Shown here in pieces: positions 1 to 64,000 of a DNA stretch of 64,000 bases; the stretch's first letter is position 1, and each line of letters opens with the position of its first letter. The notes under the pieces were generated by a model. The model was not told the origin of the DNA and ran no database searches. It was given only the letters and a program-made list of their open reading frames with translations. Position numbers and translations under genes: made by a program. Source of the stretch: Xiphias gladius (Eukaryota > Chordata > Actinopteri > Istiophoriformes > Xiphiidae); the NCBI RefSeq assembly GCF_016859285.1, contig NC_053411.1, forward strand, positions 17,922,722-17,986,721, read 5' to 3'.

Positions 1-351
1 ACCGAAATCAGTGCCACGAGGCCAAAGCGTTGAACGGGTGGGAGGGAGAATTTTAAAGCTTTTGTTTTCAACCTGTTTTTATCCGGGAAAGGGTTTCAGT
101 GAGAAGGGGGGCCGGATATGCAGCCTTGAAAACAGGAGATACATTTACAGTTGCAACCCAGTTTCTGTCCTATCACTCACCTTCTTTTTAACTGTTAGTA
201 ACTGAAGAAGCTGCTGCCCGACGTTTTTCTGGTATTTGTTTCACAGCAGACCGTCTGCACCGAAAAAACAAGCACTCATGAAAAATAAGTAAATACTCAG
301 CCCAATGCACGTTTTCTGGTAACTAACTGTCGGAAACATTCTCCGCCCCAG

Positions 352-2084
352 CTGAATGCCGACTGCCTGGACGACCTGCCGCTGGACTACGACCTGGCAC
401 TGGGCGGCGTGGGTGGGGTCGGTGTGGGCGGGGTCGGTGGAGTCGGCGCCCTGGCCCTGGAGGCCGTGGTGTCCGGGGCGTCCAGTGACGGCACGCTGAG
501 CGAGGGCAGCTCCTCGGTGGTGCTGGACCCCGGCGTAAGACGGGTCGGACTCCCGCAGGACTACCAGGACCCCGACACCCTGAGAGATAGCCCTGTGACG
601 GCCACCACCGACACACACACAGGTAACACACACTGCATATTCACTGGGTGCTGGGTCCTCGTTGTTCAGTAATGACATCAGTGGTGTCATACCGACACCT
701 AGTGGTGTTTTTGCCACATAACTTTTATTGGTGGCGTTGTAATCAAAGTTGCGTGTGCTGAACATTTTTAGAGCTTCTTATTTCCTTTATTTGATGCTTT
801 TTTTTTTTTACTGTTTAACCAGGATTTTGTGAGAAACATGAAGGAAAACAAGGAATAAGCAATCGAAAGATTCATGATATGAAAATCCAGGGAGGAAGGA
901 AGCTGTTTGATTTAATGTGAGGTTCAGATATTGATGATTTTCTTAGTTTGAGTTGTTTATTTTCACCTGCTGGCACAGCATCAGGTTGAAGACGCACCAT
1001 TACCAACTGGCTGGAGTTTGATATAGAAATACAAGAAAGTTAAAACTCTAACATTTATCGGTTTTATTCTGAAACAGATAATTAATCTGTGCTTAATCAC
1101 AGGGCTTTCGTGATTAAGTCATTTTTAAAGATTTAATTGTAAAATGATATTTATTTTACTATCTCACAGCATCAAACATCTAGAAACTTCCTGAGGGGGT
1201 TGGCTCATTGGTCAATATCAGCAGCTCTTTACTATTAATTACCTCCCCAGCTGCTGACATCACACTTTAAATAGACAGCCTGTGTTCGTCTTGTACCCTG
1301 TCAGTGTTTCCTTTATTTTAGCTCCTGTTGCTCAACCCACCGTCTAGTTCTGGAAGCTGTTACGGTTGATTTATTTATCTAATTTCCTTCTGTGTATTGA
1401 CGGGTATATTGTATGAGCCAGTGCCACATGCCGCAGCATTACAAGCCTGGACTAGTTTGAAAGGCGCGTCTTTCGCTGGGCCGTTTAAATCAAAACAAAC
1501 CCCGGCAATGAACAGTTTAACTACTTGATTCATGCTCAAATTGCGTGCTTACTATCTAATCCTGCGGTAGGTCTGTTTGCTTCCAAAGCGCAAACTAACA
1601 GCACCAGGGTCCACTTGGCAGTAGACGGATACCTTTCCTTTTTCAGGAGTCTCCTCTGGTCACGTTGTTTGGTCTGCAGCCGAGATTGACTGGACGCTTT
1701 CGCAGCAGTCAAAATAAACCAAACAGAGAAAGATAAACGCTCCAGGGTTCATTTTAACTCGGCCAAACGGGTCAGGAGGGAACGTGAAGTTTTTTATTTG
1801 TTCCACATCTGTGTTCAGGTATTTGTGTCACGTTTGCCTCCTATTCATCAAAGCAAACCTTGTTTGGGATGAATCATTTGACAGGTCTTATCGGGTCTCA
1901 TATTCAGATTCTGGTGGTCGGTCGGTGTCTTCGGTCTAATCCAGCCTTCCCTCCTCCTCTTACAGGTGAGTTTCAGCCAATGGCAAGCAGCGCCTCGGTG
2001 GCATCATTGGTCATCGCCATGGAGACGGGTCTGTCAGATGAGGAGGGGTCCATGGAGCAGTCTCAGATGGGGGACAAATCCTGA
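352..2084 (+). CDS. 3' end of an unidentified gene (last two coding exons)
   Basis: Two exons join in frame. Exon 352-622 follows a CCCCAG acceptor and ends at a GTAACA donor in phase 1. Exon 1966-2084 follows a CTCTTACAG acceptor and ends in TGA at 2082-2084. Together they give the last 129 residues of a protein whose start lies left of the window. The segment begins with an acidic, leucine-rich stretch (DCLDDLPLDYDLAL), then a Gly-Gly-Val low-complexity run, then a Ser/Thr/Asp-rich tail ending ETGLSDEEGSMEQSQMGDKS. There is no transmembrane helix and no catalytic motif, so this is probably a disordered cytoplasmic or nuclear C-terminus. The exon pair is well supported by matching phase and open frames. 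I do not recognise the family, and the neighbouring genes did not let me name it. Confidence 0.6.
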
Positions 2085-2447
2085 GAGGAGATCAACAGAA
2101 CCAAATCAGAACCCAGGCCAAAACGGACTCGGATCAGGTTCCGATTTTTAACACAACTTCAGTGGACCAGATGGTTCAGAGAACAACCTGACTGAAATCA
2201 AATCTGGACCAAACCTGCACTAGACTAAGTATGACCCGAGCTAGGCCTAGGCCCTGGTTCTGGTTTAGACTGGTTCAAAGTGAAAGCTAAACCAAGAACC
2301 AGCACCAGCGTTTGAGTGGGTTTTTCTCTCATTGGACAAAGCTTTGCTAAACCAAACCAACTAGTCTGGACCCTAGGTGGACTCAAGCCTAGCTAGAACC
2401 AGGGTCTAGACTTGGAGGATGAGTTTTGACATAGTGGAACCAAGTTG

Positions 2448-2453
2448 AATAAA
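2448..2453 (+). terminator. Candidate poly(A) signal of the first gene
   Basis: AATAAA lies 364 bases after the stop codon and is followed at once by a GT-rich stretch (TGTGTGCGTGTTGGTTTTG) that looks like a downstream element. Another AATAAA at about 3834 could serve a longer transcript. Confidence 0.4.
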
Positions 2454-3392
2454 TGTGTGCGTGTTGGTTTTGACAATGTTTAAAACAGACCTATGTGATC
2501 TGGACTCAATGGAAACTGGCTTAGTTGGTATGGCTTCATTTTCGTCTCCTCCCGGACTTGGCAAGGTTGGACCCCGGACGTAACCTGGACTAAGGTGGCT
2601 GCTATCCAGTTCCTTGGTCTTACTCTCAGCAGATGTTTTTTCCAAGGCCTACCTGGGACATAACTCCACCTATCTGTTGTCTCTCCGTGCAGATGTCCTA
2701 ATCGACCCCCATTCGCCTCAGTTCATCATGTTTGTAGAACTGGACTATCCGGCTCCTTTCTTTGTCCTACCCATCGTTGATTGATTCCGATAAGCTTTCA
2801 CAGTGATAGAAAATGAAATATAAATCGAGTCCTTCATCTCCAGCGTTGTGGAACTTGTCTCGACATTTGTCTCCCGACTCTCAAAGGGCAGACGGGGTTC
2901 AAACTGACGAGCTGAACAAACCCGAGACACGTTTATGCTCACCAAACACACTCACCGTGGCAGTTGCGTGAACAGGGCAGAACCTGAGAAACCTGGGCTG
3001 CCGGAAGAGGAGGCACTCTTTGAAAAGGTCAATATTCTTCTACATCAGCAGATCTGGAAGACGTTGATGAATGCATGAGAACTCCAAACACCGGGTCGCG
3101 TGTTTTTAAAGTGTCCGTGAGCAATCTAGGCCAGCAGTCCAGATTTACTTGCGTCGTTCTGTCTGTTCTACATCAGTAAGGAGTGCTCTTGTCTCGGGAC
3201 CTTTGCGGAATATTCTGTGACCTGGTTTTTCCAGGTAGGGAGCCACAACAGCTAAACATACTTTGATGGACAATGACACAGTATCAGGGCGGTTCGCTTC
3301 TTGTCCTGGTCCGAATTCTTGGAAGAGTAAAATCTTTTGGTTAATTTAGCTCATTTTGATTTGCCTGCCAACGTGCCAGGCTCTGTTTCTTG

Positions 3393-3432
<40 letters not shown>

Positions 3433-6400
3433 TGTCTGTGTTGACTGACTCATTTTGGAAGGACGACGTTTATTTTGAAAGGACACAACAGCTAGTCCGA
3501 GCAGTGGATTTCGGCTTTTTTTCTTTTTTATTGTTTTGCTTAAATGGCGGACTCATCCTGGCAGTATTAGAGCCACAGTCTAACTGCAGTATTGAACAGC
3601 AACTACACACAGTATTTGTTTTTGTTTTTTCCCTGTTCCTGCCTGTTTGTATATTTCCAGGCTTGTTTATCTTTACGGTGCTCCGACGGTATTCAGTTCG
3701 GATGCTTTCTTTTCCTCAGCACTTGCTCCAAACAGGGTTCCTAAGTTTGTCTGAGAAATGCTCTTGACCGGGGTTGTACAGAAAATGGTGAGGTATGAGG
3801 AGGGTTGATAACTCGTACAATTTAACTACAGAAAATAAAGCCCAGATGGAAATAAGTGAGAGGTTTCAAAACTAGGGAAGAATCGTGGAGGTTGGGTCTG
3901 AGAACGTACGAACCGTTTGGGGGGAAATGGTTACGAGAGAAATGCCAGTATGATGGAGGAGAGCTTTCACCTGCACCACAACCTTTTCTCTTCTTTAAAC
4001 AGTTTGTCTATTTATGCGATTTAAAAAAAAAAAAAAAAAAAACAACCCATCCGTAACGCTGGGCAGACCCAGTATCGCGCAAGTTGTGTTAACTCACACT
4101 GTACATTTCGATGGGACTGTGAGTAGCACGGCCAGAGACTTCTATGCTCACACTGTATGGACGGCCACGATGTGGAGGTCACCCTCAATGTAAGCAGGGA
4201 ATCCAGGGCTGATTCTTTTTTTGTTTTTAATTTGAAATTCAAATTTTTGTTCAAATAGGAAAAAGTAATTTAAATATTCAAACTGAAATGAGCTGTTCGA
4301 TTACAAGATGTGGTTCTGTCCATTGGAAATTCTAATAGAAGACCACTTCCTCAGCAACACTGACGAAAAGAGAGAAATGCAGCGTTACTTGATAAAAAGG
4401 TAGGTTCAAATATGGAGCTGCGGACGCCTGGAAGACACTGACAATACGCTGACTATTCTGCAGTGAAGTTCAGTTTCACTGTGCATCACAGCTCAGTCTC
4501 AGTCAAGGCTACAGTGAAAACGTGTCGTACTGCTCAGATAAAAATAAGCAAAGCTCACGACAGTTTATAACGGATCCGGTGACAGCAGCCGTGTGGGAAA
4601 TCAGATCCACTGAACCGCTCAAACCGTAAGACGTAAGCTGACCACAAATCCAACTGGTGGTCCGAGAGCCCGATCGTTGATCGTTCAGGCGTTGTAACCG
4701 CCCTCAAACTGCCCCGTCGAATGACAATCGATCTAGCGCTGGTCCGATTCCAACTTGGTTGGGGGCGACCGGTTCAAGGTCAAAATCGGGTTAAACCAGA
4801 TTTAACCTGATGACAGTGTCTGCCCGGCACACATTAGAAGACGCAAAGACTTTCCTCACCAGCCTTCCACCGTGGCCGTCTCTCCTGAGATGTGACATCC
4901 GGTCAGCGTTGTCCAAACTTCGGTCCTCCGTTAAAATGCCACGTAGGAACCCTGTCTATGATGTTGGCGTGTTTTGTCATTTCCCCGTCCATCCATTTGT
5001 GCGTCTGCCTGACCACACGTGTCTGTTACCATGGCCTCATGCTGCCTTTTTTAAAAAAACATTTACCTTTAACCCTGACAACCAAGGATTAGATCTTTCA
5101 CTTGCCAGTCAACTTAAGCAAACGTAAAAAGCGTTTTTTCAAGCCAAATTAGGTGTTCGCTGCCATTAGGGTTACATGGACGTCGCCAAAACAAGCCCTG
5201 AAAAAAGGTTAGCCAAGTTTCAGATTTGTAGAAATACATTCAGAGCTGCAGACGGACGAGAGTTAAGCAAAGAATCCCTCCCTGCTTTAGTGAATACAGT
5301 TCACTCTGGATGAGTGCGTCGGCTCAAAGCCAAACATGTAAATATAAAATATATATTCTACAAGTTGACTACGCCACGTGGCACTGCTGTTGGTTTGCCA
5401 AAGCGGTGCGGAGACTGCATAGGGCTTCGGTCGTGTCGTGGCGTCGCCGGCGCCGAGAGGTTCCTGAAACCGAGAGAGATAAAGATTGTCGTCTATTTTG
5501 ATACCAGAGGAGACGTTTATTTTTCTAACGAAGACACCCAGCGGCAAAGACTGATTTCCCTCCCATCCCTTCATTACCCAAGGCCTGGTGATTCTCAATG
5601 TGATTGAGTATTGATCGGGCAGGTTGAAGTGTTGTGTTTATTTGTGTAGTTGTACATACAGACAGTACACAAAGAACCTCGGTGACCTAAACCCTTGGAA
5701 GTAAACGGTCTGCAAACATTTGGGCTCCGATTGTCAGTGCAGCCCCAATGAAAACAGAAAATTGAGCCTGATGTTGAGCTGGAGAACCAGTGATGTGCAG
5801 ATCGTTTCCCCGACTCTTTTGGTACCATATCTGGTGGAGAACCTTTTTTCCACCAGTCTGATCAAAAGAAAATACGACCGGTTTCATTGCCGAAATAAGT
5901 TTAAAGAACAGTAAACCAATTATAATTACAACATCTGTAATTTAAGTAGCTTTCAGAATAAAGAACAACCATAATATGTCTTAAAAGGGAACGTGACGGG
6001 ATTTATAGTCAGCTACACAAACCATTTAACTGTATATATAAATATTTAACACGAAATCTAATTGGTTTTAGTGTTGAAAAGCTCCGTTTCCGGTAATTAC
6101 AACTGGTATCCAATTGAAAGAGTAAGAAGCGGCACTGGTATTGGTTTTTCCGGTCCTACCGGTGAGTTCATTTTCTGAAACCAGAACGACTTTTAGAATT
6201 TTACGAGATCTAGTTTAGTAAGGGTCTCCCCTTCGTTGCTTCCTAGGCTTCGTATTTCCTGTCTCCTCACAGTTTCAGGGCTGAGGACCAGTTAACTCTG
6301 GGTTCAGTCAGTTTCCAAGTATATAACAAACACTAGTTAATTTAAACACCAGTAAAATAGAGGAGAGCCTATTTGCTGTAATGTATGAAGCTGATGAGTT

Positions 6401-6660
6401 TGTATGCCTTGTCTTGACCAATTTTCCGTGAATAATGTTTTAATTAAAGTCACTTCTTCTGTGCTGTAAGCTTTATTTTCAGTGAATTTAGTTCAGTATC
6501 ATGTTATTTTCGCCTTTGCACTATTTGATTCTCTTACTTTTTTTATGTGACTGCAATTCTGCTGTCACAGTAGTGAAAGTGAACTCAACTCAACCCTATT
6601 TTCAATCCATTTGTTCTGCTAGTAGAGACTGAAGCTGCTGTGGCATGCTGGTCCCCCCCT
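2454..6660. other. Intergenic stretch, no gene seen
   Basis: No ORF here resembles a known protein, and no convincing acceptor-exon-donor unit was found. It holds a GT microsatellite, a poly-A run at 4022-4042 and otherwise unremarkable AT-rich sequence. Confidence 0.5.
3396..3431 (+). repeat. (TG)n microsatellite
   Basis: Eighteen uninterrupted TG units. Confidence 0.95.
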
Positions 6661-7032
6661 CAGGGCTGGGTATCGAACCTCAAATACTGCTTTGTTACGA
6701 ACTGACGTGTTCGTGGTGCAGAGTGTCACAAACTGTTAGAGCACTGAATGTCCGGTCAGGTTCATTCTTTTCCGTCGTCGTTCTCTGATCTGATAGTTTC
6801 TGATTCAAGTCGAAGTTTTGCCAACATTAGACGCTTTTATTTCTGTACGGCTGCGACAAAATTTGAAAAAAAAGAGGAGGAAAAAAAAAGGTTTTGTAGA
6901 AAAATATTTAAAAAAATATTTTTCAAAGTAAGATACTGAAAAATAGCATTGATACCTTTGGGTATCGGTACTAAAACTCACGTCTCGCATCAGCACTCGT
7001 ATCGAAACAACTTGGAATGATACCCAGCCCTT
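6661..7032. mobile_element. MITE with GGGCTGGGTATC terminal inverted repeats
   Basis: The left end reads AGGGCTGGGTATCGAA. The right end reads GATACCCAGCCCT, its exact inverse over 13 bases. The element is about 370 bp. Flanks resemble a degenerate 8-bp duplication (GTCCCCCC versus GTGCCCCT), as for hAT-type elements. It has no transposase; the ORFs inside are incidental. A short element with these ends is common in fish genomes (recollection, not checked). Confidence 0.7.
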
Positions 7033-7489
7033 GTGCCCCTCATATGCCGCTGATACAGACCTCTGGCAATGATAAACAAGTATTTTCTGCTCTTCTGTTA
7101 CAGCAAGGAAACATACGGTAGCCACTCAAAACGCGTCGTAGGAAAACCAGCAAAGGTCATTTTTCCACCTAAGATCTAATGAGGAGTGGAGTTGTTCACC
7201 GAGCATCGTTTTAGAAACGCTGTCACCCTCTAACGCGAGTAGACAACTGAGAAAATACGCCGCGAGCGAATGTTCACGAGGCCCCGAAATCGTTCACGAA
7301 ACTAAATTTGCGGATCAATGTGACGACCAAGTTCAGCCACGCACACGTTACTTTTCAAAAACACGTGATTGACAGTCTGATTCGAAAACACAGCGTTCAA
7401 CGAAGAAAATCTTTCATAACTATTGAACAATGACCAGTATTTTGTAAATATGATTGGCACAACATTGTTACGTGTCTTAATTATAGTGA

Positions 7490-7735
7490 CGACGGTCGTC
7501 GATTTTGTAATTAAGATCCACAGATCTCATAATTCGAGGACCCATCTCGTACTTACGAGATCTGCGATTTGTACCTCATAATTATGAGAAATGATCCTGT
7601 AATAATGAGATAATTAGTCATAAATGTGAGGTAAGGAAGTCTTAACTACAAGTTACATATGACCATTGATACAACCATGACTTTATATCTCATAATAGTA
7701 GATATTAATTACGAGATAAGATCTTTCTTTTCTGT
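7490..7735. repeat. Cluster of degenerate palindromes around TCTCATAATTATGAGA
   Basis: Many short inverted and direct copies of a unit like CTCATAATTATGAG or CTCGTACTTACGAG are packed into about 240 bp (for example near 7528, 7548, 7573, 7600, 7699 and 7712). The block is AT-rich with no coding potential. It could be a decayed repeat array or nested remnants of hairpin elements. Confidence 0.6.
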
Positions 7736-7739
7736 TTCT

Positions 7740-10700
7740 AGTATGAAGGCAGTGGCCTTTAGTCGTCTGAGAACAGGGCTCCAAATGATTCTGTAGATCA
7801 AATGGTCAAACGTTGACCTCGGTGCGTTTCAAAACGGGGCCCGCATGTCACTGCCAGCCATGACGTCCGGTTGGTTTTCTTGCTCTTCCCCGTCCCTCCT
7901 CTCTGCCGGCCAACTGGCCGCCTTCCCTGGATGCTGTGTTTTGATTGGTTACGCGGCATCCTCTGTTGATGCACTTTAATACCGTTTCTCTGGAAGGTTC
8001 TTAAAGTCTTTTCTTGTCTCTCTCCTCCACCTTTATACTCACCTTTTTTGCTTTAGTTTTCTGCTTCGCCCCTCTACTCCCTCCCTTGTCTCTTCTGTTG
8101 CCCTCCACCGTGTTGGAAATGTACGGCATTGTTTTGTGAGAGGGTGTTGGAAAATTTTGTGAACCGAATTGAAAAAGAATCTGGAAAACCAAGGAGAGAT
8201 GTGTAGCCCTGCCGGTCCATATTCAACCACAAATCCTTAATATGGCCAATAAAGCAGTCGGTCCACAGTATTGTAATTTTGTTTTGTAATTCCTGATCTC
8301 TTTCCTGGGGTTTCTAATCCCATTGGGAGTATAATCTTCATCCCCTAAATATTATCTATAAAAGCAGCATCAGTCGTGAACATGCAAGTAGGAGGATTTA
8401 AATACGTTACAAGGAATTTTGCATTTAATCACAGCGATAGAAGAATGAATCCAAGACAAAACTTTCAGATCCTTCCAGAGAGATGATCAGACGCGCTTGT
8501 GGCCGTGGTAACCCCCCAGTTACCATGACAGCAGGGTGTGATGTGGTGTCCCGTGTGTTTCTACGATATTAATGGTTTTCAGAACGTCTGTCTGTGTGAT
8601 TGTCCTGTGCACGCAAACACAAAATAGACACACCTACATACACGTGTAAATACAAGGCTGCGTGATGCCATGTTGATTATGTGTTTCAGTTGTTGCACGT
8701 GCTCCGATTCAGGACAGAATTTAAATAAAATTTTATTGCTGATATTCCAGCCTGGTGTTTGTGTGTCATGTCTGAAAATAAATGGGGAGATATTTTTCTT
8801 GTTTGTGTTTTCCCGATGATGGAAGTGACTACATTTTCCATCAGCACGTTCACACTTTTTAACTTATGGATTTCTGTGCGCATTTTGCTGTTTTTTGTCG
8901 GCGAAAACAACCATTCATTTTCAAGCAGCGTGTGTTGCACAAATGCAAAGCACAATATCGAGAGGTTTCAAGCATCTAGCAGCTGTAAAATTGCTTCAAG
9001 ATGCAGTCACAGTAAATAATGGAAAATGGAGGGAAGGGAAAACAAGTACGGGTTGTAGAATAAAACCAAAATCCTTAATGTCTGTCTATACACTAAAATA
9101 TACATAATTATGAGGATTATTTGTTTGAATTTAATGCGCTTTGGTAAGTTTTTCAATGTGGTACAAGGGCTAAGTGCCAGTGTTTTCTTAGTTTTATTTT
9201 CAAACTAAATGTAAAAAATATCACTAATAATAAATTGAAGACACGAAGACAGCGAAATAAATCACAGCGAACTTTATACTGAACAAAGAACACATTCGTC
9301 TAATGACGCCGCTGAATAGGCGCTAATGCTACACACGGTATGTAAACAACAGATACATCCAGGAACGTCTAACAGACAAATGGAGATAAAAAATAAATGT
9401 TTATCACCATCTATTAGTAATAACAGAACAAAAATCTATCTGTTGATAGTGGTGAACAATGGAGTGCTGCAAGAACGAGTCCCAAAACCCGGAACTAAGC
9501 ATTTTTGCACTTCCGGCTCGAAGTCGATGGGTTTTTCAGAATTTTTGTTTAGATGCCTGAAATAAGGTCTGTGTTACCACAAGCTCGAGTCATTTTCACA
9601 TTTTATGCTACGGCATAAATTAGGTCAGTAAATAACCCACTTGTGACTTTTTTTGTAAGCTTTTAAAAAAAAAAAAGGGGGCTGCTAACAAGTGGCTAAA
9701 TGAGTGTCGGGGACATTAAGTGTCATAATTTCAAACACGAAAACCGATCTACTCACCAGTCCGCCTTTACAGCCTCGTTGTGTTTATACTCTCAGTCATA
9801 AACTGTTACTAACTTTATGAGATGAAAAGCTTTTTTTTTTAGAAGAGGTAAGCTCAGTGGTGGTGATGTTGATGCCATGACCGTGGTGTAGTTCGTTTTT
9901 AGCCTAACATCAGCTTTTTACTAAAGATTGTACTTAGGCTTCAAAAATCTTAAAAAGTGGTCTTCGTTTGTGAAGATCATCTTGCTGAACAAAACGTACC
10001 ACAAACTTTTATTAGTCACAGACCTTATTTTCTGCAATAATCCAAAAGCCACTGGAAAAGGCCTAATGGCTTTTTGTCGAGGGAACCAGGGTGATGCTAA
10101 CTTCCGGGTTGGCCTACAAAAATACGTCGTCCCTTTAGCACCCTATTGGAGGCCCAGACGTCTCGAATGTTCCTATTTTTTATGAAGGAAAAGAAAGCAT
10201 TAGCATGTAGCGCTCTCTGTTTTAATGTTCACACAAAGAAAACGTCTTCCTCCATTCACCCTCTTGAAAGTCATTTGTAAAACTAGGTTCATCTCTGAAA
10301 GAAAATGTTTTGTTTTTGACTGTCCATCCACGTATGCACCCGAGTTTTAGCAGTACGTTAGTTCAACTTCAATGTCAGCGTAAGGAAATGGCATAAAACT
10401 TTAAGTCTTCAATATCATTTCACTTACGTCGTTAATCATTTTAACTTCAGCTACCTAGCTAGCAGTTACTATTAGTATAAGTGCTAGCTAGTCGCTACGC
10501 CTAGCAGTTTACCGCTAATCAGCGAGAAAGTCTTAAAACTAGGATAAAAATGGCTGTTACTTAAATAAATAAAAATGAACTTATAAACAAAATACATCAA
10601 CTTCTTCAACTTTGCTGTTCATTTGAGCTAGTTTAATAAATTCATCCTTGATTAAATACATTTAAAAATGTTATTTAAAGGTTTCTCTAGAGTCTCAAGC

Positions 10701-11050
10701 TGCAGAGAGGGTAGTAACTGCTACTCCGCTAAGCTAGGCTAGTTGGCGTTTATCTGGTGTTGCTTTTTTTTTTTCCCATTGCGATTACATACAGCTGCTG
10801 CATTATTTAGGTCATTTAACAATCTCACTTATTAAGATGCTAGAGCCTCAAAATGGATTTTTCAACTACAGGAAACAGGAAAAAAATGGGTAAATTAGCT
10901 GTCGCACCAGCTAGGTGGAACTAGCCGAACTGTCAGCATTTTGGTTTTTTACATGCTGTTAGTTGTATTTTTCCACCTAATATCACATTTCTATAGCAAC
11001 GTGTCAAAAAGTCCGATTGTGCTCTTAATAGGTAGTTACTGCATTTTGGC
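7740..11050. other. Intergenic stretch, no gene seen
   Basis: AT-rich sequence with only short, compositionally random ORFs. Several GCTAGCTA-rich segments (10440-10510, 10720-10740) suggest old interspersed repeats. No RNA gene was recognised. Confidence 0.45.
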
Positions 11051-11059
11051 TTTTTAGGA

Positions 11060-11366
11060 CGGAGAAGTTCATATACATTTATTGTTCAGTGAAATCAAAC
11101 AGAAAGGAAAGTTGTTTTTATTCAACCGGGAAACGAACCATAAGCAGTGGTTTTGACGGGATGGTAATACAGCAGCTGAATTTCTAAAGATTTCAAGATT
11201 TACGTCAAGCTCTTGGGCTACAGCAGAATACAGGTAGTTACAGATAAAAATAGTGGCAAAGTGAAGGAACTTTGAGAAGAGCACAGCGGAGTTGAGGCCA
11301 AATGTTACGAGCAGCTCTAAAGTGTGGAAGCAGTCATCTCTGAATCTGTAGCTCCTTGTTGCCGAT
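11060..11366 (-). other. Likely 3' UTR exon of the ppme1-like gene, with poly(A) signal
   Basis: On the minus strand an acceptor CTTTCAG ends at 11367 and could receive the GTAAGA donor just below 12063. An AATAAA (TTTATT on the plus strand, 11078-11083) lies about 285 bases into the exon. The coding stop is already in the previous exon, only 9 bases before the junction, so nonsense-mediated decay would not be expected. Confidence 0.4.
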
Positions 11367-12071
11367 CTGAAAGAAAACATGAGAAATGGAGAAAGTGTTT
11401 AAAAGTGCAGTATATAATCAAGACAAGCACGAAGGCCTGTAGAAGTAAAGTGTGTTTTTAAATGGTTGATAGATGGTTTTGAAGCCAAATACTTTTTTCT
11501 ATGTAAACTGGTTGGTGTGAAAGTTAAGATTTTATCCACTAATCATATCTAGAAACTAAAAAAAATGTTTTTGTCTCCTTTCCCCCCGTCATGCTCCAGA
11601 TTGACAACATTTGGTACTAAAGAAATCATTAAAAATCAAGATTTTTCCTTTCTTTCAATGTTCTTATTTCAATCTTCGCAGGTACCAGGTATTTTTCTTG
11701 ATTAACTGACGAACCGTTTGCTCCATGAAATGTAGGCATCACAATTTCCAATAGTTACCATGGCGATGCCCTTATTTGTCGGACAAGACGGCCAAAACCC
11801 AACGATACTCAGTTTGCTATCATAGAAAATATTCACATATGAGAAACTGAAACCTTTGAATTTCTGCTGTTTTTTTACTTGAAAAAAAATGACCGAAACA
11901 ATTACTCGAATGTCAAAACTGTCACCATTTAATTTTCTGTAGGTCAAGCACTCAGTTCATTCATCACTGCCGCTCTACTGCAGAGGTGATGTCTGTTCTG
12001 CGTTTCAGTACTACAGTGCTACAGAACTTAAAACAGGTTTAGGTATTTAAACAGCATCTTACCTGCAGATC

Positions 12072-15000
12072 TCATCGCGTCAAAGAGTTGGAGCTGCAGA
12101 AACAGGAGAACATTTTTCAGGTTTTCAGGTACAAGCTCAAGTTTTGCTAAAAAGTTGGAGGACTTGGAGGCTGTTAGTTCGGCTCTTGTTTGCAGGGATA
12201 ATAAACGAGGGAGCTTTGAAAGGAAGGGACCACTGTACGAGGTCAAAGAACGAGACATTCTGGCTCCCGGTTGGCAAAATTTGCAGTTTTTTTTTTTGCC
12301 AGCTGAATGTTTTACCTCTTGGTTTCTCTTCTGGTTTCAGCAAACTTGTGTCTCAACAGGAAGGCGGCCACAGCCTCAGCCACCTTCACGCAAACAGACG
12401 AAGCAGAGCAATTGATTTAGGTGGTTACATGAAACTTCACTGATGGCTGTGGAGAGAACGGGTTAAAAAAAAAAAATTAGAAAGGCTCGTAATATCAGTT
12501 TATGTTGAATTTGCTTTAATTCCATTTACCTCCATGGTGGGACTAGAAAGCTCAGATGCGAATATCTCTACCCGTAAAACAGAAACTACATTATCTGCAA
12601 AGCTACATACCAACTAAAGGTAAGTGGGAAATATGCTTCTTTGTGTCGGTGTAATTTTAGCTTCAAAATTAGTACTATTAGTATTTTATTATACTACTAA
12701 TACATATTTAACGGATAAGGCTGTTGATATTCTGTGTTTTTTGTTGCCAACAAATCCTGGAACAGACCAAAATCAACAACGTTGTAGTCCATCTCTAAAT
12801 ACTTTACTGACCCTACCTTGTCCGTGGTTTTCAGCCCCAAACCCACTGGTTCCTACTGAAGAAGAAGTAAACTTTTAAAAATGGCTCACAGATATACAGG
12901 TTCTTTCCTTTTTTTTTTTTCAGAGGACTAAATAATTTACGAAAACAGTCGAGGCACTGTTATGCAATGTTTTTAGCAAAGGTCACTCAAACAGGGGGAA
13001 ATAGTGCATTTGTTGGGGACTATTTTAAGCAGCGGATTAATCCACATTTGGTGCTGTAGTGTGTGTGTGTGGGGGGGGGACTGAGTCAAAATAAACAGTT
13101 TTCAATAGTTTTTGACAACATTTTTCAGGCTTCGGATACATACACAGTACTTGTTTATGATTGGATACTTTAATCGTTGGTTTTGGCCTTTTCATGGGAT
13201 TTGTGGACAATAAGAAACATACAGAATACGCCAGACTTTTCCTGTAATAGTAGTAACTCTTCAGGGAAGAGTTTTGAGTGGATTTTTGATTTAGGAAAAG
13301 GGTTTTAGCCTTACTAAACATGGCCAACTTTTCGTTGTGCTAGTGCTTCTTTTACCTTACTCTCTACATACTCATCCTAGGCTGAGACAAAGCTTTGTTT
13401 TATGCCTGAATGCTTCAACCCCAGTAGAAAAATGTAAAAATCGTTGTTTTAGTAGACAACGATAGATACTAGAGAGTGTTCATGTAGAGTTAGGATTCAC
13501 AGTAACATTCTGTATGTGGACAGATTGGCAGGTTTGTTCTTACTTTCTCTGGTTTGTCCTCTTGTACTGCGTGACCACAGGGGGGCAGCACCTGCATCAT
13601 GAATTTACCTGGATAAAAACAGCAAGACAGGTGCACACTCTGAGTCTCTCTCTCTCTCTCTCACGGACACACACTCCTGGGCTGTCACTTCCAGCGCGGT
13701 TGTTGACTGACAGAACCAGCCGTCCCTGGAGAGGAACTGCCACCGCAAGGTGTGTGTATCTGTGTTTGTCTGAGTGCGAATGTATGCCTGTGTCCCCGGA
13801 GACGACTCTGGAGCAGCTAAGACGTCCTTCACCTTTTCCCTCACAGTTAGTGTAGAAACCCAGTGTGAAAAGAATGTCAGCTGTTCCCAGTATCACAGTG
13901 TGTCTCTACATGAGGCCTTTTTGTTTCTCCAAGACTACATTTCCCATCAGCCCTGATGACTTCTGCTTCTTTCCCCCTCGTCTTTGTGGAGGCCTGGCAT
14001 ATTGAAGGTGATATTTTACTTTTTGCTCCGTGTCAGTGATGGGGAAAAAAAACCAAAAAAAATCAAACATACTTTTGTGGCGATTCTTTTTCAGGTTTCA
14101 GCTTCTTCACGTTTTGTACCGGGTCTACACGCACTACCTCCGCATATATTGCTTGCACTTAGAGTCCAACACTGCCAAAAGGCTTCACCTCCTTCTGACA
14201 AGGCGGCTTCAGTACGTTACCAAACTAAATTCCAGTCATATAAATGGAAGCATTGCAACTTTAAACGTCTTTAATAACCCAACCAAGTTCTGTCTAACAA
14301 AGTTACGCGCTCTCGACTCGACTGCTGCTGATACCGGCTCTCCTACAGACTCGCTGCCCTTGAAACTTCCTGTGCGTCCCTACCTGCAGCCTACTGACTG
14401 AAGGGGCCGGATCCAAGTATACCGAGGCAACATAACACTCGAACTTCACAGCGCTGACCTCTTTCCTTTTTATACATTAAAGCGAATTTCCTTCCAAGCC
14501 CAACTTGATTCTGCAAGTTAATGTTGTGACCAATCCCGTAAAAGAATTTCCCAGATCATTGAAAGGGGTGCATTTGTTTTGGTGTCTGGAAATGTCCTAC
14601 CTTGCATCTGGCCAATAGTCAGATCTCTGTCCAGCCGGTCGATTCCTGGGAAGAGAAGCAGCTTGAGGTCAAGTGTGAAACATCGAGATAGTTTTCTCAG
14701 CTGTGAGACAACAAAATTAATACTGGCATTAAACAAAAAATTAGGGTTGGACATTAATATCAAAAATATTTTTCAAAGTAATAGTTTACATTCGCTAATA
14801 TACACCATCTAATACAGAGATCTCCAAATACCTACCCGCCAATAAGAGGAGTTTGGGTAGGTTGCAGGCCAGGAAGAGGTTGGACGTTCCTCTAAACCAG
14901 CCATCCCAATACTTCTCTGACTTTGACAGGTCTATACGCCACTTGTACACAGTCTGGCATGCGTACGCAAAGATAAACAGGGTAGTCGGTGAATAACCTT

Positions 15001-18000
15001 CGTAATACTCCAGGAAAAAGCAGGAAGAAGACATAAGACATTTGGGTGTGTGGATGCATCTGAGATACAGGAAATATAAAAAAGTTGAGCGGGCTACAAT
15101 GTACAAATCAAGTGTCCGTCTGCCTGTGCTGGGGACAAGTGGTGAAAGCTGACAAATAAATGAAGGTCAGTGGATTCAGAAGTTAAATCGGTATTGTTAA
15201 TGTGCGTGTCTGTGCTTCAATTTATGAGAACAATTAAAGTTTAGGAGTTGCGGTTTGGGTAATAAATGAATGTCGATGAGGGGATAATTTGAAAGTCAAT
15301 GGCGGCTTTCTCCCCAGTAAAGCAGTGCCAATCTGCACACGTGTTTAGAAATTAAGGTTTAACTTGGGTGTTAATACAAATGAATGATATTCAGCAATGT
15401 CCTATCAATGACAAATAATGCAAACAGCCATATGTATGGGTATTTGTATGTTTGCTCTTTTAATGGTATGGTTCCCTAGTGAATCTAAGTCAGTGGAATG
15501 GCAAGTAAAACAACACATTATCACAGGTAGAGACTAAATTACTAAAGAGAGAAACGTGCTTTGACAATGAATAGAATACATCCTTGAAAATGTGAAACAC
15601 TCAGAACACATAGATTGATGTCAGTGGTTAACAAAGGTTAAAGCAGGGTACAACAATGTTTCTGTGAAGACGTTTTCATACCTGGCCTTGGCTGAGGCTC
15701 ACCTCTGAGGCAGCGTTTTCTTTGTCGTTGACGTAGCTTTGATCGTAGAACTCTTCGTTGCGCTCGACGACCACGTCAGTCACCGGGCTGGGCTGCTCCA
15801 GAGTGTCAGCCTCCTCCACCTCACATCTGACGGACAGTAAGCGTGCGGAGAGGTGGAAATTATCTTAGCAATTCAGGTTTAAAGGATCTCAGTCCTGGAG
15901 GGTTTAGTCTGATGCAAGTCAGTAATCCGGACTCTGGATTCCTCTTGCCGTGGAAACACCATGCCATGTCTACGCAGAAAGCATTTCGGCTGCATTTTAT
16001 GCTCGTCCGTCCTTACATGTGTCTGACAGTACAAATGTGCTCCTACTTTAATCAATCCGAATGTCTACACGTAACGACTCGGGTCTCGGGTGTTACCCGT
16101 GCTATTTGGCCAAAATGTCTGCTTGAAGCATGTTTTTACAATATGGGCACTGAGTGTTTCGAAAACGTGGGTCACCTACAGCTCAATACTGTGCCCGAAC
16201 GCATCCTGTGTAGACACCGGTGGTATCACCAGAGCTGCAGCTGCTGCTGCTGCTGCTCTGCTAACATGCTGCGCACGCTACGCTGCCTCTGTAGACACGG
16301 TGTAATGGGTAACGATTACAGGACATATTTTACTCAGATATTTAAAAACTTGGGAGTGATGGTGAAAATCACAGGATAACTCACCAATCAGAGCCAGCCT
16401 ACCTTTTGATCTGGCCAACCATCGAGACTCTGGCAGATTCCAGGTTCCTGATTTGTCCACTCTTGACGCTGAAAGGAGAGTAACGAAGAAAAGTAAGTTG
16501 TTACTGATCCAGTTAGAAGCATTTGGGCCAACTTTGTCTTAGAGACATCCCAGTAAAACAGATTTTAATACATCGTAAAGCCATATTCAAGATTCAAGAT
16601 TGATTTAACTTTGACCCCAGCCGAGCTGGTCTGTGCCAGCACAGTCAGTGGTTGAGATGTGATTAAAAGATGGAGGACAAATGTAAAAGGACTGTTTCTG
16701 AATATAACTATACAATGATAAATTACAATCCCAGTATTGTTTTTCCAGTGCAGTGTGAATTTGGCTTTAGTCTGATTCTAGGTTTGCTGGATAATCAGCT
16801 CTTGGGCCAAGTCGTTTGTATGAGTTGGAAAATTGCTTGTTGGATGGTTGGATAGCTTCGGAAACCCGCTCCCCATACAACTTTCCAACATCGGATTAAG
16901 GGGAGTCTGTGTCTGTAAACTTCTTAAACGGATGGTCCGATTTTCTCACCCACGCCAGCTTATAGCATAATTTCACCTGTTTTTAAATGACATCACCCCC
17001 CCATCACAGCCGGCATCAGCTATAAACACTTGTGCTTTCCAACGTGGTCACACAACGTAAGAACTAGTTCTGGCAGATCATAAACCGGCCCATGGGCCCA
17101 TTTTAACTCATGCCCCTTTCCCACCAAGTCTAATTTCAAACCAGCACAGTCACTTCATGCTTCTTGGATGGATCGGATAGCTATCCAATCTAAAAAAGGT
17201 TTAGTGTTAATTGTTTTAACTAACTGGTTAGATTATTATTGTTCTGGCATTTCTGCTACCAAAGAGCCCCTTGTGTTTTCTGTATTTTATCAGGATATGA
17301 GACACCTGAAAAGTGTAAATGGGGCCTTGAACTCTCACCTCCACTCTATAGCGTGGTCCATGGACTTGAAGGACTTGGGTCTTCCCTTCAGGAAGTTCTG
17401 TATGCTGTGGAGTGCATCCATCGCACTGCCTGCCGGAGGAACAGAAGACCGATTGAGTACAATCATAAACATCTAAATATCCCAACTAAAAAAAACCACA
17501 AAAATAAAATGTGTAGGTTTTGGAGCACATCTGCTGCTCCCTACTCTCTAATACTCAGACGCTGCACACGCTTACCTTCCACGACGTCTATGGCCACCAG
17601 ACCCACAGTGGTTGGTAGCAGCATGTTGCTGGCTGTGTGCACCGCGATCGCCCCACCAACTCCGTGGCCAATCAGGACGATGGGGGGAGGAGTGTCACCA
17701 TAGCAGGCCCGAATCACATTGGCTACATCGCTGAGGGGAATGGGGGGAAAGCAGTGATGATAACGGACGGTGACAGTTATAACCATTAGAGTGGTAACAG
17801 TAGAAGGTGGAGCTGTATTTGTAGCATCACCGGCAGTAGCCGTGCAATATGTGCGGTAGCATAACAGTTGGTTTGGACATACACTGAAAGAATTTACAAG
17901 AAAATTTGTGGGTGTTTGCTCGAGAAGAACTACCCTCTTTTGCTCGGACGATATTGTTAATCTGAGATGGGAGGATTAATGGAAGCTGGATGATGTGAGT

Positions 18001-20510
18001 TTTTGTGAGTATTGTGCGCTGATACCTGGACATGGTTTGAGTTGAGAAGTCATCTGATTGGCGGACCAGAGTGGCACCTTGACAGAGAACAAAGTCTCAC
18101 AGCAATGCAACTAAAATTTCTTTATAGTGTCTGAAAATATAGAAGCACTAAAACACTGAGCCACTGAAACCATGCAGATACATTAATTTACTGTTAAAGG
18201 ACCAATGTGTAGGATTTAGTGGCATCCAGTGGTGAGGTTGCAGATCGCAACCAACTGAATACTCCTCCCCTCACCCCTCCCTTTCCAAGCCTGTAGGCGA
18301 ACCCACGGTGGCCTTCAGGTAGCAGGAAAACGCAAAAGTTTGGTTTGTCCATTCTGGGCTACTGTAGAGATTTGGTGGTGCAACATGAAGGGCTCCGTGG
18401 CAGAGGACCTGCTCCCCTATGTAGATATGAAGGGCTCTTTCTAAGCTAAAGAAAACACAACGATACTTAGTTTCAGGTGATTATACACTAATGAAAACAT
18501 AATTATGAATAATATATTCTATTTCTGCCGTTAGATTCCCTAATTCCTACACACTGCTCCTTTAAATCAGGGTGATTGAATATGTGGTACAAAATTCAGT
18601 AATACTAGTACAAGAAGGATTACGAAACATTTTGCTATATTGGCCCGAGCTTAGTTATTCCAAGTATTTCCAGTATTTGGCAGATTTTTCCCATAATTGT
18701 TGTTTTCCACATAGTCTATTCCAATTCAGAACCATTGATACTAGCCCTGGTCAAACACAGTCTCCAATTTAAACAGCCCCAATTCCTTGCATATACTGTA
18801 TGTCATGGCATTTGTATTTTTTGAAGCTGTCAAAGATGAGAGTCAAAGATTACTAAAGAGATAACCAAACCCTTTTTTTTCCTTTATGTTGCCTCACCGT
18901 GACCCCTGAGGTCCATGGCAAGTACCCTGCAGGTCACTCTGCTGGCGATGGCTGTCTGCAACACAGAAAAACACCAGGACACGCTGCTGATTTTTGGGAT
19001 GTAGCCACCATCAATCAATTGATCAGTCAGTCATTCAGTGAACCAGTCAACTGCTACTACAGATGCTCACGGCGAAGACGGCCCACGACAGGGCCGAGTG
19101 TCCCCCTCCATGCAGCAGAACCAGCAGAGGTCCATCGCTCCCCGCTTTGTAAATCCTGAAGACGTCCCCGCTGTCGGCCAACCCGACGCTCACATCCTCC
19201 ATCTGCTCAAAGTACTCCCGCCATGACACTGGCGAGTAGTCTATCTTACGGCCAACCTCACTAGTCGACATGTAGACACACAGAAACACACACACACGGT
19301 ATACTACCTACACAAACTGTATACTTTTAGCAAGAATATACCCCAGTAGATAAACAGGTTTCCAAACATTTCCCGGTGGGAGACCTTCTTTAAAAAAAAA
19401 AAAAAAAAAAAAAAAATTGGAGCATTTAGCCAACTGCCAAAGCAGCGAAAAAGGAACTCTGGTAAAAAATAAAAATTAAATATAAGACACTAATACCTTT
19501 TAATCACTGATAATTCCGGCACTCATTTTATTTGGAGGTCAGAGGGCTTGCTAACTAGCTTACCTAGCTACCTAAATGCTAAAATGGCTAGTTTGAAGGT
19601 GGAGTGTCAGGTGGGCTAACGTATAACTTGGAGCGGTGAAGTTATTAGCGGAGCATGACGCGCATGAATTTTAGCATCTTCTTGTTGTTTATACTTAACA
19701 ACAATCAATACTTTTCCTAAATTGAGTCAGGATACTGAACAGAAGTCCAACGTCGCTTAGCTAGCTTGTTTAACACTTTTAACTTCCACTATTTTGGATG
19801 AGTGCAACCAAGTTTGTCTACTCTTTCAAAGTAAACTAGCGACTGGCAGCTCAGAAAGTTGCAATAGGTCTGTACTGATGTTGCTATGCGCTTGCTTAGT
19901 TGATTAAAATGATCGACTGATTGATTTTTCACTTCAGTAATTTCCTCCTCTTTCTTTTCCTCCCCTTTCCAAGAACCAAGTGGCATAAATCGACTTGAGG
20001 AATTGTGAATCAGAATCGCTGAGCTAACTGCATCTCCCGTGTTTTTAGGAATTTGTTTTTGGTTTCCTTTTGACAACCGAAAAGTTCAAGTTAAATCCAC
20101 CCTAAGAGTCAAATAAACATTGATGACAACGTATCCTACAGGTTAGTTGTGAGCCATTTTACAGGAACACCCAGTGAACTCATAAGGACAGACCAGTGCT
20201 AACAGTGACTGAATGTGCATTTCTGGTGAGAGTTTAATTCAGTGTTGTCTTATCTAAAAATAAATCTAACAACTGGAAATTAAAATTAAACTTTTACTTC
20301 AAGCTTTTCCTAAGTATCAACTGAGTCAGAAGAAAAATGCTGCCATCCAACTTCAGTTTGTGTTTGCGGTTATTCAGTTCAAGCCTCACAATTTTGAATG
20401 ATTAATGGATTAATTTCTGACTGAGATACCCTTGTCGCTAATCTGCCTAAACGTCTGATTTGTTTTGGAGAGGTGACTTACTGCTCTGTATCAAAGTTCT
20501 CCTCCCACAT
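12072..20510 (-). CDS. ppme1: Protein phosphatase methylesterase 1-like protein lacking the catalytic serine
   Basis: PPME1 is a serine hydrolase that removes the C-terminal methyl ester of PP2A catalytic subunits. Thirteen coding exons on the minus strand: 20510-20482, 19260-19071, 18955-18898, 18077-18026, 17730-17576, 17429-17339, 16468-16403, 15826-15703, 14953-14836, 14645-14601, 13608-13544, 12383-12316, 12093-12072. They sum to 1083 bases (360 aa plus TGA), all with GT-AG sites and matching phases. Family landmarks appear in order: VGRKIDYSP, LLHGGGHSALSWAVF, MDLRGHG, IDVVEG, EKYWDGWFRG, DRLDRDLTIGQMQG, CGHAVQED, KVAEAVAAFLLRHKFAE. The triad Asp (residue 158) and His (322) are kept. 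The nucleophile elbow reads GHGVGG where the family has GHSMGG, so Gly133 replaces the catalytic Ser (codon at 17661-17663). The N-terminus is short (MWEENFDTE). The C-terminus ends RRETKSSNSLTR instead of the usual conserved tail. Family identity is certain; esterase activity is not expected. Confidence 0.85.
13645..13662 (+). repeat. (TC)n microsatellite
   Basis: Nine TC units, in the intron just upstream (minus-strand sense) of the exon carrying the triad histidine of the ppme1-like gene. Confidence 0.9.
18194..18565. mobile_element. MITE flanked by TTAA, in a ppme1-like intron
   Basis: The ends TTAAAGGACCAATGTGTAGGA and, inverted, TTAAAGGAGCAGTGTGTAGGA match at 19 of 21 positions. The element is about 372 bp, non-coding, and lies between coding exons 3 and 4. 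TTAA at both outer edges could be the target duplication, as in piggyBac-type insertion, or part of the inverted repeat. Its ends resemble those of the element at 37697-38085. Confidence 0.7.
19390..19416 (+). repeat. Poly-A tract
   Basis: About 26 As in a row. It may be a retroposon tail, but no recognisable SINE or LINE body precedes it. Confidence 0.85.
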
Positions 20511-20576
20511 GCTGTGTCTCGGTAGGAAAACGTCCAAACGGCAGCTGGTTGTCTTCAGTCAGCTGTGTTTTTTGTT

Positions 20577-20601
<25 letters not shown>
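20577..20601. repeat. (TA)n microsatellite
   Basis: About 12 TA units, roughly 65 bases upstream of the ppme1-like start codon on the minus strand. Confidence 0.9.
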
Positions 20602-20607
<6 letters not shown>

Positions 20608-20751
20608 GTGCGTCTGTGTAAGGTAATCAAGCAAGTTTTCCTTAGTAAGCACTGTACCGCAGACAGAGCTGCTCCTCCTCCTGTCCACCGCGTCCCACGT
20701 CCATTGACCAAATAACAGGGGAGATGGCTGACTGCTGATGTAAGTACAAAC

Positions 20752-20772
20752 GCACACACACACACACACACA
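20752..20772 (+). repeat. (CA)n microsatellite
   Basis: Ten CA units. Confidence 0.9.
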
Positions 20773-21906
20773 ACAGGACAATACCTAGTCATCTGTTGCT
20801 GTCAGGTAGCATCACTGTTGCTGCATCCTATTGGCTCAGACAGGCTAAAGTGGGTGGAGCAGACAAGCAGATAGAAAGGGTTGAGAGTCAAAACTCTCTC
20901 TTTCTTGACTGCGTCTCATCTCTATGGGCTTCAGTCACGCCGCTCATCCGCCGGCTGCCTGAGCTACCGACACCTTGGCAGAACTTTGGAGAAGTTTCTG
21001 GTAGTTTCTGGTGCGTCATGCCTCTACCGCCCAGGCTGGATACAGAAAACTAGCTGGAAAAAAAAAAGCAAAGAAAGGCGCTGCTCAATCTCGTGATCTA
21101 AGGCTCACTCACAGGCTTTTTCACAAGGGTCTTTGATTCCTCTGGATAAAAGCAGGGAGCTAAATATACATTCAGACTTGTCAAACACAGGTGTAACTGA
21201 GCGCAGCGGCCAAAAACCCAGCTGACAAAAGCTGGCTCACCTCAGGGTTGCAGACTCAAAACTGCATGTTTGTCTTATAATTTCGTTTTTTTTTTTTTCT
21301 GTATTCGTTGTGACGGTGTCTTCAAGTCAAAGCGCTGTGTCTCTCTTTGTCACTCACCCACACGCAAACAGCCCTCAGGTGACAGTGACAGACAGCTGCG
21401 AAAAGCTAAGGGCTAAATGTCATTCAGAAAAAACCACAATCTGTTACAGCTCAGTACATATTCCGTTTAACATTACAGTGGATTAAAAGTGACAAATAAT
21501 CCATTTTAATCAGTCATAGTTTAAAATACTGTCAAAACAGTAAAACTTAAGTTTTCAGAATTGAAATGCAGGTTCATTGCTATTTAATTTTAGTTTTAGA
21601 AAAGTGAGAAAAACGAAGCGATACACCGGCAATTTACACAGTCCTCGTTTTGAGAAAAACTGATATGAACCTTCAGCAGGGCAGCAGTTAGACGAGTCAA
21701 GGGGAGGTCATCCAAAGTTTCGGTCTTTGAGGACAAAATTCCCGCGTGGTGATGCTATCTTCCCACGGCAGCTCAACAAGGACCCACTGACGCGTCAGTA
21801 AAATGTTCACTGACGACATTTTTCATTTTTTTCCCGCCAAAACATGCAGTAGTGACTCCAGCATTGTTAAACTTTCTATGGCTGTGTTTAGGCACTGGCC
21901 GCACCC

Positions 21907-22024
21907 GGTTCAAGTTCGGGAAAGATCGTGGTCTGGTTTAGTACAGGAAAAGTCCACAGCGACTTGACGCACGACGTGCGTGTTAACATATAACCTGAAC
22001 CACGATCTTTCCGTAACTTGAACC
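21907..22024. repeat. Imperfect inverted repeat around a GATCGTGGT core
   Basis: The left arm GGTTCAAGTTCGGGAAAGAT continuing into CGTGGT (21907-21933) is the inverse of the right arm at 21997-22024, with about three mismatches in 28 bases. About 63 bases lie between the arms, including a small GC-rich near-palindrome (GCACGACGTGC). No ORF. It is probably a repeat-derived hairpin. Confidence 0.65.
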
Positions 22025-22379
22025 AAAGCGCTTGCGTTGCCTAAACCTAACCCCAGATCGGAGCCTGGATGTGAACTTCATGCTCTGGGTTCACAGTCCG
22101 GGGCCTTGTACGCCCACCGTGCACCTGGACCGCTCCACTATGACTTTCGGGCAGTTCATAAATGTTGTGTTCCTTTAAAAAAAACAAAAAACAAAAAACA
22201 AAAAACCCTGTTGCCTCTGACCATCATCTAGGCAGTGATTATGTCTGTCACCACAACGAAATTAGGAAAATGATTTAGTGATCTATAAATGTAATGTCTA
22301 GGAGACAAATTGCCCACTAAGGCCTTGTTCGAACCGACGCAAGCACTCCATGAAAAATGCAGCTGCCTTATTGATTTCG

Positions 22380-22760
22380 ATTTCCAGATAATTTGGAGGT
22401 CCAGAGTAGTTTTTCTTGGGATGGCAATGTCTGTCAGTCCACCACTTTCATCCAAACTGAAATATCCTGACATTCATGGTTTCCAGATAATGTAGCTTAA
22501 TGACTTTCCTTGAGTCCAGCCATGAATTTCACATTTGTGGTAATGAGTGAAATGTCTTGACAACTAATGGATGGAACTCTTCATCTTGCGTCTTTCTCAG
22601 TCCAAAATATTGAGTTTGTCCAATACTTTGGTTTTGTGACCAAGTAGCTACTGAACTAATGACGTTCCCCTCAGCCTCAACTGTGCCTTGTGCTTAGTGC
22701 TAAATATTAAATGTTGTCGTACTAACATGCTAAACTAAAATGGTGAACATTTCGTCTTAT
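22380..22760 (+). repeat. Interspersed repeat, copy 1 (ACTGAAATATC family)
   Basis: It shares ordered blocks with 52760-53455: GGGATGGCAATGTCTGTC-like, CCAAACTGAAATATC, ACTAATGGATGGAA, CAATACTTTGGTTT, CCTCAGCCTCA and TTAGTGCTAA. It is non-coding and has no clear ends. A fish-specific interspersed family is likely. Confidence 0.6.
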
Positions 22761-23269
22761 ACCCATGAGCCTGAAGCCTTAAAAGATGCCGTAACACCGC
22801 CGGGTGGTTCATACTACAGGATTTTACATCTCTGGGAGGTTATCAAGACCTTAATCTCAGTCACTGGACCCTCCGTCTTGATTATCGTGACGTCTCAATA
22901 CACAGTAATCTGCTACTAAAGTGTATCTGCACGAGTTTGACTGGCCAATGCAGTGTGACGCTGAACGACGTGGCATTATGTTGCGGCAAAACCGGAGCCA
23001 GGATCAACTTTTTTTTTTCTGGACGACTGTGCAAGTCTTCTGCATTGGTACCACAGCTGCACCAATACAGCTTTGTCTTGAACTAAACACTGTAGGCGTG
23101 CTGATTTTTTTCCCCACTGCCTGTCCGAACTTGGCCTAAATCTAGTTCTTTAATTTATGGTTTTGAAATTGCTCTGTGAGTTATTATTTTTAAACCATGT
23201 TCAGTGCGTTCATTCATTCATGTCGTGAAATGAGGAGGAGATGGACTGAGGAAGATAAACAACAAGAAT

Positions 23270-23590
23270 AAAGAAAACCAACAACTATTAGGAAGAGAGC
23301 AACAAGATGGTCGGCAGTAAGAGAAGGGAGGGGGGGGGCGTGAGAATAAAACAGCATGAAGAAGAAGGGTGTGGGGACGGAGGAGAAGAGGAGAAGGAGG
23401 TTAAAAATAAAAGGGAGTAGGAGAATAAAAATAAGAAGGCAAAGGTTTGAGCAAGATGAACAAAAGAGAGGGGTTGACAGGGGGATAAAGGGATAAAGGG
23501 AAGAAAATGAATGGGGGAGAACAACAGAGGAGAAAGGCATAAAAAGGAGGACAAAACTAGAATAAGAGGAAGAAGAGGAGGAGAGAAAGC
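23270..23590 (+). repeat. Purine-rich (GA) tract
   Basis: About 320 bases almost entirely of A and G on the plus strand, with runs such as GGGATAAAGGGATAAAGGGA and GAAGAAGAGGAGG. The pyrimidine complement creates long but meaningless minus-strand ORFs. Confidence 0.7.
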
Positions 23591-23699
23591 CTTGTGATGA
23601 TGATGATCGCTGATCTCATCTCATCTCAGGCCCCCTTTCTCCTCCCTCTCCCTCCTCCATTTATTTATTCATAAATGCCTCCTCTGGTAAAGCAACAGG

Positions 23700-23820
23700 G
23701 AGGAACAAACGAGGCAGCCGCTGAAGCTTTCCTCTGCTCCTCGGCAGGCAGTCGTCAGACATCAGGATGGGATTTCCACGCCTCTGCCGACCGATGCTGG
23801 CGTCTCTGGTCTCTGAATAG
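23700..23820 (+). other. gprin3: Candidate 5' non-coding exon of gprin3
   Basis: A moderately GC-rich segment ends in CTGAATAG followed by a good donor GTACGTAG at 23821. The next acceptor on this strand is the one before the coding exon (CCAATCAG at 25207). The transcription start is not defined. The call rests on position and donor only. Confidence 0.35.
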
Positions 23821-24369
23821 GTACGTAGAGACAGAGGGAGAAGGGGATTGAATGAAATGTAATGACCTATAGCTTGTGTTCATATTCCTGTGGCGAGTTG
23901 TCTGTGATATCCAGTAGTCAGATTACAATGACTTAATCCTGATTTGGGGATGTTTGCCGTAATTGAAGTTACCGCACTTTTTTTTTTTCTCTTGTTGGAT
24001 TTTTGTTTTTACATTTCCTTTTATCCTAAAATATTAATTTAGAGACTTGCAGTGTGTCACGCGGAATGGTTTTTAATTTCTTATGAAGCCACTAAAGCAT
24101 TCCTATGAGACTCCTATTGTGACGTTTGGTGTGTTTATGGTGATTATTCGGCGCATTGTCGGCAGTGTCATCACTACATTTCAGGGGGGATTTAGAAAGA
24201 TAATAGATTGATAGATAGGCGTAGTTTATTAATCTCAAAAAGAAACTGCAGTTAAATATCTACTTACTTACAACTGTGATTTTATAAATGTGTTATAAAA
24301 CATTTATTCTGTATCATAAAATGATACAGAAAGTTATATACATTTTTTTTTTTTAAATCGATGTGCGTA

Positions 24370-24680
24370 TTAAGTTCAGTTCAATTCAGGTTTATTTATA
24401 TAGTTAATATCATAATTTTGCCTTTAATGGCTTTACAATATGTAAAGGATATAGTATTATCTTCCATCTTTAGGCCTGTGACTCAGACAAGGAAACATTT
24501 GTATTTGTATTTGACAAATCCAGTCATGAATGTGGATGTGTCGGGCACAGCAGGGGAAAAGCAAACAAGAGTGAAACTGGATCCCGGGAGGATTCATCAG
24601 TTCGACATAAAGCAGCTCTCAGAAAGGACAGCATTTCCAAATAACCGAGTTGAAATTAAGCAGCCAGAGAAAACATAACA
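24370..24680 (+). repeat. Fragment of a TTTATTTATATAG interspersed repeat
   Basis: TTCAGTTCAATTCAGGTTTATTTATATAG followed by a GGCTTTACAATATG block resembles a very common fish repeat that starts with such a motif (recollection). It ends near an ATAACATAACATAAC mini-array at 24673. The ends are unclear. Confidence 0.4.
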
Positions 24681-25298
24681 TAACATAACATTTTCTTTTC
24701 TGTCACGATATCATCCATAATAATACAGGACGGCATCAGAGAATAGAGAATCTTTTATTACTCGTAGCGCGACAAATGGATGATACCAAACTGTTAATCA
24801 TTTTTTACTGGCTCGATGAGTAGTATGTGGTTTGGGACTAATAGCTTGGCTTGATTTTGTTGCGGTTCCTCTTATTGCTGAGAAAGGTAACATTTTGGGT
24901 GTCATTCTTGCAGAAATACCTCGTTATCGCACATTAAGTAGAATTATGTACAATTCAGTGCTGTATATAGCTTTACATTTCATTTAGTTTTTTGTGTTTT
25001 ACTTTTTGTTTTCTACTTATTATTCACTTTTTTGCATCTGTATAGATATTTAATTTTGATTTAATTTTGAATTATGGGTATTTTTCCCCATTTTTCTACA
25101 TTTTTACTTCCGATGCTTGCTCCATCCTTTTGTACCTACTGTACATTACCTAAAGTGTTATCTTATATTATCTTATGAACTATTTTTTTTTCCATCTGTC
25201 CAATCAGGTGCTGACCTTTGATTTCCAAATTGTACAAACAAAATCCAGGCTGTTTCCTGATTTCTACGGGACAGACAGTCATCATCACCATCGTCACC

Positions 25299-29309
<4,011 letters not shown>

Positions 29310-30245
29310 GTCCAGAAGGTTCAAATTCAAAAACACGTTTATAAAGGAGATGTCTACACCTAATGCACACAAGACACATCTGTTAACAGCACTTACCTCC
29401 TCATATTTCACCGGTGTAGTTTGGAATCAGTTTGTTCACATCTTAGGTCTGACACGTCTGCATGTACTGTATTGGCTCAAATATAGGACGACCCCCTTTT
29501 TCCAACACCTTTTTTTTTGGAGAAAAAGACATTTAGAGGAAACACTTTTTCACTGGTCCTGTTGGAAAAGTTTGCCTGAGATCCCATTAATCCATGGTGA
29601 GAAGAGTCCTCCTCACTGAAGGCTTTTCTCTCATACTGCATAAGTGAAACGTGAAATACAGTACTACGTAAAACCCACATTAGTGTATCTTGTCTGTCAG
29701 TCACAGACTCTCCCTCTCTCCTGTCAGACTGTTGGAGCGTCAGAATCATTTTCTCTGACATTTAGCGTTTTTCAAACCTCGGCCTGTCTGAGCTCATCAT
29801 CTGTGACAGCTGTGATTCTCGGCCATTTGACAGTTTTTCTCCCCGGTTCATTTCTGCAGTGAAGACATGGTCGTCATGAACATAGACGCACAGGTCACAG
29901 ACGGACTCTGGAAGACTCGCCGTAAACAGACTGAAAACACTCGCTGGCTTAGCAACATTAAGGCTACAAACAACTTATAATGCAACACCCTCTTCAGAAG
30001 ACCGTGTTGCAGCAGTACTCGCCTTTCAAAAAGAATACCTGATGTTGTGAACACATAATTGTCGAGCCCTCAAATATGCAACGTTTTGTTCAGAAAGAAA
30101 ATATTGTATAATATCCAGGCCGATTAGATATATCGTAAGAGGTTAGGGGTCAAAGGTGAGGTTGTTTGCGATGACTCCTGATTCCTCCCACAAAAAAAGA
30201 AAAGAGAGAGAGAAAGAAAATCATGATTAAAATGGTATTGTTTCA

Positions 30246-30262
30246 AATAAAATTGCAATAAA
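30246..30262 (+). terminator. gprin3: Candidate poly(A) signals of gprin3
   Basis: Two AATAAA hexamers (30246-30251 and 30257-30262) lie about 940 bases after the stop codon, followed by CCGTGTTC and other GT-containing sequence. Confidence 0.4.
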
Positions 30263-30796
30263 AACCGTGTTCACACTTTAAAAGTGTGAAACTAACAAAC
30301 TCGTAGGTGAAAAATAAAAAGGGTCGTATACTGTTTAAGTTTCATGATAACTGTTGTTTTATTTTGAGGCCGACTGTCGTCATCAATTTTAGCTTGTCCT
30401 GTTTTAAAGGGTCTGACAGAATCAAGTGTGGTAGACGCTTGTAGACACCAGAGGAGCATTTATAAGTAGAAACCATTGAAATCACCAAGCTGGTGTGACA
30501 AGGTTTCATGCAACAGCAGCATAAGACACACTGTGTTAGAAAATTTCCCCATAAACAGGGTTAGCAGGGGCTATAACTAATAACGAGGATGTAATGTTTT
30601 CAGCATTTGTGTCAGGTGTTAAAAGTTTTCCTTGTTTGAGAAAAAAAGATTTTATTGAGATTACGGAGATTTTATTTTGCCATTGTGATACATATAATAT
30701 ATTTAAACGAATTATTCCACATTTAATGAACTATGCTAATTTGCTTTCTTTTCAAGAGTTTGATATTTTCTCTTGTGTTTGTTACCTTAAGTAATG

Positions 30797-31010
30797 GGGC
30801 AGAAGCCACGATTAGCTTAGCATAAAGACTAGGAGCTGAGGGGAACAACTAGCCTTGCTCTGTCCTACTAAAAACACAAATGAGTGTTTTTTACATTTGT
30901 TTGTTTACAGATTGCATTCTTTATGCTAAGCTAGGCTAATCATCCCCCCACTGGTCCAGCTCAGTATTTACACACAGACACAACAAAGTTTATTTCCCGA
31001 AACGTTGAAC
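30797..31010. repeat. Interspersed repeat, TTAGCTTAGCATAAAG family
   Basis: ATTAGCTTAGCATAAAGACT at about 30811 and its inverse TCTTTATGCTAAGCTAGGCT at about 30921 flank about 100 bases. Related sequence recurs at about 55425-55480 and 62818-63110 in this window. Confidence 0.6.
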
Positions 31011-31848
31011 TCTTCCTTAAACAGATTCTGATCGGTCAGGATTTTCTCAGGGTGTTCACAGAATGGAAACTTGATTCATTTGCCCTTTAGCCACTAAAAT
31101 CGTAAACGTACGTCGTTATACTTGTGTAACACTTTGTGTTCTGAGGCAATAGTTCTGTCACCGCTACCTACCGCTGCTGCAGCCTGTACGCTAATATTAT
31201 CGAAAGTAAATTCCAACTCCACGCTCTTACTGTTACTAATATTACTTTTACTATTGTTACTGTTAGTAGTGCCACAGCTACTGCTGCCTCCATTACTACC
31301 AGTGATAAACTACAACCGCTGCCTATTCTCTTACCTGTGGTATCACCTATACCGCCACTGCTTTTCACGTCTAAACCCAATGCTGCTCTTGTAATGCTAC
31401 TCGGCAGTATCCAGCGCTGCCTTTATGTCACTCAGTGGTACTTGAGTTTCTGAGTCGTTTGGACTCAGTGATGCTTGAGTTTCTTCCTCCCGTCATGGGG
31501 GAGGCAGCTTTTCCTTTTCTGGTTGACTTTTTAAGCAGCAGCGGTTGTTGAAGTGGAGCAGAGAGGACAGCAGCTCTCTACTCTTCATTGGTTGTAAATA
31601 TTTCATCCACTTCCTTGTTTTTTTTATTTTTTATGAAATGCAGCACAAACCACTCAAGAGCTCAGGAGCCAACGAAAACCATAAGTGTATGTGAGAGTTG
31701 GATTGTTTTCTGCAAATATCTGAGATGGGAAGCATGTCACTTTACTTCCTCTATCCCCGCTCTTTCCTTTCCTTTTGCTTCCTCTCTTTCCAGGTCACCT
31801 CAGTCAGTAGACATTAATTAATGCAGTAGCGAGATTCTCACGAAGGGG

Positions 31849-31849
<1 letters not shown>

Positions 31850-31890
<41 letters not shown>
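31850..31890 (+). repeat. (CA)n microsatellite
   Basis: About 20 uninterrupted CA units. Confidence 0.95.
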
Positions 31891-31893
<3 letters not shown>

Positions 31894-33339
31894 AAGCAGT
31901 TTTTAATGCTCTGTGAATGTAATGTTTCGGTTTGCTTGATTACACTGTGACGAAGACCTAATTGTGTCTTGGTGTCAAATTAAAATTTTGCGTCGCTTAA
32001 GTCTTTTCTTTGTCGGCTTTGTCATCCCTCTCTTCTGTCATGTCGTCACATTTTAGGCCCCAGTGTTAAAACATGTCCTACTTATTAACTTTTACTTCAT
32101 CCCTCTCTCCGTTTTCTCCTCCATTTTGCCCTCTCAACCCCCCCGCCTCATATTTCCTCACCTCACTTTCCGTCTGTTATCTCTCCATCTGTGACCTCTG
32201 CATCCGTCTCCACCCTCTTTCATAACTCCTGCTTCCACTCCTCCTCCTCCTCCTCTAGTGAAGTCATGTTGTTGATGGAGCACCGGATTGCTTCCCTGAA
32301 TAATTCAGAAACATTAAAGTCACGCTCATGTTAACAGAGTCTCTCCGCCATGTTTTATTCAGTCTGTACCTCAGACACATCGAAAACGCACACACACACA
32401 TTGCAGTAAAGATTTTGAAAGTTTTCAGGTAAACTAAAAATCTTAAATATTATGTGCAGAACTTTTCTGGTGCGCTGATTAGTTTGCCAGTACACAACTT
32501 TGTCCCTGAACACAGACTTCAGATACTCATTTTAATACTGATACCTCTTTGGTTCTCAAAGCGAATTAAATCACGCCTCTGATAACCTCCTTAACCCGTT
32601 CTGCATATTTTTGGGTTAAACGTATAATTTGTGTGATCAATATTTATATTTAGGGTTAATATTCTTGTAATAGATGCTTGAATCCAGCAGCAACCAAAGA
32701 TAATATGGTAAAGGACCAGTTCTCTTTTTAGCAATGACGCAAATATACATCATCTATCAGAGCATCAGGTCTCTATCAAGGAAACTAAATATGAGTTTAT
32801 GTATTAAAAATACAGATGCTTACACTGCATCTCTAACTTTTTCTTATACTACCATTATTAAAGAAAGCAAAATAATGATAATAATTTAGGTCTAGTGTTG
32901 TTGTCCTGATGCCTTACGGCTGCAGGGGCCTCTGAAGCTTTTTATTATCAGGAGTATTAACCGGATCTCCCAGCTTTCCGATCAGTTGGCTGATTGTGGC
33001 CTTAGAGTCGGACCAGTAAAACAAGCATTTTAATTAGGTGTTGCTGCCACTTGAAGGCTAACAGGCTACAGCTGTCATCATTTTTTTTTCCCTTCCCACT
33101 GTTACACATCAAATGCATGACAGTCTGCTGAACGTGCAGTGTTGTCAGCTGGTCTGTAGAGGGAGCTGTAGGATCACAGTTCACAGCAGTGTTGCGCTGC
33201 AGATGTGTCACTTTAATGTTGTAGCTGGTAAAAGGTGGCGCTAACCTTAACCACTTTATACTGCTGAGCCGCTTATTGTCTATAAAAATACATAATTTGT
33301 TGGTTGATCATGCTTTGCACGAACAATCTGAATTCCTAA

Positions 33340-33560
33340 GGTAACTAGTAACTAGGTAAGTAGAAAGTACTGTAACTCAAGTACTAGATTTAAGTACAAG
33401 TTTGATGTACATGTTCCCTAATTGAATATTTCCATATATACTCTGTTACATTTTAGAGAGAAATATTGCACTTTTTACTCCGCTGCATTTATCTGACTTT
33501 TCAGATTAGGATTTTTAAATATTAATAATACGATCAGTTTATAAAATACGATGCCCCATT
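33340..33560 (+). repeat. Interspersed repeat, TTTTTACTCC(A/G)CT family, copy 1
   Basis: It shares GTAACTCAAGTACT, AATATTGCACTTTTTACTCC and CTGCATTT blocks, in the same order and strand, with 36400-36570. Non-coding. Confidence 0.6.
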
Positions 33561-33989
33561 AAAGCTGGAAGTATCAAACAGTGCCTATAAGAGACAAAAT
33601 TAGCACCACCATAACTAACTACACCCCTCGATCAACAATTTTATGTTACTACATCACTAATAGTGACCCAGTAATGCAGTGATAAGGTAAGGTGAGTATA
33701 ATTTTGAATGCAGGACTGCTCCCATTACTTGTAATGGGTTACTTTTATAGTGTGGCATTACTTTTACTCAAGTAAATGAACCGAGTACTTAATGCACCAG
33801 CGCTGGTAGGTCCATCTGTCTGAAACGTAGGAGAGAAGCAGGAAGTGGACAAACTCAGGTGCAGTACTTGGGCAAATGTACTCAGTTACTCTCCAGCGCT
33901 GCAGTTGAAGGGGTAGTCATGACTACCACGGTCACGAGAGTTGGTTGTACTGCAGTTATGAAGAAGAAGAAGAATAAATCAAGGGCGAG

Positions 33990-34276
33990 GGAGCGAGAGG
34001 TGGAGAAGGAGGAAGAGAGGGACTCAACTTACCCTCATCGTGACCCGGCTTGGCCCGGGAAACGGGCGCACCCTCTCCACCGGGCGCGGCGCTGACGTCC
34101 GCGCCGCCTCGGGCGCTGATTGGACGGCCGCGGCCCGGTTTAAATGCCCTCGAGCCGAGCCCCCCGCGGACTCAACGGGCGCAGCGCGCGGGCGACTGTC
34201 GGCTTGAGGCGGCTGCTGGGGCTCTGCTCACCTGTTGCCACGGAGACAGCGCGGGCGGGAAAATCGCCAGTAAAGG
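33990..34276 (+). promoter_or_regulatory. ppm1k: CpG island, promoter and non-coding exon 1 of ppm1k
   Basis: GC content and CpG density jump sharply over about 250 bases. The island contains a CRE-like TGACGTCC (34093-34100), an inverted CCAAT box ATTGG (34119-34123) and a TATA-like TTTAAAT (34139-34145), then a GC-rich leader ending at a donor (AAAGG|GTGAGT, about 34276). The next in-frame partner is the acceptor before 37030. The spacing of CRE, CCAAT and TATA-like box before the leader suggests a start of transcription near 34170. cAMP responsiveness is only an inference from the CRE-like site. Confidence 0.65.
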
Positions 34277-34799
34277 GTGAGTTTTCGCGAACGTCTTTTC
34301 CGTTACTTAGAGTGCTAACGGTGATGTTGTCATAATCTGTTTAGTGTCTTTCCTTCAGTATCTTCACAATATTCCCATAGTATTTTTGTAAGTGGCGCCT
34401 TTGCTGTCTTCTGCCGTTTTCTAAGCTAAATTCCGTCATGGCTTCACTGTTTTTTTACTGACGCAACCCCTCAGATACACTGAGTTTCTTCGGTTTGTTA
34501 AATTTTCCAGATTTTCCTCCTGTCAACTTTCCAATTTCTCTTTCAGTTGGGGCGTCACTTCAGCTAATGCTACACTTATAAAAATATGTATGATTGAGCT
34601 AATCTATACAAGTCACATCTGCGGAACTGGCCCATAAAACTGTAAATATTACAAAATGTACATCTCTTTGAGGTTTGTGGCCTTAATGTGGGTGCGAATA
34701 ATACTTTAATTCTTTGACTCAGACACGGTATGTCTGTTTGTTTGTTTGTTTTTTGAGATTTTTCTCATATTTACATCTATTTGTGATGGTGGTTACATG

Positions 34800-34901
34800 A
34801 GGTCAAAACTCCAGCCACACTCGTAGTTCATATTGAACAACTTTATTCAATAACAATAAAAGTAATTGTGTATACTACAAGTGTGGTTGGAGTTTTGACC
34901 T
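34800..34901. repeat. Near-perfect inverted repeat (hairpin) in ppm1k intron 1
   Basis: The 27-base left arm (34800-34826, starting AGGTCAAAACTCCAGCCACA) and right arm (34875-34901, starting CTACAAGTGTGG) are complementary with three mismatches around a loop of about 48 bases. Complementarity continues weakly into the loop. No ORF. Confidence 0.75.
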
Positions 34902-35547
34902 CTTTAGAGATTGTCCCCTCTCCTACACCTTGGAAGTAGGTGAGGTTGTGCCACTACTCTACTCTGCTGCTTGTGGTTTCATACCAGATAGTGGTACTTT
35001 CATAAGTATACTTATGATTGAGCAGCATCATTTTTATTTTGAAATCTGTGTCCAGAAAGGGTCAGTCTACACAAAAAAGAAAGAGGACAGTTGTTGTTAT
35101 CTTTTGACTCCACGATGGTATGAGTCGGTGTGATTCATGCCTTGATCCACTCATGTGTGCGCCTAAATACACACGCGCCGTGTTATGTTTTGTCAACAGC
35201 AAGGGGTCACGTGTGTTCTAATGCGTACACACTGTGCTGGAGTGGGATGTAAAGGTGCCACACATGTGATTGCATAAAGTTAAACCTCGCCTGTGTATGT
35301 CTCTGGGCTATAGAGTCGGTTTAAAGCCAGATATGCCAGCAGTTGGTGAGGCAGCCAGTGAGTTTTTGGTATTGATTACAAACTTTATCAATCCGCTTTA
35401 TTTAATCTGGCTAACCACTTGGAAAGTGGTATTCACAATGATGGCATGGCAAAAGATAAAGACTTAGTATCAGAGAAGTGGGGGAAAGGTGACAATTTCA
35501 GAGTGATCTATAATAGAGCATTTTTGTGTTTGTCTGTTTGGTTTATT

Positions 35548-35782
35548 ACCTCTGCCAAGGAGGGAATGTGTTCACCTTTGGCTATTTGTTTGTTGGTTTA
35601 TTCGTGAAAAGGATTATGTAAAAAGTACTGAGTCGATATGCACTGAACTTTGTGGCGGGACGGGGCATGGGCCAGGGAAGAACCCATGAGATTTTGGGGC
35701 AGATCTGGATAATTTATTATGAATCTGAATTTTTTTCTCTGAAGTTTGGTGCATGTTGTTTGACACTGGCCTTGGCAGAGGT
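35548..35782 (+). mobile_element. MITE with CCTCTGCCAAGG ends, copy 1
   Basis: Perfect 13-base terminal inverted repeats, ACCTCTGCCAAGG and CCTTGGCAGAGGT, bound 235 bp. Inner blocks (GGCGGGACGGGGCATGGGCC, AAGAACCCATGAGATTTT) recur in inverse orientation at 42321-42553. Non-coding. Confidence 0.75.
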
Positions 35783-36399
35783 CTGTGCTCTACTGAAGGC
35801 ATTTTCTAGTTAAAGCATGTTATCCCTTAATTGTCCCATTTGGAAGAACAGCTCCTGAACACTAGTAACTTAAAAACATACAAAGAAAAGGGCAATTTAA
35901 AATTTTCCGTCTGCAGATTTTAAAAAAAAAAAAATTTTTTTGGAAAGTGTCTCCTTGGAGCAAAATTATCTAATTTTCAAATGAAGTCGGACTCGTTTTT
36001 TTTATAACCTAGCCTGGTGTATCTGTCCTACTTATACTGGGTAGGAAATGACACTGCTGTGAAAACACAGCAGGGGGTGGAGGGCTATTTGTGGACCGCA
36101 CACACATAAATATATTTATATACAAATAATACAGAGCAAAGGAAGGTTGAGAGGGAATGAGGAAGATAAACAGCTTGACAGATTAAAACTCATACCGTTG
36201 CCACAGCTGACCTTCTCTCTCCTTTTCTATTTCCCCACTCCCTCTGTCTCCTCCATTTTAGCCCCATGAGGTTCTCACATCTGTGACCCAAAAATCTAAA
36301 AATATTCAAACAATGTTTGAATATATGCTTTATTTTAGGTTTGTTGCCTTAATGTGGGTGCAAGGATCTTTTCTTCTTCTTTTTTTTTTTTTAAACACT

Positions 36400-36570
36400 T
36401 AATTGACTGGGTAACTACTCAAGTACTTTTTATTTCAGTACAAATTTTGAGGTATGTGTACCTTACTTGAGTACTACTTCTGCTTCTACTCCACTACATT
36501 TCAAAGGGCAATATTGTATTTTTTACTCCACTACATTTGACAGCGGTAGTTACTAGTTACTTTACAAATT
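36400..36570 (+). repeat. Interspersed repeat, TTTTTACTCC(A/G)CT family, copy 2
   Basis: Contains ACTCAAGTACTTTT, TACTCCACTACATTT twice and GTTACTAGTTACTTTAC. Same family and strand as 33340-33560. Confidence 0.6.
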
Positions 36571-37100
36571 CAGAAAAAATAAAAAACATGAGTTTATCAA
36601 ACGTGTTGCATTGCTACTTACGATTAATGTATCAGTAATAATAATTCAACAATATAATATTCAATAGTATAACACTCACAGGGGCAATTTCTGTGAATTA
36701 TTAGTACTTTTAATTTTATTATTTTAACCACAATTTCTAATAATTGGTGGTATTTTCAGTGCTTACCCATATTTCAGTATTGCGGCTTTTAATCGTACAT
36801 CATTTATCGAACAAAAAGGGTAAACATTAACTGATTGCGGCCTCTTAAATTTGAGGATTTGCTGCTTTTCTCTGTTCTATATCACTGTAAATTTAGTAGA
36901 TGTGGGTTTTTGTTTCTTGGTTGGACAAAAACAAGCAGTTTGAAGACTTGGCTTCTGGCTCTGGGGTAATGAATATAATTGTTAGTTGCATCCCTAGTTA
37001 AATGCATTTTGCTCTTTCCCTTTATTTACAGAAATCCACAGCCCAGCCAGGTGTTTCCTCCTCTTGTTAAAATCTCCACAGCTGTTAAAGACAGTCAGCT

Positions 37101-40100
37101 ATGTCGTCTACAGTGCTGTTGAATCTGCTCCGTTGTGGTCGATCCAACATCACCAAACAAAGCTTCCTCGCTGCACGATCCTCACCAGAAACCTCCGCAG
37201 CTTCTGGGCAGGTAAATCTAATCATACGTGTGTTTTCGTTACCGTGTGCTACTCAGTTATTGACACCACGCAATGCTGCTTTTTGAAGATTAGAACAGAA
37301 ATGAAGTCCCTTGTTGACCAGAATGGTAACAAACCCGGTTCTTCTACAGTTCAGTGATTCAGAAACAGACTGTAGGAGACTGTGAGACTGGGACATGTGG
37401 ATAAAGTCAACTGTCGTGGTTTATGTAATTTTATACCGTGTTATAGATAAATATTGTGATAAACCGTTCAGAAGAAAGAGTTAAGAAACTGTTGATGGAT
37501 GAAACAACCCTGCATGAATCCATTAATGCCAAAAATCATTCCACCTCATTGATTTGCAATGCAGACCATGCTGGGCTGGCAAAATCTGTGAATGCTCGAC
37601 AATTTATCATTGCACAGTATATATCGTCATTAGGGCTACAACAAACTATTATTTTGGTGATTATTTTCTCGATTGGTCAATGAATCTTTTTGTCTATTAA
37701 AGCAACATTATGCAACTATTTTACCTTAAATTAAAGAAGCAGCTAGCCCGGTATTCTCAGTACAGACATCATCGCAGAGACGAGGGGACCAAGTTCTAGA
37801 ATCTACATTTTAGCGCAAGGCTGTTGAGGGTTTAGGTGTTTTCTGTCATCGTCAGATCAGCTGAACGCTGACGTGACATGAGTGGACAGTGTGATTGCTG
37901 GTTTGTACTGAGATGATGATTGCGATTGATGGGCTTTGTTTTCTGTACATGAGCTGTTAGCTTCTAGGGGTACGCTGCCTCCGCTACCCTTAACCTCTCG
38001 GACTCGAATGGAGTTTAATAGTCCAGCGTCCTGTAATTTCAGTTTGTGGCTGCGGCTCAGACAAAGTTACACAGTCTTGCTTTAAATGCCAAAAAATAGC
38101 GGAAAAAGGTTTCCTTCATTATCCTGAATTATTATTCTTTATCATTTCCCCCATCACAGGGTGACGTATTCAGACGTCTTGTTTTATGCGAACAACAGTC
38201 CAAAACCCAAAGATATTCAATTTACTATCGCGTGTGACGTAGAAAAGCGTAAAATGTTCAGATTTAAGAAAATAAAACCAGCTTTAAAAAATGACAATCA
38301 TTCAGTTATCAGAATAGCTGCTCAGCTATTAATTAACTATTTGGCTAATTGTTATAGCTTTAATTATCATGTCATGGCCAGACTGCACTGTAATGTTAAC
38401 TAGTTTAAGGGCTTTTTTCATGAATCTAGCCTTGTTATTTGTCTGAATTATTGCCCTGCAGGTGGGCAGGGCTTTGTTGGGGATGGTGGGTGTGCGGCAG
38501 GCTGGCGGGTCGGTCCGCTTCGACAGCGACGGCAGCGGCAAGCCAGTGACCTGGGACTCATTTGGTATCTGGGACAACAGGATAGAGGAACCAATACTGC
38601 TGCCCTCCAGTATCAGATATGGAAAACCAATTCCACAGGTAACTGGGAGGAGGAGTGGATGGATGGATGGATGAGTTAGTGCATGAAAGGGCGAATTGAC
38701 ATATAAAAGAAGCAACTAATATATTGATATTATTTGTTGAATGAAATATGTCATTGTTGTACAAACAACAACCCCCCAGGTCAGTTTGTCTCGGGTCGGT
38801 GGTGCGTCTGTTTTGGGTCTCAGGAAGCAGAACGAGGACCGTCTGCGTGTTGCCCGTATCCATGACAACCTGCTGTACTTCGCCGTCTTCGATGGCCACG
38901 GCGGCCCGCACGCCGCGGACTACTGCTACACCTTCATGGAGAAATTTATCAGGTTGACATCTACAAGTATTGTTTCTCAAATCCCATGTCATCTAATAGA
39001 TGTTTCTACTAAAACATTGATATAATTATTGAATATTGTTGTACAGAGATGCTTTGGAAGAAGAGGATGATCTGGAGAAAGTTTTAAAGAAAGCCTTTTT
39101 AGATGCCGACAAAGCTCTACACACACACCTGAGCTACTTCAACAACGGTGAGACCCACAATCTCTACAAAGAGCGCAGAGTAGAAGCATTACTATGTAAG
39201 AAAAAAAGCTAAAATAAAATAAAAATATTCCCCGTGGTCCCTGGTTTCTTCTGAAATTACAGGATGTAGTCTGTGATAGACTTTGACTCTCCGTTTTACT
39301 TAAGGACATTTTTGAATTTAGGACTTTTACTAATGGGGAATAGTTATTTCTTATGTGGTAGAGCTGTTTGTACCTTTACTGGGAACTGGTGTATGTGAGG
39401 TGATGATATTATTATAAATAGTAGTGGCATATTAAAGACTATTATACCCTTTATAAAATCAGTTAGAGTAGCCAAAAGAGTACTTACCAGTAGTTGATCT
39501 CACAGGGTGTAGCTTTGCTGACGGCTTGTTGGTCCCCAAATAGGCCTGTATGTTGATGTTAACATGTTTCTGTCTATCATGTTGGTAAAAAGATTTAAAT
39601 TTCAAACTGAGCTGATTTAAAAAAAAAAAAAAAAAAAAAAAAGTAGAAGCTGTAGCAGCTTCTCCTGCACAAAAAACCCCTCAGATCCTCTTTAGGTAAT
39701 TTCTGCTGTTATTACCACCACTGGTAATTTTAATCAAGAAAATAAATTAAAATCACTGACCAGGGCAGGTGACATTGAAATCACCTCACCTCCCCTAGAG
39801 AAATAAATCCTCTCCGAATAGGGCCTAAAGTGTAAAAAGATTTTTAAAGATGGTTGAAAGAAAAGTTTAGAGGTGAGGTTTGTATCAGATATAGTATCAC
39901 ACTGTACCAGAAAACAAAGGGTATTAAATACTACAAAATATGTATCCTTGAACCAAGTAAAAAAAGTCCTGAATACTACATATTAATCAAGTATTCATCC
40001 CTCTCCTTCTCTCCAGCCTCGTTCCTGAAGGCCGGCACCACGGCAACGGTTGCTATGCTACGTAACGGCGTGGAGTTGGTGGTCGGTAGCGTCGGTGACA

Positions 40101-43100
40101 GTCGGGCGACGTTGTGCAGGAAGGGGCGGGCCAACATACTCACCAACGACCACACACCTGACCGAGAGGACGAGAGACAGCGGTACACGTACTTCTAGAG
40201 TACTTTTGATGTTATTTAGTTACCTGCATCTATATTACATTGAATACATTGAAAAACAATGATATAAAAGTCATACAACCATGAAACTGTGAAATAATTC
40301 AACACATTTTTAGAACTCATTGAACGTCATCTTGCTGTTGCTTCAGTATGAATAAGTGACAGGATCACGTAATCCGCTCGCTTTGATTGACAAAGACTTT
40401 GCGATGAAAAGTGGAAAAATCTGAAAGAAAAGCTGCAGGAATTGAATAAAAACTGACCCGCGATAAACTGCGTTACTGTGCAAATCATCGGGATGATAAA
40501 ACCAGAGCTGCGAGAGTTAGCTGATTAATGGAAGTAGAAGATTTATCGCCAGCTATTTTGATTATCAGTTAATAATTTTTCAGGCAAATTTGCCAAACGT
40601 TCTCAAATATGAGGATGGTTGGATAAAACATGCAGGTTAAGGCGATCAGTTTGGGCATTGGGAAGCTGTGACGTGCACTTTTCACTACTTTTTGGTGTTT
40701 CACAGAATAAACGATTGGCAGTTTAACGGATAATGAAAATAATCATTAGTTGCAGGCCAAGATCTAACTTTTATTAATATTCAGCTGAGTTTTGAGCGTT
40801 TGTTGCATTTCCTGTGTATATTATATATATTTGTCATGTCACTTATTGATTGATTTGAACACTTCAGGTCTTTATAGTCACCACTAATTGTTGTAAATGT
40901 CCTGTAGTAGTAGCTGTAGTAGTAGCTACTAACAGCATCACCGTTACGACAACACGTGTTCGTATTAGAACAACTTCCTTACTGCAGTTGCAACAACTCA
41001 CACTAGTATAATTACTTTCACTTTTAGTTGTTAGTACTTTTATGACACGTCTGCATTAAGACCACTACCACTACTACTACTTTTACTACTTCAGTTACGT
41101 GCACTGTTTCTCTTATCAGTATCACCGCAGCTGTTACTTCTTCATTGTCCTTTTCACTTCATCATTTTCTGCCTGTTGCTACTACTTTTAAAACAGGGAC
41201 ATTTACTGTTATTACTGTCACTACAACAGTACTATTACCATTACTTTTATTTCTAGAGTGTAATTACATGTACTTAAAATTTTACAATTGCTCCCACTGC
41301 CAGAAGAAACACTAATTCTACTTATGCATACAGGCTGAAGCTGATGGGAAAAATGTGCAAATTTCCTCAGATTATGATTTTTCCTTCTCCTTTTTTTTGC
41401 ACCTGTAAAAGAAAATGAATATTTTAAAAGACGCATTAGATTGAAGGTGTGTTCGGCAGTGTGTTATTGGGGTAATCAGTGGGTAAAAAACATCACGGAC
41501 TTTCAAAGATGCATTCACTCACAGTTTTGCTGGGGAATCCAACAAGGAAGACAAATGATGACAAATACCTAAAGCAGTATGCAGGCTCACAGTGAGAGTA
41601 TTGTTCAGCATTCAAAAAAGACTTGACTAAAGCTCTGTTCACACGAGACCAATGCTACTTCTCGGCTTTTTGTTCTTCCTCTTCCTCTTCCGAATGAAGA
41701 AATTATGGAGGCAGCAGTGGAAACTAGTAACCAGAGCTTTGATTGTATTTTGGGTGAGCCTTTGTAAAGCTTCTTCGCATAGGCACGCATGATGTTTTAA
41801 TCATATACTGAGAAAATTGTTGTGATTGTGTCAAAAACCACACAAGGTCTAAAGGTAATTCTGGTCCAGAGTGAACAGTGAAGCAGAAAGGCAGTGGAGC
41901 AGCAGGGTTCAGGTTTCCTACCAGCAGCCAGTTGGGTCATTGTGTATAAATAGACTCTACAGTATGTTGGACTGTGGGCGTCAGCCAAACAGCCTGCAGC
42001 TGGCAGCGGATCGGTGCCTTGCTCAAGAACACTTGCCTGTACGTGAGGTCCGGTTCATCCAGTAGAGAGAGAGCCGAGCCGGAGGTGGACAGGTTTGGGA
42101 TTCCCTTCAGCTCAAAGCAGCTGGTTTTATGTAACAGCAGAACAAGGCTATGTTTAACTCTGGACATCACCCAAACACATATTAACGCTTCAGTCTGTGA
42201 CCTACAGGCACATAACGTCAAAGTCCCAAACTTAACTGTCACTGATTTGTCTTAAAGGTACAGTCGGCAATATAAAAATAATAAGAAGGGAACTGGGAAA
42301 TGTGCTCAGTAGAGTGAAGTCCTCCGCCAAGGCCAATGTCAAACAACATACGCCGAACTTCAGAGAAAGAGATTCAAATTCATAGTAAATGAACCGGATT
42401 TGCCGCAAAATTTAGTGGGTTCTTCCCAGGCCCAGGCCCCGTCCCGCCACAAAGTTCGGCACAAATCAGTTCTGTACCTTTTGAGTAATCCTGCCGATAA
42501 AACCGACCACCAAACAAACAGACAGACAAGGGTGAAAACATAACCTCCGACACCTGTGATCACTCTGCATTTGAAGGACAGGTCTTCTAACCAGACAATA
42601 ACTAATCCTCGGTTGTATTTGCGTTCAGGATCCAGAGGTTTGGCGGCTCCGTGACGTGGAACAGCGTGGGTCAGGCTAACGTCAACGGGCGGCTCGCCAT
42701 GACTCGGAGCATCGGAGACTTCCACCTGAAAACCAGCGGCGTCATCGCTGAGCCAGATACACAGCGCCTAACTGTGAGTCCTGCTGCGGCTTCATCTGAC
42801 CTTTGACCTTTGGTCGGTCAAGGAGAGGTGGCCGGTTTTACCGCACAGTCTAAAGATGTCTCAAGACAGGTCCGAATTATAATCGGCCTGATTGATTCTG
42901 GGTCCAGTTCTTTTCCATAAGTCTCAGGTCTGTGCTGGGCTCAGGTAACATTTTCCCGGTTCTGCTTCGTATCGTTTACATTCGTGGAGTCCTCAACTTG
43001 GACGACAACTACAGACAGTGTAACTGTTTCTTTTAAATTTATCGACTTTTGTTCTAATGTCAGTGAATTGTTCATTGTATTTACTGTTTCTTGAGCTATA

Positions 43101-43748
43101 GTCAGAAGTCCACTCTATTCTATTCTGTTCTACCATTGCCATTGAGACATTTTTTAGGATATCAGCATGTCACCGAGCGCAGCTCCATCCTGCGGGGAGC
43201 GCCAGTGTCTGTACTGCATCCTGTGGTTTTTGAAACATTTCATTTTGGACCGAAGTGCCGACCGTCACTACCTTCTAACTTTTACCCCATAGTGGGTAAA
43301 TGACAGAAAACTGAGAGCAGGACTGAAACCTGAGATTCTGTTTCTCTCTGCAGGTCCAGCACGCCAAGGACTCCTTCCTCGCTCTCACCACCGACGGCAT
43401 CAACTTCCTGCTGAGTGACCAGGAGATCTGCGATGTCATCAACCAGTGCCAAGACCCCACAGAGGCTGCAGACGTCATCGCTCAGCAGGTAGAGAGCGGC
43501 TCATGAATCCCTCTTATTTTTACATTCACTCTGTGTGTAGCCGCTCATTCTAACCAGCTAACTGAGGAAAAAAGCAGGTGAGTTTGAGTTGATGACAAGT
43601 GCTGCGTGTTTTCAAGGCGCTGCAGTACGGCTCGGAGGACAACGCCACCATCGTCATCGTCCCGTTCGGAGCCTGGGGGAAATATCAGAGCCCCACCAAC
43701 GTCTACAGCATGAGCAGGAACTTCGCCTCGAGTTGGAGATGGGCGTAG
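37101..43748 (+). CDS. ppm1k: Mitochondrial protein phosphatase PPM1K (branched-chain ketoacid dehydrogenase phosphatase)
   Basis: PPM1K (PP2Cm) is a Mn/Mg-dependent Ser/Thr phosphatase of the mitochondrial matrix. It dephosphorylates BCKDH E1-alpha and so switches on branched-chain amino-acid breakdown. Eight coding exons: 37101-37211, 38462-38638, 38780-38952, 39047-39147, 40017-40182, 42629-42773, 43354-43488, 43617-43748. They sum to 1140 bases (379 aa; human 372), and all phases match. The N-terminus ([20 protein letters not shown]) is basic without acidic residues, as for a matrix targeting peptide. PP2C motifs in order: QNEDR (113-117), DGHGG (134-138), VGDSR (213-217), DHTP (232-235), TRSIGD (268-273), TTDGI (303-307), EDNAT (343-347). 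All metal-binding aspartates are present, so the enzyme should be active. The pre-catalytic [18 protein letters not shown] is characteristic of PPM1K. The ATG follows a non-coding first exon in the CpG island. Confidence 0.95.
37630..38385. repeat. Old interspersed repeat split by a MITE
   Basis: The left part (37630-37696; GATTATTTTCTCGATTGGTC, TTTTTGTCTATT) and right part (38086-38385; ATGCCAAAAAATAGCGG, AAAGATATTCAATTTACT, TTAACTATTTGGCTAATTG) read as one fish-type repeat when the insertion at 37697-38085 is removed. Similar sequence lies at 40550-40765 and 44796-45002. Confidence 0.55.
37697..38085. mobile_element. MITE flanked by TTAA, nested in another repeat, in ppm1k intron
   Basis: The left end TTAAAGCAACATTATGCAACT and the inverse of the right end, TTAAAGCAAGACTGTGTAACT, form terminal inverted repeats. 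TTAA sits at both edges (37697-37700, 38082-38085). Removing about 385 bp restores the continuous reading of the host repeat around one TTAA, so TTAA is best read as the target-site duplication. No ORF of note; non-autonomous. Confidence 0.7.
39618..39641 (+). repeat. Poly-A tract
   Basis: About 24 As in a ppm1k intron. Confidence 0.85.
40550..40765. repeat. Interspersed repeat related to 37630-38385
   Basis: Contains ATTTTGATTATCAGTTAATAAT, GCCAAACGTTCTCAAATATGAGGATG-like and ATAATCATTAGTTGCAGGCC blocks, typical of the same family. It lies in a ppm1k intron. Confidence 0.45.
40890..41245 (+). repeat. Degenerate (ACT/GTA)n trinucleotide-rich block
   Basis: GTAGTAGTAGCTGTAGTAGTAGC passes into many scattered ACTACT, TTACTACTTT and TTACTGTTATTACTGT units over 350 bases. 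The order is too degenerate for a simple microsatellite. A similar block occurs at 31150-31400. Confidence 0.6.
42321..42553 (-). mobile_element. MITE with CCTCTGCCAAGG ends, copy 2 (inverted)
   Basis: The inverse of the 35548-35782 element: CCTCCGCCAAGG at the left edge and AAATTTAGTGGGTTCTTCCC, GGCCCCGTCCCGCCACAAAG within. The terminal repeat at 42540-42553 is decayed. It lies just upstream of the ppm1k exon at 42629. Confidence 0.65.
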
Positions 43749-44527
43749 ACGACACACAGGAACAGAAAAAAAACATCACAGAGCTGAATTGGAGGACACA
43801 ACCATTTTCGATCTTTTCCAGACTCAAAAAATTCCACGAAACTGCCCTGAATTCATCTGACGAGATCCCTCACCCTCAGTAGTGCTGGCTTTCGTATTCA
43901 TTTTCCTGTTTTAGCTCCAAGCTGACTAGTCGATGTATATAGAGTGTATATTAATTTATTGTACATACAGAGGGGTTTGCTGCAGCGTTTATTCATCAGT
44001 GTGAAGTTTGTTCATCTGCGCGCTGTGCATCATGTGCATTTAGACTTAACATTTTAACATCCCTCGACGTGACTGCGGATGTCGAGGGTTTGCTGCCGTC
44101 ATGTAAATTTAACTTGTCCAGAAGACAAAACACACGTTTGGTTTGATGTTCAGCTCAGTCTGGGGTGGGTTTATCTGGGGGGGGGTTACAGGTTATACAT
44201 TTATCTAAACGGCTTTAGGTCTTTTACCTGCCGGTTAGGATAAATCATAAAAACTGTTTTATTCCTTTTTACTGTAATTCATGTTATCATTGTCTTAAAT
44301 GTAAAATTCTGTCTGCTCCGTAAACAGTGTTTTGAGGAAGTGGGGACAAGTCAACGTATTGGAGGAGTGACCACAAAAACATACCACAGTTAAGCTTTGT
44401 GTGCAGGTCTCTCCTGTAAAAGGTAACGCATCATAAGACACTTTGAAAAGATGGTATAAAGTATATCTGGAACTCTACAATTGGATCGTCCCTTGTGTCA
44501 GCTGATTCCTCTGCCAGTACAGGGATG

Positions 44528-44533
44528 AATAAA
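44528..44533 (+). terminator. ppm1k: Candidate poly(A) signal of ppm1k
   Basis: AATAAA lies 780 bases after the stop codon, with TTGCCTGTTTTT-type T/G-rich sequence about 40 bases downstream. Confidence 0.45.
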
Positions 44534-44795
44534 ATTTGACACGTTAAACTGAAACTTCACAGTTTGCCTGTTTTTCTACAGACCTTCTCATGCAGACCCG
44601 AGTCAACCTTTTTTAAAGGTTTTTTTCTCAAGTCACGAAGTTGTGGAAATGCAGATTTACAGCAGGTGGCAGTTTTTCTCTGCCAATATAGTATTCGTAC
44701 AGCCGGGGGACCCGTCCGACTACATGCACACAGGCTTCGGCATCACGTGCTGTTCTTAGGGAGATCAGTGTCGTCTACGCTGAGAGGCTGAAGCA

Positions 44796-45465
44796 GTTAG
44801 TCGACTAACCCCTCGACAGTAGAATAATTTGATCATTTATTGACAATTTCAGTCATTTCCCAAGCAAAAAGAGTGAGAAAAGGCCAAATAGTTTTGGATT
44901 TCTGCCTTTCAAAGGAGACGATTTGAGGGGGGGGTTTTCTGGACTTTTGACGGATTTTTTATGTTTCATGGCGGAAAAATAATCATCAGTCGCAGCCCTA
45001 ACAGACACGGAGCCTAAATGTGATTACAGTACCGTGCTGAAGAGATGTCCTGAGCTGTCACAGAGTATCGGTATCGGCTCTGACCAGGCCCATGTTAATG
45101 GATCGGTATCGGCTAAAACAAAACCGATCAAAATCTGATCTTTTATGCACTGAACTCTGCCGTGTTTCGTCCCGCTCGGCCTACTAGTCTTGCGGTGCTG
45201 CTCTCCTTTCCAACAGCCGACAACGAGCGCGTTTCGCCGCATGTGTGTGTGAAGACGAGTGGGGTAATCAGGGGGCAGGTGTGCAGAAGGACGGCGAGGA
45301 TTCGCAACATACCGAGTCGCCAAGCTGTAACAAATCGCTGGGCTAAATTTACTCAGCTACAGCTGGTATTGCAAAGTGTCAGATATAAATTAAATCAAAA
45401 TTTAGGCTTATATAAGTATCAGATGGGACAGTATCAGGATCAGGATTGGGACATCCCTAACTCTT
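44796..45465. repeat. Decayed interspersed repeats
   Basis: GTTAGTCGACTAACCCCTCG, ATAATCATCAGTCGCAGCCC (44975-45000) and GGTATCGGCT doublets (45066-45120), with GGACATCCCTAAC at about 45449, look like two adjacent old transposon-derived repeats. No coding content. Confidence 0.45.
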
Positions 45466-47439
45466 AAGTGTGCATAAGAACTTGATAATCGAGTGTGTGA
45501 ACGCTGTTTGTCCTCCCCTCCCCCGGGATTTAGAAACCTTTTCAGCCATTTCCTGAAAAGGTTTTCGGAACCTTCCTAGTCTTGCATGAAGTAGGCCTGT
45601 GCTGTCGTGATAACGGTAGTGGAAGTACTCTGATCCTCAGCATGAATAAAAGCAGTGATACCGCAGGCTCGTTTAACACAAATGAAAAGAAAACCATCAA
45701 TCAAGGTCACGTTATTAAGGCAACGTTTGGTTTGGAGTTTTCCATCCTGTTCCCCTTTCGCTACGACCGACCCTTTTAAAGTCTCGTTGCTTTTAACTGC
45801 ACACGAGCAGTTTCACATGAACTATTTTCATACATCAGTGACGAACGTGTGGCTCGTAGACTTCCTGACAGCTCAGAGTTGTGGAAAGTGGCTCCTGGTT
45901 GACCGGCAGCTGGTTCCCCTCTCGGACGTCCAGTTGCATCACAGAAATTGTCCCGCCCTCCCAATGCGTGACGAGCCGTTTCAGGTGTCGCCGGGTAAAT
46001 ATAGAAAACCCCTGAGATTCCTCGAATTCCCTCGTGTGACCGCAAGGTGATGCTGAAGCTGCTGCAACAACACACACACACACACGCTAAAAGGCACAGT
46101 AAAATATAATATGTGTCAGTGACACAAAATACTTGCTAGCGTGGTGCCACATGACACACTGACACACACACTGGAACTTGACCTTGAAAACCTTGTGATC
46201 GACTGTGTGCGTGTGTGTGTTGGCCTCCAGAAAATTTTGTGAAATCATTAACTGTGCGCGCGCGTGTGTGTGTGTGTGCGTGTCTTGTTTTTTAGCCCAC
46301 AACTAGGTTACACAGCCTGATCCACATGTGTGCAAAGAGGCAGAAACTGATTTTTTTGTGCGTTTTGTGTGTGTGTGTGTGCGGACAATCAGCTTCTTTA
46401 TTTGGACGCTGAGCCACTTGATAACTGGTGTGAATTAAAAATATTTAACCGCGTTAACGATACAATTAAAAACAAGTTTGCCAGTGAATGTAAATATTTG
46501 GTTTTCAATGTTAAAGCTATCATTGAATGATGTATAAACATTTCAGAAAATCAATAGATTTTGTGCAGAGAACACAGAAAAAAAAGTTCTATCGTTACAG
46601 TTTTTATTACTAGTCGATATCATTTTATGCATATTTGACATAATGTAGATGTGGATCAAACAAGTACTCTTCACAAAATAAAAGCACTCGCCGTAAAACG
46701 TTCAGAATTAAAAAGGAGACAGACAGCGTAAAACAGGAGCTGTTTTTCCAGCCTTTATGACCTGTGACCCCTTTAAAATAAAGCAAGAACTGCTTTTAAC
46801 CCCCCATCACAGGTTCCTTAATGTGAATGTGTTACATTTGAGACGCCTGAAGAGGAAAATCTTTACAGATTTTACCCAGAAAAGACGATCTTAACAGAAT
46901 TTTGTGCAACAGACATATTTCTTCCTTTTTTGCCAATTTAACATTATTCATTGAACTTTTATTTGTACAGGTTAGGTTGGCTGTGCATGTTGCTGAAAGC
47001 AGACAGAATCAGAATAAAAGAGTTAACTGGGTACAGTAACGGGTGTTGGGCTTTATTTGGGCTTTTGGTTTTTTTTGTCTGCGTGTGGCGTTTACCCTGG
47101 TTCCTCCCTTCTGTGTTTTCACCAGCTGAGGGAGCTGCTGGGACGCGCAACAGGCGACCCTGACTCCTTTCAGACAAACGTCTCACCGTCCTTGTGGGGA
47201 CTCTCCTCTGACTACACTCATTCCTTACCCTGGTAAAACTAATACAAAACAAAAAAAACACCCAAAAAGACCCGAAAACTTTAACCTTAGTCTGTGTGTA
47301 AAGACCCCAAAACCCTCTTTAATCCTAAAACCTCTCATAAAATAACTACGAATCAGAATCAACTCAAGTCCCCACACTGTCAGTAAACTACAAGGTTTTG
47401 GTTCATCAGCATGTGACCAAAAACAGGGAAACACACACA

Positions 47440-47473
<34 letters not shown>

Positions 47474-47990
47474 ATTTAAATACACCATTATTTATTTCCA
47501 TTACTCCAAGTCAGCAGCCACCCAGTGCATTAAAAGTGGATAGAGATGGTAACTTAAACAAATATGGAGCTTTGAAATTAGTATAATTGTACAGAGTGGA
47601 TGTACCTGTTATAAACAAAACGCCGGAAGGTGAGGAACAAACACTACATTTAGATTTTGTGTAAAGGCCCAACACTCGCGACGCTCGTCCTCGATTGACG
47701 CAAAACGGATGAAACGGGATAAAAGTGATGTGCAATAAACTCTGTTCCCGGCAAAGACACGGGATCAAATAACGTTTAAAATGTTAGATTAATATTGGTT
47801 TTAAAAACAAACGGGGTATTTCTCAGTTTCGTGGCTCTATTACACTTTCATCTGTATTTAATCATATAATGTCTCGTTTATTTAACATTTGTCACATGTC
47901 ATTGCCCAGTAAAATACGCTGTTTGTGACCCGCAGACGCTGGTAAACCCCCCTTTGACAAATCGCAGCGAAACATTCATTTATTGACTAT
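45466..47990. other. Intergenic stretch between ppm1k and the 48-kb island
   Basis: No recognisable exon. It holds CA and TG microsatellites (46070-46086, 46258-46280, 46368-46381, 47441-47470) and a small perfect hairpin at 45535-45563. Confidence 0.45.
47441..47470 (+). repeat. (CA)n microsatellite
   Basis: Fifteen CA units. Confidence 0.95.
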
Positions 47991-47999
47991 TTCCCTGCA

Positions 48000-48680
48000 C
48001 CTGGACCCGTAAACACCGGCGCCGGGCTGCCATCACACCTGTGCCTGAGCGGAACAGCCCCCGCCAAGTCAAGAGTTTCACCGAGAGTCTGGCGCCTACA
48101 GCTAACGTTCACGTTTCCTCGGCGAATTTCGGACCGTAGCAACCGAAGATCCTACGGCGTCGGATTACGCAGTTGTCTAGAGGTCACACGTGAATTCGCT
48201 GATTTACGTCGAAACGTCAACGGTGAAGTCTTGTTGTCCCTTTCAATGCAGCCCGTTACTGCTCACGTCTCGGACGGAATTTGACGGCGTGTTGCAGTGT
48301 TGATTGCTCGGCGGAGAGAAAACGGCGGGAGGCCGCCGCCCCCTTTTTTCTGCTTTCGCACCGCGGTAGTGATTTGGTACCGGCTAATATCAGCTCGGAG
48401 GCCAAACGACGAGGCGGCCATGCTGTTTTTGCATCGATCATTCGTGCGACGGTGCCTCGTGTCCAGCCGGACCCAGCGCGGGGCGTCGACGGCAGCTGGA
48501 GCTGGCTTCCGTCAGGGGACGCCGGGGGGGGGGGGCTATCGAAGCCCGCCCTGCCGGTGCCACGTCTGTTGAGATGTTTTCTGCCGACGTCGAGTTCTCC
48601 TTCACACCTGGCGACTGCTGCGTTCGACTTGCCAGCATGTGTCCGTGTCACATGTGTGGACACGGATCTAGTTCTTTAGT
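48000..48680. promoter_or_regulatory. CpG-rich island with short ORFs, owner gene unclear
   Basis: A sharp rise in GC and CpG over about 680 bases marks a promoter or first exon in an otherwise AT-rich spacer. A plus-strand ORF from 48420 (context GCGGCCATGC) starts MLFLHRSFVRRCLVSS and has many Arg and no acidic residues in its first 35 codons, like a mitochondrial presequence. It ends at 48572, just past a run of twelve Gs (48524-48535). It could be a distal abcg2 promoter, a first exon of an unrecognised gene, or a chance ORF. No good splice donor was found after the ORF. Confidence 0.45.
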
Positions 48681-49431
48681 AGCCACATGAGCATTCACAG
48701 CAACAGCCCTGCAGCCCTGAGTGCAATAGGAATTTATACTTATATTTCACATTTTGGGGGGGGGGATTTTAAACTTAATTTGTATAACTTTTAATAGAAC
48801 ATAAAAACTGCAAAGTAAATAAATAAAATAAAATGAGAGAACAGGCAGAAGGTCACCAGGGGCAATAGATGAGTTCGTACATAATAAGGGGGGTTTTAAT
48901 GCACGTCAAGGGTTATCTTCTCAATTTTCACAGATAAAACGAACGACATACAAAAGTCTCACCTTGGTCAAGAGAAACATAAGATAAAGACAAATGAAGT
49001 GTCAGGTTTTTTTTTCTCTTTCTTTTTCGCAGGTTGGTTTAAATCAGAATCAGGTTCAAATACTGTATTTTTACTACACTGCAAAACAGGTTTTACGACT
49101 CAATTCTGGACCAAAATGTCTTTATAAGATTGAGCCTTTTGCAGGTTTAACGTCCCAAAACTTTATAAAAGTAGTTAAAAACAGCTCCACTTTGACTAAC
49201 TACAACAGAAATGCTGCTCTCACATTAATGCATCAGTGATGATATTCTATACGATACCGTGTGTATTAAATTAGCGAGGCCATTTTTAACAACAAGCACT
49301 TTTACTTCTGTTTCTTGCCAGTAAATTTTGCCTATTTTAATTGCGTCCTTTTGCTGAAGTGGTGTTTCACAAGCAGGACTTTTACTTTATGCCGAGGAAC
49401 TGAAGTGAAGATCTAAATACTACTTTCAGCC

Positions 49432-49432
<1 letters not shown>

Positions 49433-49460
<28 letters not shown>
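49433..49460 (+). repeat. (AG)n microsatellite
   Basis: Fourteen AG units. Confidence 0.95.
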
Positions 49461-49466
<6 letters not shown>

Positions 49467-49499
49467 CGCGTGAGTCACACACCATCAGCTGCCCTGCTC

Positions 49500-49696
49500 C
49501 CTACTTCTCTTATCATGCCTTCAGTCATAACACTGGTTTTATAACACACACACACACACGCACGCTCAACAAACCACTCACTCTCTCGCACACACTGGTC
49601 TCTGCAGTCTGTGTCCACACACTCTCCTGGTCAGTGTCCTGCGGCGTGGATGTCCACCAGCGGCTGCTTTTAACAGGGAATTTCTGTGTCCGGCAG
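49500..49696 (+). other. abcg2: Candidate 5' non-coding exon of abcg2
   Basis: A segment ends TGTGTCCGGCAG followed by a strong donor GTAAGC at 49697. The next acceptor with coding sense is TCTTCAG at 51857, 33 bases before the abcg2 ATG. Only splice logic and position support it. The transcription start could instead lie in the island at 48.0-48.7 kb. Confidence 0.4.
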
Positions 49697-49699
49697 GTA

Positions 49700-51850
49700 A
49701 GCGATGAACTCAAGTTTTTACCTTTACCGATTTGAGAACGGTGTCATCACCCGTGTATTTTTTTATGAAGACAAACCCTGAAGGGTGAACTGTTCCTGGC
49801 CAGATTCATTTCCATCCGGTTCGATAAAGAGAGGTTAGAGCATTTTTTTCTCTTTTTCTTTTTTTTTGTGACGGAATAGGATTGTTTGTAGAGCAGAGAC
49901 GGGGGGGAGAAGTTCAGAAAGGCGTCTGTTGATTTTGACTTCAGTTTCCCATGCAGCACTGCAGTGAGGAGGTTGAATACTGGGGGTCACAGACAGCAAA
50001 CTGCCCCACTGATGCTGGAAATGAACCTTTTTTTTGCACGTATTCTATAACTTTTGTCGGACTTTCGGCGGATTTACAGCAGGCCGATCCTCAGTTTGCA
50101 CACCAGCAATATTGAAAGGAAACAGTCAAAGGTTCAAGCTGCAGTTACTAGAAAAAACAACCGAATGCCAAAATCTGCCGAATCCGTTTGTTTATTGTTG
50201 GGTCATCGAAGAGCCCGACTTCTGACACTGGAGATCGCTGTTCGCATGTTGTCGTCTACCAACAGCTAATGTTGGTGTCTTTTAACCATATCCACAGTCT
50301 TTCCCTCGCCTGAACCCTGTAGTTATTTCTGCCTAAACCTAACCAAACTAAACCAAACAATCTTATTATTTTATTTTTATAAAGGTTTTGAAGGACACTG
50401 GCGAACAATATCTATATAGAGTTATATAGGGCTATATTGCAGGGTATTTTATCAGTCCTAGTAAGCTGTAGCCACAGTTTCTACCCCTCACGTTAGCATA
50501 CATTCAAGTTACAGAGGTAACTATTGGGTTCTCTTAAAGATGATTAACCGTCGATTAAAAAAACCACCAAGATATCTCTAGAATCCCACCGAAAGATAAA
50601 AGCAAAAAAAAAGAAAAGATTTTTATCCCAAGTTACGCCTTTGTTTCCCAATCAAACCAAACAAAGATGGATAGGAAACACGTTAAAAATCGTTTTCAAC
50701 GGGCAGTGGATGGAATATTTTTTCATCCTGACGGTTTAAAGAGTCTTTGGGGATTCGGAAAATATCGTCAGAACAGCGGTAAGTGTTGGTGAACGACCTG
50801 GGCTTTTCAAACATGGCCGGTTGATTGTCTTTCAGCTAAACCAGCGGTAACCTCGTTGGCCTGAATGCATGTTAATAGATGAGGGACGCGAACTGGGGTT
50901 AAGTGTGCTGCTTCAATATTTAACTAAAGACGACACCACAATGTTAGTTCCTTCTAAAATAACTCTGTTCAGATGATTAGAATAGAAAAACATACTGTGA
51001 CAGCAGCACAGAACTTAGATTGGTACTTTATTGTTTATATTTTCATATTATATGTTTCACTTTTAATGAGAAGAGGCTTTTAGTACGAGGACTGGCGACT
51101 CTATGTCTGGGAAACGTAACGCTATCCTGGACAAAGAGTTTGACTGGGGAGTGTAAACTTCCCCGGATCCAATAGAGAGCAGAGCAGCGCCACTGACGTT
51201 AGCTTGGACTCTGATATAGCGTCCAGGACCAGCTAGCAGAGAGCGCATGTGACTTTTTCCGGCGTAACCTGTGACCCTACAGAATTATGTAGCTGGCTCA
51301 TGAATCGGGCCGTTGGCTTTGGAGGCAAAGCTCGGTTACTGTTATACGTAGTAAGCTAGCTAGCCGAGCTTGTTAACGTTAGCAGCTTAGGCAAACACAC
51401 AGTTTGACCCTCTTTACGAATTTTGATCTGGTGTTTGTGTTTTGGAGATAAAGAGATAAAACGCTTAAACTCTTGCATCAGTGTAATGTGCTTTGCCGAA
51501 TACTGTATCGTGAAATCATGATAGCTGGTTTCATCTGGTTCCTGTTTCCGTTCCTGACAAGAACACCTGGGTTTGATGAGCCCCGGCGTTAGCAAGACTC
51601 GCTTTTCTCGGCCAATACCGGTTAAATCAACATCACACTGTAACACCACGATACAGTCACAGGTGGACTGTCTGTTTTTCGCAATCCAGCAAGACCATAA
51701 TCTGCTTCCTTTCACTTTATTTTGAGCTGAATATAGATGGGAAAATATATGAATTAAGAGCAAAGTAAATAAATAAAACGCACAGAGAAGCTAAGCTAGC
51801 TCGAGAAGGACTTCAGCTGTCTATAAGAAGTGTTTGTAACAGTATATGTC
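49700..51850. other. Probable first intron of abcg2
   Basis: No exon recognised. Short GCTAGCTA/GTTAGC-rich pieces at 51230-51390 and 51790 suggest repeat remnants. Confidence 0.35.
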
Positions 51851-51889
51851 TCTTCAGCGCTTTGTGCTCAGGCGGAGAGAGGATAAAAG

Positions 51890-54800
51890 ATGTCAGAGTC
51901 CCGGGTGACGATGGAGCCCAGTTTGAACGGAGCCTCAAAGCACCAGGTACCATCCTACCATCCTGTCCTTATCTTGATACTAATCTTAAGACGTTTCAGA
52001 AATTTGTCGGCGTATTTCTGGTTTTGGGGCTGAAAAATAATCGTTTATACAGTCTGCAGGTACGGGCCTACAGCGGCACGGCGCCACCGTCAGCTTCCAC
52101 AATATCCACTACAAGGTGACCCAGGGAGGAAACAGTCTTTGCCGGAAGAAGGCCACGACCAAAGACATCCTCGTTGACCTCAAGTGAGTACATTGCTGCG
52201 TCAAAAACTATGGCCCGGGGGATCAAAATGGGTCGCCAAACTTCTTTTTTTTATATTGTAAAAGCTGCTGCTCTCGTTTTTAAAACAGAAAAAGGACAAA
52301 TAAAATGTAATTCTATCCATATGAGGGAAATTCCGAAAAATCTAAACTGGTAAGCAGGTCCACATGTACAGTTGTGGTGTTTGTTTGTCTACGTGCTGAC
52401 ATGAGTCCACCTGGGAGGTCAGCGTGACACAGCCAAGGCCCGCTTGGATCAAACGCACACATATACACACACGTCTGGAGGCCAAGGGGAGATGTTTGCT
52501 TTGTCAGGAGACTCAGGTTCCCACTTTCCTTCTGTGACACACACATACGTACAGGAGCTTGAAAGAAACAATGACTCTCAGCTTAAACCAACAAACAGAC
52601 TCGGTGGCAGGATGCAGAAACCGCCTCCATACCTTTGAAACGTGACTTAGCGAGAAGGTTCAGGGTGTTAAATTCACAGAAACGTGTGGAAGAAATGCGG
52701 TTTGACTTTGGGGTTTTTTTGCCAACATAGTGCCAAGGATCTAAGATGTCCCTCCATGCTAGCGGCATGGATCTAGAGATGGCAATTTCAGTTTGGTCCA
52801 GACTGAAATATCTGCCAAAGAACGTGGTTCAGACGTCCCTCCAAATCCAACTGACTTTCCTGATCCCCTGACTTTTTCTCTAGCGCCAATGTGTTAGTGA
52901 AAAAAACCTCTAAAACTACCGGATATATTTCTAAGAAATCCGCCTCTAGTTTCCACGGTGCCAAGAGGTTGGATGCTATAGATTTCGGTGTTCCTGCCTC
53001 CCTCCTCCCTCATTCTGGAGTCCTCATCCAAGCGGGCGCCAACGGCAGGTCACTTTTTTTTTCCGCTTCTACTGTGAAATGTCTCAACATTTACTGGATG
53101 GTACAGACATTCCTGGTTCCCAGAGGATGGACCCCACCGGCTTTGGTGATCATCTGGCTTTTCCCATAGCGCCGCTATGAGATTTACACTTGTGGTTTTT
53201 TAGTGAAATATCTCATTAACTATTGGATGCAATGCCATGAAATTCGGTTCAGACTGTCACGTTCCCCTTGGGATGAACTTCAATAATTTCGGTGATCTTC
53301 CGACTTTTCGTCAGCGCCAACTTGTTCAGTACTTTGGTTTATGATCAAATCAGCCCATCAGCCTCAGCTGTTCTTTGCGTTTAATGCTAATCAGCGAATG
53401 TTAACATGTTAACACTTTACATTAAAGTGCTACGGTGAGCACACAGAAGCCATAAAGCACATTCTTCAAGAAAAAACCCAAATTCACAATTTCTATTAAA
53501 ACTACCCAAGAGGTCACGTTGTTTACTCTGTGGCCGAAACACCAACACCTGAAGAAGTCTCTGATCACGTTCTGATATGAAAATGGCCAAAGTCTTTGAT
53601 TATGCATTTATGTCATGAAAAATGCAACCGGTCAAAGTGCAGCGTGCGTGGTCGCGTGCGTACGGCTCACAGTGGGTTAGTATCTCTGGTACTTCATTGT
53701 TCACTGTGTGTAATCATTGACCGGTCTGAGTCAAAGTTGAAGGTAGACTCAGTATGAGCAGCTAGTTTAGAGCGTTTTATAGAAACCTTTACGGCCTCAG
53801 TTAATCCGTTCGCGTGAGAACGACGTCTGCACACTGTCCCGACAGCTTGCGAAACGGAGAAGTTCGCTGTCTTTCGACCCAGGGCTCATTTACTTCACCA
53901 TCATTTGTGATCGTGCATAGAGCGACTTTACAGCCGGTTTTAGTCTTGAGAAACTCACCACTGCAGCTTGTCTGGACCCGAACACATTTCCCTGCTGGTC
54001 TTTCAAACAGTAGGATAAAACTTTTCATAGTCGGAAAAAGTCACAAAGCCACACATTCTTCCTAAGGTTTCTTTATTGTAGGATGATAATGGCTAAAATG
54101 GTATATTTTTGGAAGGATAAAACAAAGGAAATCTCGGAAACTGTGGCTCGGCGAGCGTCTCATACAACAGTATGAAGAGAGCACCTGCTTATCTCTTATC
54201 ACGAGAGGGAAGGAAGTTCAACATTTGGTTTGCTTATGCAGGTTGTATATGAGGAGGTGGGGGGGACGCAACTCTGGGAGATTTGGGATGGGCCTTTTAA
54301 CCGCTGGCCTTCTCTCTTCAAGTTGGAAGATTTGGGTTTTTTAACTGTGTTGGTTTTCACTCATCAGTTATAACTTAAAAATGACCCAGAGTTCTAACAT
54401 TTTGTTGTTTTTCCCTGCTGCCGTGGTGAAGGAGGGTTAAAAAGTGAGTAGCACAGCTCAAATATGCTTCCGCTAATAGAAAGAGAAAAAAATGGAGAAA
54501 GACAAAGATTAAAATAATTACAAACTGATTAAAATAGAAAATAAAAAATTAAGGTAGGATGGAGAGAAAGAAAGGCTTTATATTAAAAACAAAAAATAAG
54601 AACGATGTGAGATTAAAAAACAAAGACAGAAATAGAAAGTAATGGAAACACAAAATAAATAAAAAAAACAGCAGGCTCATTGTAGAGGAGGAAAAACAAA
54701 TCTGCAGCATCATGGTTTCAGTGTTAAAAAAAAACCCCCGCTGTGTCATGTTTTATGGGATTTTCTGACGAATGACCTGACAAACGTGTGACAGCGGGAA

Positions 54801-57176
54801 GTCGTCTCCCAGTGTTTGTCAGAATCAGCGAAAAGGCTAAAGGTTTCTCAACAGTTGCATAAAAAACCATTGTCATGCCCCACAGAGAAACCTCTGAGAA
54901 AAATATATCCCCATTAGGTTCTAAAAAAAACTGTCATTATTTACTCAGTTTGCTGAAAAAAAAAAAAAACCCACAAAAACTGTTTCAGTTTGTTAAAAGA
55001 ACTTAAAATGTATTCAAAGAAAATTAAAATAAAATATATACAGGAAGGGTGGATAGAGCATCATCTATGAGGCAGAATAAGGTTGCGGTGATGAAATAGG
55101 TCATTAAATTGGAGAAATAATAACCTGACACAAATTCTTCCCCTCAGTCTTTACAAGAGTCAGCGAAAAAATCCCAAAAGATGACACAGACTGTTGCAAA
55201 AGAGCTCCACCAAAACCCGATTTATCAATAAATTCTCAGTTCGCTGAAAAGAGGAAAAAGCCACAAAAACCTCCCTCAGTTCCTCAGTAACATGACAATA
55301 TGAGGGCGATCACAAAGTTCACCACCAGTGTCCCCTCAAGGAAACAGAACTGAAACTGCTGGGTCATTTTAAAACGTCCGAACGGAGATGAACAGGGAGC
55401 ACGGTGAGCAGTTAGAGTATGTCGGCCATTAGCTTAGCTTAGCAGAAAGACTGGCTCTGTCCACAGGTTAAAAAAAAAATTTTAAAAATCAGTCAGTACT
55501 TTCTGTATTTTGTTTGTTGTCTGCACCCAAAACAATGCACATTGGCCAAACAGTGAAATAGCCTGTTGCACAGATGATGGAAGACACCGCCGTGGACGCG
55601 CAGGTTGTTATAAATCCGACCTGTGAAAATGATTCAAATGGTCTCTCTTTAATTCAGACTCCCGTGGTCTGCTTGAAAAGGCAGTGCATGTGCAGCATTC
55701 TGGGTCTGGCTTACATTAGTCTGAGGCGTCCTGCGAGCACGTGTGGCCGAGGCGCAGTTGTACACGCGACACGGTGACTAAAAATTTACATCGTTCCTTT
55801 TCTCTGTCTCAGTGGGATCATGAAGCCGGGGCTGAACGCCATCATGGGAGCGACGGGAAGCGGCAAGTCATCGTGAGTGTGTGTGTGTGTTTGTCCAGAC
55901 GGAAAAAAAAAATTTTTTTTTCAGTCGTTTTGTGAATGAGATGAGCTGATGTGTAAACAAAAGCTTCCTGACAGCTGCTCACGTCCGATGCGTTAACGGG
56001 AGCTGTTTTTCCGCTCAGGTTCCTCGACGTCTTGGCAGCCAGGAAGGACCCCGTGGGCCTGTCCGGAGAAGTCCTGATCGACGGAGCGCCTCAGCCTCCA
56101 AACTTCAAGTGTCTGTCTGGATACGTGGTGCAGGTGGGTGAGACGGGCAGGAAGCCCGACCTACGGTAGCCAGCTTTGATTCAGGGGAGTTTCCTGGTCG
56201 AGGCAGGAAGAGTCTGAGCACAACAATAGGACCCGGCTTTTCAGGCCGCGTCTGTTTCAGTCACATATAGCGTACATCAACTCACGTTAGGAAAACTGAG
56301 GTCAGAGGCCACGCCGCGAATAATATAATCAAATGTGAAATAATAGTGCATCCAGCAGCATCGAGTGCTCTGATCTTTCAGTCGTTGACGGTTTCCTGTC
56401 TGCAGGACGACGTGGTGATGGGAACTCTGACGGTCAGAGAAAACTTCAGCTTCTCGGCGGCGCTGCGCCTCCCGTCGACCATCTCCCAGGAGGAGAAAGC
56501 GCAGAAAGTCAACACACTGATCCAGGAGCTGGGACTGAGCCGAGTGGCCGACTCCAGGGTGAGGGGGGAAGGGAAAGAGAGAGGACAGAAAGAAAGAAAG
56601 ACAAACAGCGAGACAAAAATGAAATAAAGAAAGTTAGAAATACAGGGAGAGCGGCAAAAGATAGGAGGAAGAGAGCGATAGAAACAAAGAGTTGCACAAA
56701 GGAAAGAAAGACAGAAAAGAAATACAGTTACAAAAAATACAAAAATAAAGAGAGCACCAAAAAAGAAAGAAAGAAGAGACAGCTACAAAAAAGAATAAAG
56801 TGAAAAAAAAGAGAGAGAAAGGACATGAGGAAGGAAAAAGAAAGAGATAAAAAGGAAGGAGAAGGAATCAAGGAGGAAAAAGCAAAAAGAAGAAAGGATG
56901 GAAACACTGTGTAAAGGAAAAGGCCAAGAGAGAAGGGAAGACGTGTAGTTCTGATTATGTCAGTAAGGGACCTCACAAGTATAGGGGTACAAGTGTGTGT
57001 GTGTGTGTGTGTTCAGGTGGGCACCCAGCTGATTCGTGGGATCTCCGGCGGCGAGAGGAAGAGGACGAACATCGGCATGGAGCTGATCATCGACCCGCCC
57101 GTCCTCTTCCTGGACGAACCCACCACGGGCCTCGACGCCAGCACCGCTAACTCCGTCCTGCTGCTGCTAAAGAGGT

Positions 57177-57222
<46 letters not shown>

Positions 57223-59067
57223 CACACTGGGGCCGAGGCCCAATGAACATGTTGTAGTGACCCAAGTCTTTGCTCCAACCATCGCACGGACCATGAGGTG
57301 TTTGTCAGAGTCCCTCAAACACCGTCTGGTTAGTCTCGCATTCATTTGGTTTTTGGCCACTGGGGGGCAGCGGAAACAGGCTGTGAACACAACACTGACA
57401 TATCATCACCATATGAAGTCGATATCGTCAGCAAACAGTCGCCAGTCAGCAGTTACCCCCTAAATACCCCGCGGTCCTTAACGGACCCAGTCCGAAACAT
57501 TCATTTCATTCAGTTTAGCGCTCGGCTACCTGGTTTTCCTCAAACTGGGACTTCAGCCGTTTCTCCGAAAAACAGCCGCCTGCTGCGGCCGGTGACGACA
57601 CCGATGAGGGCGCAGAGGGCGAAACTGTAGAGTTGTGGTCCACAAAACCAAAACAGTGAGCCGAAAGGCGTTGTAGAGCTCCACGGAGCTGAGGGGAGCT
57701 GCGGAGTCCGGTGGTGATGATAAGTTTCTTCCTCAGGATGGCGAACCACGGTCACACCATCATCCTGTCCATCCACCAGCCGCGGTACGCCATCTACCGC
57801 CTGTTCGACAGCCTCACGCTGCTGGTCAACGGCAAACAGGTCGCTCACGAACACACCACCTCTGGAAAGCTCATCGGCTATTGTCACCGCTCTATGTCGT
57901 GTTTAGACCTCACTACTGTTCGTGTTAAATGTTGATTTCAGGTTTACCACGGGCTGGCGCAGAGCGCGTTGGACTACTTCTCAGACATCGGTAGGAACCC
58001 GTGGTCAGTTTTAATCCAGCATGACACAACGCGCTGTGACGGTAATGTTAGTAATTCGCCGTGGAACCTCATTTCCCAGGGTACACCTGTGAGCCCCACA
58101 ACAACCCTGCCGACTTCTTCCTGGACGTCATCAACGGAGACTCGACCGCAGTCGTCCTCAGCAACGAGGAAAGACAAGGTTCGTCACGCGGGTCTGTTCT
58201 CACGGCGGCCAAAAAGGGCGGCGGTGGAAGGAGCATTCAAATCATTCACCTGAGTAAAAGCAGCAATACCACACTGTAAAAGCTCTGCCCTCAGAGATTC
58301 ACCCGAGTGAAACTAAAATATTAGCAACCAAATGTAGTCAAAATGCAGAATGATCCCCATCGGATGAATATTATCAAATCACTGGAGCGTTCATGTGTAA
58401 GCAGTATGTTGCGGTTGGTTTGGTTGGATCCAATTTTTAACTAATTTAGTGACGGGTAGTTTAATCCACAGTAAGGATTATACAAACATTTGAGAAGTAA
58501 CTGGTTCCCATAGTTGCCAACTAAATCTGGTTTGCCTATGAAATCTGGTGGCGTAGGAGTATAAAGTATCACAAACTGAAAATACACAAGACTCAGATCT
58601 TTGCTGAAGTACGATACTTGGTTACTTTCCACCACCGCAGAAAAGGGGGCGAATTGTTTCGGCGGACTCTAGATTCTGTTTGGGTCTTACGTCCCTTCGG
58701 ATCAGATCCTGAAACCCGAGTGGAATCGATGGGCGTGAAAAAAGGATCAAGAAAATGAATCGGGTCAAACAGGGTCATTTACGAGGGACAGCACGAAGAA
58801 AATATCTGGGGTGAGGAGAGAGGCTTAACCTTATATTTGACTTCCTGAAAAGCAGGACCCTCCTTCTGGGTTACCAGTACTCGCTTTGTCCCCCTCCAGT
58901 TACAGAAAATCTGCGACGCCTTTAGTTTCTCAACTCAGTCCCAGTTTCAAGCTTTATATGTTAATGGAATAATAATGTTTACTATGTGGATATACATATA
59001 AATAATATATATATGTCATATATCTATAATATATGTCATATATATATATATCTATATATAGATATCT

Positions 59068-59118
<51 letters not shown>

Positions 59119-62100
59119 TCCCCCCTCCCTCCAGTGATTTCCATACAGCCCCTACATAAAGTATTTCTTTTAGCTTTTCATGTGTTTGAGCTGGTCGGTT
59201 GATTCTGAACGCGTCTTGCTTTGTCCAGATCCAGATTCAGACTCGGTGTTGGTGTCCAGACGGGGGATCGAGGACAAACTGGTGGAGGAGTACAGGAACT
59301 GTCACCACTATAAACAGACCAAAGCGGAGCTGGGTGGGTAGAAGAAGACCACAGGGTCGATCTCCGTACGGGTGTTCAAGTCTCATGTAACGTGTCGTTA
59401 ACAGAATAGGAGATACGAGGAGCTGCGGGTGGACTTAGGGATTTTTATGAATGTGAGCTCAAGATAAGCAAAGTGGAATTATCATCATCATCATCATTAT
59501 CATTTAATCATCAAAAGTCGGAGTAGGTAGGTATGAGCACCGATGTGACGAAACCCAGAGTCTCACACGGAAACCGCATTCAAACCTGATCGGTCACCGG
59601 AACGAGAGTAACTGTCAGTAGCTAAAGATTTTTTTTTCCACACAGAACTTTTAAAATTTGCTTTTGATTATAATAAAAACTGACTCAACCGGGAGAAATG
59701 TTTGAAGGAAAAAAAAAAAAAAAAACCTCTATTGATCTTTGCCACAAAGAACTGGTTTTTCCTGCAGAGTTCGGGCTGCGGCGTCAGCTCTTCAAACCCT
59801 GACGCGGGGGACAGTTTTACCACATATCTACGGATAAAGCTTTATTTATACCGTAATGCTCAAATATTGCTGTTTCAGTGTAGAAACAAAACTGGGACAT
59901 GGGATGTGCCTTGCATCTGCCTTTCTATGTGTAATTTTCATCTTTTGTGAACCACATTGTGTTGCATCTTTTTGTATGTTATGTACCTTATTATTATTTA
60001 ACTTTCACTCATAGGTGCAGAATTACGAACTCGAAGACATAACTTTATGAGGAATGTTGATAGGAGCTAATAAGAGTTGAAACCGTCTGTCTCTCTCAGA
60101 GAGGATAATTCAGGGTAAGCAGACGACTGCCGCCGCTCCCCTCAGAACCATCACCTACAACACCGGCTTCCTGACCCAGTTCACGTGGGTTCTCAGGAGA
60201 ACGATTCGCAACCTCCTCCTCAACCCTCAGACCTCCGTCGCTCAGGTAAGAACACACGGGCCCCGAGGTCGGAAGGTCGGCGCAGCATGGCGGCCTCTAC
60301 AGGACCCGCGGCCTCAGACGCTTGAGCCCCGGCTTCCACACTCAGTCGTTGTAACTGCTGCATCATGTCCAGTACTCGTGTATTAACAGCTGCGTTTTCT
60401 ATTCTCTTCAGGTAGCGGTGACTCTGTTCCTCGCTCTGGTTGTAGGAGCTATTTTCTTTGACGTCCAGGAGAATCAGAGTGGAATGCAGAACAGGTATTC
60501 TACTCTATTCTAGTTTGTTTTTTTTTAATTTATTATTTTTTTTAATATACAGTTGCGATCAGAAATCTTCAACCCCCCCAAAGATTTTAAGGATTTATCA
60601 ATTAAAGTTTTCCCAAAGAGCAAGATTCTGCTTCGGACGACTTCTTCATGAGTCGAGTGAGGCGTAAAATCAACACGGAAAATGCATGATGCAGTAGTTG
60701 TGTGTAACAGTACATTTTGTTAAGACAGCCATGTCACAATTATTCAACCCCTATATAATATGGCTGATTTCAAAGCTGTCTGACAGGTTTTATGGCCTAA
60801 AGTGGAGTTGAAACATAATGAAGCCTTTGGGAACTTTATAAGGATCCTTCATTTGCTTCAGCTGGGATGCGTATATATATAAACCCCACCCATGAAGGTA
60901 TTCAAGGTGAGTTGCAATCCTGGGAAAGACAAAGGATCTTCCACAAAAAGCTGAGAGGGGAGATTAGGTCATCACGCCTGAGGGGCTTTGGGTATAAGAA
61001 GGTAAGACTAAGAAGGTATAAGAAGAAGTTTAAAACTTACGGAACAGCTGCAAACCTGCCTGGCCCAACATTTCATCAAGGGCCCTTAGCAACTTAGTCA
61101 GAACAACTAAGAGGAACCCCCCCCGGGTGCAGGATGACCTGATGAAGGCTGGTACAAGTGCTTCAGTGGCAGCTATAAGACGTGACCTGAATAAACAAGG
61201 ACTTCGTGGCCGGACTCCAAGACGCACTCCACTCTGGACCACGAGGAACATCAAAAGTCGACTAGAATAGGCCAGGAGGAATCGGGATAAGACTGCAGAG
61301 TTTTGGGAGACACTTCTACGGACTGATGAAACCAAACTGGACCTGTTTGGACATATGGACCGGCGGTATGTCTGGCGTGCGAAAGGCCAGGCTTATGACC
61401 AGAAGAATACCATCCCCACGGTCAAGCATGGAGGCGGGTCACTGATGATGTGGGGCTGTGTTTCTGCGGCAGGAACTGGCGATATCGATCGTGTACCTGG
61501 CATCGCGGATTCCCAGAAATACCAGGCCATTTTAAAGAGGAACGTGACGCCTTCTGTTGACAAGTTAAACCTTGGTGATCATGGGACTTTCCGGCAAGAC
61601 AGTGATCCCGAGCCCACCCCCAAGTCAACCAAAGCCTGGTTGAGAAAAAGATCCTGGAACGTCCTGGAGAGGCCTTGTCGGTCACCAGATTTAAATCTGA
61701 CTGAGAATCTTTGGTGGGATTTTAAGAAGGCAGTTGCAGGACGGAAGCCATCAAGCATCACTGAGCTAGAGGCTTTTGCACGTGAAGAATGGGCAAAGAT
61801 TCCGATCGGGAGGTTAAGAAGCTTGCCAGCACTTACCGAAAACGTTTGTCAGAAGTTATAAAAGCCAAAGGATGCGCCACAAAGCACTGAAGCCGGGGGT
61901 TGAATAATACTGCACATGCACGTGTGTTAAGAGTTACATTTCTCATTTGAACTTCAAAGTTAAGTCAACTTCTGTTATCAAAATAACTCATATGTATCAA
62001 TAATTATTTTTTGTCATTTATTGTCATTATCTTCCATCCACATCACTGTATCATCTTTTGAGGTGAGGGGGTTGAATATTTCTGATTGCAACTCATATAT

Positions 62101-63424
62101 ATATATAAATAATTTGCTGCAGTTGTTGTATCAGTAGCGGAAGCAGCAGTGGAATAGTAGTAGTAGTGAAGGTCCTATCAACAGAAGCAGTAATTAATCA
62201 TTCTATTGGCAGTAGAAGAAGTAAGTTTAACACTGTGACCATTGTTAGTAACATTTGACAGGCTCAGTGTATTATTATATATTTAATTATTATATTAAAA
62301 TATTCTGAAATTCTAGTGTATTCGATCAGTCTGTGCATTGCCACGCTGTATTGATCGGATGGTGCTTGCGTTGCCAGATTCGGGGCTCTCTTCTTCATCA
62401 CGGTGAATCAGTGTTTCAGCTCTCTGTCGTCTGCTGAGCTCTTCATCTCCGAGAGAAAACTCTTCACGTGGGTCTGGCACACCAACGCACACACACACAC
62501 TTCTGAGGACGTAGCGTTGCATTAAGTATTTCAAGTCCTTCCCTAAGCACCGGAAATCGAAACTTAGAAGATCGGTAAGATCGGGTGAGATTAGAAGATC
62601 GGGTGAGATTAGAAGATCGGTAATCGACGTGTTCTCGATTCACCGTGTAGACAAACGCCTTTGAATACCGTCGCGCCGTGGGGTCTCACGCCACCATGCG
62701 TGGACCTCATTGGCTTGTTTTGAGGTCAAAGGTAGTAGTTCGTATCGGGGAAATACAGATATCCACTTTCTCTCTGAGAGCCTTCATGCGAAGTACAGAG
62801 CTGGAGTCAGGATGTGGTTAGCCTAGCTTAGCGTAAAGAGCTGAAATCAGGGGAGGCAGCTAGCCAGCTAACCCCGCTAAAGGTATTTAACCGCTGTATC
62901 TCATATATTGATATGTTCAGGGTTTCGGGGGGAGTCGTGTGATAGTTTGTCGTTTGTGTCCAGTCTTTACGCTAAGCTGGGCTGACCAAGCCCTGACTCC
63001 AGCTCTTCATGACATTGACACTGATCTCGTAATGTCACTCTCGGAGGAAAAAGTGAGGATGCGTTTTTCCCAAAATGAAGTACTTCTTTTTTTAACCCTG
63101 TATTTTCTAGAGGCTTTAGCCCCCGGACGGGAAGCGAGTCCCCACGATGTGATTAAAGACACGTAAACATTTTAAGATCCAGTTGTTTATTTACAACATT
63201 TCCGGGGTTTTTCACCCTTTTTCTGGTTCCTCTCTGTTGTTTGGTGCAGATCAGGGTTTATGGATCAAACTGTCGATGTCCTTCTCTCTTCCTCTACAGT
63301 CACGAGTATATCAGTGGTTACTACAGGCTGTCTGTGTACTTCCTGGCTAAGATCCTATCTGACATTATCACACTGAGGACCATCCCCGCCGTCGTCTTCA
63401 GCTGCGTGGCGTACTTCATGATTG
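51890..63424 (+). CDS. abcg2: ATP-binding cassette half-transporter ABCG2 (5' part; gene runs off the window)
   Basis: ABCG2 is a homodimeric plasma-membrane efflux pump for xenobiotics, urate and porphyrins. Fourteen coding exons with matching phases: 51890-51946, 52074-52183, 55813-55872, 56019-56133, 56406-56558, 57017-57174, 57737-57839, 57942-57990, 58080-58178, 59229-59333, 60100-60245, 60412-60494, 62378-62467, 63300-63424. They encode about 484 of roughly 640 residues. The nucleotide-binding domain comes first: Walker A GATGSGKS (68-75), signature ISGGERKR (174-181), Walker B LFLDEP with catalytic Glu199, D-loop GLDAST, H-loop SIHQPRY (His231). The linker and first transmembrane helices follow ([45 protein letters not shown]); the Arg of GYYR corresponds to human Arg482. 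Helices 4-6 and the extracellular loop lie beyond 64000. Fish carry several ABCG2 paralogues, and which one this is cannot be told here. Confidence 0.93.
52760..53455 (+). repeat. Interspersed repeat, copy 2 (ACTGAAATATC family), with internal duplication
   Basis: Shares blocks with 22380-22760 (GATGGCAATTTCAGTTTGGT, CAGACTGAAATATCT, CAGTACTTTGGTTTATGA, ATCAGCCTCAGCTGT, TTAATGCTAATCAGCGAATG). The TCTCAACATTTACTGGATGG and TCTCATTAACTATTGGATGC units show that an inner segment is tandemly repeated. It lies in abcg2 intron 2. Confidence 0.6.
53456..55800. other. Remainder of a long abcg2 intron
   Basis: No exon seen. It includes an A/G-rich segment (54470-54680) and a TTAGCTTAGCTTAGC repeat fragment at 55425-55480. 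Confidence 0.45.
56559..56950 (+). repeat. Long homopurine-like tract in abcg2 intron
   Basis: About 390 bases are nearly all A or G on the coding strand, starting directly at the donor after the exon ending at 56558, with GAAAGAAAGA and GGAAGAAG units. Confidence 0.8.
57181..57220 (+). repeat. (AC)n microsatellite next to an abcg2 donor
   Basis: Twenty AC units start six bases after the exon end at 57174, directly after the donor GTGCAA. Confidence 0.95.
58950..59116. repeat. (TA)n-rich tract
   Basis: Interrupted, then pure, TA repeats (about 30 units at 59057-59116) in an abcg2 intron. Confidence 0.9.
60550..62094 (+). mobile_element. Degenerate Tc1/mariner element in abcg2 intron
   Basis: The ends CAGTTGCGATCAGAAAT (60550) and, inverted, GAGTTGCAATCAGAAAT (62094) are terminal inverted repeats continuing into a TTCAACCCCC block. 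TA precedes the left end; at the right end a TA lies one base further out. The length of about 1545 bp is typical of a Tc1-type element. It carries a broken transposase in the same sense as abcg2. Confidence 0.85.
60890..61861 (+). pseudogene. Broken Tc1-like transposase
   Basis: The C-terminal catalytic half is open from 61271 to the stop at 61861. It includes [10 protein letters not shown] (first Asp), [23 protein letters not shown] (second Asp) and [15 protein letters not shown] (Glu), the DDE signature of Tc1 transposases. An in-frame TAG at 61268 and frame changes further upstream break the N-terminal DNA-binding half. The copy is therefore non-functional. Confidence 0.85.
62563..62621 (+). 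repeat. Short minisatellite, unit GATTAGAAGATCGGGTGA
   Basis: About three imperfect copies of an 18-base unit in tandem, in an abcg2 intron. Confidence 0.7.
62810..63115. repeat. Interspersed repeat, TTAGCTTAGCATAAAG family, further copy
   Basis: TTAGCCTAGCTTAGCGTAAAG at about 62819 and, inverted, GTCTTTACGCTAAGCTGGGCT at about 62963. It is followed by CTCTCGGAGGAAAAAGTGAG and TTTTCCCAAAATGAAGTA blocks. Same family as 30797-31010. It lies in the abcg2 intron before the exon at 63300. Confidence 0.6.
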
Positions 63425-64000
63425 GTGAACAGACACACACACAGCTGCTGAAATGACTTCACTACGGTTGCTGTGAAATCTGAAGCGCATCCTGCTGCTG
63501 TTTTATCTTTTCTATAGTTTCTTCTCTTCTCATTTTTTAAATTTAAAACCATGCTTTATTCAGTTAAATTGGAGTTTATATTTCAAACTTAGGTTATATT
63601 GAGGTTTGTCTTTTTTTCTTTTGGTTTTTAAAACTTTTTTACAGGGTTCAATTACTGAGTTTTAGTTTTACAGCATGTGCAAAGTTAATTTTGTAGAGTG
63701 TTGCACCTTGCACCTACATTTTTGCCCGTGTCCGACCCAATTAATCCAGCCCTGAAGCTGACGTCAAATCTTCTCATCAAACTTAATAGCAGGAAAAAAA
63801 CCAACTTGTTTTAAAACATAATTACTTATATAACATAATAAATTAAGGAATTTTCTATGTAGTTTGGTTTAGTTAGTTTTGGTGCTCATGAGTTTTATAG
63901 TATAACCGTTTTCCCCTTTAGAGTAGAGATGAAACGATTAGTTGGCTGAAACAAAACAAATCTGCAACCAGTCTGAGAACGGGTGAATAGTTTGAGTCAA
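63425..64000. other. abcg2 intron running off the window
   Basis: No further abcg2 exon could be recognised up to the right edge. Confidence 0.5.

Follow-up and report, generated by a model that had tools for sequence, protein, structure and literature searches.

Pseudoenzymes are known among the alpha/beta-hydrolases: the NDRG proteins and the neuroligins keep the fold, lack the nucleophile, and have a binding role. Both belong to families other than that of the gene described here, and we know of no such pseudoenzyme that is a paralogue of the PP2A methylesterase. That enzyme, PME-1 (gene PPME1), is called the sole PP2Ac methylesterase in the part of the literature available to us (PMC11098961), and it is described there as both demethylating PP2A and blocking the PP2A active site (PMC9398451). 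In the same account, human PME-1 engages B-alpha and PR70 through its N-terminal 18 residues, and B56 through core contacts and an internal VEGIIE motif (PMC9398451). The human S156A mutant, as far as the available text of PMC4683032 goes, is esterase-dead and bound about 2.5 times more PP2Ac than the wild type; PP2Ac levels were 50% with S156A, 77.5% with the wild type, and 35% with mock, and the authors regarded association alone as insufficient to protect PP2Ac. According to the accessible part of PMC6120246, PP2A was inhibited in vitro by S156A but not by M335D, which binds less, and PP2Ac methylation was lowered in cells with the wild type or M335D but not with S156A. S156A is further reported to have blocked CHK1 dephosphorylation and R369D to have reduced PP2Ac binding (PMC11098961, in part). 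In fish, the part of a zebrafish serine-hydrolase profiling study at hand lists one ppme1 protein (PMC9786740), and in mudskipper, kingfish, amberjack, and Asian seabass tlr23a is noted as the neighbor of a "ppme1-like" gene (PMC6403153, in part). Among the literature matches listed for PPME1 or PME-1 and pseudoenzyme, a search with most subscription journals outside its scope, we found no description of a dead PPME1 copy.

The window (the whole stretch of 64,000 nucleotides that was analyzed) carries a PPME1-like gene on its minus strand between positions 20510 and 12072. A preliminary description had proposed 13 exons with intact GT-AG sites and an uninterrupted 360-codon frame, and the spliced model agrees with it on each point: the 13 coding exons join in register into a reading frame of 1083 nt including the stop codon, the predicted protein has 360 residues, and 0 internal stops and 0 broken splice ends were found among the 12 introns, all of which have GT-AG ends. 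Exons 3 (18898..18955), 4 (18026..18077), 6 (17339..17429), 7 (16403..16468), 9 (14836..14953), and 13 with the stop codon (12072..12093) are placed by the gene model, and exon 8 has a further in-frame donor 21 nt downstream. The N-terminus is uncertain, exon 1 (20482..20510, 29 nt, predicted start MWEENFDTE) being a prediction from a consensus donor and phase; translation might alternatively start within an extended exon 2 (MSTSEVGRK...). In the 7.7 kb upstream of exon 2 there was no convincing N-terminal exon of the canonical type, the best match having an E value of 0.05 and lying on the opposite strand. The predicted protein is 65% identical to human PME-1 (217 of 333 aligned residues), matches the human PME-1 chain 7soy_P over its full length (E 2.3e-147), and contains an alpha/beta-hydrolase domain that scores above the cut-off for both PF12697 (91 bits) and PF00561 (62.5 bits). 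Judged from these comparisons, the gene belongs to the PPME1 family by descent. Scanning the window against Rfam and for tRNA genes gave 0 matches in each case.

The catalytic nucleophile is missing from this protein. Exon 5 (17576..17730, minus strand) translates to DVANVIRACYGDTPPPIVLIGHGVGGAIAVHTASNMLLPTTVGLVAIDVVE and includes the nucleophile elbow, which reads GHGVGG as the preliminary description had it; the plus strand shows TCC at 17661-17663, corresponding to a minus-strand GGA codon (Gly133) in place of the catalytic serine (human Ser156). The other two members of the triad, also claimed earlier, were both located, D158 in exon 5 and H322 in exon 11 (13544..13608), equivalent to human Asp181 and His349, so that the Ser-Asp-His triad of a PP2A methylesterase is broken at the serine and retained at the aspartate and histidine. 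The pocket motif HGGGHS, with its HGGG encoded by exon 2 (19071..19260), is intact, and the elbow glycine has no Ser, Cys, or Thr among its four neighbors on either side. By the codon table, GGA is at least two changes from every serine codon, and the two adjacent codons GGA-GTT differ from the AGC-ATG of the canonical fish copy at four of six bases, the codon next to GGA being itself two bases apart. A single sequencing error therefore cannot account for GGA, and the earlier statement to that effect stands. With the nucleophile lost no acyl-enzyme would be expected to form, and loss of catalysis is well supported.

A second copy with the serine is present in the same genome. Our search covered 690.8 Mb in 1298 contigs and returned 13 exon matches among 20 scored candidates; nine represent the window gene, on contig C12, and four represent one gene on contig C17. 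When rebuilt, the latter has 14 coding exons and encodes 377 residues with the elbow GHSMGG. Its neighbors, named by eye, are a rab6a-like gene, a dnajb13-like gene, and two ucp-like genes. In the sea bass, DNAJB13 and PPME1 are described as flanking UCP2 and UCP3 (PMC3428666, in part), and because the neighbors match that locus we take the C17 gene to be the canonical ppme1. The true ppme1 that had been proposed to lie elsewhere was thus found, which makes the Gly copy in the window an extra paralogue and rules out a single-copy gene with an odd active site. The two swordfish proteins are identical at 206 of 353 positions, and their genes have exon phases in common. The window copy resembles canonical PPME1/PME-1 of human and fish in full-length homology, exon phases, HGGG, the catalytic Asp and His, Met335, and Arg369, whereas it differs in Ser156 (Gly), Met157 (Val), a replaced N-terminus, an eroded B56 motif, and a missing AT-AC intron. 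That intron is 337 nt long in the canonical copy (C17:18580121-18580457) and has the ends ATATCCTT ... TTCCTTGACTACCTTGAAC, which we take to be U12-type; the two canonical exons around it correspond to the single fused exon 2 of the window paralogue. Third codon positions are richer in GC in the window copy (0.66) than in the canonical one (0.49).

The neighbors of the window gene, again assigned by eye, are RNF150-, GPRIN3-, PPM1K-, and ABCG2-like. Two long open frames at 25215-29306 on the plus strand, of which the second carries a GRIN_C domain (PF15235), make up the GPRIN-like gene, and to its right follow ppm1k-like and abcg2-like genes, recognized by eye and with PF00005 at its cut-off; this gene order presumably recalls human 4q22. 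On the left, an RNF150-like gene ends at the window edge (about 289-669, plus strand, by eye) and an FBXW7-like exon was seen by eye in the far left flank on C12, surroundings that we take to recall human 4q31. Remnants of a Tc1/mariner-like transposase were recognized by eye at 61034-61858. An origin as the second ppme1 from the teleost genome duplication of the ucp2/ucp3/ppme1 locus was considered and gained no support from neighbors in common with that locus or its ucp3L partner: none of the 21 ucp matches from 47 candidates lies on C12, the strong ones being on C17, C7, and C15, and no ucp match was found in the 284 kb around the window gene, a stretch that reads N in parts. No tlr23 neighbor was found either, the nearest listed TIR match on C12 (18 matches, 30 candidates scored) being about 300 kb away. 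The ppme1-like genes of the four teleosts, which are said to lie beside tlr23a, are similar to the window gene by name and are candidates for the same paralogue (PMC6403153, in part). When fish relatives were sought in other collections, 0 of 7 pattern matches from the protein query and 0 of 166 from an alignment query were confirmed among genome contigs; a viral-contig collection gave 0 matches.

Comparison of the two swordfish copies points to an old split. Over 333 codons pS is 0.803, which is saturated and gives no finite dS, and pN is 0.250; pN falls at 0.210 over the 293 core codons, defined as those outside human 238-283. Saturated synonymous sites alongside such a pN indicate an old split with constraint. 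In a 333-site alignment of the human, canonical, and window proteins, 194 sites are identical in all three and 29 are all different, and the replacements found in a single lineage number 77 in the window protein, 23 in the canonical protein, and 10 in the human protein; with three sequences and no outgroup, these counts (10/23/77/29) do not root the duplication. BLOSUM62 scores are at least 0 for 51 of the 77 window-only replacements and, within the core, for 39 of 56, where randomly changing the canonical codons, taken as the ancestor, would be expected to give 50% (P = 0.0023). On this evidence the window copy is evolving faster than the canonical one, yet it is far from unconstrained. The dN/dS-type and BLOSUM62 tests span the whole branch between the two paralogues rather than the period after the serine was lost, and since only two paralogues with saturated synonymous sites are compared, dN/dS is uninformative about that later time.

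The features used by human PME-1 for docking are partly retained. Exon 10 (14601..14645) encodes DLTIGQMQG, in which the Met equals human Met335, a PP2Ac-docking residue (PMC6120246, in part), and the longer segment DLTIGQMQGKF is unchanged; exon 12 (12316..12383) encodes the equivalent of human Arg369 (PMC11098961, in part). Both residues are identical in the window protein, as is Val343, and binding to PP2Ac may accordingly be conserved; Gln340 and Gln346, close to the PP2Ac contacts, are changed. The N-terminus is short and different from the docking segment of the human and canonical proteins. In the internal loop encoded by exon 8 (15703..15826), the B56 motif is degenerate, with human VEGIIE (motif from PMC9398451, in part) replaced by TDVVVE. 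The window copy keeps five of the 11 B56 contacts common to the human and canonical fish proteins, compared with 194 of 271 over all shared sites (P = 0.058), a borderline result that hints at erosion of the B56 contacts; at human Val251 the canonical fish copy has Gly too. Among the closest known counterparts is the human S156A mutant (7SOY; Ala also in 3C5W; PMC4683032 and PMC6120246, in part), likewise a nucleophile-free and otherwise intact PP2A-docking protein. There the alanine is engineered and the docking regions are the protein's own, whereas in the window copy the glycine is natural, the docking regions are altered, and binding is putative.

Taken together, the window gene is probably a retained, esterase-dead, old ppme1 paralogue whose product binds PP2A like the laboratory mutant S156A. 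The paralogue product would be expressed and fold, dock, like human S156A, on the catalytic subunit of PP2A, occlude the phosphatase site, and shield the methylated tail without demethylating it, so that the dead paralogue may work against or alongside true Ppme1. Its attraction to the B55, PR70, and B56 holoenzymes would be weaker, and for that reason we propose that it acts mainly on the core enzyme or the free catalytic subunit. The preliminary description had likewise suggested an inactive but kept copy, perhaps a PP2A-binding pseudoenzyme. That the gene is an extra, intact, and constrained paralogue upholds part of this suggestion, for which S156A is a precedent (PMC4683032 and PMC6120246, in part); the role on PP2A we only infer.

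Whether the copy has been kept since the loss of the serine depends on how it reached GGA. The first step of every two-step route from Ser to GGA removes the serine, so at least one later change hit the codon. We estimate that an undefended copy stays intact (5% limit) for about 15 to 25 substitutions and that, under drift, the joint chance of the gene being intact and of this codon being hit again is at most about 0.002-0.003, a figure that depends on our setting of the indel share at 0.05 to 0.15 per substitution and on our own rate assumptions and that leaves out multi-base mutations, which would weaken it. A relaxed copy, or a pseudogene so young that it is still intact, with its serine lost recently and its frame unguarded since, could explain why the window protein changes faster than the canonical one (77 versus 23 unique replacements at 333 sites) and why Asp and His are still there. 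This history nonetheless seems unlikely, as it must accommodate GT-AG ends in 12 of 12 introns without a stop, an extra substitution after the loss of Ser (for which our drift estimate gives a P of about 0.003 or less), and an adjacent codon that is likewise two bases off the canonical copy. The earlier proposal that the copy is kept agrees with the intact gene and with constraint at the protein level over the whole branch; for the time after the serine was lost it is an estimate from drift, and retention of the protein is fairly supported.

The replaced N-terminal segment, the eroded B56 motif, and the intact HGGGHS pocket would also suit a pseudoenzyme with a role away from PP2A, through another partner or as a sensor whose empty pocket receives lipids or small molecules, but Met335, Arg369, and DLTIGQMQGKF are unchanged and we consider this role rather improbable. 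Continued esterase activity with a different nucleophile or by a water-mediated mechanism is very improbable: the retained Asp, His, and HGGG motif would favor it, but the sequence around the elbow glycine offers no Ser, Cys, or Thr up to four residues away, and cells with human S156A, unlike those with the wild type or M335D, are described as having no lowering of PP2Ac methylation (PMC6120246, in part). Although the data come from one assembly only, we give almost no credence to an error of sequencing or assembly or to an allele carried by this individual alone, given the four of six differing bases in two adjacent codons and the lack of an alternative contig for the gene in the 20 candidates that the genome search scored.

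Several observations weigh against the reading of the window gene as a retained, PP2A-binding dead paralogue. Its faster evolution (77 versus 23 unique replacements) is compatible with a late relaxation of constraint, a late loss of Ser could explain the kept Asp and His, Gln340 and Gln346 close to the PP2Ac contacts are replaced, and loss of the N-terminal and B56 docking features, the latter borderline, could mean weaker PP2A binding overall. S156A also rescues PP2Ac levels only in part, according to the available text of PMC4683032, and hence a dead copy does not do everything that PME-1 does. As a more tentative extension, which we think possible though doubtful, the paralogue could be a natural anti-PME-1, an inborn counterpart of the S156A mutant found throughout the teleosts without its nucleophile, trapping PP2A with a methylated tail and tuned to the core enzyme over the holoenzyme by the loss of docking motifs. 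Demethylation and active-site blocking by PME-1 are hard to separate in cells. If the pseudoenzyme reading is true, a natural copy that lacks only demethylation would offer a genetic system, with knockout of either fish copy, for separating demethylation from blocking or shielding, and it would add one PP2A regulator to the pseudoenzymes of the alpha/beta-hydrolase fold.
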